A DNA stretch of 64,000 nucleotides from NCBI GenBank assembly GCA_023954415.1, contig JAMLIB010000002.1:62001-126000 (forward strand), in the 5' to 3' direction. Made by a program: the position numbers and the translations under genes. A model generated the notes under the pieces. The model did not search any database. It was not told where the DNA came from and saw only the letters and a program-made list of their open reading frames with translations. This DNA comes from Trueperaceae bacterium (GTDB taxonomy: Bacteria; Deinococcota; Deinococci; Deinococcales; Trueperaceae). Position 1 is the first letter of the stretch, and the number at the start of each line of letters is the position of its first letter. Below are positions 1 to 64,000 of the stretch, one piece after another.

Positions 1-2
1 GT

Positions 3-905
3 GGGGCTGTTCGTCGGCCTGATGGCACGAGCGTTGCCGGACCCACACCGCCAGCGTGGAAGGGGTTGAACAAGCCGCATCGGGCTGACCGGCGCTGGTC
101 ACTCTCGTGGAGCCCGGAGCAGATCTCTCAACGGTTGAAGCTCGATTTCCCTGATGATGAGACCATGCGGATCAGTCACGAGGCGATCTACCAAGCCCTG
201 TTCATCGAGGGTCGCGGCGCGCTCAAGCGGGAGCTGGTCGCGTGCCTGCGCGCCGGGCGAGCGTTACGGCGACCGCGAGAACGATCACGCAACAGGCCGC
301 AGGGGCATATCACTGCGGATGTGGTGATCTCCGAGCGGCCAGCGGAAGCATCTGATCGCGCCGTTCCCGGGCATTGGGAGGGAGACCTCCTCATCGGCAC
401 GGGCCGCTCCGCCATCGGCACCCTCGTGGAGCGCAAGAGCCGGTCCACGCTGTTGGTGCACCTACCGCGGCTGGAAGGCTGGGGTGAGAAGCCCGCGGTG
501 AAGAACGGGCCCGCCCTAGGCGGTTACGGCGCGGTCGCCATGACCGCAGCCCTAACCGCGTCGATCACGAAGTTGCCCGATCAGCTCCGTAAGACGCTCA
601 CCTGGGATCGCGGCAAGGAACTAACGGCGCACGCCCAGTTCACCCTGGCCACCGGCACGAAGGTGTACTTCGCCGACCCGCACTCACCCTGGCAAAGGGC
701 CACGAACGAGAACACCAACGGGCTGCTAAGGCAGTACTTTCCCAAAGGCACCGATCTATCGAGGTGGTCAGCGGAGGATCTGGAAGCCGTGGCCTTCACG
801 CTGAACAACCGCCCCCGAAAAGTCCTCAACTGGAGAACCCCTGCAGAGGTATTCAACGAGCAGCTACAATCACTCCAACAAGACGGTGTTGCAACGACCG
901 ATTGA
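3..905 (+). pseudogene. IS30-family transposase, 3' portion (cut by window edge)
   Basis: The frame is open to the left edge, so the gene starts outside the window. The visible part is the catalytic half of an IS30 transposase. It has the WSPEQI segment typical of the family just before the catalytic domain, and three acidic positions of the DDE triad in the contexts GHWEGDLLIG, TWDRGKEL and TNENTNGLL. It ends in the family-typical SLQQDGVATTD. No internal stop or frameshift is seen, so the visible part is intact. The right inverted repeat follows the stop codon directly. The element appears to have inserted into an IS481-type transposase gene, whose remainder begins at once downstream. Whether the complete gene is functional cannot be judged from this window. 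Confidence 0.9.
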
Positions 906-906
906 A
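887..906. repeat. Right terminal inverted repeat of the left IS30 copy
   Basis: The 20 bases TGTTGCAACGACCGATTGAA, read on the other strand, match TTCAGTCCGTCAGTGCAACA at 17279-17298 at 16 of 20 positions. The latter lies just before the start of another IS30 transposase. These are therefore the right end of one IS30 copy and the left end of a related copy. Confidence 0.7.
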
Positions 907-1290
907 CTCAGAGAGTACTTCGCCCGCGAGTTCCAGGAGGCCCTGGCACGAAACGCGATCAAGTTCAGGCCGGTCAGGCCGCGCTCGCCGCATCTCAACG
1001 GCAAGGTGGAGCGTTCCCAGCAGACCGACCTAAGGGAGTCCCGGCCCACGGTTGACCTGAGAACGCGAGACTTAGGCATGCAGCTTGAGTACTGGCAGTT
1101 CCACTACAACTGGCATCGGCCGCACGGCGCGCTGGGCGGCAAGACCCCGATCGATCGCTGCGCGAAGCCAAGCGACATCACACCACCACACGAGTACCTA
1201 GACCATCTCTACGATCCCTCTCAGGAACAACCCAGAATCAGGGACAGCGCCGCCGATACCACCGCCGGCAAATTGAAACGAACACTATGA
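901..1290 (+). pseudogene. IS481/IS3-type integrase fragment (C-terminal rve domain)
   Basis: Only the last 130 or so residues of an integrase-type transposase remain. The motif RSPHLNGKVERSQQTDL contains the catalytic glutamate region of the rve domain, and HYNWHRPHGALGGKTPIDR is the usual C-terminal signature. The readable homology begins where the IS30 element ends, with IELREYFAREF, so the N-terminal part was separated by the IS30 insertion or lost. The expected residues FWPTVDL read as SRPTVDL here, a further sign of decay. It should be inactive. Confidence 0.85.
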
Positions 1291-1456
1291 GTTCCACACG
1301 TAAACGGTCCTCGATACCCGGCACATACCGCCTTGTGCAATAAGAGACGCGCCAGCTCAGGGGGGTCCGCTCCGGTACAATGCCTTCCATGCAGGGGAGT
1401 GAGTGGGTGCGCAGAAGCAATACTCGGCCGGCGCGAACGGCCGAGTGAGCTAACGA
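1291..1456 (+). promoter_or_regulatory. Intergenic leader of the restriction island, with possible -10 box
   Basis: This stretch separates the IS debris from the helicase gene. TACAAT at 1376-1381 fits a sigma-70 -10 hexamer. No convincing -35 hexamer lies 17 bp upstream, and the distance to the ATG at 1457 is about 75 bases. It is the only visible candidate promoter for the helicase-DUF4391-mod operon; part of the stretch may still be insertion-sequence end. Confidence 0.3.
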
Positions 1457-4400
1457 ATGCGCATCATTGACAACGTCAACGCGTTCCTAGGTGACGACCT
1501 CAAGGGTGCGATCAAGCCCGGTTCGCAACTGCGCATTGCGGCGGGCACATTCTCGATCTTCGCCTTCGAGGCGCTGAAGCGCGAGTTGCAATCTATCAAG
1601 GAGCTGGAGTTCATCTTCACTGCACCGTCGTTCACGGCGACGACTGCTACAGACAAGCCCGCACCTGAGAAGCGGCAGTTCTTCATCCCGAACCACAAGA
1701 ACCAGGGCGTCGCTCTGTACGGCTCGGAGTTCGAGATCCGCCTGCGAAACAAGCTCACCCAACGCGCCATCGCTCGCGAGTGCGCCGACTGGGTGCGGCA
1801 GAAGGCAACGTTTCGCTCCAACCGCACCGGCGCGCCGATGCAACCGGTCGCGACAGTAGATGAGCATGCTGCCTACTTTCCTATCCAGGGTTTTACAACG
1901 TCCGATCTTGGTTACGAGCGTGGACCAGCGGTGTCGAACTACGTCACGAAGTTCGAGGGCGCCGCGGAGACGCGGCAGTTCGTACAGCTCTTCGACCAGA
2001 TCTGGCACAATGCCGAGCAGCTCGAGGATGTCACGCAGGCGGTCTACGACCACATCGCTAGTGTCTACGCCGAGAACTCACCACAGCGGGTCTACTTCCT
2101 GATTCTCTACAACCTATTCTCCGAGTTCCTCGACGACATCAGTGAGGACGTGCTGCCGAACGATCTAACCGGATACCAAGACACGGCAATCTGGCATTCT
2201 CTATACAGCTTCCAGAAGGACGCCGCGACGGGCGTCATCAACAAGCTGGAGACCTACAACGGCTGTATCCTGGCCGATAGCGTCGGCCTTGGAAAGACGT
2301 TCACAGCTCTGGCGGTGATCAAGTACTACGAGCTCCGCAATAAGTCCGTGCTTGTCCTCACGCCCAAGAAGCTGGCTGAAAATTGGACCAACTACAACGC
2401 GAACCTGACAACAAACATCTTCGCGAAGGACCGATTCAACTACGACGTGCTTGCTCACACGGACCTTACGCGGGACTCCGGCGAGTCGCTCGGTATCCCA
2501 CTCGAGCGCGTGAACTGGGGCAACTACGACTTGGTCGTAATCGACGAGTCACACAATTTCCGCAACGCCGACTTCGCGGAGGAACGCGAGACGCGTTACC
2601 AGCGCCTCATGCGCCAGGTCATAAGGGAAGGCGTCAAGACGAAGGTTCTGATGCTCTCTGCTACACCAGTCAATAACCGATTCAACGACCTCCGCAACCA
2701 GCTCGCGCTTGCCTACGAAGGCGAGTCGGCCCAACTCGCCGCAAAGCTAAACCTCTCGTCCAGCGTAGAGGTAGTTTTCAGACAAGCGCAGCGAGCCTTC
2801 AACGAATGGTCCGATCTACCGCCGGCAGAACGCACACCAGAAGCCATCCTCGCTCTCCTCGACTTCGACTTCTTCGAATTACTCGATTCCGTGACGATCG
2901 CCCGCTCCCGCAAACACATCCAGGCCTTCTACGACACGACCGACATGGGCGCCTTCCCGGAAAGGCTCAAGCCCATCTCCGTCCGGCCACCCCTAACGGA
3001 CATCGCTAACGCCCCGTCATTCAATGCCATCTTCCACGAACTCGAATCTCTCTCGCTGGCCGTTTACGCACCGTTGGCGTACGTGTTTCCAAGCAGGTTG
3101 GACAAGTACGAGGATCGCTATGGCAACGCGGGCACGGCTAGAAACCGGCTCGGCGGCGTTATTGGCAATCTCGGTGCGGCGAGTAGAGAAAAAGGCATTC
3201 AGAAGCTTATGACCGTAAACCTTCTCAAGCGCCTTGAATCGAGTGTTGAGGCTTTCCGGCTCACGCTTCAGCGCCTTGAGTCCACAGTACAAGAAGCGCT
3301 TGATGCTGTCGGCGATCCTGCAGCAACCGTCAAGGACCTTTCGACGGCGTTCGGCGACCTTGATGCGGATGACGACGATTTCGACTTACCGACCAGCGCA
3401 ACAGTCGGCAAGAAGGTGCAAGTAGATCTGGCTGATATTGACGTAGAGTCTTGGCGCCGCGATCTCGAGCTGGACATTAGCATCATCGCTGACCTGCTTG
3501 CAGCGATCGCCGGGGTCACCGCCAAGCATGACCTGAAGTTGCGTGCGCTAGAAGAGCGAATAGAGGCGAAGCTCGCCAACCCGATCAATCCCGGAAACCA
3601 CAAGATCCTGGTCTTCACGGCCTTCACGGATACTGCCGACTATCTGTACCGAGAATTGGCGCCGTGGCTATCTCTCAAGGGTTTCCACACTGCCCTTGTA
3701 ACCGGCACAGGTAACCCCAAGACGACTCTCGGCAAGGGTTACAGCTTCCAGCAGACACTGACGCTGTTCTCTCCGCGCTCGAAGCAACGACATCTAACGA
3801 TGCGGAACGAGACAGCCGAGATCGACGTACTGATCGGCACCGACTGCATTAGCGAAGGGCAGAATCTCCAGGACTGCGACTACCTGATCAACTACGACAT
3901 CCACTGGAACCCGGTCCGCATCATCCAACGCTTTGGTCGCATCGACCGAATCGGGTCGACGAACGAGCGCATCCAGCTTGTGAACTTCTGGCCCGACATC
4001 ACTCTCGATGAGTACATCAACCTGAAGGAGCGCGTCGAGAACCGCATGGTCATCGCCGACCTGGCCGCGACGGCCGACGACAACGTACTCACGCAGGAAG
4101 CTAGTGACGCCGCCTTCCGCAGGGAGCAACTCCGTCGACTCCAGGAGGAGGTAATCGAGCTGGAGGATGTGCGCACCGGCATCAGCATCACCGACCTCGG
4201 CCTGAATGACTTCCGCATGGACCTGCTCAGCTACATTAAGGATGACCCAACTATCGCAACCTCGCCGAAGGGTATCCACGCGGTCGTACCAGCCCAGCCG
4301 GAAAAAGGGCTCAAGCCCGGGGCGCTTTTCGCCCTCCGGAACAGCAAGGCCGACGAGATGCTCAACCGCGGCAACCGCCTCCACCCGTACTACCTCGTCT

Positions 4401-4729
4401 ACCTCGACACCGAGGGCAAGGTGATCGCCGACCACACTGAGGCAAAGTACCTACTTGACCTGATCCGGTCAGGGTGCCGAAACCGTGACGAACCCGCCTG
4501 GGATGTCTGTCGTGTCTTCAATGCCGCCACCCTTGATGGCGTCGAGATGGGCCAGTACAGTAGGCTACTGACAGAGGCGATCCGCTCGATGATCGACGTG
4601 ACTGAGGAACGCGACCTCGACAGCCTCTTCAGTCCCGGTCACACCACAGCACTGCGGCAGACCATCTCCGGCCTCGACGACTTCGAACTGATCGCCTTTC
4701 TTGCCATCGTCGAGGAGCCCGCAACGTGA
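1457..4729 (+). CDS. Phospholipase-D-like / SNF2-type helicase of a restriction island
   Basis: A 1090-residue two-part enzyme. The first 200 or so residues resemble the phospholipase-D-like module found in front of SNF2 helicases in defence islands; this assignment rests on overall resemblance, and I do not see a clear HKD motif. The helicase core is clear: Walker A ADSVGLGKT near residue 275, DESH box near 362, LSATPVNNR near 400, then a long helical insertion, and finally IGTDCISEGQNLQ and IIQRFGRIDRIGS around 795-835, motifs V and VI of superfamily 2. Its stop overlaps the GTG of the DUF4391 gene by 4 bp, so the two are translationally coupled. In related loci such helicases accompany type III Mod/Res genes. 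The role, remodelling or translocating on invading DNA, is inferred. Confidence 0.85.
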   Translation: MRIIDNVNAFLGDDLKGAIKPGSQLRIAAGTFSIFAFEALKRELQSIKELEFIFTAPSFTATTATDKPAPEKRQFFIPNHKNQGVALYGSEFEIRLRNKLTQRAIARECADWVRQKATFRSNRTGAPMQPVATVDEHAAYFPIQGFTTSDLGYERGPAVSNYVTKFEGAAETRQFVQLFDQIWHNAEQLEDVTQAVYDHIASVYAENSPQRVYFLILYNLFSEFLDDISEDVLPNDLTGYQDTAIWHSLYSFQKDAATGVINKLETYNGCILADSVGLGKTFTALAVIKYYELRNKSVLVLTPKKLAENWTNYNANLTTNIFAKDRFNYDVLAHTDLTRDSGESLGIPLERVNWGNYDLVVIDESHNFRNADFAEERETRYQRLMRQVIREGVKTKVLMLSATPVNNRFNDLRNQLALAYEGESAQLAAKLNLSSSVEVVFRQAQRAFNEWSDLPPAERTPEAILALLDFDFFELLDSVTIARSRKHIQAFYDTTDMGAFPERLKPISVRPPLTDIANAPSFNAIFHELESLSLAVYAPLAYVFPSRLDKYEDRYGNAGTARNRLGGVIGNLGAASREKGIQKLMTVNLLKRLESSVEAFRLTLQRLESTVQEALDAVGDPAATVKDLSTAFGDLDADDDDFDLPTSATVGKKVQVDLADIDVESWRRDLELDISIIADLLAAIAGVTAKHDLKLRALEERIEAKLANPINPGNHKILVFTAFTDTADYLYRELAPWLSLKGFHTALVTGTGNPKTTLGKGYSFQQTLTLFSPRSKQRHLTMRNETAEIDVLIGTDCISEGQNLQDCDYLINYDIHWNPVRIIQRFGRIDRIGSTNERIQLVNFWPDITLDEYINLKERVENRMVIADLAATADDNVLTQEASDAAFRREQLRRLQEEVIELEDVRTGISITDLGLNDFRMDLLSYIKDDPTIATSPKGIHAVVPAQPEKGLKPGALFALRNSKADEMLNRGNRLHPYYLVYLDTEGKVIADHTEAKYLLDLIRSGCRNRDEPAWDVCRVFNAATLDGVEMGQYSRLLTEAIRSMIDVTEERDLDSLFSPGHTTALRQTISGLDDFELIAFLAIVEEPAT

Positions 4730-5391
4730 AGGATGTGCTGTTTCGCTGGCCACAGAACGCGGCGTTCGGGAGGTCTGTGCCGAAGACTAAGTTCTACGAA
4801 CACGGGAGCGTCCGCACCGGGCTTCGGGAGAAGTTTGTCGACGAAATCCAGCGCATCACCTGGGCCTACAAGCTTGCGGAGGGGACAATCCGGCTCAAGG
4901 GCTCGGAAGTGGTGCCGGAGATCCAGGTCTTCACTATCGAGGCGAAGGGCGCAAACGTGGGCGACGAAGTGCTCGCCTCCATTGACCGCGCAGTGCACTT
5001 CCCGATTATCTTCGAGGTCGTCAGCGCCGTCGAGCACACCTCCCACGTGCGAATGACCGCAGCGCAAAAACTGCTCGGCGGCGCAGCGCCGAAGGTCGGC
5101 GCATACTTCACGACCGCGTGGCTTCCTACCGACACGCCGCGCTCCCCGCTGCCGGCCGCGACCGACCTCCTTGCGCTGTACGAAACGCTGCTTGCCTCCC
5201 TCATGCCGGTGGCAAAACGTCCAGGGGAGTCAGTGTCCGAGGCCACCGATAGAATGGGGAGGATGCGCAAGCTCGAACGCGAAATTGCCGCACTAGAGCG
5301 GAAACTCCGCACCGAACCGCAATTCAACCGCAAGGTTGAGCTGCAACGCTCGTTGAAGGAACGCCGGGCCGCGCTTGCGGAGTTGGTCTGA
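4726..5391 (+). CDS. DUF4391-family protein
   Basis: A 221-residue protein beginning at a GTG that overlaps the helicase stop. The segment FRWPQNAAFGRSVPKTKFYEH and the following basic, mixed alpha/beta body match the DUF4391 family, whose molecular function I do not know. The C-terminal 60 residues are highly charged and heptad-like (RKLEREIAALERKL, ELQRSLKERRAAL), suggesting a coiled coil that could bind a partner. DUF4391 genes are typically found between a PLD/SNF2-type helicase and an adenine methyltransferase, exactly the arrangement here. An adaptor or DNA-binding role within the restriction complex is inference only. Confidence 0.8.
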   Translation: MKDVLFRWPQNAAFGRSVPKTKFYEHGSVRTGLREKFVDEIQRITWAYKLAEGTIRLKGSEVVPEIQVFTIEAKGANVGDEVLASIDRAVHFPIIFEVVSAVEHTSHVRMTAAQKLLGGAAPKVGAYFTTAWLPTDTPRSPLPAATDLLALYETLLASLMPVAKRPGESVSEATDRMGRMRKLEREIAALERKLRTEPQFNRKVELQRSLKERRAALAELV

Positions 5392-5412
5392 GCGAAGTGC
5401 ACGACGAGGAGC

Positions 5413-7319
<1,907 letters not shown>

Positions 7320-7323
<4 letters not shown>

Positions 7324-9320
7324 TGGAGAAGCGCGCGCTGAACTCGCCAGATCTGTCGGCTCGCAATGTCGAACGCATCGCGGAACTGTTCCCGCAGGTC
7401 ATCACCGAGTCGCGAGACACGGAGGGCAACGTGACTCTCGCCGTTGACTTCGACCTGCTTCGCCAGGAACTCTCCAACCATGTTGTCGAAGGACCGCAGG
7501 AGCGCTACCAACTCGACTGGCCCGGCAAGCGCGCCGCCGCCTTCGCTGCCAATGCACCCATCGCCAAGACCCTGCGCCCCGTTCGCAAGGAATCGGTGGA
7601 CTTTGACACTACGAAGAACCTCTTCATCGAGGGAGACAACCTGGAGGCCCTCAAGCTCCTTCAGGAGTCGTATCTCGGCAAGGTCAAACTAGTCTACATA
7701 GACCCGCCCTATAACACGGGGAACGACTTCGTCTACAACGACGACTTCGCTGAGTCCAGCGCCGAGTACCTCGCCCGCTCGGGTCAGAAGTCAGAGACGG
7801 GTGATCGCCTCGTTGCCAACACCGAAGCCAACGGCCGCTTCCACTCCGACTGGCTGAGCATGATATACCCGCGGCTCAAGCTGGCCAGGAACTTACTGAC
7901 CGACGACGGTGTGCTTGTTGTGTCGATCGACGAAAACGAGCACGCAAGTCTCGTCCGCTTGGGTGAGGAGGTGCTCGGCGACACGTCGTACGTCGGAGAA
8001 ATCGTGCTGAAGAACAGCAGCAAGAACGATCAGGCGTACGTCTCGATCCAGCATGAGTACATCGTCTTCTTCGTGAGGAACCGGCAGGCCAACGCTGGCG
8101 ACTGGGTTGAGAAGAAGGAAGGGCTCGAAAGGATCTATGCCGCGTTCGACGGGTTCCGAAGAAAATACGGTGACGATTGGGCAGCTATCAACGCCGCGGC
8201 AAAGGCGTGGTACAATCAGTTCCCTGCGAACGACCCGGTAGCGGCGAGCAAACACTACGACTGCATGGATGCCCGTGGTGTCTATTTCGGCAGCGATATT
8301 TCAGGGCCCAACGATGGTCAGTATGTTTACGATGTGGCCCATCCCGTCACTGGTGAGCCGTGCAAGCGGCCTTCGCGTGGGTGGGTGTTCCCCGAGCCGT
8401 CGATGCTGGCCAAGATCGCTGATGGGCGCGTACATTTCGGGCCGGATCACACGACCGTGCCGAAAATCAAGACCTACCTGCGAGAGACGGAGCACCAGAG
8501 TCTCACGAGTGTCCGTTACGTCGACGGCCGCGCGGCCTCGAAGCGGCTCGCAGCGTTGTTCGGCGAGAAGGTCTTCACGAACCCGAAGGACGAGTACCTG
8601 CTCCGGGACATCTATCGCGCAGTCGGCGTGTCTGGTGATGACATCGTGCTCGACATGTTCGCGGGTTCCGGGTCGGCGATGCAGGCCGTCCTCGAACTCA
8701 ACAGTACTGAGTCGATGTCATGCCGCTTCATCGGAATCCAGGTCGCCGAGGACTTGAACGAGTCTCTCAAGACGGCGAAGGGGGCCGCGAAGCAGATCAT
8801 CACGAACGCGATCCGGCACCTCATGCGCCTCGGGCGTCCGGCGACTGTTGCTGAGATCACGAAGCAGCGAATACGACTTGTCCATAACCAACTCGCTGGC
8901 AACCTGCTTGTCGATAACGGTTTCCGCGTGCTGAGGGTCGATACATCAAACCTGGCGGACACGCTTGCCTCTCCCGACGTTCTGACGCAGGGTATGTTGG
9001 TCAATGCCGTCGACAGCGTTAAGCGAGATCGCTCTGACGAAGATCTGCTTTTCCAGGTGCTCCTCGACTGGGGCCTCGACCTGTCGGAACCCATCGAGGT
9101 TGAGGAGAAGACTGGTTGCCGGGTCCTGACGGTTGCCGACGACGCGCTCATCGCCTGCTTCGCCAACGAGGTAACCGACGATGTCGTGCAGGCTATCGCG
9201 GCTCGCCATCCGCTCCGCGCCGTTTTCTTGGACTCCAGTTTCGCTAACGACGCAGCACGCATCAACGCCGAGCAGACCTTCCGCGAAGTGTCACCCGAGA
9301 CCGAAGTGCGCACGATCTGA
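7320..9320 (+). CDS. Second type III Mod DNA adenine methyltransferase
   Basis: A 666-residue paralogue of the preceding Mod. The first 200 or so residues are nearly the same in both, including the ERYQLDWPGKRAAAFAANAP block. DPPYNTG is at 128-134 and FAGSGSAM at about 447. The C-terminus (TVADDALIACF to SPETEVRTI) matches the in-frame C-terminus of mod1. The central region (about residues 210-430) is unlike that of mod1 and should be the target-recognition domain, so the two enzymes probably read different DNA sites. No GA tract is present and the frame is intact. The GTG at 7320 and ATG at 7323 repeat the double-start arrangement of mod1. The start overlaps the stop of mod1's out-of-frame reading. 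Confidence 0.92.
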
Positions 9321-9332
9321 GGTTGGCCGCCC

Positions 9333-10985
9333 ATGACTCCTGCTGAACTCACGGCGTTGCTCGACCGACTCATCGCCGGTTGGGAGAACGAGGTCGTCGA
9401 GTTCAAGACTACCAGCAACCAGTACTCGGCCGACAAGACGGGCGAGTACGTGTCGGCGATGGCGAACGAGGCGAACCTGCGGGGGCTCGCGACGGCTTGG
9501 ATGGTGTTCGGCATCAACAACCAGCGCAACGTGGTCGGCACCGCGCACCTGCCGACACCACAGAGCCGGCAGTCGCTGAAGCATCACGTGCAGCAGTCCA
9601 TCGACCAGGGGCTCACCATCCGCGAGATCTACGAGGCCGACTATCTGGGAAAGCGAGTCGTGATTGCGGAGATTCCGGCCGCCCCGGCAGGAATTCCGAT
9701 CTCTTGGAAGGGCGACTACCGCGCCCGCGTGGGCGAGAGTCTGGCCCCGCTGTCGCTCGACAAGCTCGACCAGATTCGCAATCAGACCATCGGTGCCGAC
9801 TGGACCGCGGTCGTCGTCAAGGGTGCCGCGATCGCCGACCTGGATCCCGCTGCCATCGCGCGAGCCCGGCAAGGGTTCGCGGAGCGGCATGCCGCACGCA
9901 TCCCCGCCGTCGACATCGCAGCCTGGGACGATGCGACGTTTCTCGCCCGAGCGCGGCTCACGCGCAACGGTGGCATCACGCGCGCGGCGATGCTGCTGCT
10001 CGGGTCAGACACGTCGACTCACCTCCTGACCCCGCACCTCGCGCAACTCACATGGAAGCTCGTGGGCGAACAGCAGGCGTACGAGCACTTCCACCTGCCG
10101 TTCCTGCTCACCGCCAGCGAACTGGCCAGCCGCATCCGCAACGTACGCATCCGGCTGTTACCGCCGAACCAACTGATCTACCGCGAGATCCAGAAGTACG
10201 ACGAGCGCAGCATTCTGGAGGCGCTCTACAACGCCATCGCCCACCAGGACTACGCGCGCCATGGGCGCATCGTCGTGACCGAGTACGTCGACCGCCTGGA
10301 GTTCGTCAGCATCGGCGACTTCTACGACGGTACGCCCGACGAGTACCGGCTCGGGCACCGCACGCCGGGCCGGTACCGCAATCCGTTTCTCGTCGCAGCA
10401 ATGCACGAGTTGCACCTGATTGACCAGCTCGGGTATGGCATCCGCCGAATGGTCGAAGACCAGGTCCGGCGGTTCCTACCGCTGCCGGACTACGACCTGT
10501 CGCGAACCGGCGAGGTGAAGCTGGCGCTGCCCGGTGCGGTGATCGACGAAGCGTACTCGCGCCTGCTCATGGTGCGCACCGACCTGCCGATCGAGGACGT
10601 GCTGGCGCTTGACCGAGTACAGAAGGGGTTGCCGGTGACCGGGGAGGCGAGCGCTCGGCTACGCAAGTCGAAACTGATTGAGGGTCGCGGCCACGGTGTG
10701 CACGTGAACGCCGACATCGCCGCGATCACGGGCAAGAAGGCCGAGTACATCCGCACCCGCGCGCAGGACGACGCCCACTACGCCCGTCTGGTGATCGACT
10801 ACCTCACACAGTACGGTGGGGCGTCCCGCAAAGAGATTGACGACTTGCTAGGCAAGTACCTGCCCGGCGCTCTCAACGCAAAGCAGCAGAGGTCGAAGGT
10901 CACGAACCTGCTCACCCGCATGCGCACGGACGGGGCAATCCGCAATGCCGGAACGCAACAGAAGCCGAGATGGGAGCTTGTTTAG
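9333..10985 (+). CDS. Schlafen/AlbA_2-domain ATP-binding protein
   Basis: A 550-residue protein of the RecG-like putative transcriptional regulator type (COG2865). The N-terminus (ENEVVEFKTTSNQYSADKTGEYVSAMANEAN, read around residues 17-50) is the divergent AAA-4/AlbA_2 Schlafen core. The middle (LYNAIAHQDYARHGRIVV, near residue 300) resembles a GHKL-type ATPase segment. The last 70 residues look like winged helix (YGGASRKEIDDLLGKYL). It lies 12 bp after mod2 and before res, so it is probably co-transcribed with the methyltransferases. AlbA/Schlafen domains in related proteins bind or cut nucleic acid. Here it could be a regulator or an accessory effector; the sequence does not decide. Confidence 0.8.
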   Translation: MTPAELTALLDRLIAGWENEVVEFKTTSNQYSADKTGEYVSAMANEANLRGLATAWMVFGINNQRNVVGTAHLPTPQSRQSLKHHVQQSIDQGLTIREIYEADYLGKRVVIAEIPAAPAGIPISWKGDYRARVGESLAPLSLDKLDQIRNQTIGADWTAVVVKGAAIADLDPAAIARARQGFAERHAARIPAVDIAAWDDATFLARARLTRNGGITRAAMLLLGSDTSTHLLTPHLAQLTWKLVGEQQAYEHFHLPFLLTASELASRIRNVRIRLLPPNQLIYREIQKYDERSILEALYNAIAHQDYARHGRIVVTEYVDRLEFVSIGDFYDGTPDEYRLGHRTPGRYRNPFLVAAMHELHLIDQLGYGIRRMVEDQVRRFLPLPDYDLSRTGEVKLALPGAVIDEAYSRLLMVRTDLPIEDVLALDRVQKGLPVTGEASARLRKSKLIEGRGHGVHVNADIAAITGKKAEYIRTRAQDDAHYARLVIDYLTQYGGASRKEIDDLLGKYLPGALNAKQQRSKVTNLLTRMRTDGAIRNAGTQQKPRWELV

Positions 10986-11115
10986 GCATGGGTGGAAACG
11001 GGTTCACGAAAACAAGCCGTAAGCAAACAAGCTTGGCGAGATTGCTGGCCAGAGGCCTGTCATCTTGTCTAGAACCGGCGCATGACGTTGCCGCTCGCAG
11101 AAGGACTACCACCGC

Positions 11116-14100
11116 ATGAAGCTCCAGTTCAAGGTCCAACCGTACCAGACTAAGGCCGTCGATGCTGTCGTCGAGGTGTTCGCCGGGCAGCCGTACGCCG
11201 ACGGCGTACGGTACCGCATCGATCCAGGCAAGGATGCGGCGCAGAAGCTGCTGGAAGACGCGGGTTTGCGCAATACCGAGATCGCGTTGACGCCGCCACA
11301 GCTGCTCGCCAACGTGCATCGGGTGCAGCAGGAGCGTGGGTTGACACCGTCGAAGGACTTGAAGGACCCGGTCAGGGTGTCTGCAGCGCCGCTGAACCTC
11401 GACATCGAGATGGAGACCGGTACGGGCAAGACCTACGTGTACACGAAGACGATCATGGAGCTGCACGAGCGCTATGGGTGGTCGAAGTACATCGTGGTTG
11501 TACCGTCAATCGCCATTCGCGAGGGCGTGAAGAAGTCGTTCGACATAACTGCAGAGCACTTCCAGCAGTTCTACGGCACCAAGCCGCGCACGTTCGTCTA
11601 CAACTCGTCTCGATTGCACGAACTGGAGCGATTCTCCTCCGACGCTGGCGTGCAGGTGATGATCATCAATATCCAGGCGTTCAACGCCACCGGTAAGGAC
11701 GCACGTCGCATCTACGAGGTTTTGGATGACTTCCAGTCTCGCCGTCCAATCGATGTAATCGCGGCAAACCGGCCGATACTGATCATCGACGAGCCGCAGA
11801 AGATCGAAGGCGACGCCAGGAAGACCTCTAGGTCACTGGAGGCGCTTGTGCGGTTTAATGCCCTGTTCGCGTTGCGCTACTCGGCGACCCACAAGATCGA
11901 GCGCACCAAGGTGCATCGCCTCGACGCGGTCGACGCTTACAACCAAAAGCTGGTGAAGAAGATCGCTGTTCGTGGAATCACAGTCAAGCATCTGGCAGGC
12001 AGCACGGCTTACCTGTACGTGGATGGGTTGGAAGTCGGCAAGGGCGCGGACTTCCCGAAGGCGCGTGTCGAACTAGAAGTACGAACCAATCAAGGCATCA
12101 AGCGTCAGGTGAAGCGCCTTAGTCAGGGTATGAACCTGCACGACATCTCCGGTGGCATCGAGGCATACAAAGGCCTGTTCGTCCGGGACGTCGATGCGAA
12201 CCGCGACATCATCGAGCTGAGTAACGGCGACATCATTGGCGCCGGCGAGGTCACCCAGGACGTGACCGACGCAGCCAAGCGGCGCATCCAGATCCGCGAG
12301 GTCATCCGAGCACACCTCGACAAAGAGCGCGAGTTGTTCGCCCAAGGCGTCAAGGTGCTGTCGCTCTTGTTTATCGACGAAGTCGCCAAGTACCGCGACT
12401 ACGAGCGTGAGGACACTCTCGGGGAGTATGCGCGTGTGTTCGAGGAGGAGTACGCAGCGTTGCTGGACGACTATCTCGCCCGGCTTGACTTCGACAAGGC
12501 TGCCGAGCGGTATCGCAAGCATGTCGAGGCCATCCCCGTGCGCAAGACCCATGAGGGCTACTTCTCGATTGACAAGAGGACCGGCCGCTCAATCGACGGA
12601 TCGGTGAAGAAGACCGGCGAGACCGCAGGGCAGTCTGACGACGTGGACGCATATGACCTGATCCTCAAGGACAAGGAACGCCTATTGTCGTTCGAGGAGC
12701 CCGTGAGGTTCGTTTGGTCGCACTCTGCGCTGCGCGAGGGTTGGGACAACCCGAATGTGTTCGTGATGGGTATGCTCAAGAAGAGTGACAACACCACGAC
12801 GCGGCGGCAGGAGATCGGTCGTGGCCTGCGCCTGGCGGTCGACCAGCACGGTGAGCGGATGGACAACCCCGTCACCGTGCACGACATCAACGAGCTGACC
12901 GTCGTCACCGACGAGTCCTACACCGAGTTCGTCACGGCCCTGCAGAAGGAGATCGTGGAATCGCTGTCTGCGAGGCCGCGTAAGGCTAGCGTCGACTACT
13001 TCGTCGGCAAGCACATTACGCTCGCCGACGGGTCGACGAGCGTGATGGAGAAGCCCGTTGCGCAGGCCTTGTACAACCATCTGGTCCGCAGTAACTACAT
13101 CGACGACGAGGGCCTGGTGACGCAGGTATACAAGGACGCCCGCGCCGACGGCAATCTCGCCGCGCCCACGGCCGAGGCTCTCAAGCCGATCATCGACTTT
13201 GTCTGGCCTCTCGTCGATGAGCTCTACCTCGCGGTGCCAACCCCGACCGACGGACGCAAGCCCAAGAGAATCCCATTCAATGAGTCGAACTTCAAGAGAC
13301 GCGAGTTTCAGGAACTGTGGGGCCGCATCAACCACAAGGCTGTCTACCAGGTCGAGTTCGATTCCGCCGAGCTGATCACAAACTGTGTCCGAGCGCTTGA
13401 CACGTCGCTGAATGTAACGGTCATGCAGTACCTCGTCGAAAGCGGCAAGCAGGTCGTCGGCCTCAAAGTCGAGCAGCTCGAGGCTGGCATGGGCTTCAAG
13501 GTCGCCGAGACGAAAGTGGCTCACTCGGCGATCTCAGCGGGGTCGACCGTCAAGTACGACCTCCTCGGGGAGATCGCGGAGAAGACAAAGCTCACCCGCC
13601 GGACGTGCGCTGCGATCCTGACATGCATTCAGCCGAGCACCTTCGCAAGATTCAGGCAGAACCCCGAGCAGTTCATCACGGAGGCCGCCCGGCTCATCAA
13701 CGAGCAAAAGGCAACAGTCATCGTCGAGCACCTCACCTACGACCCGCTTGACCGCCGCTACGACTCCTCAATCTTCACCGAGAATCAGACCGCCCAGGAC
13801 CTCTCGAAGGCAGGCGAGAAGCTCACGAAGAGCGTCTACGAATATGTGGTCACCGACTCAAAGGTCGAGCGGTCGTTCGTGGAGAGACTCGACGTCAGTG
13901 ACGAGGTCGTCGTGTACTCGAAGCTGCCGCGCGGATTCTTCATCCCGACCCCTGTGGGCGACTACAACCCCGACTGGGCCATCGCATTCCGCGAGGGAGC
14001 GGTGAAGCACGTCTATTTCGTCGCTGAAACCAAGGGCTCCATGTCTACGCTCCAGCTCAAGGGAGTCGAGCAAGCCAAGATCGAGTGTGCACGTAAGTTC

Positions 14101-14193
14101 TTCGCATCCCTCAACGACAAAGCCGAGCATGGTGGCGTGAAGTACGACGTCGTCGACAGCTACGACTCACTGCTTCAGCTCGTGGGGGCGTAG
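11116..14193 (+). CDS. Type III restriction endonuclease Res subunit (helicase-nuclease)
   Basis: A 1025-residue ATP-dependent restriction subunit. It begins with the Res-type KLQFKVQPYQTKAVDAV. Walker A is at residues 99-107 (METGTGKTY), Walker B is DEPQ near 225, and the helicase C-terminal motif appears as ALREGWDNPNVFVMG and RRQEIGRGLRLAVD. The PD-(D/E)XK nuclease is at the C-terminus: GDYNPDWAIAF near 950 and YFVAETKG near 970 supply the acidic residues and lysine. With a Mod dimer it would cut unmethylated DNA after translocation or sliding. It is separated from the upstream gene by 130 bp, so it may have its own promoter. The frame is complete, so cleavage capability persists even though mod1 is out of frame; protection may then depend on mod2. 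Confidence 0.92.
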   Translation: MKLQFKVQPYQTKAVDAVVEVFAGQPYADGVRYRIDPGKDAAQKLLEDAGLRNTEIALTPPQLLANVHRVQQERGLTPSKDLKDPVRVSAAPLNLDIEMETGTGKTYVYTKTIMELHERYGWSKYIVVVPSIAIREGVKKSFDITAEHFQQFYGTKPRTFVYNSSRLHELERFSSDAGVQVMIINIQAFNATGKDARRIYEVLDDFQSRRPIDVIAANRPILIIDEPQKIEGDARKTSRSLEALVRFNALFALRYSATHKIERTKVHRLDAVDAYNQKLVKKIAVRGITVKHLAGSTAYLYVDGLEVGKGADFPKARVELEVRTNQGIKRQVKRLSQGMNLHDISGGIEAYKGLFVRDVDANRDIIELSNGDIIGAGEVTQDVTDAAKRRIQIREVIRAHLDKERELFAQGVKVLSLLFIDEVAKYRDYEREDTLGEYARVFEEEYAALLDDYLARLDFDKAAERYRKHVEAIPVRKTHEGYFSIDKRTGRSIDGSVKKTGETAGQSDDVDAYDLILKDKERLLSFEEPVRFVWSHSALREGWDNPNVFVMGMLKKSDNTTTRRQEIGRGLRLAVDQHGERMDNPVTVHDINELTVVTDESYTEFVTALQKEIVESLSARPRKASVDYFVGKHITLADGSTSVMEKPVAQALYNHLVRSNYIDDEGLVTQVYKDARADGNLAAPTAEALKPIIDFVWPLVDELYLAVPTPTDGRKPKRIPFNESNFKRREFQELWGRINHKAVYQVEFDSAELITNCVRALDTSLNVTVMQYLVESGKQVVGLKVEQLEAGMGFKVAETKVAHSAISAGSTVKYDLLGEIAEKTKLTRRTCAAILTCIQPSTFARFRQNPEQFITEAARLINEQKATVIVEHLTYDPLDRRYDSSIFTENQTAQDLSKAGEKLTKSVYEYVVTDSKVERSFVERLDVSDEVVVYSKLPRGFFIPTPVGDYNPDWAIAFREGAVKHVYFVAETKGSMSTLQLKGVEQAKIECARKFFASLNDKAEHGGVKYDVVDSYDSLLQLVGA

Positions 14194-14198
14194 TCGGG

Positions 14199-14400
14199 AT
14201 GGGCATCGAGCTGCATTTCTCGTAGCACTTCGGGGTATCGCCGGAGGTGCTAGAGGAGTATGGCGCGTTCGACATCAGCCTCGCCTGCGACGTGCCTCTC
14301 TTCGTCGACCCGTTCCTGCTCTTCAACATCAAGGAGCAGGGGTATCGCGATCAACACGATGGGATCATCCGTCTTCTTCTCTTCCGTGACCGCGCCGCCC
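14199..14400 (+). pseudogene. Nonsense-mutated small gene downstream of res
   Basis: ATG at 14199 starts MGIELHFS. It is followed by TAG at 14223, after which the same frame continues with HFGVSPEVLEEYGAFDISLACDVPLFVDPFLLFN and further ordered sequence until about 14385, where it dissolves into low-complexity sequence before an IS256 remnant. A single C-to-T change (CAG to TAG) explains the stop. The gene starts 5 bp after the res stop and was probably the last gene of the restriction operon. I do not recognise the family. It is inactivated twice, by the stop codon and by loss of its 3' part. Confidence 0.7.
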
Positions 14401-14442
14401 CCGGCATAGCAGCCAGTCCCGGATCAGCTACCGACAGACTAA

Positions 14443-14660
14443 CAGGTGGTTCTGATCTTCCCGAACCGGGAAGCGTGCCTGCGACTGGTGACGGCCTTGT
14501 GCGTGGAGCAGAGCGAGGAGTGGCTATCGGGCAGGAAGTACTTGGATATGGAACTGCTCGACAGCGCCGTAGCTTCAACCCCGACCAGCCGTGAGGAGGT
14601 GAGCCTGGCGGCCTAGCGATGACTGACCTTGGAGGAAATTACAGACTTAACGGGGCTTGA
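14443..14660 (+). mobile_element. IS256-family transposase C-terminal remnant and element end
   Basis: From 14446 the frame reads VVLIFPNREACLRLVTAL and EEWLSGRKYLDME before a stop at 14614-14616. This is the highly conserved C-terminus of IS256-family (mutator) transposases. An in-frame TAA lies just upstream, so only about 57 codons remain. The bases after the stop (GGAAATTACAGACTTAACGG) resemble the non-coding right end of such elements. The remnant cut off the 3' end of the preceding gene. Confidence 0.75.
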
Positions 14661-15040
14661 CTACGGGGCTTGACTGCGAGGTGGCTCCCGTGATCGAGGA
14701 ATTGTTGCGTCACGGAGCTCAGTTGGAGGCGCGTGACGATGCGGACATGACACCGCTGCTGTTCGCCGCGGCCAATTTCCTTTCGACAGAGGCCATCAGG
14801 GCCGTCGCAAGTGCTGGAGCCGACCTTCACGCCCTAGGCGAGGGTGGTCGGAACGCTCTTGAAATCGCTCGATCGCGGGATAGCGATCCGGCGGATGAGG
14901 TCCATCTCGTTACTAGACCAACTGATGCCGGCTTGACTAAGGCGGCGCCGAGCATGCAACGCTGGCAAGCGGGTTGGAGGCTCCCGAAGTCAGTTGGCCA
15001 CTACGTGGACCCGCGTGGAGCGCATGGGCGCGCCCTCTAA
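14657..15040 (+). pseudogene. Ankyrin-repeat protein fragment
   Basis: The start is a TTG directly after the IS256 end. The text VIEELLRHGAQLEARDDADMTPLLFAAAN and IRAVASAGADLHALGEGGRNALEIAR shows two ankyrin repeats. The following residues (from about 95) lose any pattern and the frame runs into the 3' end of the convergent ATPase gene. An N-terminal part is missing, so I read it as a fragment stranded by the IS256 event rather than an intact small gene. Confidence 0.55.
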
Positions 15041-16642
15041 TACCGTCCTCACGGCGTCGTTGATCTGCGCCTTTAGTTCCGGCATGGCCCGCAGAGCCGC
15101 CCTGATCATGGCGTCTCGGCAAACGTCGGCTTCGTGGTTGGAACGGAGCCCCAGGAAGTGGAAAAGGTCATGGTGGTCTCGAGCGGTAACGCTTATCTCG
15201 TCGAGCAGGTAGCGAGCTTCGCTGGCGCCACGGCTGAGCTCCAGTTGCTCCGCTAAGCAATCCAAGCCGACCTGGCTTCCAGCCACGGTGGCGAGCAACC
15301 AAGCTTCGGGCGCTTCTACTCCTGGCAGCCGGCCGACCCAGTGATAACTCTCATGGGAGAGGGGGGCCACACCGAAATCGCCTTGTGCGGGAAGCCCCAA
15401 GCACTCCTCTTCCGAGAGGGCGCGATAGAAGTCCCGAATCTCGCTGTCTCGGACGTCGCCATCGAAAAGGTAGAGGCACCGCGCCCGCGGGGACGACTGG
15501 TGCAGGAACTTGCCCACGGTGCGGAAGCTGTCCTTGCTGCCGATAGGCTCGATCCCGACCCTGACACGGAGGTCCGATTCGAGCGCGTTCGCAACGAGTT
15601 GCCTCGCTACCCTGTCTTCAACGTAGATGGCTAACTCCTGCTGGTTGGAGTTGGTGAGCGCACTTACGGCCATGCGGGACGTTGGCTTGGGGATAACGTA
15701 GACACGCCCGCCTCCCCGTTGGAGGAGGATGCGTGACACGCGCGGTAATGCATCGATGTAATGTTCAGAGTGACTTGTCGTGACGATCTGGAGGCCCTTA
15801 TCGATGCTGATCTCTACCATGTGTTGAGCGAGCCGCCGTAAGGCACTCGGATGTATGCCCAGCTCGACTTCCTCGATTCCGAGGATCGAGCCTGGCTTCG
15901 CGCTCTGCAGGGCGTACAGCACCTGCACCACGGAATCCTCCCCCGCGCCCATGTTGAATCCGGAGTAGGTGGCGTCGCTCCTCAGAACCCTCAAGCCGTA
16001 GCGCTCATCGCCGTAGACGTGAGCGTCGCTGAACTCCATGCCCATGATCTGCGAAAGTCGCTGGATGTACTCCTGATCGAGGTTGGCCGTTGGCTTCACT
16101 ACTCGAGAACCGCTGAACTTGTTCCGGAGAGTTCGTTGCTCGATGGCTGGCACGCAGCGCGAGATGCCCAGGTACGAAACGTACTTCCCGGGGCGCCGTT
16201 CGTACCTCATCCACTTGTTGGTTTGTTTCCTGATCGTGAGCTCGGCGCCGTCGGCGAACTCCCAATTGATATCCACGCCGGACACTTCGGGATCAGTTAA
16301 CCCCTTGAAGAAGAAGTCGCTGAAAACGAAGTCTTGGTACGACTTCCGGGCCCTGCGAGCGCTACGGTTCGGCGTGCGCGCGGGGACAATGCTGGCCTTC
16401 GTCTTGCGGTCGGGATCGCTGTAGGCCAGCATGGCGAGGGCCAAGATCGTCGACTTACCGGCGCCGTTACGGCCGGAGATCACGGTGATGGGATAGTCGA
16501 ACCTTACTTCTACGTTCGCTAGGCCGCGGATCCCTGCCGTCCCGGAGAGCGAGATTGCTCTCAGCGCAGAGGAGAAGCGCTTGTCGCTGACCCAAGCGCG
16601 TTCAAGCTTGCGTTCCATGTCGGTTAGGTGGATTCCCGGCAT
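14990..16642 (-). CDS. OLD-like ATPase with TOPRIM domain (putative defence nuclease)
   Basis: A 550-residue protein. Walker A is GRNGAGKST at residues 57-65. An ABC/SMC-type Walker B region is seen as GIEEVELGIHPSALRRL, followed by IVTTSHSEHYIDALPR, the switch region of OLD-type ATPases. The C-terminal part begins with LAIYVEDRVARQL and has YLFDGDVRD, which fit the glutamate and DxD acidic positions of a TOPRIM nuclease domain. This architecture fits the OLD/GajA nuclease group, known for anti-phage roles. It stands alone, convergent to the ankyrin fragment; no UvrD-like partner is present as in Gabija. TAGAAT (plus-strand ATTCTA at 16657-16662) is a possible -10 box. Function as a defence nuclease is inferred from architecture and location. 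Confidence 0.75.
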   Translation of the reverse strand: MPGIHLTDMERKLERAWVSDKRFSSALRAISLSGTAGIRGLANVEVRFDYPITVISGRNGAGKSTILALAMLAYSDPDRKTKASIVPARTPNRSARRARKSYQDFVFSDFFFKGLTDPEVSGVDINWEFADGAELTIRKQTNKWMRYERRPGKYVSYLGISRCVPAIEQRTLRNKFSGSRVVKPTANLDQEYIQRLSQIMGMEFSDAHVYGDERYGLRVLRSDATYSGFNMGAGEDSVVQVLYALQSAKPGSILGIEEVELGIHPSALRRLAQHMVEISIDKGLQIVTTSHSEHYIDALPRVSRILLQRGGGRVYVIPKPTSRMAVSALTNSNQQELAIYVEDRVARQLVANALESDLRVRVGIEPIGSKDSFRTVGKFLHQSSPRARCLYLFDGDVRDSEIRDFYRALSEEECLGLPAQGDFGVAPLSHESYHWVGRLPGVEAPEAWLLATVAGSQVGLDCLAEQLELSRGASEARYLLDEISVTARDHHDLFHFLGLRSNHEADVCRDAMIRAALRAMPELKAQINDAVRTVLEGAPMRSTRVHVVAN

Positions 16643-17012
16643 CGGCTCTCAGCACAATTCTATCCGAATCGGGGCTGCCGCGGCGTGGTCCTTCGGACTC
16701 AACGGCATGCGCGCTCAATGGCCGACGCATTTGCCACCTCCCCTCAGCAGGCAGCTAGAAAGGAACGACCCTAGGTGTCGCATACTACCGCTACCGTGTT
16801 CTTGGGCTGCCACTCCGCCTTTGCGGTGGCGCCCAGGCTTCCTCTGTGCCTGTTGGCTGGTTGCCGCTCTTTCCCTTCCCTTCAGTGAGTAGAGGGCAGG
16901 CTAAGGTCGGTAGTAATGAGTCAGGATCAGAAGCAGGAGAGTCAGGCGGGAGTGACCCCGTTTCGGTGGACACGTGCTCGCTCGGCTATTGTGCTGAGCA
17001 GAAGGAGTGGTC
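16643..17012. other. Intergenic stretch with probable IS3 left end
   Basis: No gene is visible. The right part, from about 16951 (TGACCCCGTTTCGGTGGACA), runs continuously into the IS3 orfA and begins like the left end of such elements. The left part holds the weak -10 candidate of the divergent ATPase. Nothing else stands out. Confidence 0.4.
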
Positions 17013-17278
17013 ATGCCGAAGGCGCCGCCGCCTTATCCGCCTGAGTTCAAGGAGGAAGCCGTTCGTCATCACCGTTCGAGCGGTAAGAGTACCAGCCAGG
17101 TCGCAGCCCATCTTGGTGTCGCGCACGAGACGTTGCGCAGTTGGTTGAGACGTCACGAGATCGATGATGGTAACGCGCCCGGCATCACCTCGACCGAGCG
17201 TGAGGAGCTGCGTACGCTCAGGCGTGGGATCAGAGTATTGCGTGAGGAGCGCGAGATCCTGCGAAAAGCCGCGGTGGA
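17013..17278 (+). pseudogene. IS3-family orfA (HTH), truncated by an IS30 insertion
   Basis: The reading MPKAPPPYPPEFKEEAVRHHR, SQVAAHLGVAHETLRSWLRRHEID and LREEREILRKAA is the helix-turn-helix protein (OrfA) of an IS3-family element. The expected continuation is replaced at about 17275-17280 by the left inverted repeat of an IS30 element. No orfB is found on the far side, so the IS3 element is dead. Confidence 0.85.
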
Positions 17279-17298
17279 TTCAGTCCGTCAGTGCAACA
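17279..17298. repeat. Left terminal inverted repeat of the right IS30 copy
   Basis: TTCAGTCCGTCAGTGCAACA matches the reverse complement of the IS30 right end at 887-906 at 16 of 20 positions. It marks the point where IS30 entered the IS3 orfA. Confidence 0.65.
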
Positions 17299-17316
17299 TG
17301 TTTCAGGAGGTGTTGC

Positions 17317-17700
17317 GTGGCGAGGATGGGTCGGCCGGGGTTGCCCGACGAGCGGAAGCGGGAGCTGTGGGATCGCTGGCGTGCTGGGGAGTCGATCAGC
17401 CAGATCTCGGTAGCGTTAGCGAAACCGCCGGGGCCGGTGTTCACGATCCTGCGGCACTACGGTGGCATCGCTCCAGCGTCACGCAAGCGCCGCCCGGAGT
17501 TCTTGTCGCTGGCTGAGCGAGAGGAGATCTCCAGGGGCTTGGCGAGCGGCAAATCCCTACGGCAGATCGCCCGTGAGCTGAACCGCGCCCCTTCGAGCAT
17601 CAGCCGTGAAGTGAAACGCAACAAGGGCGCGCGGCATTATCGTGCGGTCGCCGCCTCGTTGACCCGAGCCGATTGGCGAGGACCAGCCACAGGTGCATGA
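17317..17700 (+). pseudogene. IS30-family transposase, 5' portion
   Basis: A GTG with AGGAGG six bases upstream opens MARMGRPGLPDERKRELWDRW. The N-terminal helix-turn-helix pair follows: ISQISVALAKPPGPVFTIL, then LAEREEISRGLASGKSLRQIARELNRAPSSISREV, the HTH_38 signature of IS30. After YRAVAAS the sequence stops resembling a transposase and ends within 20 codons. No catalytic domain remains. It carries the part that is outside the window for the left IS30 copy. Confidence 0.85.
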
Positions 17701-17707
17701 TAAGTGC

Positions 17708-17983
17708 ATGGCGGTGAAGAGGATCACAATCGACATGGACGCTTACGAGCGGCTGAGTCGCTTGAAGCGGAAGGGGCAATCGTTCTCGCAGGTGATCAGG
17801 GAGCTGACCCCACCGGCGGTTTCAACCGGGGGCGACTTGCTCGAGGTGCTTGACGCCATCGACATCTCCGAGACCACACTCGACGCGCTCGACCAGATCG
17901 TGGAAGACCGCCTCCCGTTACCACCGAAAACCCTATATAGCGGTCTACCCCACCCACGGCCGCAAGGGAGGCCACCCGCGTGA
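17708..17983 (+). CDS. VapB-like antitoxin, orphan
   Basis: A 91-residue protein starting MAVKRITIDMDAYERLSRLKRKGQSFSQVI, the ribbon-helix-helix-type N-terminus of VapB-like antitoxins. ISETTLDALDQIVEDR matches their C-terminal arm. No PIN-domain toxin follows; the next gene starts by a GTGA overlap and is a PqqD-like protein. The last 15 residues are proline-rich and unlike the family, so the 3' end may be a fusion point left by a deletion. The repeated GTGCAT at the start region (17692-17709) could be an autoregulatory site, but this is weak. Confidence 0.55.
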   Translation: MAVKRITIDMDAYERLSRLKRKGQSFSQVIRELTPPAVSTGGDLLEVLDAIDISETTLDALDQIVEDRLPLPPKTLYSGLPHPRPQGRPPA

Positions 17984-18417
17984 CCCGAACGAACGAGACG
18001 AAGGCCTACTGCATCGCAGGCGCCCACGTGGTCGCCGAGGAGTTCGACGGCGAGTACATGGTTCTCGACCTAGGAACGGGGCGGTACTTCAGCTTCGCCG
18101 GCGGGGCCGCCTTGGTCTGGGCGGGGCTGGTCGCCGGCGCCACCCCTGGCGAGCTGGCGGCGCGGCTACCGGCCGGTAGCCAGGCACGCGCCTCGTTCGC
18201 CGCGTTCGTGGAGAGCGCCATCGACGCAGGCCTGCTCAGGGAGGCGGAGCGACCCGCCGACGTTGACGCCAGCGATCTCGCCGAGCGCATCGCGGCCGCC
18301 GGCGACACGTTCGCGTTCGAGGCGTTCGATGACCTGACCGAGCTCCTCGCCGCCGATCCCATCCACGACGTCGCGAAGGAGGCGGGTTGGCCGCATAGCG
18401 AGCCACGTGACGCGTGA
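17980..18417 (+). CDS. PqqD-like protein (peptide-recognition fold)
   Basis: A 145-residue protein. The first 90 residues (EEFDGEYMVLDLGTGRYFSFAGGAALVWAGL) follow the PqqD family: a strand, the pattern LDLxTGxYF, then a helix after the hydrophobic GGAALVW. PqqD domains bind leader peptides of ribosomally made, modified peptides and present them to enzymes. The C-terminal 50 residues are an acidic, helical extension. The gene overlaps the next (HprK-like kinase) by 4 bp, so it belongs to the 18.0-22.6 kb operon. No precursor peptide gene was recognised nearby. PqqD-like proteins also occur in sets with HprK-like kinases and nucleotidyltransferases where the product is unknown. Confidence 0.7.
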   Translation: MTRTNETKAYCIAGAHVVAEEFDGEYMVLDLGTGRYFSFAGGAALVWAGLVAGATPGELAARLPAGSQARASFAAFVESAIDAGLLREAERPADVDASDLAERIAAAGDTFAFEAFDDLTELLAADPIHDVAKEAGWPHSEPRDA

Positions 18418-19496
18418 CGAGCGAGGCCAGCCTCTCGCGAGAGACCCTCACCGAGGAAGCTAAGCACCGCCTGGGGGCGGCTCATGCGTTGCCGCCCTCC
18501 GCGGGGGCCGCGCTCACCTGTCGGCTGCCGTCTCTCACGTTGAACATCCGGAGCTTCACGCCCGGCTACCTCGACAACTGCGCTCGTGCGCTCGTGCACG
18601 AGCCGGGTACCGCGTCAGACCGGGTGCCCGCCGGGGTGCCCGCCGGGGTGCGCCTCGACGTGGTCGTGGCGGACCGAGCGGCGCACCCTACCCTCGCTCT
18701 GTCCACGCCAGCCGAGCCGGAGCCCCCTCTCCCGAGCCTCGAGGCCGACGACCTGGACGGTTACCTAGACACCGCCTACGGCGCCTGGCACCTGCTCCGC
18801 CGGGACTGCCCCAACGCGGGGCAAGGGTTGGTGCTCCTCGACGCTCCCGGTCGTTGGCCACCGTGGGAGACCTCGTTCCCCATGCGCCACTTCCTCAACT
18901 GGGGGTACGCAGCACAAGGGATGCGGCTCCTGCACGCCGCGACGTTGGGGCTTGGCAGCACGGGGGTGCTCTTGGCCGGGTCTGGGGGCGCGGGCAAGTC
19001 AGGCACGACGCTCACGGGAATACTGCACGGTCTGCGCAGCGTGGGCGACGATTACGTGGCGCTGGCGCACGACGCGGGCGGCGTGCGCGCCTACCCGGTG
19101 GTGAAGCTGATGAAGCAGGACCCGGCCGGGCTGGCGCGCTTGGGCGTGAACACCCACGGCCCAGCGCTGGGGCCGCTGAACTGGCAGGGCAAGCACGAGT
19201 TCGACCCGACCGACCTCGCACCAGGCTGCCTGGCGCCGCAACTGACGGTGAAGGCCGTGCTCTTGCCCAGCATCACAGCCGAGGCCACCACGCGCCTCGT
19301 TCCGGCCTCGGCCCAGGCAGTCATGTTCGCCCTGATGCCGACCAACCTCGGCCAACTGCCGGGCCGCATGCGGCAGGGGTTCGGCTTCGTCGGCCGCCTG
19401 GCGAGGGCCCTGCCCGGCTACCACCTGACCCTCGGTACGGAACCCGCCGAGGTGGCCGCCACCCTCGCTCGCTTCATGGGTAAGCTCGCTGCGTGA
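18414..19496 (+). CDS. HprK-like serine kinase family protein
   Basis: A 360-residue protein. The second half has a P-loop in GSGGAGKSGTT near residue 190, preceded by the family-typical MRHFLNWGYAAQGMRLLHAA and followed by LRSVGDDYVAL. These features fit the HPr-kinase-like proteins found next to PqqD proteins and nucleotidyltransferases, for example in paeninodin-type lasso peptide clusters, where the kinase phosphorylates the peptide. There is no complete HPr kinase here, so a role in the PTS is unlikely. The first 150 residues are variable. A repeated VPAGVPAG occurs near residue 70. Starts and stops overlap both neighbours by 4 bp, showing tight coupling. Confidence 0.75.
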   Translation: MTSEASLSRETLTEEAKHRLGAAHALPPSAGAALTCRLPSLTLNIRSFTPGYLDNCARALVHEPGTASDRVPAGVPAGVRLDVVVADRAAHPTLALSTPAEPEPPLPSLEADDLDGYLDTAYGAWHLLRRDCPNAGQGLVLLDAPGRWPPWETSFPMRHFLNWGYAAQGMRLLHAATLGLGSTGVLLAGSGGAGKSGTTLTGILHGLRSVGDDYVALAHDAGGVRAYPVVKLMKQDPAGLARLGVNTHGPALGPLNWQGKHEFDPTDLAPGCLAPQLTVKAVLLPSITAEATTRLVPASAQAVMFALMPTNLGQLPGRMRQGFGFVGRLARALPGYHLTLGTEPAEVAATLARFMGKLAA

Positions 19497-20248
19497 GGAT
19501 CGCGTTGCTGATGGCCGCCTTCAACGCCGAGGCGCACGTGCGGGCGGCCCTGCTCTCGGCCCTGGCGCAGCGGCGGCCCGGGCTCAGCCTCGAGGTGTTC
19601 GTCGTGAACGACGGCAGCACAGACCACACCGCCGAGGTGGTGCGCGCTGTGGCCGCCACGCACGCCGGTGTGCACCTGATCGAGACCCAGAACCAGGGCC
19701 CTGCGGCCGCCCGCAACGTGGCCCTCGAGGCGCTCCCGAACAGCACGGACCTCGTTTCGTTCCTCGACGCCGACGATCTCCTCCCTCCCGACCGGTACGA
19801 GCGAGACCTCGCGCTGTTCACGGCCGACGCCGCGCTCGACCTTACGTACGGCACCACGGTCATGTTCCGCGAGGCCACCGCCAACGACACGGGGCCGGCA
19901 CCGGGCAGCAAGACGGCCACGGGACGAGGGTTGCAGCTGGGCTCCGGCACGTACCGTTACGGCCTCATCCGCCAGGTGGGTGCGTTCGATACCTCGTTCG
20001 CCCAAGCCGAGGACCTGGATTTCCTGCTACGCATGTTCGAGCTGAGCCCCAAGTACGCCATCCGCGACGACCATTGCCTCTACTATCGGCGCCACAGCGG
20101 CAACCTGACCCGCGACACCGCTGCGTTGCGTCGTGAGTTCGCCAGGGCCCTGCTCTTCTCTATGCGGCGGCGCCGCGCCAACGGGCTGCCGCCCCCACCG
20201 CCAGAGGTCTTCGCTAAGGGCGGGCTGCAGGAGGCCCACGGTTGGTGA
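19493..20248 (+). CDS. Glycosyltransferase family 2
   Basis: A 251-residue GT-A enzyme. RIALLMAAFNAEAHVRAAL and VVNDGSTDHTAEV form the nucleotide-sugar binding site, GPAAARN follows, and LDADDLLPP is the metal-binding DxD region near residue 90. There is no membrane segment, so it acts in the cytoplasm. A Lys/Arg-rich C-terminus ends the protein. It overlaps the kinase gene by 4 bp and the next glycosyltransferase by 7 bp. Substrate unknown: it could modify a peptide or build a lipid-linked glycan for the nearby ABC exporter. Confidence 0.88.
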   Translation: MRIALLMAAFNAEAHVRAALLSALAQRRPGLSLEVFVVNDGSTDHTAEVVRAVAATHAGVHLIETQNQGPAAARNVALEALPNSTDLVSFLDADDLLPPDRYERDLALFTADAALDLTYGTTVMFREATANDTGPAPGSKTATGRGLQLGSGTYRYGLIRQVGAFDTSFAQAEDLDFLLRMFELSPKYAIRDDHCLYYRRHSGNLTRDTAALRREFARALLFSMRRRRANGLPPPPPEVFAKGGLQEAHGW

Positions 20249-20928
20249 ACCGCGCCACGGGCTACTCGGTCGTCATCCCAGCGTTCAACGCGGCCGCGAC
20301 CATAGCGGAAGCGGTCCGCTCGGTGCTGGCCCAGAGCGTCCCTGCGCGCGCGGTCGTGATCGTCGACGACGGCTCTACGGACGCCACCGCCGAGGTCGTG
20401 GCCGCCCTCCCTGGGCCCGTGCGCCTGGTACGGCAGGCCAACCAGGGGCCGGGCGCCGCCACCAACGCCGGCTTCGCGCTGTGCGAGGACCCCCTTGTGG
20501 CCACGCTGGACGCCGACGACCTCTGGTTGCCGGGCAAGATGGAGCGCCAGTTGGAGCGCCTGCGCGCCGACGCGGACCTGGCGGCGGTCTTCTGCCGCCT
20601 CGCGACGTTCCAGGACGACCCAGCCCGTGCTGACCTGGCCGGCGCTCGCGGCGGCTGGTCGCGCAGCACGATGCTCATAAGGCGCGAGGTGATCGCGGCG
20701 GTGGGCCCCATCGTCGACCCGCCAGGCCGCGCAGGCGAGATGGTCGACTGGTTCGCCCGCGCCAAGGAGCAGGGTCACCGCTTCGAGCTGATCGCCGAAC
20801 CGTTGGCCCTCCGGCGCGTGCGGCCCGGCAGCCTCACTTACGCTCACCCCGACCTGGCAGGGAGTTACCTGCAGGTCGCGCGTGCGGCACTCCTCAGGCG
20901 ACGCGCGGCCGCACGTAAGGACGGCTGA
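20242..20928 (+). CDS. Glycosyltransferase family 2
   Basis: A 228-residue GT-A enzyme similar in plan to its upstream neighbour. YSVVIPAFNAAATIAEAV, VIVDDGSTDATAEVV, NQGPGAATNAG and LDADDLWLPGK are the standard motifs in order. It lacks an acceptor-side C-terminal extension. The two adjacent genes look like a diverged pair and probably add two sugars in succession; that is inference. The next gene starts 3 bp downstream. Confidence 0.88.
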   Translation: MVNRATGYSVVIPAFNAAATIAEAVRSVLAQSVPARAVVIVDDGSTDATAEVVAALPGPVRLVRQANQGPGAATNAGFALCEDPLVATLDADDLWLPGKMERQLERLRADADLAAVFCRLATFQDDPARADLAGARGGWSRSTMLIRREVIAAVGPIVDPPGRAGEMVDWFARAKEQGHRFELIAEPLALRRVRPGSLTYAHPDLAGSYLQVARAALLRRRAAARKDG

Positions 20929-20931
20929 AGC

Positions 20932-22575
20932 GTGCCGCCCGAGGCCCTAGCGGCAAGGCTCGCCCGCCGCGGCTTCCCGGCCCCGGAGTGGGCGTGGCCA
21001 ACGGGTCCTCGCGACCTGCTGCTCCGCGCCGCCCTGCTGCCCGACTCCGGTGAGGCCCGGGCCGCCCTCAGGGCATGGCTGAACTCGCACGACCTAGATG
21101 AGATCTCGTTCGCCGACCACCGCCTGATGGCCGCGGTGGCAGAACGCCACGGCGCAGACCTGGCAGGCTCGCCCGAGTACCCTCGGCTGAAGGGCTTGCA
21201 GCGCCAGTTGTGGACACGCTCGCGGTTGAGCCTGGACGCTTCACGCTCCGCCGTCCAAGCCTTCGTTGCCGCCGGTTTGTCGCCGCTGCTGCTGAAGGGC
21301 GCCGCCCGCATCGCTCTGGACCCCGCCGCTCAGCGCCAGCGCGCTCAGCACGATGTGGACGTGCTGTTGCGCCCCGAGGAGGTCGTGCCCGCCGCCCGTG
21401 TGCTGGTGGACGCCGGTTGGGTCACCATGTACGGCGACTCGAAGTTGGCGGCAGTGGCGCGGGCGCGCGTAGCGCGGGCCATCAACTTCGTGCTGCTGCC
21501 CTGGGGGAACCTGGACCTCCACCGGAGTCCTTACCACGGGCGGCAGGTGAACGCGCACCTCGACGCCCGGGTCTGGAGCGACGCGCAGAGCGCGGAGTTC
21601 TTCGGGGTACCCGTCTTGGTGCCGTGCGCCGCGGAGCGCCTGGCCATGTGCTTGGCTCACGGCGTCACGTACCCCGAGACGCACTCCGACTGGCTCGTGG
21701 ACGCCGCCGAGATCATCACTGGGGGCGAGGTGGATTGGGAGCGGGCCTGCGACGTCTTCGTACGGCGGCGCATGGTCACGGAGGCGCTGGTGGCGCTCAG
21801 CTACCTGCACGAGGGCCTGGGGATCGAACTGCCGCCGTCAGCGCTTTCCGCCTTACCCGCACTCACGCTGGACCCGCTCCCCTACCGGCTGGCAACGCTT
21901 CTCCTAGCGCGCCCCGCGCTGGCCACTCGCCCGTGGTTCGAACGCCTCCCCCGCCGGGCCCTGACGTCGGCGCGCTACTGGCAGCCGCAGCTGCGCAGGC
22001 TCTGGCTCCTGAAGGGCGGGCCATCGTGGGGCCGCGGCGGTGAGCCCCTGCCGACCATGGGCGGCGCCATCGCGCGTACGGCCAACAGGGCTACCCTGGG
22101 GAGCCACCGCCCCTCCCCTGCCGGCTCGCTGCCTGACCAGAGTGCGCACGACACCCACTACACGACGGCCGCCATTCTCCATGCCCCACGCACCGCCGCG
22201 CCGAACGCCGCCACCCACGTCGACATCTCGGTAGCGTTCCGGGCCCCCGGCGTGCGGCGGCGCGTGACCTTCGAGCTGAACAGCGAGACGGTGCACCTGG
22301 CCCGCTTCCACGTGTTCGTCTTCGGCGGGACCAACGGTGGGACCAACGGTGGGACCAACGGTGGGACCAACGGCGGGACCAACGGCGTGATGCGGGCGCG
22401 CCTGCAAGCGCGCGTGCACTTGCCCACCGACTGCCAGACGCTCACCCTCGAGTCCCGCCCGAGGAAGTTCCCGCTGCCCACGGCGCAGTCGACGCAACTG
22501 AGGAAGACCGAGCCGGTGCCGTTCACCGTGATCAGCTCGAACCTGGCAGTGCACCAGCCGACGGAGCCTCCGTGA
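20932..22575 (+). CDS. Nucleotidyltransferase-family protein (NTP_transf_5 type) with GTNG repeat
   Basis: A 547-residue protein starting with GTG. The segment SPLLLKGAARIAL followed by QHDVDVLLRPEEV, with the spaced aspartates, is the nucleotidyltransferase-fold signature of the family that accompanies PqqD and HprK-like proteins in some peptide and glycan clusters. LVDAAEIITGG and the helical part up to residue 380 complete the domain. The last 170 residues are extra. They contain five copies of a 12-bp unit giving GGTNGGTNGG in a beta-rich tail (HVDISVAFRAPG, VTFELNSETVHLARF). The 3' end overlaps the convergent ABC transporter gene by 44 bp. Confidence 0.75.
   Translation: MPPEALAARLARRGFPAPEWAWPTGPRDLLLRAALLPDSGEARAALRAWLNSHDLDEISFADHRLMAAVAERHGADLAGSPEYPRLKGLQRQLWTRSRLSLDASRSAVQAFVAAGLSPLLLKGAARIALDPAAQRQRAQHDVDVLLRPEEVVPAARVLVDAGWVTMYGDSKLAAVARARVARAINFVLLPWGNLDLHRSPYHGRQVNAHLDARVWSDAQSAEFFGVPVLVPCAAERLAMCLAHGVTYPETHSDWLVDAAEIITGGEVDWERACDVFVRRRMVTEALVALSYLHEGLGIELPPSALSALPALTLDPLPYRLATLLLARPALATRPWFERLPRRALTSARYWQPQLRRLWLLKGGPSWGRGGEPLPTMGGAIARTANRATLGSHRPSPAGSLPDQSAHDTHYTTAAILHAPRTAAPNAATHVDISVAFRAPGVRRRVTFELNSETVHLARFHVFVFGGTNGGTNGGTNGGTNGGTNGVMRARLQARVHLPTDCQTLTLESRPRKFPLPTAQSTQLRKTEPVPFTVISSNLAVHQPTEPP
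22324..22383 (+). repeat. 12-bp tandem repeat, five copies, encoding GTNG
   Basis: The units are GGYGGGACCAAC, with Y = C in the first and last copies and T in the middle three. Because the unit is 12 bp, copy-number changes keep the reading frame and would only lengthen or shorten a flexible Gly-Thr-Asn-Gly loop. Confidence 0.9.
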
Positions 22576-24349
22576 GCCCGCCTTCGCCCTCGCCGGCCAG
22601 CCGGTAGTCCCTTAGGACTCGCCCGGGGTCACCCACGTCGACAACGGCGCCGCCCTCCAGGACGACGGCCAGGTCGGAGCCGGCCACGGTCTCGAGCCGG
22701 TGGGCGATGGTTATCACCGTTCGCGTGCCAGCGACTACCCTTAACGCGTCGTAGACGGCCTGCTCCGTGTGCACGTCCAGCGCGCTGGTGGCCTCGTCGA
22801 ACACCAGCACCTGCGGGTTCCGGTAGAGCGCCCGAGCGATCCCGATGCGCTGGCGCTGCCCTCCCGACAGCCGCACCCCGCGCTCGCCCACCACGGACTC
22901 GTACCCGTTCGGTAGCTCACCCTCGATGAACGAACTCAGTTGCGCTGCCTCGCAGGCGCGCTCGATAGCAGCGCGGTCGACCAGTGCAGCTGGCATCCCG
23001 AAGGCCACGTTCTCCGCCACCGTCCCATCGACCAAGAAGATGCTCTGCGGGACGTAACCGAACAACCTGCGGTACGCCAGCAAGTTGGCGGCCGTCACCG
23101 GCACGCCGTCCACGCTGATGGTGCCTTCGGTCGGCGGCAGCAGGCCGAGGATCACGTCGGCCAGCGTGGTCTTCCCCGCCCCCGTGCGGCCTATGAGCGC
23201 GACGCTGCCGCGCCTCGGGATGCTCAGGTCCACGCCGTTCAAAGCGCGGCGCTCCGAGCCTGGGTAGCGGTAGGAGACGGCGCGCAGCAGGATCCGCTCC
23301 TCGAAGGCGAGTGGCGCTTCAGGCGCGGCAGCTTGCGGCAGTTCGGCCTCGGCCGCGAAGTCGGCGGCGATGGCCTCTAGCGCCCCTTCCGCGTAACGCA
23401 AGCGCGCCACCGCCCCGAAGATCGCTTGCAACGCCGGCAGCAGCCTCATGCCGGCCACCGCGTACACGCCGAGCAGCGGCAGCGCCGCACCGAACGACTC
23501 GGTGCGCCCAGCCATGCTGACCGCGATGAGGATCATGCCGCTCATCGCCATGGCCTCGAGCGCGTAGCGCGGCACCGTGGAGATGACGCCGCTGAGCGAC
23601 TGGGCGTCGGCGTAGCGCTTCGATGGCACCCGGAAGCGAGCGCCCGCGCCCTCCTCCAGGCCAAGGAGCTTGACCTCCTTGAACCCGCCAAGGCCCTCGT
23701 TAACGAGGCGTAACCGCTCCCGGTTCGCGCTCGTCGCCTCTCGCCCGACCCGCCTGAGCACCCCCTTGACGGCGGCGTAGATCAAGGCATAAGCCCCCGC
23801 AAGTGAGGCGAAAGCCACCACCGCCAACATGGGATCGAGCACGAGCAGGAACGCCACGATCGCGAGCGCCACCACCGCCCTCGCCACCAAGGTAAGCGCC
23901 GCCACGAAGCCGTCGCTCGTCAAGCGGTAGACCTCCTGCATGACGTTGTTGGCCATGGCGGCCGAGTTGCGCGACAGCATGAACGTGTAAGGCTGCGCCA
24001 GGTAATGCGTGAACAACCTAGTGGAGAGCGTGTCGTTGAGCCCCCACGCGAAGCGCAGCAGGCGCCAGTTGGCAGCGATCCCGACTAGATTCATGAGCAC
24101 AACCGCCACGGCCGCCCCGACCCCGGCCCAGCGCAACACCGTCAACGGGTCCGCTACCGAACCGACCAACCAGGCCCCCACCAGGGGAACCCCCGCGGCG
24201 CTGCCAGGATCGCCCAGCAGCGTGAAGAACGGGACCACGGCGGCCACGCCCACAACTTCGAACAACGCCGCCACGACGACCAACGGCAGCAGGCGCAACA
24301 CGGCGCGCTTCTCTGTTGGGGAAAGTAGGTCGTAAAGCCTCGGCAGCAT
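22532..24349 (-). CDS. ABC exporter, fused permease-ATPase
   Basis: A 605-residue half transporter. Six hydrophobic segments fill the first 320 residues ([51 protein letters not shown] and others). The ATPase domain has [16 protein letters not shown] near residue 397, the signature [12 protein letters not shown] near 500 and the Walker [13 protein letters not shown]. It would export a substrate as a homodimer. The N-terminal [14 protein letters not shown] resembles PglK-type lipid-oligosaccharide flippases and similar exporters. It is convergent to the PqqD/kinase/glycosyltransferase operon, and is a reasonable exporter for that operon's product, though not co-transcribed with it. Confidence 0.88.
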
Positions 24350-24500
24350 CGGTCGCCTCGCAGGGGGAAGCAGTCGGAGACCACTAAACCACGTGCGTCA
24401 ACGCGCGTGCTCGACGGGCCCGGCCCCGCGCGGTGCATGTGGCATTTCGCGTCGTACCACCCACGCGGCCGGCGCTAGGCTCCCATGGAACGGAGGCAAC

Positions 24501-26324
24501 ATGTCACGACGTCTACTCTTGTTCATGATCGCCATCGTCGCCGCGGGCGGCCTATTGATCGGGTGTGGAGGCAGCACACCGGCCCCCCAACCGCCCACCG
24601 GCCTGAGCGCTACCCCCGGAATCGCTGCTGTTGGCGAGGTCGTCACCCTCACCGGCCAGCACCTCGGCAGTAGCGCCGGCACGCTCAGCTTAGGCGGCAC
24701 GCCAGTGACGGCCACCAGCTGGGCCGACGCCGAGGTCGTGTTCACCGTTCCCCCCACGGCCGCGCAGGGTCCGCAAACGGTGACCCTCACCACGGCGGTA
24801 GGCTCGGCCACCACCGGCCTGTTCGTCGGGGTCGACTTCCCGAGCGGCACGCTCGAGAGCCTCGCGGCCCTTGCCCTACCCAAGGGCACGGCGGTGCGCC
24901 TCGGCGCCGGCACCTTCGCGGCCTCGTCGGAGGTGAGGCTGGATAACCTCAGCCTCTACGGCCGCGGCCCCGGCAGCACCATCGTCCAGAACGCCTTCCC
25001 GAACCCTCTCTACCTCCTCGCCGACGACGGCTACGAGCTCACCCTTGAAAGCTTGACGCTGCGCACCGACGCCACCGCGATCGTGCCAGGTGCAGCCGTC
25101 CTCCCTGCTTCGTTTGGAGCGTCCGGGTCCGGCCCCGCCTGGAGTACCTCAGTGTTCACGCGCGAGGACCTGGCGGCCGCCGCGGCCGCGCAGACCATCA
25201 CCTCACAAGCGCTGGCACCAACGAGCTACACCCTGCGCGGCGTGGCCATCGAGCCGGCTTCCGCCACGCCGTTCGGCCTGGTCACCTTGGATCCGGCAGG
25301 CCCTGGCATCTACTACCCCGGGGCCATCCACGTTAGCGACGTCACCGTAACGGGGGTTCCACTTGCGATCATGGTGGCGGGGGACGTCGATCTCAACGAG
25401 GTCACGTCCACCGGGTCCGGCGGGGTGGTGGCGCTCTCGTTCACCCAACACGCGCAGATCAACGACCTTAAGGTCTCGACCGCGGGCGGCGGTGGCTTCT
25501 TGGCCGAGGGCACCTTACTCGGCGGCGGCCGCGGCCTCACGCTCACCAACTCGCAGATCACGGTCGTCGACGGCGACATCACGCTTTACGGCTCGGTCCC
25601 CATCAGCATGCCGCTGGGCGGGCCAACCGCGATCACGGGCAACAAGTTCATCGCCCGAGACACGGACCCGCTCGACGGCATCGACTGGGGCGTGATCGAG
25701 TTCATGACCCTGCTGGGCAGCGCCGACTTCTCCAACAACGAGGTCACCGCCGAGGGCGGTTTCGTGTTCGAAAGCCAAGAAGCGGCTACCCGCATGCGCG
25801 CGAACACCTTCACGCTCGGGTCGGCCGACTACCCCACCACCGAGTTCAGCTTCGGGGTGGCTGGCGGCATCCTCGCCCTCGAAACCAACCACGCCGAGTT
25901 CCTGAGCACGGGCGGGTTGCGCGTTGACGCCGAGGGCGGGCAAGCCACCCTCACAGGCAACACCGTCACTGGCCACAGCGACACGGGCACGGCCCTTTAC
26001 CTCCACCACGAGGATGAAGAGTTGACCTTCACAGCCACCGGCAACACGTTCAGCTCGTTCGGCCAGGCCCTCTTCATCGACCGGGACACTGGGTTCGCCG
26101 AAACCCTGACCGCCCGGATCAACGACAACGTCTTCGACTTCCCGATCGACGCGGCGCCCAAGGCCGCCACCGTGAACGACTTCCTCGCGACGGACGGCAC
26201 CCTCGACGCGCGCAACAACCGCTGGGGTAGCAACACCTCAGCGGCTACCGTCGCGAGCTACGTCGCGTACACGGGCACCAGCGACCCTGACACGCTCCAG
26301 GTCGCTCCGATCACGCAACCGTAA
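24501..26324 (+). CDS. Lipoprotein with IPT/TIG domain and parallel beta-helix
   Basis: The ATG at 24501 has CGGAGG seven bases upstream, so I prefer it to upstream in-frame starts. The 607-residue product begins with a lipoprotein signal: MSRRLLLFMIAIVAAGG then the lipobox LIGC. Residues 32-115 form an IPT/TIG-like immunoglobulin fold (GIAAVGEVVTLTGQHLGSSAGTLSLGG). The rest is a long series of short strands with repeated N-x-F/V patterns (ITGNKFIARD, FSNNEVTAEGG, LTGNTVTGHS, ATGNTFSSFG, NDNVFDF), as in right-handed beta-helix proteins that bind or cut polysaccharides. No catalytic residues can be assigned. It should sit on the outer face of a membrane. Confidence 0.75.
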   Translation: MSRRLLLFMIAIVAAGGLLIGCGGSTPAPQPPTGLSATPGIAAVGEVVTLTGQHLGSSAGTLSLGGTPVTATSWADAEVVFTVPPTAAQGPQTVTLTTAVGSATTGLFVGVDFPSGTLESLAALALPKGTAVRLGAGTFAASSEVRLDNLSLYGRGPGSTIVQNAFPNPLYLLADDGYELTLESLTLRTDATAIVPGAAVLPASFGASGSGPAWSTSVFTREDLAAAAAAQTITSQALAPTSYTLRGVAIEPASATPFGLVTLDPAGPGIYYPGAIHVSDVTVTGVPLAIMVAGDVDLNEVTSTGSGGVVALSFTQHAQINDLKVSTAGGGGFLAEGTLLGGGRGLTLTNSQITVVDGDITLYGSVPISMPLGGPTAITGNKFIARDTDPLDGIDWGVIEFMTLLGSADFSNNEVTAEGGFVFESQEAATRMRANTFTLGSADYPTTEFSFGVAGGILALETNHAEFLSTGGLRVDAEGGQATLTGNTVTGHSDTGTALYLHHEDEELTFTATGNTFSSFGQALFIDRDTGFAETLTARINDNVFDFPIDAAPKAATVNDFLATDGTLDARNNRWGSNTSAATVASYVAYTGTSDPDTLQVAPITQP

Positions 26325-26344
26325 GGCGAACGAGCTACGAGCGA

Positions 26345-26375
26345 GCGGGGCTGATCCACCACGGGTCAGCCCCGC
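26345..26375. terminator. Hairpin between convergent genes
   Basis: GCGGGGCTGA at 26345-26354 pairs perfectly with TCAGCCCCGC at 26366-26375 across an 11-base loop. It lies between the lipoprotein gene and the decayed hipA, whose stop falls in the right arm. It could end transcription from both sides. No T-tract follows. Confidence 0.6.
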
Positions 26376-27442
26376 GCCGCCGCCTCCATCTGCATATGCT
26401 CGAAGGCCGGCGCGAAGTCCTGCAGCTCGCGCTCGCTAAGCCCCACCTCCGGGCTCTTGGCCACCACACGCCAGTTCGCGACAGCCCTATGCACCTCGCG
26501 GAGGGCGCCCAGTGCCTGGGACTCCGAGATCGAGAAGAGCCGGCACCGTCTCAGCAAGGTGCCGATGTCCGTGATCGGTCCGTCCTCCTCCGAGAGCCAC
26601 GTCTTCGACTCCCGGTCCTTGTCGGGGAACGGGTTCAGGTCGAACGTGGGCGCCAGGCGCCATTGGCCGTGGCCGACGTGCAGGAACGCGAGGTTCTGGA
26701 GGTGATCGTCCACGTTGGTGATGAGCAGGTTGAAGACCAAGCGGCGCCACAGCTCCAAACGGTCGCGAGCCGGATCGTCGCCACGCGCCTCGATGGTTCG
26801 GACCACCTCCGTGTACGCCCGGTCTTCCTGGCGCGATGACAGCAGCATCGACGCGGCCGAGAGGTACGGGATGCGACCATCGCCCGCGTCCCTGTCGAAC
26901 CGGCGAACGACGACGACGGGCGTCCCTTCCACCAGCTCGATACGCGCGGCAGCTCGAGGAGCGGCGGGGTGCGCCTGCGACCCTCATCGACGCTGGCTTC
27001 GTATCGACCGTCGGGGCCAACGAGGCGGAGCGCCCCTACCCGGCTGAAGTCGTCGACGGCAAGCAGGAAGTCGAGTTCCGTCAACGCCGCCAGCTCCGCC
27101 CCCGGCCGCACGTCGGCTCGCATGCTCACGCAAGATGATGCGGCGCCCCCAGGCATCGGGAGCGGTGTCGGCGATGGCGAGCGGGAAGTGCGAATCCGCC
27201 GAGGTTGGCGCGCGGCGGTACTGGTGATCGAGAGTGAACTTGAGGTCGGGCGAGACCTCGAACGCATCCGGGTTCGTCAGCCAACCCTGGTCGTACGCGA
27301 CGGGGTTCCGCGTCCGGCGGGCGCGACCCGCCTCGCGGCGGGAGAGAAGCGCATCGAGGGGTACGGGGCCAGCCGCCAGCGGCAGGCGAACCGATCGCTT
27401 CTTGTCGGGCCGGCAGCGCGCCCAAGACGTCGCTTGCACCAA
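26366..27442 (-). pseudogene. hipA: hipA-like toxin kinase, decayed
   Basis: HipA homology runs through three frames. The N-terminal part is in one frame (VAYDQGWLTNPDAFEVSPDL, IADTAPDAWGRRII; about 27420-27140). The next part is in a second (LTELDFLLAVDDFSRVGALRLVG; about 27120-26950). The C-terminal kinase part is in a third (VVVVRRFDRDAGDGRIPYLSA, NLLITNVDDHLQNLAFL, FDLNPFP; 26932-26366). Between the second and third parts the central segment of about 80-90 residues is missing. The catalytic NxDDHxxN motif itself is intact. No hipB is seen. The divergent neighbour begins beyond a palindrome that may once have served both genes. Confidence 0.8.
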
Positions 27443-27468
27443 CTGTAAATCCAATTTACAATCGGTGC
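27434..27468 (+). promoter_or_regulatory. Sigma-70 promoter with palindromic operator, leaderless start
   Basis: TTGCAC at 27434-27439 is followed after exactly 17 bp by TACAAT at 27457-27462, and the ATG lies 6 bp further on at 27469. Transcription would thus begin at or next to the start codon, giving a leaderless message. The perfect palindrome TGTAAATCCAATTTACA at 27444-27460 fills the spacer and touches the -10 box, a position where a bound repressor would block RNA polymerase. Confidence 0.75.
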
Positions 27469-28638
27469 ATGACCAAGGTGATCCCGAGGACCCTCGCAGG
27501 TCCACTACTCGCCGCGGCAGCGCAGTACCCCGTGGTGACGGTCACGGGCCCACGCCAGTCGGGCAAGACGACCCTATGCCGCGCCACGTTCCCCGAGCAC
27601 GCCTACGTGTCACTCGAGCCCCTCGACAACCGGGAGTTCGCCACCCAAGACCCGCGCGGGTTCCTGGCGCAGTTTCAAGGCGGGGTGATACTGGACGAAG
27701 CGCAGCGCACGCCGGAGCTGTTCGGCTACCTGCAAGAGGCCGTCGACGAGACCCCGAGCCCGGGCCGCTTCATCATCTCCGGCTCCGAGAACCTCGCCCT
27801 CACCACGACCGTGAGCCAGTCCCTCGCCGGCCGCACCGCCATGCTGGTCCTCCTCCCCTTCTCGCTCGAGGAGCGCATGCGGACGGATGCGGCCGACGCG
27901 ACGCTCGACGAGGTCCTGTTCCAGGGCGGCTACCCTAGGCCGCTGATCACCGGCATCCCGCATGAGCGCTGGCTGCAGGACTACTTCACCACCTACGTCC
28001 AGCGTGACGTCCGCCAGCTCACCCAGATCAACGACCTCGGCACGTTCACCCGTTTCGTGCGCTTATGTGCCGGCCGCACGGCGCAAGAAGTGAACCTCAG
28101 CCAGCTCGGTTCGGACGCCGGGGTGTCGCACAACACTGCCCGCGCCTGGCTTGGGGTCCTGGAGGCAAGCCACCTGGTGTTCCAACTACCCGCCTGGCAC
28201 GCCAACGTCAGCAAGCGCATCATCAAGCGCCCCAAGCTGCACTTCATAGACACCGGCCTGGCGAGCGCGCTCCTCGGCATCCGCGACCCGCGACAGCTGA
28301 CCACGCACCCCCAGCGCGGGGCGCTCTTCGAGACCTTCGTCGCGAGCGAGGTCCTCAAATGGCATCTCGGACGCGGGCTGCCGGCCGACCTCCACCACTA
28401 CCGGGAAGTGCGTGGCTCCGAGATAGACGTGATCGTCCCTGGTCGGCCGCGTGGGTTCGCTGTCGAGGCGAAGGCGGGGCAGACCGTGCAGTCGGAGTTC
28501 TTCGACCACCTTGCGGACCTGCCCGCGGACGACTGGAGGCGCTGCATCGTCTACGGCGGAGCGGGTCGGCAGGTGCGCGGGGGCGTCGAGGTGCTGCCCT
28601 GGCGTGCGCTGGCAGCCACCGATTGGGCTGCTGACTGA
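27469..28638 (+). CDS. AAA ATPase, DUF4143 family
   Basis: A 389-residue protein of the widespread AAA_14/DUF4143 group. Walker A is GPRQSGKTT near residues 27-35, Walker B is GGVILDEAQRTPELF near 70, and FIISGSENLAL is sensor 1. The DUF4143 part has YVQRDVRQLTQI, SHNTARAWLGVLEASHLVFQLPAW, HFIDTGLASALLG and FETFVASEVLK. The end (GSEIDVIV, GFAVEAKAGQTV) resembles a PD-(D/E)XK nuclease fold. The function of this family is not established. The gene stands alone with a strong, apparently repressible promoter. Its position across from hipA is probably coincidental. Confidence 0.88.
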   Translation: MTKVIPRTLAGPLLAAAAQYPVVTVTGPRQSGKTTLCRATFPEHAYVSLEPLDNREFATQDPRGFLAQFQGGVILDEAQRTPELFGYLQEAVDETPSPGRFIISGSENLALTTTVSQSLAGRTAMLVLLPFSLEERMRTDAADATLDEVLFQGGYPRPLITGIPHERWLQDYFTTYVQRDVRQLTQINDLGTFTRFVRLCAGRTAQEVNLSQLGSDAGVSHNTARAWLGVLEASHLVFQLPAWHANVSKRIIKRPKLHFIDTGLASALLGIRDPRQLTTHPQRGALFETFVASEVLKWHLGRGLPADLHHYREVRGSEIDVIVPGRPRGFAVEAKAGQTVQSEFFDHLADLPADDWRRCIVYGGAGRQVRGGVEVLPWRALAATDWAAD

Positions 28639-28762
28639 CCAGAGTCATGGGCCGGACCGTCTGCCTCATCCCAGAGTACCGGGCCAGTCGACGCTCCCAC
28701 ACTCACGTCACGAGCCGCCGCCCCCCGGCGGCGGACCCCAGGTACAGCAACATCGCGACCCG

Positions 28763-28791
28763 TTGCCACACCCCCCGCCTTCGGCTATAGT
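28763..28791 (+). promoter_or_regulatory. Sigma-70 promoter of the heme-copper reductase operon
   Basis: TTGCCA at 28763-28768 and TATAGT at 28786-28791 are separated by exactly 17 bp. The start codon of subunit II is 129 bp downstream, leaving a leader of about 120 bases. The rest of the 28639-28919 gap shows no gene. Confidence 0.7.
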
Positions 28792-28919
28792 CATCTCGTT
28801 CAAAAGACACCCTGCGCGTCCAAGTTTGTGACGCTAGGCAGGGCGAAGGGCTTCAGTGGCACGCCGGGCACCGTGAGCCGGCCTCCCCGCGATCACCCAA
28901 TTCGCGGAAGGGAAGTGGC

Positions 28920-29441
28920 ATGGAGATCCAGGGCAAGATCCTCCTCACCTACGGCGCACTGGTCGTGCTGACGCTCGCCGTCTTCGTGGTCGTGGCGGCG
29001 TCCTCGCGCGGCGCCCCCGAGCCTTACGCGGACGTGCAGCCGCGCGGCTACCGCGTGAGGCGGGTGTGGTTCTGGTCCCTACTGGCCGTGCTCGTCTTGG
29101 CCTTCGGGGTGTGGGGGAGGCTGACGCCTTACTCGAAGGCTGAGGCCGCCCCCGACGCGATCAGCTTCCCCATCGTCGCGCGGCAGTACGCGTTCGAGAA
29201 CATGCCCGAGGTGGTGCCGTACGGCGTACCCGTGGTGTTCAAGCTGACTTCGATCGACGTCAACCACGGCTTCGCCATCTACGACACGCAGGACCGGATC
29301 GTCGGCCAGGTGCAGGCCATGCCGGGCTACGCGAACGACCTGCACGTCACGTTCACGGAGAAGGGCAAGTACATCGTGCGGTGCCTGGAGTTCTGCGGGA
29401 TCAACCACGCCTTCATGCAGGGCAGCTTCGAGGTGAAGTGA
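28920..29441 (+). CDS. Heme-copper reductase subunit II with CuA site
   Basis: A 173-residue electron-entry subunit of a ba3-type (B-family) or derived reductase. Two hydrophobic segments (about residues 8-27 and 49-66) precede a cupredoxin domain. The CuA ligands are all visible: His116 in DVNHGF, then Cys155, Cys159, His163 and Met166 in CLEFCGINHAFM. The copper centre would take electrons from cytochrome c outside the membrane. The well-studied Thermus ba3 subunit II has one membrane helix and a separate small subunit; here two helices are in one chain. The catalytic subunit gene starts 1 bp after the stop. Confidence 0.9.
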   Translation: MEIQGKILLTYGALVVLTLAVFVVVAASSRGAPEPYADVQPRGYRVRRVWFWSLLAVLVLAFGVWGRLTPYSKAEAAPDAISFPIVARQYAFENMPEVVPYGVPVVFKLTSIDVNHGFAIYDTQDRIVGQVQAMPGYANDLHVTFTEKGKYIVRCLEFCGINHAFMQGSFEVK

Positions 29442-29442
29442 C

Positions 29443-30960
29443 GTGAGCGCCTCCACGAACGACACCACGGCCCGCCGCATCATGGCCCTCTACCTAGCGA
29501 CCGGCCTCGGCCTCGCCGTTTGCCTCATGGTCGTCGGCATCCTCATGCGCATGTCGCAAGCCGGCTGGATCCGCCTCGCCTCGGTCGACTTCTACGCCCT
29601 CATGACGTTGCACGGTGCTGGCATGATCGCCGCCCTCGTGCTGTGCGGCATGGGTGGCATCTGGTACCTCATGCGCCGCGAGATCACGATGTCCGCAAGC
29701 CTCGCCCTGTGGGCATACGGCGTGACGGTCGGCGGCGTGCTCCTCGTCGCCGTCGCCGCCGCGTTCGGCAAGTTCGGGGCGGCCTGGACCTTCCTCTACC
29801 CGCTGCCGTTCCTGAACCCGACCTGGCCCGCCTGGTCGATCGGCGCCTTCCTGATCGGCCTGACACTCATCGTCTTGGGCTGGACGGTCTGGTGCATCCA
29901 GGTCCTGGAGGCCGTGTTGAGGGGCTTCGGCGGCTTCCGCGGCGTACTCGGTTGGGACGCGGTCTTCAGGCCCAAGGCGTTCGCGGCGGCCGGCCGTAAG
30001 CTGCCCCCACCGCAGGTGCTGCCGGCCTTCGTCATCGCCTTCGACGGCCTGCTGGCTGCCACCGCTGCCAGCCTCCTCGGCGTGGCGCTGTTCGTGCATT
30101 GGCTCGACCCGAGCGTGCCCCTCGACGCCCTCTGGGCGAAGAACATCACCTACTTCTTCGGCCACGACCTTGCGAACTTCATCATCTACATGCTCATCGC
30201 GCAGGTCTACGTCGGTCTACCCGCCTACGCGGGGCGCCCGTGGAAGAACTCGGCGGTCCTGACCCTCGGTTGGTGGGGCACCCTCGTGTTCTTGCTCCTC
30301 GCCTTCCCGCACCACCTCTACATGGACTTCGCCCAACCCGTCTGGATCCAGTACCTCGGCCTCGGCGCCTCCTACCTGTCGTCCGTGCCCGTGGCGGTCG
30401 TGACCGTGTTCGGCGGCCTCCTGCTCGTCTGGCGCTCCGGGATGCGCTGGGGGCTCGGATCGCTCTTCATGTACGCGGGGATGGCCGGCTGGATCCTTGG
30501 CGGCATCGGGGCGCTGCTCGACGCGACCATCAACTTCAACGTCCACCTCCACAACACCCTGTGGGTGCCCGCCCACTTCCACACGTACCTGCTCGGCGCG
30601 TCGTTCCTCTTCGCGATCGGCTGGGTCTTCGCCATGCTCGAGGTGCGTAGCCCCGACCCGACGCCACCCGCCATGCGTTGGACCATCGGCGTCACCGTGC
30701 TGGGCGGCATCGCGCTCCTCGTGGGCACGTTCTACCTGGCCGGCGCGGCCAGCGTGCCCCGCCGTTACGACGTGGAGCCAGACCCCGGCCCACTCCTCGC
30801 CGGCTGGGGCTCCGTCGGCGCCATCATCCTCGTGCTCGGGCTACTCATCGCGACCCTCGAGGGCGCGCGGCTCTGGCGCGGGCTGCGGCGTGCGAAGACG
30901 AGCGTCGAGTGGCCGTGGTCACCGGACGCGGCGGCACGACCGGAAGGCGGTGCACGGTGA
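29443..30960 (+). CDS. Heme-copper reductase catalytic subunit (ba3-like, lacks the active-site tyrosine)
   Basis: A 505-residue polytopic protein starting with GTG. All six heme and CuB histidines can be placed: His57 (LHGAGM), His241 (FFGHDLANF), His290-His291 (FPHH), and His378 and His380 (WVPAHFH). In oxygen reductases of this family the CuB histidine is followed by Pro-Val-x-Tyr, with the tyrosine four residues on cross-linked to it. Here that position is Asn245, and Asp242 follows the histidine. Loss of this tyrosine is known in heme-copper nitric oxide reductases, including forms that keep a CuA subunit II. The protein may therefore reduce nitric oxide rather than oxygen. The 12-13 helices, partner genes and haem ligands are otherwise as in ba3 oxidases. 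Confidence 0.85.
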   Translation: MSASTNDTTARRIMALYLATGLGLAVCLMVVGILMRMSQAGWIRLASVDFYALMTLHGAGMIAALVLCGMGGIWYLMRREITMSASLALWAYGVTVGGVLLVAVAAAFGKFGAAWTFLYPLPFLNPTWPAWSIGAFLIGLTLIVLGWTVWCIQVLEAVLRGFGGFRGVLGWDAVFRPKAFAAAGRKLPPPQVLPAFVIAFDGLLAATAASLLGVALFVHWLDPSVPLDALWAKNITYFFGHDLANFIIYMLIAQVYVGLPAYAGRPWKNSAVLTLGWWGTLVFLLLAFPHHLYMDFAQPVWIQYLGLGASYLSSVPVAVVTVFGGLLLVWRSGMRWGLGSLFMYAGMAGWILGGIGALLDATINFNVHLHNTLWVPAHFHTYLLGASFLFAIGWVFAMLEVRSPDPTPPAMRWTIGVTVLGGIALLVGTFYLAGAASVPRRYDVEPDPGPLLAGWGSVGAIILVLGLLIATLEGARLWRGLRRAKTSVEWPWSPDAAARPEGGAR

Positions 30961-31919
30961 GCGGCACCCGGAAGACCAACGCCGGCAAGAAGGGCGCCAA
31001 GGCGCCCCGACTGTCGCCCTTCGCGACGAACACCATCGTGCTGGCCCTGATCGGCTACTTCTGCATCGTCGTCGCGTGGCTGCACCTTGGCCTCCCCTCC
31101 CCGGATCACAGCATCAAGGACCACCACCTCCAGCACCTGTGGTTCCTGATCGGCGGCGGGCTGTGGGGTATCGCGCTCGCCCGTTGGCTGGCGCGCCGCC
31201 GCCCCGTCCGCGACCCGCAAGGCGCTTGGCTCTTCCCAGCCCTGCTCGCGCCCATGACGGCGATGTTCCTCATGTGGCCGTCGGCCTACCCGTACGTCGA
31301 GGCCCGCCCGCTCCTCCACGCGTCCATGCACCTCGTGTTCGTGGCGCTGGGGGCGCTGACGACGTTCGCCGGCTACCAGTACACGCGCGTGGTCGGCTGG
31401 TTGTTGGGGGGCTCGCTCGCCGTCATGGCGTGGCTCGCCGCCTTCTTCTTCGGCGTCACCGCCAAGCCGAACCCCGCTGTCACCGCCATCCTCGACGCGC
31501 GCCCGGCACCGGCACCCACGGCCTCGGCTGAGGGTCAGAAGGTCTTCGACCAGATCTGCGCCGCCTGCCACATGACGACGGGCGCCGGCCTGCCCGGGGC
31601 GTTCCCGCCCCTGGCGGGGCACCTCCCCGACCTCCTGGCGGCGTCGGGTGGGCGCGACTACGTCGTGCGCGTCGTGCTCAACGGCCTGCAGGGCACCATC
31701 TCGATCGGCGGGGTGACTTACAACAGCGTCATGCCCCCTTGGCAACAGCTGAGCGACCAGGAGATCGCCGACGCGCTCAACTACGCCGCCACGGCCTGGG
31801 GCAACGAGTTCCCCGAGGGAGCGCAGGCGTTCGAAGCTGGCGAGGTAGCGGCGGCGCGCGGCGAGCCGCTCGGCCCGCAACAGGTCCACGAGTTGCGGGG
31901 GCAGCTCGAGTTACCCTGA
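30957..31919 (+). CDS. Membrane-anchored c-type cytochrome of the reductase operon
   Basis: A GTG overlapping the catalytic-subunit stop by 4 bp gives 320 residues; longer upstream readings lie inside the previous gene. The N-terminal part (to about residue 170) has several hydrophobic segments (NTIVLALIGYFCIVVAWL, LLAPMTAMFLMWP, LVFVALGALTTFAGY, GWLLGGSLAVMAWLAAFFFG). The C-terminal part is a class I cytochrome c: haem-binding CAACH, then PPLAGHLPDLL and the distal methionine in NSVMPPWQQLSD. It should carry electrons to CuA of subunit II. A polytopic membrane domain joined to cytochrome c is unusual beside simple ba3 oxidases and strengthens the idea of a specialised reductase. Confidence 0.85.
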   Translation: MSGTRKTNAGKKGAKAPRLSPFATNTIVLALIGYFCIVVAWLHLGLPSPDHSIKDHHLQHLWFLIGGGLWGIALARWLARRRPVRDPQGAWLFPALLAPMTAMFLMWPSAYPYVEARPLLHASMHLVFVALGALTTFAGYQYTRVVGWLLGGSLAVMAWLAAFFFGVTAKPNPAVTAILDARPAPAPTASAEGQKVFDQICAACHMTTGAGLPGAFPPLAGHLPDLLAASGGRDYVVRVVLNGLQGTISIGGVTYNSVMPPWQQLSDQEIADALNYAATAWGNEFPEGAQAFEAGEVAAARGEPLGPQQVHELRGQLELP

Positions 31920-31954
31920 CAAGGGCCCTGGGGCGCTACGCGCGGCCACGTCCT

Positions 31955-31966
31955 TATACTGGCCTC
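31955..31966 (+). promoter_or_regulatory. -10 box 6 bp before the ATG (leaderless start)
   Basis: TATACT at 31955-31960 lies 6 bases before the ATG of the SARP-type regulator. The geometry is the same as at 27457-27469, and would make a leaderless message. No clear -35 hexamer is seen. Confidence 0.5.
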
Positions 31967-34900
31967 ATGCTCCTCCGCACCCTCGGCGGTGTGGCGCTGC
32001 CGGGTGCCTCGTTCCGTCGTCTGAAACCGCTCCTGATGCTGGCCTACCTCGCCTTGGAAGGGCCGAAGGAACGTCGCTACCTGGCCGAGCTGTTCTGGCC
32101 GGACGCGGCTGACCCAAGGCAGAGCCTAGCCGTGGCCGTTTGGCAGTTGCGGCGCGCCTCGCCCGGAGTCGTGCGCGTGGACGACCAAGTGATCGCGGCC
32201 GTCGTCGAGTGCGACGCCACCTTGCTTCGTGAGGCGGCTATCGATGGCGAGTGGCGCGACGTGGTGGACCTGTACGGCGGGCCGTTCCTCGATGGTGTCG
32301 ACGTCGACGCCGGCAACGCCGAGCTGGAGGAGTGGCTCTACGGCACGCGAGAAGCGCTGTCCGTGCTGACCCAGAACGCGCTGATCGCGCTCGCAGAGGA
32401 GCACCTGTCGGTCGGCGACCTGCGAGGCGCAGCGCGGCTTAGCGAACGAGCCGCGACGGTCGTGCGTGACCTGGCCACCGCTCAGCCGGAGTCACTGTCT
32501 CGCCTCCATGCGTTGCTGGTCGCGACCGGCAACCCGCGGTCCGTGGCGGTGGCGAAGGAGGCCGCGGCCTTCGGCGTCACGTTGTCCGAGCACGCCGACC
32601 GGGCCGCCGCCGCTACCGACGTCCCGCTGCCCGAGCACAACTTGCCCAACCTCATCGCCCCGTTCGTGGGTCGCGACCAGGAGCTGCGCGACCTGGAGGC
32701 GTTGCTCGAGCGCGGGGAGCGGTTGGTGACCATCACTGGGCTCGGAGGGATGGGCAAGACGCGTCTCGCGATGGCCCTCGCTAGGCGGATGGTGAGTGGA
32801 CGCCGGTTCACTCGCGTCTACTTCGTTCCGTGCGGCGTCGAGAGGCCGGATCAGGTGCTGACCCAGGTCGCCGCGGTGACGGCCCCGCGAACCGGAGCGC
32901 CCGCGCTAACAAGCCTGCGGCGGACGTTCGGTGACGAGAGCGCTTTACTTGTGCTGGACGACCTCGACCAGGTAGCCGGTGACGCTCAACAGCTCGGCGA
33001 GCTGCTCGAGGCCTGCCCTCTCGTCAGACTGGTGGTCACCTCGCGCGAGCCGCTGGGCTTGACTGCGGAGTCCCTCTACCCGCTGGGCGGCCTCCCCCTG
33101 CCTGGAAGCGCGGCCGAAGCGCTCGCAGGCACGGGAGAGACGAGCGGTCTGGACCTATACGTCCTCACCGCTCGCCGCTTCGACCCCCGTTTCACCCTAG
33201 AGCAAGCGAACGCGAGGTTGGTGCTCGACATCTGCAGGCGCCTGGCCGGCGCGCCGCTCGGGATCGAGTTGGCAGCTTCGCTGTCCTCCGTGATATCGCC
33301 TGAGGAGCTGGAACGCGAGCTGGAGGCGGACCTCGACACGCTGGTCAGCGTCAGACCCACCACCAACCCGCGGCACACCAGCCTGCGCGTCGTGTTCGAG
33401 CGCTCCTGGAGCCTCTTGAGCGACGCCGAGCGTGGCGCGCTGTCGGGTTGCTCCGTCTTCCAGGGCGGCTTCACGCGCGTAGCGGCCGCTGCCGTGCTGC
33501 AAATGGACGTGCGGCTGCTCACCGCGCTCCTCGACAGGTCGCTCGTGTGGCGTGCGGGAGGGAGGTACGACTTGCATCCGCTCGTGAAGCAGTACGCGGG
33601 CGAGAAGCTGAAGGAGCGGCCGGACGCCGACGAGCTGCGAGCGCGCCACGCGGAGCACTTCTGCGGCCTCGTGGAGTCGAAGAGCCGCTTCGCCTTGAGA
33701 GCCGGTCAAAGCGCGGCGTTCGACGAGCTGGACCGGGATCATGCGAACGTACGGGCAGCGTGGGATTGGGCCGGGAAGGCCGGGCGCCATGACGTGCTAG
33801 AGCGGATGTTACCCATGTTGGGCAGCTACCTCGCTGACCGCCGGCCCTCGGACGAGCGTATCCGGACGGTTGACGCCGCTCTGGGGCGCGTGGACCCCGA
33901 CTCGGCGTTGACGGCGCGCCTACTGCTGGAGAGAGGGCAGTTCTTGACGTACGTTGACCCCTCCGAGTCACGCAAGACCCTGGTGCAAGCGCTGCTCCTC
34001 GCCCGTAGACACCTTGGCGAGCGTCGCGCGGGGCCGTGGCTCTATGCCTTGGGTCGCACGCTCATGCACCTTGGCGACTTGCCTGGCGCGCGGAGCGCCT
34101 ACCGTGAAGCCGCGGAGCAGTTGGCGGGCAGCGCTGATGAGCAGCTGCTCGGTGGCTGCCTCTCGAACCTGGCGATGACCAGTACCGACCCGAGGGAGAT
34201 GGAGCGTCTGTTCACCGAGGCCATCTCGGTCTGCCGACGCACGGGTAACGTCTCCTATCTCGTCAAGGTGCTGCTCAACCTCGGCGGCACGCTCGTGGAC
34301 GCGCACGGCGACTACGCGGGCGCGTTAGCGCTCTTGCGTGAGGCACTGGCCTTGGAGCGAGCCGAGATCGGCCGGCCACAGCTCTTGATCTACCTGGGTT
34401 GCGTCTGCGCGCACCATCTCGCGACGCTGGGCGACCTGGAGGCCGCGGAGCAGCAACTGGCAGACGTCAGGGACCTGACCGCCCCACGGGTGCCGTGGGA
34501 CGTCGCGCCGTGGATGCTAGCGATGCCGAGCAACTGGGCGCGGGTCTTCATCCACTACGCCCGCGGCGAGGAGGACCTGGTCCGCTCGGTCGGTGCACAG
34601 GTCCAGGACGAGACCGTCTGGACACTCCTGGCGTGGATGGCGCTCGACGAAGGCGACACTGCCGCGGCGGCGCCATATCTGCACAGCCTGGTCGAGCTCT
34701 CCAAGGCCCCTTGCGACGCCCGGACCGGGTTGAGGTTGAGGGCGTCGGCCATCCTGCTGAGCGCCAGGAGCGAGGCGCTCGAAGCGGCCTCCTCCCTCCA
34801 CGAGCTTGAGGGGAATGGGTCGAACCCCGGCCTGCCTCACCTGCTCGAGGCGCTCGAGATCATCGCTGCGTCCAACCTGGTACCCCTGGCGTTCGAAGCG

Positions 34901-35140
34901 TTCATCGTGGCGCACGCTATCGCTCCGGACGTGGTTGGGAGGGAGTGGCTCGAGCTGGCGGCCTCGCAAACGCGCGCGCCCATGCACGCGCGGCGGCGGG
35001 CAGGCAGCTTGTTGGCGGCGTGGCCGGCGGGCGAGCGCATGCCGCCCTCGTCACCACCCGTGTCTGCGGGTGTGCCCCTCACGTCAGAAGCCGTGGTGGA
35101 GGCGGCGCGAGACCTGATGCGGCGGCTGTCGCCTGCTTAG
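31967..35140 (+). CDS. SARP/BTAD-type regulator with NB-ARC ATPase and TPR repeats
   Basis: A 1057-residue AfsR-like regulator. I chose the ATG after the -10 box; upstream in-frame starts lie inside the cytochrome gene. The N-terminal 60 residues (LKPLLMLAYLALEGPKERRYLAELFWPD) form the winged-helix part. A BTAD domain follows to about 190 (VVDLYGGPFLDG, LEEWLYGTREAL). The ATPase has Walker A TGLGGMGKTRL near 257, Walker B LLVLDDLDQV near 327 and TSREPLGL. A winged helix and many TPR-like pairs extend to about 1000. Such STAND proteins act as signal-responsive transcription activators. The target is not evident; it follows the reductase operon by 47 bp and could control it or the neighbouring transport gene. 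Confidence 0.85.
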   Translation: MLLRTLGGVALPGASFRRLKPLLMLAYLALEGPKERRYLAELFWPDAADPRQSLAVAVWQLRRASPGVVRVDDQVIAAVVECDATLLREAAIDGEWRDVVDLYGGPFLDGVDVDAGNAELEEWLYGTREALSVLTQNALIALAEEHLSVGDLRGAARLSERAATVVRDLATAQPESLSRLHALLVATGNPRSVAVAKEAAAFGVTLSEHADRAAAATDVPLPEHNLPNLIAPFVGRDQELRDLEALLERGERLVTITGLGGMGKTRLAMALARRMVSGRRFTRVYFVPCGVERPDQVLTQVAAVTAPRTGAPALTSLRRTFGDESALLVLDDLDQVAGDAQQLGELLEACPLVRLVVTSREPLGLTAESLYPLGGLPLPGSAAEALAGTGETSGLDLYVLTARRFDPRFTLEQANARLVLDICRRLAGAPLGIELAASLSSVISPEELERELEADLDTLVSVRPTTNPRHTSLRVVFERSWSLLSDAERGALSGCSVFQGGFTRVAAAAVLQMDVRLLTALLDRSLVWRAGGRYDLHPLVKQYAGEKLKERPDADELRARHAEHFCGLVESKSRFALRAGQSAAFDELDRDHANVRAAWDWAGKAGRHDVLERMLPMLGSYLADRRPSDERIRTVDAALGRVDPDSALTARLLLERGQFLTYVDPSESRKTLVQALLLARRHLGERRAGPWLYALGRTLMHLGDLPGARSAYREAAEQLAGSADEQLLGGCLSNLAMTSTDPREMERLFTEAISVCRRTGNVSYLVKVLLNLGGTLVDAHGDYAGALALLREALALERAEIGRPQLLIYLGCVCAHHLATLGDLEAAEQQLADVRDLTAPRVPWDVAPWMLAMPSNWARVFIHYARGEEDLVRSVGAQVQDETVWTLLAWMALDEGDTAAAAPYLHSLVELSKAPCDARTGLRLRASAILLSARSEALEAASSLHELEGNGSNPGLPHLLEALEIIAASNLVPLAFEAFIVAHAIAPDVVGREWLELAASQTRAPMHARRRAGSLLAAWPAGERMPPSSPPVSAGVPLTSEAVVEAARDLMRRLSPA

Positions 35141-35295
35141 CCGAGGAACTGGGCGGATCCGTCCTGAGCACGGCGGACAGGCTGCTCCGCCACGCCCGGG
35201 CGCTGCCTGCGGCGGGCGCCGGTAGTTGGGAAGGTCGGGATAGTGGCGGGGGCGGGCCGAGGAGGTCCCGTCCCCGCATGCAGGCGGTTCGGAAG

Positions 35296-37194
35296 TTACT
35301 CGGCTTTGCGGAGGTCTGACCACCTGATCTCGGTGAACATCGGGTTGCGGTAGGCGCCGGACACCTTGTCGCTCACGACGAGCGTGTAAGGGAAGCTCGG
35401 CAGGAGGGTGAACGGTGCGTCCTCGTAGGCGAGCCTGCCGACCTGGCGGTACAGGTCGTCGCGCTCCGCCGAGTCGAACTCGGTGCGCGCCTGGGCGATC
35501 AGGCGGTCGATCTCGTCGTTCTTGTACCCGAAGCGCGCCGTGACCGACGTGGACGACTGGTACCAATCGGCCATGAACTCGTACGCGTCGGGGAAGCTCG
35601 CGTAGCCCGCCGCGTTGGCCCACGGCATCTGCATCTCGGCCCACATGCGCGCTTCTTGCTCTGGGCTCAAGTCGACGAGACCTATGGTGAACTTCGGGTT
35701 CATGGCCTCCAACGTCTCCTTGAACGCCTGGGTTATCCAGTCGTCGCTCGGGCCGGCCAAGTACATGCCCACCTCCCACAGCTTCCCGCCCCACGCGGCC
35801 CGGCAGTGCTCCTCGGCCTTCTCTAGGTCGAGTTTGTAGTGGGGGATGGTGGGGTCGTAGGCGGGGTAGAACGGTAAGAGGAGCATGTTCGGGTAGAACG
35901 AGCCGTCTCCGGCGTACTGGGGATCGTCCTCTCCGGTATCCCAGGCGTAGGCGAAGCACTTGCGGGCGTCGCCGTCCGAGAAGAAGTCAGGCGGCACCCC
36001 GGACCCGTCGAGCTTCCCCGTGCCGATCAGGGCGTTGTCCACAGGGCTCATCGCCTGGTTGAAGAAGATGGCTCCCACGACCCGTACGCCCCAGGGTAGT
36101 GACGGGTCTTTCGACGGGTCGAGCACCTTGACCCCAGGCCAGCCCTCGAGCTCGGAGAGTGGGGTCATGCGGACGTCGATCTGATCGGCCTCGCCCGCTA
36201 CGAGCGCCGCGACCCGCGCCTCCTCGTCAGGGACCACCTCGTAGACCACCGTCTCGACCTGCGGCGCCGGACCCCAGTAGTCGGGGTTCCTCTCTGCGAC
36301 CAGCCGCACTCCCGGCTCCCAAGACGCCAACCGGAAAGCGCCGGTGCCGCTGGCGTGGTCGTGAAGGTACCCCTCGCTCAGGTCGGTCGCGAGCAGGTCG
36401 CGCCAGGTCGCCTCGTTCCCGTCCCAACCGCCGTTCCTCTTGGCGAGCTCGCTGTCGATGACGAAGTAGCGTGGACTCATCAGGCTGGCGAACAGGATGG
36501 GGTCCGGCTCCAAGGAGTGGATGGCGACCGTGCGGTCGTCCAGGCACTCGACGGCAGCGTTGAGCCGGCCCCAGTACTCGGCGTACTCCTCGTCGCTACC
36601 TTCCACGCCGAGCTCGCTGAGGGCGTCGGTTGCCGTACCCATGAGCGCTTGGCCCACGAAGCCAGGATCGAGGATCAACGCCCGCTCGATGGAGTACCTC
36701 ACGTCCTCGCAGGCGAAGGGGTTGCCGCTATGGAACTTCACCCCTGAGCGGAGGTGGAAGGTGTAGGTGCGCCCATCGTCCGAGAGGTCGTAACCGGTGG
36801 CCAGTTGGGGCGTGAGGTCGATCGTGGCGCCGCGGTAACCGTACAGGCTTTCGTAAAGGTTCTCGATGACGCTCTGGCCCCACGGTGAGTAGGAGCCGAG
36901 CGGATCCAGTGTCTCCGCGTCGAGCATCCGCTGGAACACGTAGGACCGGCCGGCGTGCACTACACGGTCCACATCACCGGCGTCGAGCGTCTGCGCGCCG
37001 AGTATTCGCTGGAACACGTAGGACTGGCCCGTGTGCACCGCGCGGTCCACATCACCGGCGTCGAGCGTCTGCGCGCCGAGCGTCCGCTGGAACACGTATG
37101 ACTGGCCGAGCGCTAGGCACGAGACCAGCAGGGCCAGCGAGAGGATGACCTTGGCGCTCAGGCTCGTGGCTCGTCGAACTGTGGTGTTCATCAT
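35296..37194 (-). CDS. Peptide ABC-type solute-binding protein (family 5) with triplicated N-terminus, orphan
   Basis: A 632-residue secreted binding protein. A signal peptide (VILSLALLVSCLALG) is followed by three near-copies of a 26-residue unit starting SYVFQR. Only the third runs on into the normal mature sequence (LDAETLDPLGSYSPWGQSVIENLYESL). The body is family 5: LATGYDLSDDGRTYTFHLRSGVKFHSGNPF, ERNPDYWGPAPQVETVVYEVV, and a long C-terminal lobe. No permease or ATPase gene is adjacent, so it must work with transport components encoded elsewhere. The palindrome CGGTTCGTTCTCGAACCG at 37217-37234 lies just upstream. Confidence 0.88.
   Translation of the reverse strand: MMNTTVRRATSLSAKVILSLALLVSCLALGQSYVFQRTLGAQTLDAGDVDRAVHTGQSYVFQRILGAQTLDAGDVDRVVHAGRSYVFQRMLDAETLDPLGSYSPWGQSVIENLYESLYGYRGATIDLTPQLATGYDLSDDGRTYTFHLRSGVKFHSGNPFACEDVRYSIERALILDPGFVGQALMGTATDALSELGVEGSDEEYAEYWGRLNAAVECLDDRTVAIHSLEPDPILFASLMSPRYFVIDSELAKRNGGWDGNEATWRDLLATDLSEGYLHDHASGTGAFRLASWEPGVRLVAERNPDYWGPAPQVETVVYEVVPDEEARVAALVAGEADQIDVRMTPLSELEGWPGVKVLDPSKDPSLPWGVRVVGAIFFNQAMSPVDNALIGTGKLDGSGVPPDFFSDGDARKCFAYAWDTGEDDPQYAGDGSFYPNMLLLPFYPAYDPTIPHYKLDLEKAEEHCRAAWGGKLWEVGMYLAGPSDDWITQAFKETLEAMNPKFTIGLVDLSPEQEARMWAEMQMPWANAAGYASFPDAYEFMADWYQSSTSVTARFGYKNDEIDRLIAQARTEFDSAERDDLYRQVGRLAYEDAPFTLLPSFPYTLVVSDKVSGAYRNPMFTEIRWSDLRKAE
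36909..37101 (-). repeat. 78-bp in-frame tandem repeat in the binding-protein gene
   Basis: CTGGAACACGTA recurs at 36931, 37009 and 37087, exactly 78 bp apart. The first two coding copies (toward the N-terminus) are nearly identical at DNA level; the third has diverged. Each unit adds 26 residues between the signal peptide and the mature domain. Confidence 0.9.
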
Positions 37195-37216
37195 CCCTCT
37201 TCCTCCTCGGTAGGCT

Positions 37217-37234
37217 CGGTTCGTTCTCGAACCG
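37217..37234. promoter_or_regulatory. Palindrome upstream of the orphan binding protein
   Basis: CGGTTCG and CGAACCG are perfect inverted arms around TTCT, 22 bp before the start codon. It may be an operator or a hairpin in the leader. No convincing promoter hexamers were found in the remainder of 37195-37446, and no gene is there. Confidence 0.45.
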
Positions 37235-37446
37235 TGCTGCGACGGTAGAGGGACGGGATCAACGGCGGCTCAACCCACGGTCAACGGCGACTCACCGGGG
37301 CCCGAGGGCAGGTCGACCGTGGCTCACCTAGCGGACGACGGGCGCGGCGTGTGCTTATCTCGTCATCGCTTCCTCGGTCGCCGCCGCCTCCCCCGTCATC
37401 AGTGTGCTCATGCGCGGCGGCGGGTCGGTCACTGCTACCGCAAGTC

Positions 37447-38925
37447 CTACGAACGATACAGATCGTCTAGGTCGAGCAAGACGATACGGCCGTCGTCCTC
37501 GGCCAGTCGCTCGAACTCGGCCGTGAAGCCTGCGGCGCTCAGGTACAAGTGGCCGGCCGAGCGCTCGGTCGCCAAGGCGTCCTTGGCCCAGCCGTGGCCG
37601 GACGCGGCGAGGCTCTCGAGGTCACGAAGCAAACGGGTATGGACGCTCGGGCCCACGGGTGACGACGACCATTTGACCTCACCCGTCAAGATCCGGTCGT
37701 CGTCCAACTTCGCGACCAGGTCTATCTCGATGGAGCGACGATCGCGGTCCTGCCCTTCCCAACTCGACCACTCGATGGCGCGTTGCAGACCTAGGCGCCC
37801 GCTCATCGTCGCGTAAGCCTCGCGACACATCCCCTCGAACACCTTGCCCATGTACTGATCGAGCTGCGGAGCCACCTGAGCGGTCCAGACCGCGTGGGGG
37901 TCACCGGTCTCGAGCCTGCTCCGGTTCGGCTGAACGAAGCGGTGCCAGAAGCGTAGGGCGTTGTCTGAGACGTAGTAACGCCACGGAGCCTTGGGCGGCG
38001 CCCCGAAGTTGCGCTCCCGCGACACCAGCTCCAGGCCTTCGAGCACTTCCAAGGCCCGCCTGATCACATGCGGGCGCTCGGCCAGGCCCGTCGCCTGGGC
38101 TATGCGCGCGACCTCGGTGTGGCCATCGGCGATCGCCGTCAGCACCGCCCGGTAATCGGCCGGATCGCGGATGCCTCGCTCTTGTTCGACGATCCTCTCG
38201 AGCTGCACGTGAACGCTGCCGCGCGGAGACAAGACTGTCTCCGCGACGCGTGGCCCCAACTCCTCGCCGGGTCGCACGGTCGCCAGGAAGCGGGGCGTGC
38301 CGCCGAGGATGCCGTAGAGAAGCGCCTTCTCACGCAGTGGTCGCCCGGGGACCATCTCGGCCGCGTGCTCGTACGTGAACGGGCGCAAGCGCGCGGCCCA
38401 CGACCACCTCCCGTAGAGCGGGCCCGCTCCATCAGCGAGCCCCTGCAAGGTCGACACCTCCGAGCCGCAGAGCACGATCAGGAGCGGGAGGCCGCGCACC
38501 TCGCGGTCCCACACTGCCATGAGCTGCGAGGGGATGTCCTCAGCCGGTCCACCCAGGAGGTTCTGGAACTCATCGATGACCACGACCAGAGGGCCCTCCT
38601 TAGCCAGGTCCGCGAACAGCCTGAACACGTGCCGCCAACTCGGGAACAGCTCAGGGGCGCCGTCTCTAACGTCGTGGAGCAGCGGCGCGATCTCACCGAG
38701 CAGCTCGCGCTTGTTGAGCTCGGCGGTCGTATCGCCGGCCAGGAAGTAGAAGTACCGACCGCCGCGGAAGGCGTGGTCGAGCAGGTAGGTCTTGCCGACG
38801 CGTCGGCGTCCGTATAGGAGGGCCAGCGCCGGCTCGCCTCGTGCGGCGAGGTCGCGAAGCTCACGCAGCTCTGCGACGCGGTCGACGAACTCGGGGGCCG
38901 TTGGCCTAGAGCCTATCGCTACCAT
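37447..38925 (-). CDS. AAA ATPase of the DUF234 type
   Basis: A 492-residue protein. Walker A is YGRRRVGKTYLLD near residue 40, Walker B is PLVVVIDEFQNLLG near 115, and LIVLCGSEVSTLQ is sensor 1. It follows the archaeal-type ATPase/DUF234 plan: RPLREKALLYGILGGTPRFL, a winged-helix part (TEVARIAQATGLAERPHVIRRALEVLEGLELVSRE), YYVSDNALRFWHRFV, and a nuclease-like end (RSIEIDLVAKLDDDRILTGEVKW) with E, D and ExK residues. The biological role of this group is not established. It is a monocistronic gene with palindromic sites over its promoter, so it is probably autoregulated or repressed. Confidence 0.85.
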   Translation of the reverse strand: MVAIGSRPTAPEFVDRVAELRELRDLAARGEPALALLYGRRRVGKTYLLDHAFRGGRYFYFLAGDTTAELNKRELLGEIAPLLHDVRDGAPELFPSWRHVFRLFADLAKEGPLVVVIDEFQNLLGGPAEDIPSQLMAVWDREVRGLPLLIVLCGSEVSTLQGLADGAGPLYGRWSWAARLRPFTYEHAAEMVPGRPLREKALLYGILGGTPRFLATVRPGEELGPRVAETVLSPRGSVHVQLERIVEQERGIRDPADYRAVLTAIADGHTEVARIAQATGLAERPHVIRRALEVLEGLELVSRERNFGAPPKAPWRYYVSDNALRFWHRFVQPNRSRLETGDPHAVWTAQVAPQLDQYMGKVFEGMCREAYATMSGRLGLQRAIEWSSWEGQDRDRRSIEIDLVAKLDDDRILTGEVKWSSSPVGPSVHTRLLRDLESLAASGHGWAKDALATERSAGHLYLSAAGFTAEFERLAEDDGRIVLLDLDDLYRS

Positions 38926-38956
38926 AGTCTATTTAGACTATAGTCTTATTAGACCG
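38925..38956 (-). promoter_or_regulatory. Tandem palindromes over the promoter of the DUF234 ATPase
   Basis: TAGTCTATTTAGACTA at 38925-38940 is a perfect inverted repeat touching the start codon. A second, imperfect copy (TAGTCTTATTAGACC) follows at 38941-38955. On the minus strand, TATAGT 11 bases before the ATG is a plausible -10 box between the two palindromes. This looks like a tandem operator. Confidence 0.65.
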
Positions 38957-38961
38957 TAGTG

Positions 38962-40896
38962 TCAAAGCCATTCGACCGCCGTCTCCCACCACTCCCGCGC
39001 CGCCGCCACGGTTGCCCGGTACTGCACCTCGTGCGCCAGAACGAACTCGCGGCCATGCACGGTCTCGTCCGGGTACTCGGTGATGACCTGCACGGCCGGG
39101 CCTGGTCGCTTCACCTCGGAGAGCACCAACGGCACGCCCCCCTCCAGCGGGAAGAGGAGCTTGCCCGCGTGCGCCGCGTAGGCGGCGAGCTGTTCCGTGT
39201 TGAAGGCAACGAGCGCCGGGACCGCCTCTTGCACCTCGCGCGCCACGACACGCAGGAGCCGTTCGGCGAGCTCGCCGAAGCCGGGCTGGTAGCGCGCTAT
39301 GAGGATGAAGCCCTGCGGCACGGCCCACCACTCGAACTTGTGCGGCAGGTAGCCGGTCAGCGGGCGCACCCACTCGTGAGCAGGGTAGCCGTGGAGGTTG
39401 ACGAGGAGCCCCGCCCCGCTCTTCGCCATGAGTCGCCGCCGCACCGCGCTCTCGAAGGGGGCCTCGTCGCTCCGGTGCTCGAGGTCGTCGCCGAGCGCCG
39501 AGTAGCGCGCGGCGTGGTGCATGTGTTCGGCGTGGACCCGCGCGCATAGCTCGGCGTGCAGGGCGTAGCCGTCGGGGTTCTCCAGGGCGACGACGCCGAC
39601 GCCGGCATCCGGGTCCGCGATGAGCTCCCGCGCTGCGCGCAGGGCGCCGACGACGCCGGACGTCTCGTTCGCGTGCTGGCCGCCGTTGAGGATCACGGCC
39701 GGCCTGGTTCCAGGCCGCCATACCCCGTGGACCATGCGCCCTCTCGCCGTACGCTCCGACAGGCGCTCCCCCGGCAGGTCGAGGACGGTGGCCAGAACGT
39801 CCGGTTCCGTCGGCGCTTCCCGTAACCGGGCAAGCTCCTCGGGGCCGAGCGCCCTGCCCGGTCGGTCCGCTGCCACCCCGCGCCGGCCGGCGCCTGCCGC
39901 GGCCCGGACGGAGCCACCGGTCCTGCCGGGAGGGGAAGGGGCCGATGGCTTCTCGCGAGCGGACACCCTCACGGTAGCCACGCTCACGGTGTTCTTGCCC
40001 CCGATGACGTTCCTGACGAGGGGAACGATCTGGCCCGGCTGCAACCGCCGGTCGCCGTCGGGGAGATCGGCCAGGCGCGTGAACCGCTCCAGCAGCGAGA
40101 AGTACAGCTCCTCGTGCAGCGCCTCGGCCGTGTCGAGGCGGTCGTGGCCGACAGGGAGGCGAAGCTCGATGCCGTCGTGCTCGACCTCGATGCGCAGCTG
40201 GTCGAAGTGCGGTCCTCGGCCCGACCACGGTTGGGCCACGACGGCCTCCAGCACGAGCCGGTACAGCCGCTCGTAATCCGTCTCCCACGGCTCACTGCGC
40301 GCCACCGTGCCGTCCGGCAGCGTGACACGCCACCACCCGCATGGGGTGAGGGCCTCGCGATCCAGCATGCGTACGACGCGGTTCGGTGCGAAGACGTCGA
40401 GAGCCCCCTCCCCGCCCGGGCGCACGATCCGCACGGTGTAGCGGAGTTCCGACGTGGCGGCCGGAGAGTGCGCGGCGCCGCTCGGAGGCACGTGCGACGC
40501 CGCGCTGGGCAAGGGCCCCCTCGCGAACGTCAGCGACGCACCCGGCCACCAACGCTCCACGAGCCGGGACAGCGGGTACGCCTCGAGCCGGAAGCGGTTC
40601 GCCGCGGCGGCCGGATGCGTCGGGTAAGCGACGGTGAAAGCGGTCGGAATGCCGAAGCGTTCCACTTCGGCCCTCCGCTCCAGGAGCTCGCTGACCAACG
40701 GCTTGAAGGCGCTGTGCAGGCGCACGTGCCATCCAGCCGCGGCCAGCTCGCGCTCGGTGGCGCGCCGTCGCGGCTCGCCCGCAAAGAGCCAGAACTCGTG
40801 CATGGCGCCCTCCGCGCCGCTCCTGGCGAGCGTCTGGAGAACGAGCTCCGCCGCGGACGGGACGGTCGAGCGAGGCAGGACGGTGGCCATGCGCAA
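38962..40896 (-). CDS. M14-like zinc peptidase (carboxypeptidase family)
   Basis: A 644-residue protein. The C-terminal 250 residues carry the M14 plan: zinc ligands in ILNGGQHANETSG near 405 (HxxE), LENPDGY near 450, a third ligand in LVNLHGYPAHEW near 500, and a candidate catalytic glutamate in TEYPDETVHG near 607. The N-terminal 310 residues are not recognised but have an ordered alpha/beta character (FDQLRIEVEHDGIELRLPVGHDRLDTAEALHEELYF). A proline/arginine-rich linker joins the parts. No signal peptide is seen, so it is probably cytoplasmic. Substrate unknown. Confidence 0.8.
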   Translation of the reverse strand: MRMATVLPRSTVPSAAELVLQTLARSGAEGAMHEFWLFAGEPRRRATERELAAAGWHVRLHSAFKPLVSELLERRAEVERFGIPTAFTVAYPTHPAAAANRFRLEAYPLSRLVERWWPGASLTFARGPLPSAASHVPPSGAAHSPAATSELRYTVRIVRPGGEGALDVFAPNRVVRMLDREALTPCGWWRVTLPDGTVARSEPWETDYERLYRLVLEAVVAQPWSGRGPHFDQLRIEVEHDGIELRLPVGHDRLDTAEALHEELYFSLLERFTRLADLPDGDRRLQPGQIVPLVRNVIGGKNTVSVATVRVSAREKPSAPSPPGRTGGSVRAAAGAGRRGVAADRPGRALGPEELARLREAPTEPDVLATVLDLPGERLSERTARGRMVHGVWRPGTRPAVILNGGQHANETSGVVGALRAARELIADPDAGVGVVALENPDGYALHAELCARVHAEHMHHAARYSALGDDLEHRSDEAPFESAVRRRLMAKSGAGLLVNLHGYPAHEWVRPLTGYLPHKFEWWAVPQGFILIARYQPGFGELAERLLRVVAREVQEAVPALVAFNTEQLAAYAAHAGKLLFPLEGGVPLVLSEVKRPGPAVQVITEYPDETVHGREFVLAHEVQYRATVAAAREWWETAVEWL

Positions 40897-40994
40897 GCCT
40901 AAAGGATGGTGTCACCCGGCGAGTCAGAACACCTCCGAGCCGGGGCCCACCCAGCCGGCGGCGCACCGACGCGCAGCCTGAGGGACTTCCCGAC

Positions 40995-41024
40995 CTGGCA
41001 ACACCGCCGCCAGAACGGTACATT
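40995..41024 (+). promoter_or_regulatory. Possible promoter of the polyprenol-kinase-like gene
   Basis: CTGGCA at 40995-41000 and TACATT at 41019-41024 are 18 bp apart and lie 44 bp before the GTG start. Both hexamers are near consensus. Confidence 0.4.
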
Positions 41025-41067
41025 GCTCCCAAGAATGCCCCTGTAAGAGCGGGCGAGGCGTCTTTCG

Positions 41068-41814
41068 GTGGGGAAGGTGACGCAGGTGCTTCGAGAAGCA
41101 TTGATCGGTAGCGCAGCTTTCCTGGCCTACTACGTCGCAGTGGTCATAGTGCTCCTCGCGGTGCGGCGCCTGCTCAAACCGCCTGGTGAGCTGGTCCGCA
41201 AGCTGTTCCACATCAGCGTGGCTGGGTCCATGTTCGTGCCGCTGCACCTCTTGACCTCCTGGCAGCTCGCGGCGGGCATGCTCTTGGGGTTCGGCGTGCT
41301 CTTCTACATCGTGATCAGTTGGGCAGGTCGCTACCCACGCTTCATGCGAGCCCTCCACGAGCGGCACCCGGGCGAGGTCCGCTCGAGCCTGGCGCTCATG
41401 TTCTTCACCATGGCCGTGCTCTTCGCCCTCGGTTGGGGTTGGCTAGATCCGGACTCCAAGTTCATGGTCGTGGCCCCGATCATGGGGTGGGGGTTCGGCG
41501 ACGCGGCCGCGGCACTCGTCGGCAAGAAGTGGGGCAGGCACAGGCTCAGCCACCCGTGGGTGGACAACAAGAAGACGACGGAGGGCACCATCGCCATGGT
41601 CGTGTTCGCCGCTGCCGCCATCCTCGTCACGCTCATCGGTTACACCGCCTGGCCGTGGTACGCGTGCCTCCTTGTTGCCTTGCTGGTGGCGCCCGTGACG
41701 GCCGTGGTCGAACTCGTGACCCGAAACGGCCTCGATACCGTCACCGTCCCCCTGGGCACGTTCACCTGGCTGCTCGCGGTCGTGACGCTGCTCGGGCGGC
41801 TAGGAGTCCTCTGA
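41068..41814 (+). CDS. Diacylglycerol/polyprenol kinase-like membrane protein
   Basis: A 248-residue protein with about seven membrane segments. RRLLKPPGELVRKLFHISVAG near the N-terminus, then GWGFGDAAAALVGKKWG, and HPWVDNKKTTEGTIAMV are the characteristic motifs of the SEC59/DGK1/VTE5 and CTP-dependent lipid kinase superfamily related to CdsA. It probably phosphorylates a lipid alcohol, such as polyprenol, phytol or diacylglycerol, using CTP or ATP. The start is GTG. The next gene begins 13 bp after its stop. Confidence 0.82.
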   Translation: MGKVTQVLREALIGSAAFLAYYVAVVIVLLAVRRLLKPPGELVRKLFHISVAGSMFVPLHLLTSWQLAAGMLLGFGVLFYIVISWAGRYPRFMRALHERHPGEVRSSLALMFFTMAVLFALGWGWLDPDSKFMVVAPIMGWGFGDAAAALVGKKWGRHRLSHPWVDNKKTTEGTIAMVVFAAAAILVTLIGYTAWPWYACLLVALLVAPVTAVVELVTRNGLDTVTVPLGTFTWLLAVVTLLGRLGVL

Positions 41815-41827
41815 TCGGCGCCCTCAG

Positions 41828-42478
41828 ATGAACAGCGCCCCGCACGACGTTTCGCGACCGGGGGCCGGCCAGCACACTGCCAAGAGCGAACGCACGCTCC
41901 TCGCCTCATGGCTGTTGAGCGCCCCTGGTCCGGTCGTGACGGGTATCGCCGTCGCCATGAGTTCGTCGGCGACCCAGATCGCCGACGCCATCCGCCGGAC
42001 GCTGGAGCTGGTGGCACTCTTCACGGGCTGGTGGACGTTCCGCCGGCGTAAACGCGTCGCCTCCGACGCGGAGCGGCTCAGCCTGGAGCGCAGGTCCGAG
42101 ACGAGTGTGGCGGTCGCCATGGCGATCTCCGGCGTAATCATGCTCCTCATCGGTGGCTACCGCTTCTTGAACTACGCGCCGGGCGGCAACGTGATCGTCG
42201 GGTTGATCGTGGCCGTGTTGGGCGGGGGCGTCAACGCGACCTTCTGGGTTAGGTACACGAGGCTGCTACACCACTCCCCCGACCCGGTCCTGGCGGGGCA
42301 ACTCAAGCTCTACCGAGCGAAGACCATGGTCGACCTCGCGGTCACGACGGCGCTCCTCACCGTAGCGCTCATCCCGACCCAGCCGGTGACGCGCTACGTC
42401 GACACGCTGGGCTCCATGTTCGTGGCCTGCTACCTGATCCTCCAGGCGCTGAGCTTCCGGCGGGCCAAGGCGCGGTGA
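41828..42478 (+). CDS. Membrane protein resembling the CDF cation-transporter transmembrane domain
   Basis: A 216-residue protein with five or six hydrophobic segments. It resembles the membrane domain of cation diffusion facilitators: LVALFTGWWTFRRRK, SVAVAMAISGVIMLLIGGYRFL, NVIVGLIVAVLGGGVNATFWVRY, KTMVDLAVTTALLTVAL, and TLGSMFVACYLILQAL. The metal-binding HxxxD/DxxxD pairs typical of active CDF proteins are not obvious, and there is no cytoplasmic C-terminal domain. Function as a metal exporter is therefore doubtful. Confidence 0.6.
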   Translation: MNSAPHDVSRPGAGQHTAKSERTLLASWLLSAPGPVVTGIAVAMSSSATQIADAIRRTLELVALFTGWWTFRRRKRVASDAERLSLERRSETSVAVAMAISGVIMLLIGGYRFLNYAPGGNVIVGLIVAVLGGGVNATFWVRYTRLLHHSPDPVLAGQLKLYRAKTMVDLAVTTALLTVALIPTQPVTRYVDTLGSMFVACYLILQALSFRRAKAR

Positions 42479-42846
42479 CGCCGCCAAGGAGCAACGCACG
42501 ATGACCCCATGTCGTGCGCAGGTGATTACGGCAACGCAGCGCCGTAAGCCGTGCCTGCGCGAAGGGAGAGGCGCCCAGGAAAGAAGTCACCGTACCCGGG
42601 TTCATCCGCGGCACCGGATATCCTGGGGTCACAGGCGTCATCCGGCAAGGTGGCGCTGGACGGCTCGATCCTGAGCGGTGCGACGATGCCGGTGCCGGGG
42701 AAACGGGGTCGCTCCCGGGCTCCGTCGAGTGGTGCAGCAGCCGTCCCCCTGGCTGCGGCAGGCGGCCTTGGAACTTTTCCGCGCTCAGATGACTCCAACT
42801 AGGTAGAGGCCCAGGTTCGATGGGCGCTCGTCCTAGGAGGTTCGCT
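42479..42846 (+). promoter_or_regulatory. Leader of the ECF sigma operon with GGAACTT box
   Basis: No believable gene is present; the short open frames here have no coding features. GGAACTT at 42770-42776 matches the -35 element of many ECF-type promoters, and TCAGA and CCAACT follow at plausible -10 distances. As the operon downstream encodes an ECF sigma factor, this may be an autoregulated promoter. AGGAGG at 42834-42839 is the ribosome site for the GTG at 42847. Confidence 0.4.
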
Positions 42847-43782
42847 GTGAAGTCCCTTCGCACCATAACTTCATCACCACTCGCTCGCTGGCCCCGCATG
42901 GCCGCAACCGGACTGCTCGTCGTCGTCGGCCTGGTGGGGTGTGGGCAACCAACGGCTACGAGCGAGGAGGCAGCCGCACAGGTGGCGGCCCTGGCTGCCG
43001 TCGACGACGCGTTCTTCGGAGCTTCGCAGACCGACACGGCGGACATCGCGACTGCGAGCGTACTCGCCACCTATTCGGCGCTCGGAAGCGAAGGTAGCGG
43101 CGCTTTCAGCACGGCCGCGTCAGAGCCGTTACTCATGATCAGGCGCACGGACATGAGCCGTGAACGCGACCTCCTCAGCCTCGTGTATGACGGCCTATCG
43201 GAGCCGGCGACGGCAACGGCGGAGATCGGCATCACCGTCAAGGGAACCGCCCAGATCTGGCAGGTGTACCCGGACCTCTCTCTCCCCCGTTCCCTCGTCG
43301 GGAGCAAGCCCATCGAGATGGAAGGCGTCCTGACGCTTCACCTAGCGCGGACGGACGGGACCTGGCACCTGACGGGCGCCGAGAGCACTGGGCTGAAGCA
43401 GGGCGTCAACGCGGCGACGGTCGAAGACGTGACTCTCAAGCCTCAGGTCCTCCAAAGCGGTACGAACGATAACCTGGCCTATATCACCCTCACGGAACCG
43501 ACTTCGAGCGACGACTTCATAGTCGCTGTGCGTAGCCGCCACCTGCGCCCCCACGGCTTGTTGACAGATGACGGCGTTGCGCCGGACGCGATTGCCGAAG
43601 ACGATGTCTATAGCGGTAACGTGTGGGTAGGGGAGGATGCCAGGTCCGGCATGCACTTGGCCTTCGTCACTGCACTCAACTACGCTCGGACCACGGACCT
43701 TACCATGGTGGATGGCGAGTACCAGGACCCGTACACCGATACCGTGCAAGGCGTGCTTGTCGTCGTCGCCACCGACGAGTGA
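42847..43782 (+). CDS. Secreted lipoprotein-like protein, first gene of the ECF operon
   Basis: The GTG at 42847 has a perfect AGGAGG seven bases upstream and is preferred over an earlier in-frame ATG. The 311-residue product starts with a signal sequence ending in VVVGLVGCGQ, a likely lipobox. The mature part is alpha-then-beta (YVDDAFFG-like helix, then VTLKPQVLQSGTNDNLAYITLTEP and a final beta sandwich). I do not recognise the family. The sigma factor gene starts 9 bp downstream, so the protein may be a sensor or a target in the envelope-stress circuit. Confidence 0.7.
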   Translation: MKSLRTITSSPLARWPRMAATGLLVVVGLVGCGQPTATSEEAAAQVAALAAVDDAFFGASQTDTADIATASVLATYSALGSEGSGAFSTAASEPLLMIRRTDMSRERDLLSLVYDGLSEPATATAEIGITVKGTAQIWQVYPDLSLPRSLVGSKPIEMEGVLTLHLARTDGTWHLTGAESTGLKQGVNAATVEDVTLKPQVLQSGTNDNLAYITLTEPTSSDDFIVAVRSRHLRPHGLLTDDGVAPDAIAEDDVYSGNVWVGEDARSGMHLAFVTALNYARTTDLTMVDGEYQDPYTDTVQGVLVVVATDE

Positions 43783-43791
43783 TGTGACTCG

Positions 43792-44463
43792 ATGTCCACT
43801 TCGTTCGCGTTAGCCCGCCGCCCCGCCTGCTCGACGCAGGCGGGGGGCAAGCACCTCGTTACGTCACTTCCGGCGTGGAGCGCTCCCAGCGCCTGGGCGC
43901 CGGATCGCAGTGAGGCCGGTAACATCGATGATACGCGCCTGGTAGCGGCCGCGAAGTACGGTGATCCGGACGCTTTCGACGCGCTCGTGATGCGCTACAC
44001 GCCCGTTCTGCACGCCGTGGCGCGCAGGTTGGTTGGCAACGACTTGGCCAGCGACGTGGTGCAAGACAGCTTGATGGCGGCCTTCCGTAACCTGGGTAAG
44101 TACCGAGGCGACGCTAGCTTCGGTACTTACCTGCACGGCATCGTCGTCAACCGCTGCCGCCGGGTCGGTAAACGCTGGTCCCGACCGACACTGCCGAGCG
44201 ATGCCTTGGAGGACGCGGCCGGCAACGAGTCCGGGCCGGCCGAGGTGACGGAGTCGAACGACACTTACAGGCTGCTCGAGGAAGCGGTCCTGCGGTTACC
44301 GCTAGCCTACCGGGAGGCGCTGACGTTGAGGGAGTTCGGTGGACTCGGGTACGAGGAGGTCGCGGAAGTCCTCGGCGTTCCGATGGGCACGGTGCGGAGC
44401 AGGTTGGCACGGGCCAGGGCTATGTTGCGCGACGAACTCTCGCGAGTGGGAGTCGCACCATGA
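43792..44463 (+). CDS. ECF RNA polymerase sigma factor
   Basis: A 223-residue sigma-70 family member with regions 2 and 4 only. Region 2 has DTRLVAAAKYGDPDAFDALVMRYTPVLHAVARRLVGN, DVVQDSLMAAFRNLGKYRG and FGTYLHGIVVNRCRR. Region 4 has LPLAYREALTLREFGGLGYEEVAEVLGVPMGTVRSRLARAR, the helix-turn-helix that reads the -35 element. The first 45 residues are extra and of low complexity. The stop overlaps the anti-sigma start by 4 bp, the usual arrangement for coupled sigma and anti-sigma genes. Confidence 0.93.
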   Translation: MSTSFALARRPACSTQAGGKHLVTSLPAWSAPSAWAPDRSEAGNIDDTRLVAAAKYGDPDAFDALVMRYTPVLHAVARRLVGNDLASDVVQDSLMAAFRNLGKYRGDASFGTYLHGIVVNRCRRVGKRWSRPTLPSDALEDAAGNESGPAEVTESNDTYRLLEEAVLRLPLAYREALTLREFGGLGYEEVAEVLGVPMGTVRSRLARARAMLRDELSRVGVAP

Positions 44464-44894
44464 CACCGTTACATCCGTTAACGACCGAGCGGCGTGAGCG
44501 CTTGAGCGTCTACTTGGACGGCGAACTCGCCCCCGATGAGGTGGCGGTCGTCGAATCCGAACTGGACACCGACCCGGTGAGCCGTGCCTACCTGAACGAC
44601 CTCAAGGTCATGTCCAACTCGCTGCGGGTCGATGATGACGACCGCCAAGCCGCCGACGCCATCCGTGCCGAGGTGAGGAGGCGGCTTGGGAGCCGCACCC
44701 TGAGCAGGCGCTCGGGATTGAAACGGTGGGGGTGGCCGGCCATAGCGGCCGGGTTCGCCGTGGCAGCCCTCGTGGCGGTCTCGTTCCGCATGGGCACCGC
44801 CATGCCTTCGCGCGAGAGCGAGTCGGTTCAACTCGAGGCCGTGGTGCTGCAGTACGGCCTAGCTCTCGAAGCGATAAGCCAGGAAGAACCGTGA
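44460..44894 (+). CDS. Anti-sigma factor, membrane anchored
   Basis: A 144-residue protein. The N-terminal RRERLSVYLDGELAPDEVAVVESEL is the short helical anti-sigma motif seen in zinc-finger-like and RseA-like factors, but the HxxxCxxC zinc ligands are missing. One membrane segment (AIAAGFAVAALVAVSF) follows near residue 100, and a short outside tail ends it. It should hold the sigma factor at the membrane. It overlaps the genes on both sides by 4 bp. Confidence 0.82.
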   Translation: MTPLHPLTTERRERLSVYLDGELAPDEVAVVESELDTDPVSRAYLNDLKVMSNSLRVDDDDRQAADAIRAEVRRRLGSRTLSRRSGLKRWGWPAIAAGFAVAALVAVSFRMGTAMPSRESESVQLEAVVLQYGLALEAISQEEP

Positions 44895-45889
44895 GACGGG
44901 TACATAGGCTCGCCCACTGCGGAGTGGCCGCCATCGTACTCATAGCCGGCAGCCTGACGTGGGCCCAGGGGAGCAGGCGAGCCGAAGTGGTGCAGGACCC
45001 GGCGGCCGTGGCTATGCTAGAGCGCATGATCGCCGCCGAACGTGATTTTGACGTGATCGGCACGGTGGAGGAGCGAGTGCTACTTCCCGGAGTGAGGTCG
45101 GATGATGAGGCGAGAGGAGGGTTCGTCTTGCCCGTGGGCATCACGGCGGCACTGGTCCTCAGGGCGTTCACCTTGGAGGTCCTGCCGGCTGAAGCACTGC
45201 GAGCGGAAGCGGTTACGGACAGGCCTCTGGAGGTCCTCAGGCTCGAGGGACGTGGCCCCCTGACGCCAGACTGGACGTTCTGGCTGGACGCCGAGACGGG
45301 CGCTCGCCTCGCGTACCGTTTGACCGATTCCGCGGGGCAGGTCGTCGCGACCGGCCGCTACGAACGGATTAGGCGCATTGAGCAGCGCGCGGCGCCGCGC
45401 GACCTATCGACGCCAAGGGCCGCTCTCGGCGGTTTCGAGCTTGCGCGTCTCTTGAACCCTGCCACGGCGCCGACCGGTTACACCGCGATCGCCGTCCAAC
45501 GCATCGAGTTGGGTAGGGGCGTGCCTGCACTCAGGGTCACGTACTGGGACGGGCTGGACGCCCTAGTCGTTCTCCTCTACGAACGGCAAGCGAAACTGCC
45601 TGCCGAGGCCGAGCACATCGCCAGCCGGCAAGTGGGTAGGTTCACCGTCAGCGTGATAGGCTCCGCCCCGCGGGAGGCTCTCGCCAACTGGTTGGAAAGT
45701 GTCGGGGACGGCCCCCTGGCCCGCCTCGACCCGAAAGGGGCCCTTGAAGGGCCGGGCTCACCTACAGGGGAGAGGCGAGGCGAGGAGGTCGTGAGGGACG
45801 GCCGAGGCGCTGATGGCCCTGCCCGACATAGACGACGAAGCGCTCAAGGCCGTCCCGGCCGAGATGGGGTCGTGCATGGGAATCGCTAG
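44891..45889 (+). CDS. RseB/MucB-like periplasmic regulator
   Basis: The GTG overlaps the anti-sigma stop and gives 332 residues with a signal peptide (GVAAIVLIAGSLTWAQ). VAMLERMIAAERDFDVIGTVEER begins a LolA/RseB-like fold, and DWTFWLDAETGARLAYRLTDSAGQVV and PTGYTAIAVQRIELGRGVPALRVTYWDGLDALVVLLYERQ match the two-domain layout of RseB. In proteobacteria RseB shields RseA from proteolysis. Here it completes a sigma, anti-sigma, anti-sigma-protector operon. The last 50 residues are Arg/Gly-rich and may be spurious extension. Confidence 0.72.
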   Translation: MRRVHRLAHCGVAAIVLIAGSLTWAQGSRRAEVVQDPAAVAMLERMIAAERDFDVIGTVEERVLLPGVRSDDEARGGFVLPVGITAALVLRAFTLEVLPAEALRAEAVTDRPLEVLRLEGRGPLTPDWTFWLDAETGARLAYRLTDSAGQVVATGRYERIRRIEQRAAPRDLSTPRAALGGFELARLLNPATAPTGYTAIAVQRIELGRGVPALRVTYWDGLDALVVLLYERQAKLPAEAEHIASRQVGRFTVSVIGSAPREALANWLESVGDGPLARLDPKGALEGPGSPTGERRGEEVVRDGRGADGPARHRRRSAQGRPGRDGVVHGNR

Positions 45890-46082
45890 CGAGAGCCGGC
45901 TGCGGCAGCCCTACCGAGCCATGAGCGCATCTACCTCGGCTCCGAGCCAAGGGCCGACTCGCTGAACCGTTCACGCGCGTGCAACACCGGCCACTTGGGA
46001 TCGTCAAGTGGAGCGCCCGCCCAGACGCTCTGACGTCTGCGGGTAGGGCTGCCTTGGGCGGGGTCTGCCCCTAGGGCGACCC
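45890..46082. other. Gap between convergent genes
   Basis: No gene is seen. GGGTAGGG near 46036 can pair with CCCTACCC near 46080 around an inner GGGGTCTGCCCC hairpin, which could act as a terminator for the enolase-family gene on the minus strand. Confidence 0.35.
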
Positions 46083-47189
46083 CTACCCCCAATGGGCCTT
46101 CCGACTAGCGACCCGCGCCACGTACTCGGTATTCAGGGTTACCCCGATGCCGGCCCCGAACTTGGGGATCGCCTGCACCCCGTCACGCGCCTCCAACGGC
46201 TCGTTGATGATGTCGACGTCCCAGTAGCGCGAGCTGGACGACGTGTCGCCCGGCAGCCTGAAGTTCGGCAACGACGACAGGTGCAGGTTGGCCGCCCGTC
46301 CCACGCCGCTCTCGAGCATGCCGCCGCACCAGACGGGCGCGCCGAACGCCGCGGCGATGTCGTGGATGGCCAGCGCCGCGCGGAACCCGCGCACGCGGCC
46401 TACTTTCATGTTGATGATGCGCCCGGCACCGATCGTCAGGGCCTTGCGGGCGTCCTCCGGGGAGTGGATGGACTCGTCGAGGCAGATGGCCGTGCCGATG
46501 CGCGCTTGCAGCTCCGCGTGATCCAAGATGTCGTCGTGGGCGAGGGGCTGCTCCATGTAGGTGAGGCCGAACTCGTCGAGGCTCTCGAGCACGGGGGCGT
46601 CGTTCAGGGTGTACGCGCTGTTCGCGTCGACGGTCAAGGAGATGCCAGGCAGCGCCTCGCGCACGGCCCGCACCGGCTGCTGATCCCAACCGGGCTCGAT
46701 CTTGAGCTTGATGCGTCCGTAGCCCTGCGCCACGCTCGCGGCGGCGAGGTCGACGGTGGCCTGCACGCTGTCCTGGATCCCGAGCGAGATGCCGACGGGG
46801 ATGGGCCGGTCCGTGCCGCCAAGCAGTTCGAACAGGGGCACGCCCAGCTGCTTCGCCTTGAGGTCCCAGTAGGCCATCTCGACCGCGGCGACGGCCATGT
46901 TGTGGCCGCGGATGAAGCTCAGGGCGTGCAAGAGCGCGGCGGCCGACTCGAACTCCTTGCCGACGACCGCAGGGGCGATGAAGTCCGAAATCACGTGCCA
47001 CGCGGTGTCCGTCGTCTCGTAGGAGTAGCCCGGGAACTCGCCGGCGACGCACTCGGCGATGCCGGTGACCCCGTCGCAGACCAGGGACGCTATGACGATC
47101 CGCCTGTCCTGCTCAACGCCGAAGCTGGTGCGGAACGGGGACTTGAGGCGTAGTGGCACCTCGGTGAGCTCCAGCCGGTCGATTCTCAA
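46083..47189 (-). CDS. Enolase-superfamily N-acylamino acid racemase / o-succinylbenzoate synthase-like
   Basis: A 368-residue enzyme of the muconate-lactonising subgroup. The N-terminal lid begins MRIDRLELTEVPLRLKSPFRTSFG. Catalytic residues are visible in order: the KLKIE lysine near residue 163, metal ligands Asp in TVDANSAY, Glu in YMEQPL and Asp in CLDESI, and the second lysine in INMKVGRVRG. This set fits OSBS/NAAAR enzymes. Because the genes just upstream encode a peptide ABC transporter and no other menaquinone gene is near, amino-acid racemisation is the more likely role, but OSBS activity cannot be excluded. Confidence 0.87.
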   Translation of the reverse strand: MRIDRLELTEVPLRLKSPFRTSFGVEQDRRIVIASLVCDGVTGIAECVAGEFPGYSYETTDTAWHVISDFIAPAVVGKEFESAAALLHALSFIRGHNMAVAAVEMAYWDLKAKQLGVPLFELLGGTDRPIPVGISLGIQDSVQATVDLAAASVAQGYGRIKLKIEPGWDQQPVRAVREALPGISLTVDANSAYTLNDAPVLESLDEFGLTYMEQPLAHDDILDHAELQARIGTAICLDESIHSPEDARKALTIGAGRIINMKVGRVRGFRAALAIHDIAAAFGAPVWCGGMLESGVGRAANLHLSSLPNFRLPGDTSSSSRYWDVDIINEPLEARDGVQAIPKFGAGIGVTLNTEYVARVASRKAHWG

Positions 47190-47199
47190 CTTGACGCTC

Positions 47200-48048
47200 C
47201 TAACGTTTGCGCAGGCGCGGGTCGAGGGAGTCCCTCAGCCCGTCGCCGAACAGGTTGACGCTCAAGGTGGTGACGAAGATCATGACCCCTGGGATGGTGA
47301 CGAGGTGTGGCAGCGTGAAGATGTAAGGCCTGGCCTCACTGAGCATGCCACCCCATGACGGGATCGACGGGGGCACGCCGAGGCCGAGGAAGCTCAAGAA
47401 CGACTCGCGGATGATGGCCCTTCCGAACTCGATGCTCGCGATGACGAGGATGGAAGCGGAAGCGTTCGGTAGGACGTGCCTGACTACCACCCTCCAGGAC
47501 CGCATGCCCATGCTCCGCGCCGCCGACACGTACTCGCGTTCCCGTAGGGCGACGACCTCCCCCCTCACGATGCGAGCGAACGCGGCCCAGCTCGTGGCGA
47601 CGAGCGCGATTATCAGGTTCTGCAAGCTCGCGCCCAGCACGGCGACGATGATCAGGGCGAGCAAGATGAACGGGAACGACCAGGCCGCGTTGATCAGGGT
47701 GGAGATGGCGTAATCGAGCCGCCCGCCGAAGTAGCCGGCGATCAGGCCGAGGAACGAGCCGAGCAGGCCCGCCCCGAAGACCGCGGCGGCACCGACGAGC
47801 AGGCTGATGCGGCTGCCGTAGATGACGCGTGAGAGGATGTCTCGGCCGAGTTGATCGGTGCCGAGCGGGTTCTCGGCCTGACCGCGCGCGTCCCACGCAG
47901 GGGGTTTGAGGCGCCGGACGATGGCTTGTTGGTAGGGGCTGTGCGGTGCCACCGCTGGGGCGAAGACGGCTAGCAGCACGATGGCCAGGAAGACTACCAG
48001 CCCGATGCGTCCTGAGCGGCTGTCGAGCGACCGCCACAACCGCGCCAT
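47200..48048 (-). CDS. Peptide ABC transporter permease (DppC-like)
   Basis: The ATG overlapping the upstream permease stop (TGATG) gives 282 residues; the longer reading is inside the neighbour. Membrane segments start with RIGLVVFLAIVLLAVFAPAVAPHSPY. NPLGTDQLGRDILSRVIYGSRISLLVG is the DppC/OppC signature, and the EAA loop appears as YVSAARSMGMRSWRVVVRHVLPNA. It pairs with the DppB-like permease. An ATPase gene is not seen in this cluster. Confidence 0.92.
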   Translation of the reverse strand: MARLWRSLDSRSGRIGLVVFLAIVLLAVFAPAVAPHSPYQQAIVRRLKPPAWDARGQAENPLGTDQLGRDILSRVIYGSRISLLVGAAAVFGAGLLGSFLGLIAGYFGGRLDYAISTLINAAWSFPFILLALIIVAVLGASLQNLIIALVATSWAAFARIVRGEVVALREREYVSAARSMGMRSWRVVVRHVLPNASASILVIASIEFGRAIIRESFLSFLGLGVPPSIPSWGGMLSEARPYIFTLPHLVTIPGVMIFVTTLSVNLFGDGLRDSLDPRLRKR

Positions 48049-48962
48049 CAGTAGCGCACCCGGGGGTCGATGAGGCCGACGAGCACGTCGGCGAGCAAGT
48101 TCGAAGCTACGACGACCACGGCCGCGAAGAGCACGATGGCCTGCACCACGGGGAGGTCGGCGGTGGTCACCGAGGTGACCGCCAGGTCTCCGAGGCCCGG
48201 CCACGCGAAGACGGTCTCGGTGACGACCGTGCCGCCTAGGAGCGCTCCGAACTGCATGCCGAGAGCGAGGACCACAGGAGTTGCGGCGTTGCGCGCAGCG
48301 TGCTTCCAGACTACGGCCGCGCGGCTCACGCCCTTCGCCGTGGCTGTACGCACGAAGTCCTGCGAGACGACCTCGAGCATCGCCGAGCGCGTGAGGCGCA
48401 TGGTCAGCGGTAGCACGGAGAAGGCGAGCGTGGTACCGGGCAGCACGAGGTGGCGGAACGTGCCGCGGCCGCTCACTGGCAGCCAGCCGAGCTTCACGCT
48501 GAACAAGACGATGAGCATGAGGCCGAACCAGAAGATGGGCATCGCCTGCCCCGCGACCGCGAGGGCTGACGCAAGCAGGTCGGCGACCGTGCCCCGCCGC
48601 AAGGCCGCGATGACCCCGAGGGGAACGGCGACCAGGACCGTGATGAGGATCGCGAAGCCGGAGAGCTGCACCGTCGCCACGATGCGGGGTGGCAGGATGC
48701 GGCTGACGGGCTGCTGGCTGAAGAGGCTCTTACCGAAGTCGCCTCGCACGGCAGCGGCGGCCCAACGCACGTACTGCAGCGGCACTGGGCCGTCGAGGCC
48801 GTAGCGCTGCCGGAGGAGCTCGACCTCGGCGGCAGTTGCGTCCGGCGCCGCGAGAGCTCGTGCCGGGTCCTTGGCGACGAACAACAGCAGGAAGGTGACG
48901 ACGCTGAGGATGACGGCTACGAGCACGGCCTGGCCGAGGCGCTGGACGATGTAGTCGATCAC
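48048..48962 (-). CDS. Peptide ABC transporter permease (DppB-like)
   Basis: A 304-residue permease. MIDYIVQRLGQAVLVAVILSVVTFLLL is the standard N-terminus of the DppB/OppB group, followed by YGLDGPVPLQYVRWAAAAVRGDFGKS, and the EAA loop FVRTATAKGVSRAAVVWKHAARNAATP. It is coupled to the DppC-like gene by a 1-bp overlap. With the binding protein upstream it forms an uptake system for peptides or similar solutes. Confidence 0.92.
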   Translation of the reverse strand: MIDYIVQRLGQAVLVAVILSVVTFLLLFVAKDPARALAAPDATAAEVELLRQRYGLDGPVPLQYVRWAAAAVRGDFGKSLFSQQPVSRILPPRIVATVQLSGFAILITVLVAVPLGVIAALRRGTVADLLASALAVAGQAMPIFWFGLMLIVLFSVKLGWLPVSGRGTFRHLVLPGTTLAFSVLPLTMRLTRSAMLEVVSQDFVRTATAKGVSRAAVVWKHAARNAATPVVLALGMQFGALLGGTVVTETVFAWPGLGDLAVTSVTTADLPVVQAIVLFAAVVVVASNLLADVLVGLIDPRVRY

Positions 48963-49027
48963 GGTGCGTTCACCTTTTCGCTAGCGGTCCGTGGGCCGAC
49001 CGTCGACCCACCGACCGCTCGGGGCGC

Positions 49028-50542
49028 TCAGCGCCAGGTGGCGTTGTAGTAGCGCTCGATCTCGTCGGGCGACGGCGACCAGTCGACGTCGTTGCTGACC
49101 CCGGCCACCACGCGGCCGGCGTACAGCGGGAACATGTAGGCGTTCTCGGTGATCTCGTGGATGGCCCTGGTGTAGAGGTCCATGCGCTCATCCAGGTCGA
49201 CCGTCTGGAGCGCGGCGCGGATGGCGGCGTCGATGGTGTCGTTCGTCGCGGTCGCGAACTCGCCGACCTCGCCCTCCTCGAAATGGATGTTCAGGACGGC
49301 GGAGGCGTCGTACACGGAGCTGGAGCCCCACGAGCCGACGTAGATCGGCAGCTCGCCCGCAGCCAGGCGTTTGGCCACCACGTCGTACTGCCCGCCGTAC
49401 CACTGCAGGTTCGTGCGGATACCGACTTCCTCGAGGTAGCCCTGGATGGCTTGGACGACCTGCTCGTCGCGGTAGCCGTAAAGGTCGACGGTGAAGCCGT
49501 TCGGGTAGCCGGCATCGGCGAGTAGCTGGCGCGAGAGGGCCGGGTCGTAGTCGTACACGACCGCGGCGTCCTCGACGCAGCCGAGCTGGACCGGATTGCA
49601 TGGGACGTCGATGATGCGCCCATAGCCGGAGAGGAGGCCGTTGACCAGCTCGTCCTTGTTGATGGCGTGGGCCACGGCTTGCCGCACGCGCGCGTCGGTG
49701 AAGTAGTCGCTGCCGCTGACCCCGGTGGCGTCGAACTGGACGAACCAGATCCGTAGGATGTCGGCGGCCTCGGCCCTGGCGCGGTCGCCGAGGGCCGCGA
49801 CCTGGTCGGGCGAGATCCCGCCCGAGCGCACGATGTCGATGTCGCCGGTCATGAGCGAGGCGATGCGGCTGGCCTCCTCCGGGATCGTGTGGATGACGAG
49901 GTTCTTGATGGCGGGCAGCGTCTTGGCGCCGACGAAGTAGTCGTCGAAGCGTTCGAAACGGAGCTGGTTGTTCTCGTTGCTCACGAACTTGTAGGGTCCG
50001 GTGCCGATGGGATGCTGCCCGAGCTGCTCGGCGCCGCCAGGCTGGCCGATGATAGATGCCGGGTAGATGATGCCGACCAGGGCTAGCGTCTCGATGGCCG
50101 TTGGGGTCATCGCCTTGAGGACGATGCGCACCGAGTAGGTGTCGAGCACGTCCACGTGGTCGATCCACTGTAGGGTGCCGGTGCCGGCCAAGCCGGCGCC
50201 TTCGCCTACGACCCAGTTCAGTGTGGCCGCGACGTCGTCAGCCGTCAGCGTCTCGCCGTTATGGAACTTGACGTCATCGCGGAGCTGGAGCACGAGCTCC
50301 GTCGGGCTGGCGTACTCCCAGGACGTGGCGATGTGGGGCTCGAACTCGTTCGTCTCGGCGTTACGGTGGATGAGCGTGTCGCCGACGTTGTGGGCGACGA
50401 TCAGCGCTAGGCGCTCCGACGTCGCGTACGTGTCGAGCGTCAGCATGGTGCGCTCGAACGCCACGTTGAGGGTGTCCGTGCCGCGCCCCGCGAAAGCGGT
50501 GGCCAGCAGGACGGCGAACAGGACGGCCATTACTTTCTTCAT
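49028..50542 (-). CDS. Peptide ABC solute-binding protein (family 5)
   Basis: An ATG preceded by GGAGGAG gives 504 residues beginning MKKVMAVLFAVLLATAFAGRG, a signal peptide without a clear lipobox. The family 5 pattern follows: LNVAFERTMLTLDTYATSERLALIVAHNVGDTLI, LQLRDDVKFHNGETLTADDV, GTGPYKFVSNENNQLRFERFDDYF. The lobe-closing C-terminus is complete. It is transcribed with the two permeases; the regulator gene lies 76 bp upstream. Confidence 0.92.
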   Translation of the reverse strand: MKKVMAVLFAVLLATAFAGRGTDTLNVAFERTMLTLDTYATSERLALIVAHNVGDTLIHRNAETNEFEPHIATSWEYASPTELVLQLRDDVKFHNGETLTADDVAATLNWVVGEGAGLAGTGTLQWIDHVDVLDTYSVRIVLKAMTPTAIETLALVGIIYPASIIGQPGGAEQLGQHPIGTGPYKFVSNENNQLRFERFDDYFVGAKTLPAIKNLVIHTIPEEASRIASLMTGDIDIVRSGGISPDQVAALGDRARAEAADILRIWFVQFDATGVSGSDYFTDARVRQAVAHAINKDELVNGLLSGYGRIIDVPCNPVQLGCVEDAAVVYDYDPALSRQLLADAGYPNGFTVDLYGYRDEQVVQAIQGYLEEVGIRTNLQWYGGQYDVVAKRLAAGELPIYVGSWGSSSVYDASAVLNIHFEEGEVGEFATATNDTIDAAIRAALQTVDLDERMDLYTRAIHEITENAYMFPLYAGRVVAGVSNDVDWSPSPDEIERYYNATWR

Positions 50543-50618
50543 GACTCCTCCTCCGATGGTGCTTCCTGCACCTTGCGAACCGGTGCCGGATAGTGGCACC
50601 TTCCGAACATGGACCCGC

Positions 50619-51470
50619 TCACTGCTCTTCCGAGTAGGTGCCGAACTCGCGCCACAGCTCCTCGGCCTGGTTGAGGCGTTCCCGCGCGCCCGGGGTCTTA
50701 CGTGCGACCGCCATGACCAGGGCCTGCGTCATCGAGAACGCGGCGGTGCTCGACTTCCAGCTGCTCACACCGGCCGTGGCGAACCGCAGGCAAACGGTCG
50801 CATGCGGCAGCAGCGGCGAGGCGAACTCGTCTGTCAGGAGTACGACGGGCATGGTCTCGGCCAGGTAGCGCGTCAGGTCGAGCGTGGCTTGCGAGTAGCG
50901 TGAGATGCAGACGACGAGCGCCGCCTGGCCTGGTCCGACATCCAAGAGTTGGTCCGGGGTGACGTGGACATCGCCGGCAAGCAACCGCACACCCGGCCGG
51001 GTCATGTTCAGGAAGTGGTTGGCCACGCTCGCCACGAAGAGCGATGCCCGGTTACCGACGAGCCACAGCGTGCTGCAACCGGCCAGCAGCCCGGCCGCGG
51101 CCTCGAGTTCCTCGTCCTGACCGAGCATGTAGTTGAGGTTGTAGACCTCGGTGTTGATGAAGGCTGTCAGGAACCTGCCCTCGACGGGCGCCATGTCCAC
51201 CAGGCGCTGCCGCTCGGTGCTCTCGTGTTTTATGGCCGCCTGAAGCTCGAGCCAGCCGCGAAAGCCAAGGGACTGAGCGAACCTCACGACCGTCGAGGCG
51301 GAGATACCAAGCTGCTGAGCCAGGTCCGTCGCGCTAGCGAACCCCGTCGCGACAGGGTCGCCAAGCAGGCGGTTGGCTATCTGGCGCTCGCTGGGTGTGA
51401 ACGAAGCGGCGTGCTCGGCTATCAGCTCCGAGACGTGCGCTCGTACCTGACCTCGCATCTCGCTTTGCAA
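50619..51470 (-). CDS. RpiR/MurR-family regulator with SIS domain
   Basis: A 283-residue regulator. The N-terminal helix-turn-helix (FTPSERQIANRLLGDPVATGFASATDLAQQLGISASTVVRFAQSLGFRGWLELQ) is the RpiR signature. A SIS domain follows (AAGLLAGCSTLWLVGNRASLFVASVANHFLN, AALVVCISRYSQATLDLTRYL), which in the family binds phosphosugars or amino sugar phosphates. It precedes the peptide transporter and the racemase-like gene on the same strand and probably controls them. A ligand related to cell-wall amino sugars or peptides is suggested by context. Confidence 0.9.
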   Translation of the reverse strand: MQSEMRGQVRAHVSELIAEHAASFTPSERQIANRLLGDPVATGFASATDLAQQLGISASTVVRFAQSLGFRGWLELQAAIKHESTERQRLVDMAPVEGRFLTAFINTEVYNLNYMLGQDEELEAAAGLLAGCSTLWLVGNRASLFVASVANHFLNMTRPGVRLLAGDVHVTPDQLLDVGPGQAALVVCISRYSQATLDLTRYLAETMPVVLLTDEFASPLLPHATVCLRFATAGVSSWKSSTAAFSMTQALVMAVARKTPGARERLNQAEELWREFGTYSEEQ

Positions 51471-51573
51471 AGACTCGTTCAGAGTGGTTCGAGTATTGCA
51501 TGAATAATTGCAGCAAGCAAGAGCCGGTCAGAGGGCGCGGACGACCCTCGACCGGACGCTGCGCAGCGAGCGC

Positions 51574-52632
51574 CTAAGCCCTGCGCACCCCCACCCCCAC
51601 CACCCGCGACTCCCGCCCCGCTGCGAGGATCGCTTCCATGACCTCGAGGACGTGCAGCGCCAGTTCGCCGCTCGCCCGGTGAGGCTTGCCACCGCGCATT
51701 GCCGCCGCCATGTCCTCCAGGCCGATGCCCCGGCTGTTCTCGTGCGGGCCGGCCACGAGGGGCGTTTCGCTCCAAGCGTCCTCGCCGGCGAGCTTGAGCT
51801 TCACCGGTCCACCGAACGTGTTGGGGTCCGGCACGCTGAGCGTGCCAAGCGTGCCGTAGACCTCCATGCGCGGCAGTTGCGTGGCCCAGACGTCGAAGCT
51901 GAACAGCAGCGTGGCGACGGCGCCCGATTCGAACGTCAGCAGGCTGGAGACGTGCGTGGGGGTGCCGACCTTGATGGTCCTGCCGCTCGCCGGTCCGCTC
52001 GTGATGGGTCGCTCCGCCTGAGCCGTGTTGACAGCGCCCGCCACCTTGCTCACCGGCCCGAGCAGGTTGACGAGCGCGGTGAGGTAGTAAGGTCCGATGT
52101 CGAAGAGCGGCCCGGCTCCGGGCTGGTAGAAGAACTCCGGGTTGGCGTGCCAGTGCTCCATGCCGTGGTTGGCCATGAACGCGACTGCTCCCACCACCGC
52201 GCCGATGGCGCCGCCGGCCACGAGCTCGCGGCACGTCTCCTGACCGGCACCCAGGAACGTGTCCGGCGCGCAGCCGACGTGCAGCCCGCGCCTCGCGGCC
52301 TCCGCTAGCACGAGCGCGCCGTCCGCGAACGTCGTAGCGAGCGGCTTCTCGGAGTAGACGGACTTGCCGGCCCTGAGCGCCTGCAAGGCCACGTCGGCGT
52401 GGGCGTGGGGCACCGTCAGGTTCAGGATCAGCTCGACGTCCGGCATGGCCAGGAGCTCCGCCACGCTCGCCGCCGCGACCACCGAGTGCTGCGCGGCCTT
52501 CTGCCTCGCGCGCTCCTCGTCGAGGTCGGCGACGGCGACGACCTTCACACTCTCCGAACGACCGAGGTTCCTCAGGTAGACGTCGCTGATGGTGCCACAG
52601 CCGACGACGCCCACACCGACCTTGTGCTGCAT
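51574..52632 (-). CDS. Gfo/Idh/MocA-family NAD(P)-dependent dehydrogenase
   Basis: The ATG at 52632 gives 352 residues, with the Rossmann motif at once (VGVGVVGCGTISDVYLRNL). VYSEKPLATTFADG contains the conserved EKP near residue 97, and WHANPEFFYQPGAGPLFDIGPYYLTAL holds the family's catalytic GxxxDxxxH-like region. It is typical of sugar and inositol oxidoreductases. It is the last gene of the sugar cluster beginning at 61.6 kb and follows a sugar isomerase, which supports oxidation of a sugar or cyclitol. Confidence 0.9.
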   Translation of the reverse strand: MQHKVGVGVVGCGTISDVYLRNLGRSESVKVVAVADLDEERARQKAAQHSVVAAASVAELLAMPDVELILNLTVPHAHADVALQALRAGKSVYSEKPLATTFADGALVLAEAARRGLHVGCAPDTFLGAGQETCRELVAGGAIGAVVGAVAFMANHGMEHWHANPEFFYQPGAGPLFDIGPYYLTALVNLLGPVSKVAGAVNTAQAERPITSGPASGRTIKVGTPTHVSSLLTFESGAVATLLFSFDVWATQLPRMEVYGTLGTLSVPDPNTFGGPVKLKLAGEDAWSETPLVAGPHENSRGIGLEDMAAAMRGGKPHRASGELALHVLEVMEAILAAGRESRVVGVGVRRA

Positions 52633-52736
52633 GCTCGACGTCCCTTCCGACTGCGCCCCTCGAAGGGCGGTCCTGCCGCTCGCGCTCTTCGGCATCGGCG
52701 CTCCCGTCACCCGCGCGGCCGCCGACCGCGCCGGGC

Positions 52737-53486
52737 TCAGTGGTCCGACCCGAGCTCCTGAAGGTACTGGAGGCTCTTCTTGACCGCCTCGAACATGTCC
52801 GTCTCGCACGCGTCTAGCTCGACGATGAGCCACTCGGTGTGCGCGGCGTTGGCACGGACGATGCCCGGGACGTCGACCACGCCCTCGCCGAGGGCCACCA
52901 TCGGGCGGCCGACCTCGGCGGGTCCGTCCTTCACGTGTAGCAGGCGCGCGCGACCGGCGAACTCCGGCATCACGGTCGCCGGGTCCACACCCGCGGCCTG
53001 CATCCAGTAGACGTCGAGCTCGAAGAACACGCTGGGATCCAACCGCTCGAGCATGGTGCGGTAGGGCGGCACGCCATCGACGACCTCGAACTCCCACCAA
53101 TGGTTATGCACGCCGAACGGTAGACCCTGGGCGGTCACGACCGCGTTGGCGGCGTTCAGGCGCTCGCACACCCTCACTACCTTGTCGAGCGCTCCGAACT
53201 CCGCCTGGCCGAGGCCACCTACGACGCGCTCGGGCGCCAAGGCCGCCACCGTGTCCAGGACGACGTCGCGCGCGGCGCCCTCCGGCAGCCGCACGTGGAC
53301 GCTTGGCACCGCCAACCCGAGCTCGTCGCAGAGGCGCCTGGTCTGCACTGCCGTCTCCGGCGTGAGCCCGAACGGCTCCACGCCGGCGTAACCCATGGCG
53401 GCCACGCGGCGGAGGGTACCTTCCATGTCTTGTGCGATGGCATCGCGCAGCGAGAACAGCTGGAGTGCGATCCGACCCTTGGTCAT
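52737..53486 (-). CDS. Sugar phosphate isomerase/epimerase (TIM barrel)
   Basis: A 249-residue AP-endonuclease-2-fold enzyme. KGRIALQLFSLRDAIAQDMEGTLRRVAAMGYAGVEPFG opens the barrel. Metal-binding residues lie in PFGVHNHWWEFEVVDG, VFFELDVYWMQAAGVDP and LLHVKDG, as in xylose-isomerase-like epimerases. It stands next to the Gfo/Idh/MocA dehydrogenase, a very common pairing in sugar and inositol breakdown. The start is 4 bp after the stop of the preceding TIM-barrel gene. Confidence 0.9.
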   Translation of the reverse strand: MTKGRIALQLFSLRDAIAQDMEGTLRRVAAMGYAGVEPFGLTPETAVQTRRLCDELGLAVPSVHVRLPEGAARDVVLDTVAALAPERVVGGLGQAEFGALDKVVRVCERLNAANAVVTAQGLPFGVHNHWWEFEVVDGVPPYRTMLERLDPSVFFELDVYWMQAAGVDPATVMPEFAGRARLLHVKDGPAEVGRPMVALGEGVVDVPGIVRANAAHTEWLIVELDACETDMFEAVKKSLQYLQELGSDH

Positions 53487-53490
53487 CGTC

Positions 53491-54192
53491 TCACCTTCCC
53501 GCAGAGTCTATGGCACGGCGGAAGCGCTCCGTGGCCCGAACGACGCCGCTCGGCTCGTTCCCGGTCACCGCGAAGCCGATGAGGAAGTTGCCGATCCCGT
53601 TGTCCACCAGGACAGGGATGTCCTCCTCCGTGAGCCCCCGATCGGTCGGCAAGACGAGCGGGGCCATGCCGCCTAAGGCAGCCATACCGGCTCGCAAGTG
53701 AGCCAGGTCCTCGACCGTGAGGGGCGAGCCGAACTCGGCCGGCGGCAGGAAAGACGCCTCGATGACGTCGATGCCCTCGGTGGCGGCTAGCGCGGCGAGC
53801 ATGGGTCCGGTGAAGTGGCCCTTCGGGGCGGCCCATCTCTCGATCCCCGGCACGGCGAGGAGCGCCGCGTTCATGACGTTGGCGTAGAGGTCGACGAAGG
53901 CGAAGCCGAACTCCCTGTACCGTTCGACCTCGCGCACCGACGTTCCGGGCCGGCCCCTCGGCACGATGCCGACGGGCACCGCCACGGCCGCGATGACCTC
54001 GGCGAGCGCTTCGGCCTCCTGCTCGAAACTGCCGAGCTGCACCTTGGCATAGGGGTGATCGAGGTTGACGTGCACCTTGATCCCGTCCGCTCCGGCGTCC
54101 TGGACGGCCTTGGCCAGTCCGGCATCGTTGCTTATCAGGCTCACGCAGAGCGTGGGCCTGGCGCTTCGCAACAGGTCCATCAAGCTACTCAT
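53491..54192 (-). CDS. Small TIM-barrel-like protein of unknown function
   Basis: A 233-residue protein starting at the ATG at 54192. Alternating strands and helices suggest a barrel: PTLCVSLISNDAGLAKAVQDAGADGIKVHVNLDHP, VPVGIVPRG, FAFVDLYAN, IDVIEASFLPP, APLVLPTDRGLTEEDIPVLVDNGIGNFLIG. The last part looks like a phosphate-binding loop. I do not recognise the family; it could be an aldolase or epimerase related to KDPG-aldolase-like barrels. Its place between the FAD-dependent oxidoreductase and the sugar isomerase says it works on the same substrate. Confidence 0.6.
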   Translation of the reverse strand: MSSLMDLLRSARPTLCVSLISNDAGLAKAVQDAGADGIKVHVNLDHPYAKVQLGSFEQEAEALAEVIAAVAVPVGIVPRGRPGTSVREVERYREFGFAFVDLYANVMNAALLAVPGIERWAAPKGHFTGPMLAALAATEGIDVIEASFLPPAEFGSPLTVEDLAHLRAGMAALGGMAPLVLPTDRGLTEEDIPVLVDNGIGNFLIGFAVTGNEPSGVVRATERFRRAIDSAGR

Positions 54193-54214
54193 GTAAGGCT
54201 CCGGGCATCGTGAC

Positions 54215-55870
54215 TCATCTGTCTTCCGATCCGGTGCGTCCGTACGCACCGCTGGTTCCGAACGGTAGGTCTCGCGGCAGCCGGCGGATCTCGTCCGGCC
54301 ACTCGAGCGGGATGGCGAAGGTCGCCTGCAGGACGTCCTGGAACTCCCGTAAGCGCCTCGGCTCGTTGCGGACCTGCCTAGGGACTCGACCGCGCTCGAG
54401 GCAGAACGCCGCCAGGGCGCCCGCCACCTCGCCCACGTTCCACTCGACCGGGTGCAACCGATAGCAACCGTTCGTGACGTGCGTGGTGCCGATGTTCTTG
54501 GCGGCGGGCAATAGGTTCTCCACCCGCTGCGGTATCAGCGACCCGAGGGGTAGCTGGAACGGGTAGTTGCTGATATCGACGAAGTTGCGGCCCCGCGTGC
54601 TGGGGTGAAGGTCGATCCGGTAAGAGCCGGTGCCCACGCTGTCGTCGAACACGGCCGCCCCCCCGAACGACTCCCGGCACGCCTTGCTCACGTGCTGCTC
54701 CAGGACGGTGAACTCCGCGCGGATCCTGCGCGACTCGCGTACGTACGCCTGAAGGGCCAGCCCGTCATGCGACCCGCTCACGTCCGCCCTGAGCTTGAGC
54801 CCCGGGTAGCCCGTGCCGCCGTCCAGGCGCGGGGCCTCGGTCTGCATCCAGTACAGCATCGAGAGGCTCAGCTGCTTGGCCCCGTCCAGGTTCTTGGCGC
54901 GCTCCTCCAGGGCCACGCCCGTGAGCGGCCCGAGCGTGTAGTCGAGCTGGGGCCAGTTCGCGACCGTGACGTCGCTGGCGAACTCGCCGTCCGGGTAGTA
55001 GCCGCGGTACAGGATGCGGCGAAAGTGCCACAAGTCGTTGATGTTGGGAGCATCCGTACTGCCGACGAAGATGGGCCGCGTCTGCGGCTCGAGCGTGATG
55101 GGGTGAACGACCGTCCAGCTGAGCTGCGCCTCCGGCCAGCCGGGTATGTGATGCTCGCGCCAGAAGGCGTAGTCCTGCGGCCGCACGATGACGTGGTCAT
55201 CGCCCGGGTAGTAGCTCAAGGGGAAGCACCAGCTGTGGGACTGCTGGTTCAGGGGGTCCGCCTCGGCGAGGGCATGGGGCTCGCCCGTCTCCCCTTGCCC
55301 TTCCGCGCCGACGACGTGCTCGATACCGCCAAGCTCCAGCAGGTCGCCCAACTCGGTGGCGTCGAGGAAGTACTGCGCCACCACGGACGTCCTCTCGCCG
55401 CTCCGCACATCCTCCACGACGACGGCGGCCACGCGGTCGCCGTCCATCTCGACCGCGACGGGGCGCGCGCGCTTCTCCACCGCCAAGCGCCCGGCCGCCC
55501 GGTAGGGCGCGAGCAGCTCGTCGATGACCGCCACGGCGACGCGTGGCTCGGCGCACAGCTCGCTCACGAACCCCATGCCGGGGTTGAGGCGCTCCTGGCC
55601 CCTGGCAGCCTCGGTGAGCGGATAGTTGCGTCGATAGTAGTCGCGCACGCGCCGCCTCAACTCCCGGTAGCGCCCCGTCGAGCCCATGCTGTCTATCCAC
55701 GGGTGCTCGTCCGGCGGGACGATCTGGGTGGTCAGCTGCCCGCCGAGCCAACACGTCTCCTCCGTCAGCAGGACCCGCGCGCCCAGCCGAGCGGCGGCCA
55801 GCGCAGCCGCGACGCCGCCCAGCCCTCCACCTATCACCGCCACGTCTACTGCCAGCTCCCTCGGCAGCAC
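54215..55870 (-). CDS. FAD-dependent oxidoreductase (FAD_oxidored type)
   Basis: A GTG at 55870, just after the LacI stop, gives 551 residues; longer readings overlap the regulator. The dinucleotide-binding motif is VDVAVIGGGLGGVAAALAAARLGARVLLTEE with a conserved CWLGGQLTTQ. Further conserved parts are YFLDATELGDLLEL, a region rich in His/Trp (NQQSHSWCFPLSYYP) and, near the end, LLPAAKNIGTTHVTNGCYRLHPVEWNVGEVAGALA. This type is found beside sugar ABC transporters and DUF4127 genes. The substrate is unknown; a sugar or its derivative is inferred. Confidence 0.85.
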   Translation of the reverse strand: MLPRELAVDVAVIGGGLGGVAAALAAARLGARVLLTEETCWLGGQLTTQIVPPDEHPWIDSMGSTGRYRELRRRVRDYYRRNYPLTEAARGQERLNPGMGFVSELCAEPRVAVAVIDELLAPYRAAGRLAVEKRARPVAVEMDGDRVAAVVVEDVRSGERTSVVAQYFLDATELGDLLELGGIEHVVGAEGQGETGEPHALAEADPLNQQSHSWCFPLSYYPGDDHVIVRPQDYAFWREHHIPGWPEAQLSWTVVHPITLEPQTRPIFVGSTDAPNINDLWHFRRILYRGYYPDGEFASDVTVANWPQLDYTLGPLTGVALEERAKNLDGAKQLSLSMLYWMQTEAPRLDGGTGYPGLKLRADVSGSHDGLALQAYVRESRRIRAEFTVLEQHVSKACRESFGGAAVFDDSVGTGSYRIDLHPSTRGRNFVDISNYPFQLPLGSLIPQRVENLLPAAKNIGTTHVTNGCYRLHPVEWNVGEVAGALAAFCLERGRVPRQVRNEPRRLREFQDVLQATFAIPLEWPDEIRRLPRDLPFGTSGAYGRTGSEDR

Positions 55871-55872
55871 GG

Positions 55873-57012
55873 CTACCTGCCCCCGAGGCGAGCCGGCGCC
55901 GGGCCGGCAGTGCCGCCGGGCACGAGAGCGCAGCCGAGCACGATCTGCCGAGACGCCTCGCCCGGAGCCGTGCCACCGACCGCGGCGGCGTCCGAGCCCG
56001 GCCCGGAGGGCCTCGCGGCTAGGAGCGAGGCCAACAGCCTCACTGCCTGCCTGCCCATCGCCTCTCGGGGGATGCGGAACATGGTCCACGGGACGTCCGC
56101 CTCGACATGCTCGAGTGCGTCACCCAAGAGCGCCACCGAAACGTCCCCCGGAACGTCGAGCCCTTTCGCGGACGCCACCTCGAGTAGCCGCGTCGCCACC
56201 ATGTCGTCCTCGACCACGAAGGCGGTGACGCCAGCGCCAAGCCACGCCTCCAGCTGTTCGCCGCTGATCTCGTCCGGCTGGATGCGGCGTTGCCGGGCCG
56301 GGTCGTCCGGCAGCCCGAGCGCGGCAAGGGCCCGCGCGTAGCCGAGGCGCCGGTCCAGGTTCGCCTCGTGGTCGCCGAGTGAGCCAACGTACAGGAAGCT
56401 CCGATGCCCTAGGCCAGCCAGGTGCTCGACGACTTGGGCCGTGGCCGAGACGTAATCGGCCCCGACGTACGGCACGGAGACGCCGTCGATGACGCGGCGG
56501 CCCAGGTACACGAACGGGTAGCGCTGCTCGATGAGCCGACTCACCTCCGACCTGTCCTCCTCGCGGCCGAGCAGTATGGAGCCGTCGGCGAGGGCCAGCC
56601 TGTTGACCCCGCCGCGGAATATCTGCCTCTGCCTCCTCCCCGGGTCGCTCCGGGCGCTGGTGAAGAGGAGGAGGTCGTAGCTCAGGTCCTCGGCCTCCTG
56701 CTCGATGCCGATCAGGAACGGATGGTAGAAGTTCTTCTGCGTCAAGGGGAAGATGGGTTCGAACGTGAACACGCCGAGGATCTGGTTGCGACCGCGCGCC
56801 AGGCGCTGCGCCACGGGGTTCGGCGAATAGCCCAGCTCGCGTGCGGCCTCCCGCACGCGGTCGGCCGTCTCCGCGCTCGCCCTGATGGTGCTCGCCGCGC
56901 GGTTGTTGAGGATGGTCGACGCCACGGCGATGGAGACCCCTGCGCGCTTCGCGACGTCGACGAGCCGCACCCGCGCTCGCGGCCCGCGCGGGTCGCTCAG
57001 CGGCTCAGCCAC
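55873..57012 (-). CDS. LacI-family transcriptional regulator
   Basis: A 379-residue repressor. VRLVDVAKRAGVSIAVASTILNNRAASTIRASAETADRVREAARELGYSPNPVAQRLARGR is the LacI helix-turn-helix and hinge. A periplasmic-binding-like domain follows (ILGVFTFEP, YVGADYVSATAQVVEHLAGLGHRSFLYVGS, VSVALLGD). The last 60 residues are less conserved. The gene sits inside the sugar operon and most likely controls it through the operator AAGCGCTT at 61747-61754. Confidence 0.92.
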   Translation of the reverse strand: MAEPLSDPRGPRARVRLVDVAKRAGVSIAVASTILNNRAASTIRASAETADRVREAARELGYSPNPVAQRLARGRNQILGVFTFEPIFPLTQKNFYHPFLIGIEQEAEDLSYDLLLFTSARSDPGRRQRQIFRGGVNRLALADGSILLGREEDRSEVSRLIEQRYPFVYLGRRVIDGVSVPYVGADYVSATAQVVEHLAGLGHRSFLYVGSLGDHEANLDRRLGYARALAALGLPDDPARQRRIQPDEISGEQLEAWLGAGVTAFVVEDDMVATRLLEVASAKGLDVPGDVSVALLGDALEHVEADVPWTMFRIPREAMGRQAVRLLASLLAARPSGPGSDAAAVGGTAPGEASRQIVLGCALVPGGTAGPAPARLGGR

Positions 57013-58483
57013 GGTCGCTTCCGAGCACCCGCGCCTCTATCGCCGGTTCGAACGTGCGCGGCCACGGGAGAGTGACCCTGAAAGCGAACCTCGCCGCGAC
57101 GCGAGGCTCGAGCGTACGCCTGGCCTCGGCAGCCAGCTCGGTGGCCACCTGCGCCCTCACCTCGTCCGCTCGCTCCGCCAGATCCCACGGGTTGACCCCC
57201 TCTCGCTCCAGACGGTCGTTGACCTTCGGCCTGACGATACCCTCGTACACGTAGTCGTCGAGAAGACGCTCGAGCAGGAGGCCGCGGTTCATCTCGCCCG
57301 CCGTGGGCTCGCCCCGCGAAGCCACGGCGAGGACGATCTGGGCCAACGCGGTTCCAAGTGAGTTGCACGCGGTGTTCCACGCCGAGTAGGCGCTGAGCCT
57401 GTCGAGCTCGATCCTCTCACTCAGCGCCGCCATCAGCGCCAGGTCGGCCTGGTTCGTAGTCGTGTCGACGAGCGCAACGGGAACGGCCTGGTCGACGAAA
57501 CGGGCGATCTCGTCGCAGAAGGCGGCGAGATCGGGAGGCTCGCCGTACGGCGTGTGGCCGGCAAGCACCGCGTCCGCCTCGCCGACGTCGTCCGTGAAGC
57601 GACCGCCGACGGCCGCGACGAAACTGGCGAGGTTCTCCCCGAACGGCCGGTCCTCGAAGGTAGGTACCTGGGAGGCGCCGTCGGGGGCCGAGTAGCGCAC
57701 CGCGAACTTCGGCTCCAAGCCCAGGTCCGTCGTTACGGAGCGCGCGAGTAGCGTGCACGCGCCCTCATCGGTGCCGTTCTGCAGGAAGACCCTTCCCTCC
57801 ACGCCCCGTTCCCGGGCCAGTCGACGGAGCGCGTCCTGCTCCTCCTTGTGGATCCCGTACTTGTCGCCTTCGGGGCCGACGTCCTCCATCAGGAGATGCA
57901 GCACGTCAACCGCGCCCGCGGCCACGAGCTCCACGGCGCGCAGGTTGACGGCATGCTTGCGCTTCCGAACGGCGCGGTACCGGTGGACGACCTCGGACGG
58001 GATCGCGCCGGCCACCCGTTCGTACTCGGCCGCGGTCGCGGCGTCGGGAGCGCTGCGGAGCTTGCCTTCTAGCGTCGTGAACCGGTGCAACAGCCGGTGA
58101 ACCCGCCGAGACTCCATGTCCCTGGCGGACAGGGACGTGCGGATGATGGTGTCGAAAGCCATGACCCGCAGGCCGGGGCGCTCTTCACGCAGGCGTTCGA
58201 GGTCGCTCAGGCGTTCCAGGGCTTCGCGCTCGTCGCTGGCCTCGGAGCGCGAGGCCAGCAGGCCGCCGCACGTGAGCATGTCGAGCGCGACGATGACGGT
58301 CCCCACGTCCTCGGGGAGCTCGAGCAGCCACCGCCCGCACTCGGCGGGCCGCCCGGGCGTGAAGAAGGTGCCGAGCATGTCGGACGGCGGCACCAGGAGC
58401 TCCCTGCCGACGAGCCGGGCCAGGCGGACGACGTACGCGAGGTTGTACGGCCGATCGTCTAGCGGGAGTAGCGCGGTCCTCAC
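57005..58483 (-). CDS. DUF4127-family protein
   Basis: The GTG at 58483 overlaps the permease stop by 4 bp and gives 492 residues (VRTALLPLDDRPYNLAYVVRLARLVG). LPLDDRP near the start, YGIHKEEQDAL, FLQNGTDEGACTLLAR and LVDTTTNQADLALM, then YSAWNTACNSLGTALAQ, are features of DUF4127 proteins. Function unknown, though the conserved Asp, His, Glu and Asn residues suggest an enzyme. It overlaps the LacI gene by 8 bp. Gene order puts it between sugar transport and oxidation steps. Confidence 0.85.
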   Translation of the reverse strand: MRTALLPLDDRPYNLAYVVRLARLVGRELLVPPSDMLGTFFTPGRPAECGRWLLELPEDVGTVIVALDMLTCGGLLASRSEASDEREALERLSDLERLREERPGLRVMAFDTIIRTSLSARDMESRRVHRLLHRFTTLEGKLRSAPDAATAAEYERVAGAIPSEVVHRYRAVRKRKHAVNLRAVELVAAGAVDVLHLLMEDVGPEGDKYGIHKEEQDALRRLARERGVEGRVFLQNGTDEGACTLLARSVTTDLGLEPKFAVRYSAPDGASQVPTFEDRPFGENLASFVAAVGGRFTDDVGEADAVLAGHTPYGEPPDLAAFCDEIARFVDQAVPVALVDTTTNQADLALMAALSERIELDRLSAYSAWNTACNSLGTALAQIVLAVASRGEPTAGEMNRGLLLERLLDDYVYEGIVRPKVNDRLEREGVNPWDLAERADEVRAQVATELAAEARRTLEPRVAARFAFRVTLPWPRTFEPAIEARVLGSDRG

Positions 58484-59295
58484 TTGGTCGCTCCCGTCGC
58501 GAGGCCGCGGATGAAGAGCCGCTGGTTGAAGAGGAAGACCAGGACGACGGGCAGCACGATGAGCACGGAGGCGGCGAACAGCGCGCCCCACTCGGAGCTG
58601 AACTGGGAGCGGAACACCGACAGCCCGATCTGGGCCGTGCGCATCCGGTCGGTGGTCGTGACGACGAGCGGCCAGAAGAAGTCGTCCCACGCGGTGACGA
58701 AAGAGAAGATCGCGATGGTCGCCACGATCGGCAGCGAGATAGGCAGGTAGAGGCTCGTGAAGACGCGCATCTCGCTCGCACCGTCTATGCGCCCGGAGTC
58801 GCGGATCTCCGCCGGCAGGTCCAGGAAGAACTGCCGCGCGAGGAAGATAGTGAACGTGAGCACCAAGTGCGGTAGCGCGATGCCGAAGTAGGTGTTGAGC
58901 AGGCCCGTGCCGCCGGCCCCCATGAGGTCGTTGCCGCCGATGAGCGGGAAGTTACGGGCCAGGATGAACAGCGGGATGGTGGTCACGTGCGAGGGGATCA
59001 TCATGGTGCCGAGCACGACGAGGAACGCAGCGTCCTTGCCTGGGATCGGGAGGCGCGCGAAAGCGTACCCGCATGGCAACGCGATGAGCAGGTTGGAGAC
59101 GACCACCACGACCGCGACGATCGTCGAGTTGAGGAAGTACCTCGGGAAGTTCGTGCCCTCCAGCACCCTCGCGTAATGTTCGAACGTCACGGACGACGGG
59201 AACAGCCTCGGCGGCCACGCGAAGATGTCGGAGAACGGCTTTATCGAGCTCATCACCATCCATAGGAGCGGGATGCTCACCAGTGCGGCTGTCAC
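58480..59295 (-). CDS. Sugar ABC transporter permease (MalG-like)
   Basis: A 271-residue permease with six membrane segments (MTAALVSIPLLWMVMSSIKPFSDI, YFLNSTIVAVVVVVSNLLIALPCGYAFAR, and so on), and the EAA loop as EIRDSGRIDGASEMRVFTSLYLPIS. The assigned GTG cuts the first helix short. The frame stays open 13 codons further to a CTG at 59334 (LSRARFACNLGIIV), which follows GGAGGAG and restores a typical N-terminus. The true start may be that codon. The other permease gene ends 131 bp upstream of the GTG. Confidence 0.88.
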   Translation of the reverse strand: MTAALVSIPLLWMVMSSIKPFSDIFAWPPRLFPSSVTFEHYARVLEGTNFPRYFLNSTIVAVVVVVSNLLIALPCGYAFARLPIPGKDAAFLVVLGTMMIPSHVTTIPLFILARNFPLIGGNDLMGAGGTGLLNTYFGIALPHLVLTFTIFLARQFFLDLPAEIRDSGRIDGASEMRVFTSLYLPISLPIVATIAIFSFVTAWDDFFWPLVVTTTDRMRTAQIGLSVFRSQFSSEWGALFAASVLIVLPVVLVFLFNQRLFIRGLATGATK

Positions 59296-59425
59296 GATGA
59301 TGCCTAGGTTGCAGGCGAAGCGGGCGCGGCTCAGGGTCTCCTCCCGGTGGTCCGGAGCTCCGAGCCCCGGGGCACGCCGTCATGCGAGCTATCGGCTTCC
59401 CGGCAAGGCTGCTCGCTCGAGCGCA

Positions 59426-60343
59426 TCAGGTCATCCCCTTGCGGGCCAGCGCGAAGCTGCCGAACGAGAGCGCGAAGATGACGACGAAGAGCACGAAGCT
59501 CGTCGCGCAGGCGAGCCCGAGCTGTCCGTACTCGAACGCCTGCCGGTAGATCAGGAAGCCGACCGTGGTCGTCGACCCGAGGGGGCCGCCGGAAGTGAGG
59601 ATGTAGATCTCCGCGAACGTCTGCAACGTGCTGATGAGCCCGACTATCACTATGTACGCGGTGATGGGCCGCAGGAGCGGAAGGAGTATCTGCCGGAACA
59701 GCTGGAACGCCGAGGCGCCGTCCACCTTCGCCGCTTCGATCACCTCGCGGGGGACGCCCTGGAGAGCCGCGCGATAGATCACCGTGTTCCAACCGGCGCC
59801 GCGCCAGACCCGCATGATCACGAGGCTGGGAAGAGCCCAGGCGACCGTGTTCAGCCAGCCGACGTTGGATAGCCCGAAGGCGTTCAGGATCTGGTTCAGC
59901 AGCCCGAAGTCGCGGTCGTAGAGGAGCAGCCAGACGACGCTGACTGCGGCCACGCTCGTCACGATCGGCAGGAAGAGCACGACCTGCAGCCACCGCAACG
60001 CCCGCGACGCCCCTTCGAGCAGGAGCGCGAGGGCTAGGGAGATGACGACGTTCAGGACGATGACGGCCGCGGAGAAGCGCACCGTGACCCACAAGGCGTT
60101 CTGGAACTCGCGCGAGAAGATCATCGCCCGGTAGTTCTGCAGCCCGACCCATCTGGGCGCGCCCCTGTTGAGCGGCGAGTAGTCGGTGAAGGACACGTAC
60201 AGGGCGTAGATCACGGGCAGCAGTTGCGTCAGGACGATGTAGACGAGTGCCGGGAGGACGAAGAGCAGGCCGGCCCTGGCGGGCGCGGACAGCTTCGACC
60301 TGCCGCGGTTCGCCGCTGACCGACCTGCTCCTCCGGCTATCAC
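59426..60343 (-). CDS. Sugar ABC transporter permease (MalF-like)
   Basis: The GTG at 60343 overlaps the binding-protein stop by 4 bp and gives 305 residues. ARAGLLFVLPALVYIVLTQLLPVIYALYVSFTDYSPL is the usual first helix. YRAMIFSREFQNALWVTVRFS and the EAA loop EVIEAAKVDGASAFQLFRQILLPLLRP identify a MalF/UgpA-type permease. It works with the MalG-like permease; the ATPase subunit is not in the cluster and is presumably shared. Confidence 0.92.
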   Translation of the reverse strand: MIAGGAGRSAANRGRSKLSAPARAGLLFVLPALVYIVLTQLLPVIYALYVSFTDYSPLNRGAPRWVGLQNYRAMIFSREFQNALWVTVRFSAAVIVLNVVISLALALLLEGASRALRWLQVVLFLPIVTSVAAVSVVWLLLYDRDFGLLNQILNAFGLSNVGWLNTVAWALPSLVIMRVWRGAGWNTVIYRAALQGVPREVIEAAKVDGASAFQLFRQILLPLLRPITAYIVIVGLISTLQTFAEIYILTSGGPLGSTTTVGFLIYRQAFEYGQLGLACATSFVLFVVIFALSFGSFALARKGMT

Positions 60344-61584
60344 GGGTTCAGCAACGCTTCGATCTCTTGCTGCGTGGCCTTGGCCGCCGCCTCGGCGGTC
60401 TCCCGTCCGTAGACGGCAGCCTCGAGGTGTGCCGCCGTGATGTCGCGGGCCTGGACCCAGACGGCGACGTTGGGGTTGCCGTGCGCGAACCGCAGGTTGT
60501 CCGAGTAGGCCTTGAGAGCCGGCGAAGAGGCCAGGAAGTCGGCGTCGGCGAGGCTGGAGCGGGGCGGCAGGGAGCCGGCAGCGCTGTTGAAGGCTTCCAG
60601 CCACTCGGGGCTGAGGGCGAAGCTGATGTACTGCCAGGCCTGGTCCTTATGGCCGCTGTCCTGGGAGATGAAGAAGCCGGCGAACGAGTAGAAGGCGGCC
60701 TGCTCGACGTCCTTGGTCGGGGGCGCCACCGCGAGCAGTTCGAAGACGTCCGGGTTGGTGGTGCGTAGCCCGGAGACCATCTCCATGGAGCCGAACATCA
60801 TGGCCGCTTGGCCGGTGACGAGCGGGTTGACGGGGCTGGCGCCGGGGTTCTCCCCCAGGCGCGTGACACCCGTGTCCGGGTCGAAGAGCGCCTGCATGAA
60901 CGCTATGGCCTTGACGGCCGCTGGGCTGTCGAACGCGACCTCTGTGCCATCGGCGCTGAACCAGGAGCCACCCGCTTGCCAGAGGAGGGAGGAGAACGGT
61001 TGCTGGATGGCCGTGCCGCTCGAGCCTATCAGGAGACCCGTGCGCCTGATCTGGCCGCTCGCGTCCCTGACGGTGAGCTTGCGAGCCGCGTCAAGGAGCT
61101 CCTCCCAGGTGGTCGGGGGCGCGTTGGGATCGAGGCCGGCCTCTTCCCAGAGGTCCGTGCGGTAGACGAGCAGGTTGCCCGACCCGTAGACGGGGGCCAG
61201 GTAGTGCTTGCCGTCCACGGCGCCCTGTTCGAAGGTCGGTCCGAAGTCCTCGACATCGAACCCGGTGAGGTACTCGTCGAGTGGCGCTAGGCGATCAGCG
61301 GCGACGAGCCCGGCGGTGGCTGCCTGGCCGTGCATGAAGACGTCCGGCACCATGCCCGTCGCGAAGGCGGTATTGAGTTTGGCGGTCAGGTCGCCCCAAG
61401 GGATGAACTCGACCGTCACGTCCACGTCGGGGTTCGCCGCCTCGAAGGCCGGCACGAGCTCGTTGTTGACGAGGTCCATCTGATCCTGGAAGTTCCCCGC
61501 GTACCAGACGGTCAAGCTCTGTTGTGCGAGCGCCGTCGCGCCAATACAAGCGATCACCAAGGCGGTTCTAAGAACAGATCTCAC
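60340..61584 (-). CDS. Sugar ABC solute-binding protein (family 1)
   Basis: A 414-residue secreted binding protein. The signal peptide is LRTALVIACIGATALAQ. The family 1 body has LTVWYAGNFQDQMDLVNNELVPAFEAANPDVDVTVEFIPWGDL, DVFMHGQAATAGLVAADRLAPLDEYL, LLVYRTDLWEEAGLDPNAPPTTWEELLDAARKL and AAMMFGSMEMV. It is the first gene of the sugar operon and stands behind the promoter and LacI-type operator at 61747-61800. Confidence 0.93.
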   Translation of the reverse strand: MRSVLRTALVIACIGATALAQQSLTVWYAGNFQDQMDLVNNELVPAFEAANPDVDVTVEFIPWGDLTAKLNTAFATGMVPDVFMHGQAATAGLVAADRLAPLDEYLTGFDVEDFGPTFEQGAVDGKHYLAPVYGSGNLLVYRTDLWEEAGLDPNAPPTTWEELLDAARKLTVRDASGQIRRTGLLIGSSGTAIQQPFSSLLWQAGGSWFSADGTEVAFDSPAAVKAIAFMQALFDPDTGVTRLGENPGASPVNPLVTGQAAMMFGSMEMVSGLRTTNPDVFELLAVAPPTKDVEQAAFYSFAGFFISQDSGHKDQAWQYISFALSPEWLEAFNSAAGSLPPRSSLADADFLASSPALKAYSDNLRFAHGNPNVAVWVQARDITAAHLEAAVYGRETAEAAAKATQQEIEALLNP

Positions 61585-61746
61585 GGTGGTACTCCTAGTC
61601 GTTCGGCGAGGGGACGGAGCCGCCGACCCGCATCGTGCAAGGTCCTAGGCTCTCCTGTGTGCCCGGCGGTCCGGATGACCGGCGCGCGTCTTTAGGCGAG
61701 AGATGGTCCCTCCTTCCGTTGGGTCACGACCGAGCGAGATCAGATA

Positions 61747-61800
61747 AAGCGCTTAATTAGCGTTGGGCTATAGGCTAGACGAAGCGCGTCCTCTCGTCAA
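61747..61800 (-). promoter_or_regulatory. Promoter and LacI-type operator of the sugar operon
   Basis: On the minus strand TTGACG (plus 61795-61800) is followed after 17 bp by TAGCCT (plus 61772-61777). AAGCGCTT at 61747-61754 within TAAAGCGCTTAA lies about 20 bp downstream of the -10 box. It has the central CG dyad typical of LacI-family operators. Binding there would block transcription of the 61.6 to 51.6 kb gene set, which includes a LacI gene. Confidence 0.65.
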
Positions 61801-61854
61801 GCCCACCGGCAAGCTGTCGTGGAAGATCGCGCGAGCACGGCCCACGAGACGAGA

Positions 61855-61887
61855 CCGCCCTCACCCCGTTACCCGGGGCGAGGGCGG
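61855..61887. terminator. Strong hairpin downstream of the lipoprotein gene
   Basis: CCGCCCTC and CCCCG pair with CGGGG and GAGGGCGG, with one mismatch (A63/C79) and loop TTACC. The 13 paired bases are mostly G-C. It lies 31 bp after the stop of the minus-strand lipoprotein gene and probably ends its transcript. Confidence 0.7.
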
Positions 61888-61917
61888 CGAACGAAGCCTG
61901 GTTCGGCGGACGTCAGC

Positions 61918-62655
61918 TCAGACTGGGCCGACCAGGTTGAAGTACAGCTCCTCCGTGTCGTCGTTCCCGAACACGACGCCGGTCACGTCACCCGTGTCCG
62001 GGTCGTGTTGGAAGGACAGCGCTACCTGGTTCCAGCCGGCCGTCAGGTCGAGCTCGACCGTGAGCGGGGTGCTATCGAAGCTGCACGTTGCCGCGCCGGA
62101 CGTCACGCTCACGTCATCGGTGGCGAAGAGCCAGGTTACGATGGTGTAGTCGCTGATGTCGCCGGGGCCCTCGAAGTCCACGGGGGCCGTGGTGGCGATG
62201 CTGAAGCCAGAGCCCATGATCGACAGGAAGGCCACCCCGGGCAGGTTGATGAAGCCGGCCGTGTAGAGGTAGCTCACCCGCGCGGTGATCGAGTCAGCGG
62301 TCAACGGACACTCGATCAAGTCCTCCATCTCGGCGAGGTCGGCGGCAGGAGCCAGCACAGACGCCGGGATGTCCTCGGCAGCTGGCAGGGGCAGCTCGAA
62401 CGTGCCGTCGGCGGCGATCGCCGCCGGCTCGGAGGCGAACAGCCCGGGGATCACCTCCGTCATCGTCGCGGAGGTGAGCGCGCTGGGGTCGAGCATCACC
62501 ATGCTGGCGCCGAGGACCTTGAAGTCGGGGGTCGGGTAGTTGACCGTACCTGCCACCGACGGCACGGGTGGCGGCTCCTCGGTCCTTGGCGCCTGAGTGC
62601 ACGCTGCCAGGGCGACTACTACCCCCAACATGAGGACGGGAAGTGAACGCTTCAC
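61918..62655 (-). CDS. Lipoprotein of unknown function
   Basis: The GTG at 62655 has GGAGG eight bases upstream and gives 245 residues. KRSLPVLMLGVVVALAACTQ is a lipoprotein signal with lipobox LAAC. A proline-rich linker follows (EEPPPVPSVAG). The mature part is mainly beta, ending in WNQVALSFQHDPDTGDVTGVVFGN. No family is recognised. It is a single-gene unit ending in a strong hairpin. Confidence 0.7.
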   Translation of the reverse strand: MKRSLPVLMLGVVVALAACTQAPRTEEPPPVPSVAGTVNYPTPDFKVLGASMVMLDPSALTSATMTEVIPGLFASEPAAIAADGTFELPLPAAEDIPASVLAPAADLAEMEDLIECPLTADSITARVSYLYTAGFINLPGVAFLSIMGSGFSIATTAPVDFEGPGDISDYTIVTWLFATDDVSVTSGAATCSFDSTPLTVELDLTAGWNQVALSFQHDPDTGDVTGVVFGNDDTEELYFNLVGPV

Positions 62656-62866
62656 GGGTAGACCTCCTCTCGACCGCCCGGGGTTCCGGCGGCCGGTGAA
62701 CAGGTGACGGTTGCATACCTGGCTCGGCGAGATAGTGAACGGCTCCACACGACGGCCACCGCCTAAGCGGCAGGAATGACGAAGTGATGGTGCGGAGAAG
62801 CGCGTCCAGCACGACCGCCGCAACCGGCGCCCCCGATGCGAACGGGACAATGGTAACGTTTCACGA

Positions 62867-63295
62867 ATGGCCGAGAAGGCGAAGAACGACCTGGTCGCCC
62901 TCGCGAAGGCGCGGGGCGTGCGGCTCACGGGGCCGCGGCGGATCATCCTGGAGGTGCTCGGGGCCTCGGACGACCACCCCGACGCGCTGGAGCTCCACCG
63001 TCTCGTCGCCGCCGCCGACCCCGGCATCTCGCTCGCGACCGTCTACCGCACCGTCGGCCTCCTAGAAGAGAAGGGCGTGCTGGAGAAACACACGTTCACC
63101 GACGGGCGCGCCAGGTACGAGGCGACCCTCGGCGGGCACCACCATCACATGATCGACGTGGAGACTGGCGCGGTCATCGAGTTCGCCTCGGAGGAGTTCG
63201 AGCGGCTGCACGAGGAGATCGCGCGGCTGCACGGCTACGAGGTCGTCGACCACAAGCTCGAGCTGCACGTCAGGCGCCTGAGGAAGCGCACCTAG
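62867..63295 (+). CDS. Fur-family metal regulator without cysteines
   Basis: A 142-residue Fur-type protein. The winged helix (RLTGPRRIILEVLGASDDHPDALELHRLVAAADPGISLATVYRTVGLLEEKGVLEK) and the metal-site HHHHMIDVETGAVIEF, plus HKLELHVR, are all present. It contains no cysteine at all, so the structural zinc CxxC site of many Fur and Zur proteins is missing. A convergent ZnuB-type permease gene ends 14 bp away, so zinc or manganese sensing is plausible, but iron sensing is also possible. Confidence 0.88.
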   Translation: MAEKAKNDLVALAKARGVRLTGPRRIILEVLGASDDHPDALELHRLVAAADPGISLATVYRTVGLLEEKGVLEKHTFTDGRARYEATLGGHHHHMIDVETGAVIEFASEEFERLHEEIARLHGYEVVDHKLELHVRRLRKRT

Positions 63296-63309
63296 GCCGG
63301 CCCGGCGCC

Positions 63310-64000
63310 CTACGTACGCCCGGCCACGGCCCGCCCCACCGCCACCACCCCGAACACCCCGGCCTGCATGAGGATGAGCATGCTGCTGGTAGGGGCGTCG
63401 AACAGGAACGCCCCGAGCAGGCCGGCCCCCGTCGTGGCCACACCGATCGCGACGGCCTTGACGGTCATGCCGAGCAACGTGAGCGAACCGAGGCGCGCGG
63501 TGGCCGCCGGGATGACGAGGTACGCGGTCATGAGCACCACCCCGACGACGACGGAGCTCGCCGCCACGACGGCGGCCGTGGTGCCGACTAGCAGGTACTC
63601 GAGCCTGGCCGTGTTCACGCCGTCGGAGCGCGCCAGCTCCTCGTCGAACGTCGCGTAGGCGAGCTTCCCCCACGCCCGCGCCAGGACGGCGCCGGCCAGG
63701 GCCGTGATGGCGGCGATGGCGATGAGGTCCACCCGCCCTACCGCTAGGATGCTCCCGAACAGGACGTCCATGATGTCGAAGCCCAGTGGCGTGTCGACCG
63801 GGATGCGCGTGAAGAAGAAGAGCCCGACGGCCACGGCCACTGCCAGGAAGACGCCGATCGTGGTGTCGCTCGATAGTTGCGTGCGCCGCTTGACGTACGT
63901 GATGAGCAGGCCGGTCGCCAAGGCGGCCGGCAGGGCGATCAGGAGCGGGTGCCTGAGGAACTCGCTCCTGGCGCCGTACTGACCCGCCGCCACGAGCACG
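63310..64000 (-). CDS. Metal ABC transporter permease (ZnuB-like), partial
   Basis: The 3' 230 codons of a permease cut by the window edge. Hydrophobic segments and the motifs LGFDIMDVLFGSILAVGRVDLIAIAAITALAGAVLARAWGKLAYATFDEELARSDGVNTARLEYLL and VSSVVVGVVLMTAYLVIPAATARL fit ABC-3 family transporters of zinc, manganese or iron. The gene begins to the right of the window. It is convergent to the Fur-type gene, with 14 bp between their ends. Confidence 0.88.
   Translation of the reverse strand, partial: VLVAAGQYGARSEFLRHPLLIALPAALATGLLITYVKRRTQLSSDTTIGVFLAVAVAVGLFFFTRIPVDTPLGFDIMDVLFGSILAVGRVDLIAIAAITALAGAVLARAWGKLAYATFDEELARSDGVNTARLEYLLVGTTAAVVAASSVVVGVVLMTAYLVIPAATARLGSLTLLGMTVKAVAIGVATTGAGLLGAFLFDAPTSSMLILMQAGVFGVVAVGRAVAGRT

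What the first reader, a model, noticed from the sequence alone, without database searches (positions are those of the whole stretch)
29443..30960. ba3-like catalytic subunit lacking the active-site tyrosine: possible CuA-type NO reductase
All six histidine ligands are present, but at four residues after the CuB ligand His241, where oxygen reductases have the cross-linked tyrosine, there is Asn245, and Asp242 replaces the usual proline. Heme-copper proteins without this tyrosine are generally NO reductases, and some with CuA subunit II derived from oxidase families are known. The operon would then be involved in NO detoxification or respiration, although routine annotation would call it cytochrome c oxidase.
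Basis: partly seen in the sequence, partly recalled or inferred. Interest (0 to 1): 0.75.

Follow-up and report, generated by a model that had tools for sequence, protein, structure and literature searches.

The report
CuA nitric oxide reductase (sNOR) operon
A gene that routine annotation would call a cytochrome oxidase lacks the tyrosine needed to reduce oxygen and belongs to a recognised but biochemically unproven family of nitric oxide reductases (sNOR), here in a denitrifying relative of Thermus and with its electron-donor cytochrome apparently fused to the complex.

Summary
Observation confirmed. The 505-aa subunit I at 29443-30960 keeps all six heme/CuB histidines (H57, H241, H290, H291, H378, H380). 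It has Asn245 where B-family oxidases have the cross-linked Tyr, and Asp242 in place of Pro. Asn is present in all 86 homologues aligned, across many phyla; Asp242 is a Trueperaceae peculiarity. No tyrosine from another helix was found to substitute, and the K-type proton path is broken.

Interpretation largely supported, and it can be named: this is sNOR, the B-type, CuA-bearing, Asn-type NO reductase family of Hemp & Gennis. It clusters (100/99) with the Ruegeria (Silicibacter) pomeroyi protein and shares the 12-TM subunit I, two-TM CuA subunit II and 4-TM third protein described for the Bacillus type II enzyme. The genome also encodes NarG, NirK, a canonical cNOR and NosZ. In 39 Trueperaceae genomes, all six carriers have NirK and NosZ; none of the other 33 has both.

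New here: the third gene fuses the 4-TM protein to a cytochrome highly similar to Thermus c552, the donor of ba3 oxidase, suggesting a tethered electron donor.

So: a new variant of a known, still unassayed family. NO versus O2 activity is inferred, not shown.

The parts
28920..29441 (+). Subunit II: two N-terminal TM helices and a CuA cupredoxin domain (ligand set H116, C155, C159, H163, M166)
   Evidence: PF00116 37.1 bits, cut-off 22; the CxxxCxxxHxxM motif is kept in all 88 adjacent subunit II matches, one of them truncated at a contig end so that its upstream His is missing
29443..30960 (+). Subunit I: heme-copper catalytic subunit, 12 TM helices in the model, Asn245 in place of the active-site Tyr
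30163..30177 (+). Codons H241-D242-L243-A244-N245 (CuB ligand and the Tyr-to-Asn position)
30957..31919 (+). Subunit III: 320-aa protein, GTG start overlapping the subunit I stop by 4 bases; 4-TM domain with invariant His (H56, H57, H60, H121, H125)
31512..31916 (+). C-terminal cytochrome c domain of subunit III (CAACH heme motif), close relative of Thermus cytochrome c552
   Evidence: phmmer E 9.5e-36 to 2fwl over residues 4-132 of 135; Foldseek top hits 1dt1, 1qyz, 1c52

Best explanation
The three genes at 28920-31919 encode a membrane-bound nitric oxide reductase of the sNOR type. Proposed route: electrons arrive on a c552-like cytochrome tethered to the 4-TM third subunit, pass to CuA in subunit II, then to the low-spin heme (H57/H380), and then to the high-spin heme (H378) and CuB (H241, H290, H291). 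There two NO are coupled to N2O + H2O. With Asn245 instead of the redox-active, His-linked Tyr, the enzyme lacks the residue that supplies the fourth electron and the proton for O-O bond cleavage, which two-electron NO reduction does not need. The K-type proton path is interrupted (Y244eq to I252, S309eq to V317, T312eq missing), so proton pumping is unlikely. In the host it would remove NO made by NirK, beside a canonical cNOR. Shown here: residues, gene order, subunit features, clade, genome context. Inferred: substrate, electron route, lack of pumping, expression.
For: Asn in 86/86 homologues with all ligands kept. Published table: sNOR active-site residue N, predicted 0 proton channels, in Betaproteobacteria, Silicibacter, Deinococcus, Geobacillus (PMC8756737 Table A4). 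Heylen & Keltjens: the purified Bacillus azotoformans qCuANOR has Asn at the Tyr position, and a related type II has Asn, 12 TMH, a two-TMH subunit II and a 4-5-TMH third protein (PMC3475470), all matched here. Clade 100/99 with the R. pomeroyi protein, Tyr-bearing ba3 outside. R. pomeroyi operon: Rrf2 regulator, SU II, SU I, SCO, hypothetical protein, formate/nitrite transporter, cytochrome c; T. roseum also has a formate/nitrite transporter. Own genome: NarG 1403 bits, NirK 356 bits, NosZ 902 bits, all over cut-off, plus cNOR. Trueperaceae: carriers 6/6 with NirK+NosZ, others 0/33; by genus 2/2 versus 0/15, p = 0.007. One carrier (G010) has no cNOR/qNOR match, so sNOR is its only candidate NOR. 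K-path alignment. c552 domain.
Against: NO reductase activity of an sNOR has not been shown with purified protein in any paper I could read; the N. europaea study proposes a high-affinity oxidase role because of up-regulation under O2 limitation (PMC6967387). The genome already has a canonical cNOR, so sNOR is not the missing step there. In a sample of 14 other carrier genomes only 3 pass the NirK and 5 the clade II NosZ cut-off (NirS and clade I NosZ not searched). No NO-responsive regulator or FNR-type box was found at the window operon. Sequences of NorY, bNOR, eNOR and gNOR could not be fetched for the tree.
Confidence: 0.8

Rival explanations
1. It is a microaerobic, high-affinity oxygen reductase that works without the cross-linked tyrosine, or with another tyrosine such as Tyr249.
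For: B-type fold and CuA donor are those of oxidases. N. europaea sNOR genes rise 2.7- to 10.8-fold under O2 limitation (PMC6967387). Tyr249 is invariant.
Against: Asn is invariant in 86/86. Tyr249 is at H+8, a Leu position in ba3, too far along the helix for the His-Tyr bond by ideal-helix geometry (inference). The cbb3-type Tyr position is V/I/L/T. The host has a Tyr-bearing A-type oxidase for O2. The purified Bacillus qCuANOR with Asn reduces NO (PMC3475470).
Confidence: 0.1
2. It is an NO-reducing enzyme whose main task is protection from NO under low oxygen rather than respiration by denitrification.
For: A canonical cNOR exists in the same genome; many carrier genomes outside Trueperaceae lack NirK and clade II NosZ matches over cut-off.
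Against: Strict co-occurrence with NirK and NosZ in Trueperaceae; one carrier without cNOR. This rival shares the chemistry of the best explanation and differs only in physiological role.
Confidence: 0.25
3. It is a bNOR (Bacillus qCuANOR type I) or eNOR rather than sNOR.
For: bNOR also has Asn and CuA (PMC3475470, PMC8756737).
Against: eNOR has Gln (PMC8756737 Table A4). Type I has a 13-TM subunit I, a one-TM subunit II and a 46-aa extra peptide; here 12 TM and two TM. bNOR has so far been found only in Bacillota (PMC11388526).
Confidence: 0.07

Closest known systems
sNOR (NorSY of Nitrosomonas; Silicibacter/Ruegeria pomeroyi, Geobacillus, Deinococcus members)
   Same: Asn at the Tyr position, all six His, adjacent CuA subunit; R. 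pomeroyi protein in the same 100/99 clade
   Different: No SCO gene seen in this operon; third subunit carries a c552-like domain; Asp242 at CuB His+1
Bacillus azotoformans qCuANOR type II (BAZO_04705-04710)
   Same: Asn, 12 TMH subunit I, two-TMH subunit II, 4-5-TMH third protein (PMC3475470)
   Different: There the third protein is described without a cytochrome and SenC is in the cluster
Bacillus azotoformans qCuANOR type I / bNOR (purified NO reductase)
   Same: Asn at the Tyr position, CuA subunit II, B-type origin
   Different: 13-TMH subunit I, one-TMH subunit II, 46-aa peptide; Bacillota only so far (PMC11388526)
Thermus thermophilus ba3 cytochrome c oxidase with cytochrome c552 as donor
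   Same: Fold, CuA, ligands; c552 is the known partner of its CuA domain (reference in PMC8780969)
   Different: Has the cross-linked Tyr and an intact K-path; here Asn and a broken path, and the c552-like domain is tethered

Membership tests
sNOR | Asn replaces the cross-linking Tyr four residues after the CuB His on helix VI | tested here: met
   N245, 86/86 homologues
sNOR | Six His ligands for the hemes and CuB kept (unlike gNOR with Asp) | tested here: met
sNOR | Adjacent CuA cupredoxin subunit II | tested here: met
   28920-29441; 88 of 88 loci with a detectable SU II keep the CxxxCxxxHxxM motif
sNOR | No complete proton channel | tested here: met
   Profile alignment: Y237, Y244, S309 and T312 equivalents lost, Y248 and T315 kept; alignment-based only, the subunit II entry residue was not tested
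sNOR | Phylogenetic grouping with published sNOR | tested here: met
   R. pomeroyi (Silicibacter, listed among sNOR carriers in PMC8756737) lies inside the 100/99 clade; NorY of Nitrosomonas was not available, so the test has one named anchor
sNOR | NO reductase activity | not testable with these tools
   needs biochemistry
eNOR | Gln at the Tyr position | tested here: not met
   Asn in all (PMC8756737 Table A4)
bNOR (qCuANOR type I) | 13-TMH subunit I and one-TMH subunit II | tested here: not met
   12 TM helices in the model; two hydrophobic helices in SU II by sequence
B-family oxygen reductase (ba3) | His-Tyr cross-link tyrosine on helix VI | tested here: not met
cNOR/qNOR | NorB-type catalytic subunit with Glu at the active site, no CuA | tested here: not met
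   Separate clade; the genome's true NorB is on contig C19

The most novel reading that the evidence does not exclude
The complex is an oxygen reductase, or a dual O2/NO enzyme, that works with Asn in place of the redox tyrosine and is fed by a covalently tethered c552; this would break the rule that the tyrosine is needed for O2 reduction.
Probability: 0.07. Interest if true: 0.8.

Novelty: new variant of a known kind. Interest (0 to 1): 0.42.

Why it matters
sNOR enzymes are hidden in databases as cytochrome oxidases (the R. pomeroyi and T. roseum proteins are labelled cbb3-type oxidase), so NO-to-N2O capacity is under-counted. The published survey found no norBC in Trueperaceae and no narGHI in Truepera (PMC10989939), whereas this genome encodes NarG, NirK, cNOR, sNOR and NosZ. 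A version with its donor cytochrome built in would be a handy single complex for the assay the family still lacks.

Tried and rejected
Missing-NOR idea: rejected for this genome because a canonical cNOR was found; it holds only for G010. Replacement Tyr from helix VI (Y249) or helix VII (position 284): no support; side-chain distances could not be measured because model coordinates are not exposed. FNR-type box upstream: the number of matches in the window equals chance and none lies just upstream of the operon. Cross-phylum co-occurrence with NirK and clade II NosZ is mixed. Foldseek/VIA rank A-type oxidases first, which reports the shared fold and not the subfamily. The 4-TM domain had no clear Pfam family or PDB fold.

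Full report
Observation. The ORF at 29443-30960 (+) is intact, 505 aa, GTG start. It matches COX1 (PF00115) at 151.6 bits but falls far below the NCBIfam cut-offs for oxidase subunits. H57, H241, H290, H291, H378 and H380 are present; the helix VI motif is FFGH-D-L-A-N-FIIY. A profile-profile alignment with seven Tyr-bearing ba3 oxidases (hhalign E 9.8e-34, probability 99.9) pairs H241 with the CuB His, D242 with Pro, N245 with the cross-linking Tyr, I252 with the Y244 equivalent, Y256 with Y248, V317 with S309, a gap with T312, and T321 with T315 (Thermus residue numbers from general knowledge). So the tyrosine is gone and most of the K-path with it.

Is it more than chance? A scan of 85,000 genomes with the Trueperaceae alignment found 305 relatives; the best 80 were fetched, from Deinococcota, Eremiobacterota, Planctomycetota, Limisphaerales, Methylomirabilota, Bacillota, Actinomycetota, Dormiibacterota, Bacteroidota, Ignavibacteriota and Pseudomonadota. 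With the Trueperaceae copies, Asn245 is invariant in 86/86, Tyr249 too, and position 284 (the cbb3-type Tyr site) is V, I, L or T in 42/42. Asp242 is local: mostly Thr elsewhere.

Operon. Subunit II (28920-29441) has two N-terminal hydrophobic helices and the CuA motif. It ends one base before subunit I starts. Subunit III (30957-31919) overlaps the subunit I stop by four bases. Its N-terminal half is a 4-TM domain with invariant His at 56, 57, 60, 121 and 125. Relatives of this domain follow subunit I in the Eremiobacterota, Methylomirabilota, Planctomycetota and Bacillota loci, and in three Thermoleophilia-type MAG loci (L067, L073, L075) it is fused to the C-terminus of subunit I (for L067, E 4e-12), which argues that it belongs to the complex. 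Its C-terminal 135 aa are a cytochrome c strikingly like Thermus thermophilus c552 (E 9.5e-36 over nearly the full length; Foldseek confirms). Thermus c552 is known to dock on the CuA domain of ba3 oxidase (Muresanu et al. 2006, cited in PMC8780969). c552-like domains are frequent in Trueperaceae (2-10 per genome), and several lie close to a CuA domain and a ba3-type subunit I in open frames of about 315 aa that would hold both, for example G024:C47 and G012:C1, so tethering this cytochrome looks like a habit of the family. All seven Trueperaceae copies of the sNOR operon carry the fusion (plus the window itself); Planctomycetota-group copies L038 and L042 carry a different, weaker cytochrome c fused at the same place.

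Phylogeny. A tree of 64 proteins puts the 48 Asn-type proteins in one group (100/99), including R. pomeroyi (formerly Silicibacter) and Thermomicrobium roseum, apart from Tyr-bearing ba3 (100/100), A-type, cbb3 and cNOR. The long branches between the large groups make their mutual order uncertain; the groups themselves are stable. The published summary of NOR types gives sNOR: Asn, no proton channel, found in Betaproteobacteria, Silicibacter, Deinococcus, Geobacillus; eNOR: Gln; gNOR: Asp; CuANOR: Asn (PMC8756737 Table A4). Heylen & Keltjens describe the type II cluster of B. azotoformans with Asn, 12 TMH, a two-TMH subunit II and a 4-5-TMH third protein (PMC3475470); the AlphaFold model here (pLDDT 82.6, pTM 0.87) has 12 long TM helices. 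The same paper assigns the purified NO-reducing qCuANOR of B. azotoformans to a gene with Asn at this position, which is the best experimental precedent for NO reduction by an Asn/CuA enzyme.

Genome context. The window genome has one A-type oxidase, a canonical cNOR (best match 4xyd NorB, E 6e-59, with a C-terminal extension) and this sNOR, plus NarG, NirK and clade II NosZ. Across 39 Trueperaceae genomes, sNOR is in six (G019 twice); all six have NirK and NosZ over the curated cut-offs, none of the other 33 has both. Counting genera, 2/2 against 0/15, p = 0.007; genomes of one genus are not independent, so the genus count is the fair one. G018, of the same genus, has NirK but neither sNOR nor NosZ. 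G010 has no cNOR or qNOR match, so there sNOR is the only candidate NO reductase. The classification of cNOR in the other family members rests on score and length, only the window genome's copy being checked in sequence. In 14 carriers from other phyla the link is looser (NirK 3, clade II NosZ 5 over cut-off).

Function. Best reading: NO reduction to N2O at a heme-CuB site that lacks the oxidase tyrosine, fed by a built-in c552. Shown: sequence, gene order, clade, co-occurrence. Inferred: substrate, electron path, no pumping. Against it stands the lack of any direct sNOR assay in the papers read and the suggestion of an oxidase role in N. europaea (PMC6967387).

Novelty. The family is known and had been noted in Deinococcus; the member in Trueperaceae, the tethered c552-like domain and Asp242 are additions for which I found no description in the papers I could search. 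The published comparison of Deinococcota reported no norBC in Trueperaceae and narGHI absent from Truepera (PMC10989939); newer MAGs such as this one have them.

Noticed in passing
G000:C2:200603-204253, C7:129671-130567, C19:10411-11685, C3:155930-157735 (outside the window): Genes for full denitrification (NarG, NirK, cNOR, clade II NosZ) in a Trueperaceae genome, contrary to the published absence of norBC in that family and of narGHI in Truepera.
   Followed up: partly
window 31512-31916 and the same place in L006-L010, L027: Cytochrome c552-like domain fused to the 4-TM third subunit in all Trueperaceae copies; a different cytochrome c is fused at the same point in Planctomycetota-group L038 and L042.
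   Followed up: partly
window 30957-31511; A3 columns for H56, H57, H60, H121, H125: Invariant histidine cluster in the 4-TM domain of the third subunit, possibly a heme or copper site (no SCO gene in this operon); no clear Pfam or PDB match.
   Followed up: partly
L067, L073, L075: Subunit I of sNOR fused at its C-terminus to the 4-TM domain in Solirubrobacterales/Thermoleophilia MAGs.
   Followed up: partly
L147:5031-6710 (-): The genome's NorB carries about 100 extra residues at the C-terminus with further hydrophobic stretches.
   Followed up: no
G019 contigs C62 and C8: Two copies of the sNOR operon in one genome, subunit I 74% and 66% identical to the window's.
   Followed up: no
L194 (NC_006569.1) and L195 (NC_011961.1): RefSeq labels the R. 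pomeroyi and T. roseum sNOR catalytic subunits 'cbb3-type cytochrome c oxidase subunit I'; both operons hold a formate/nitrite transporter and the former a divergent Rrf2-family regulator.
   Followed up: partly
window 27469-28638 and about 31968-35140: Flanks: AAA_14/DUF4143 ATPase upstream and a large AAA/TPR (STAND-like) regulator downstream; neither is known to be tied to NO.
   Followed up: partly
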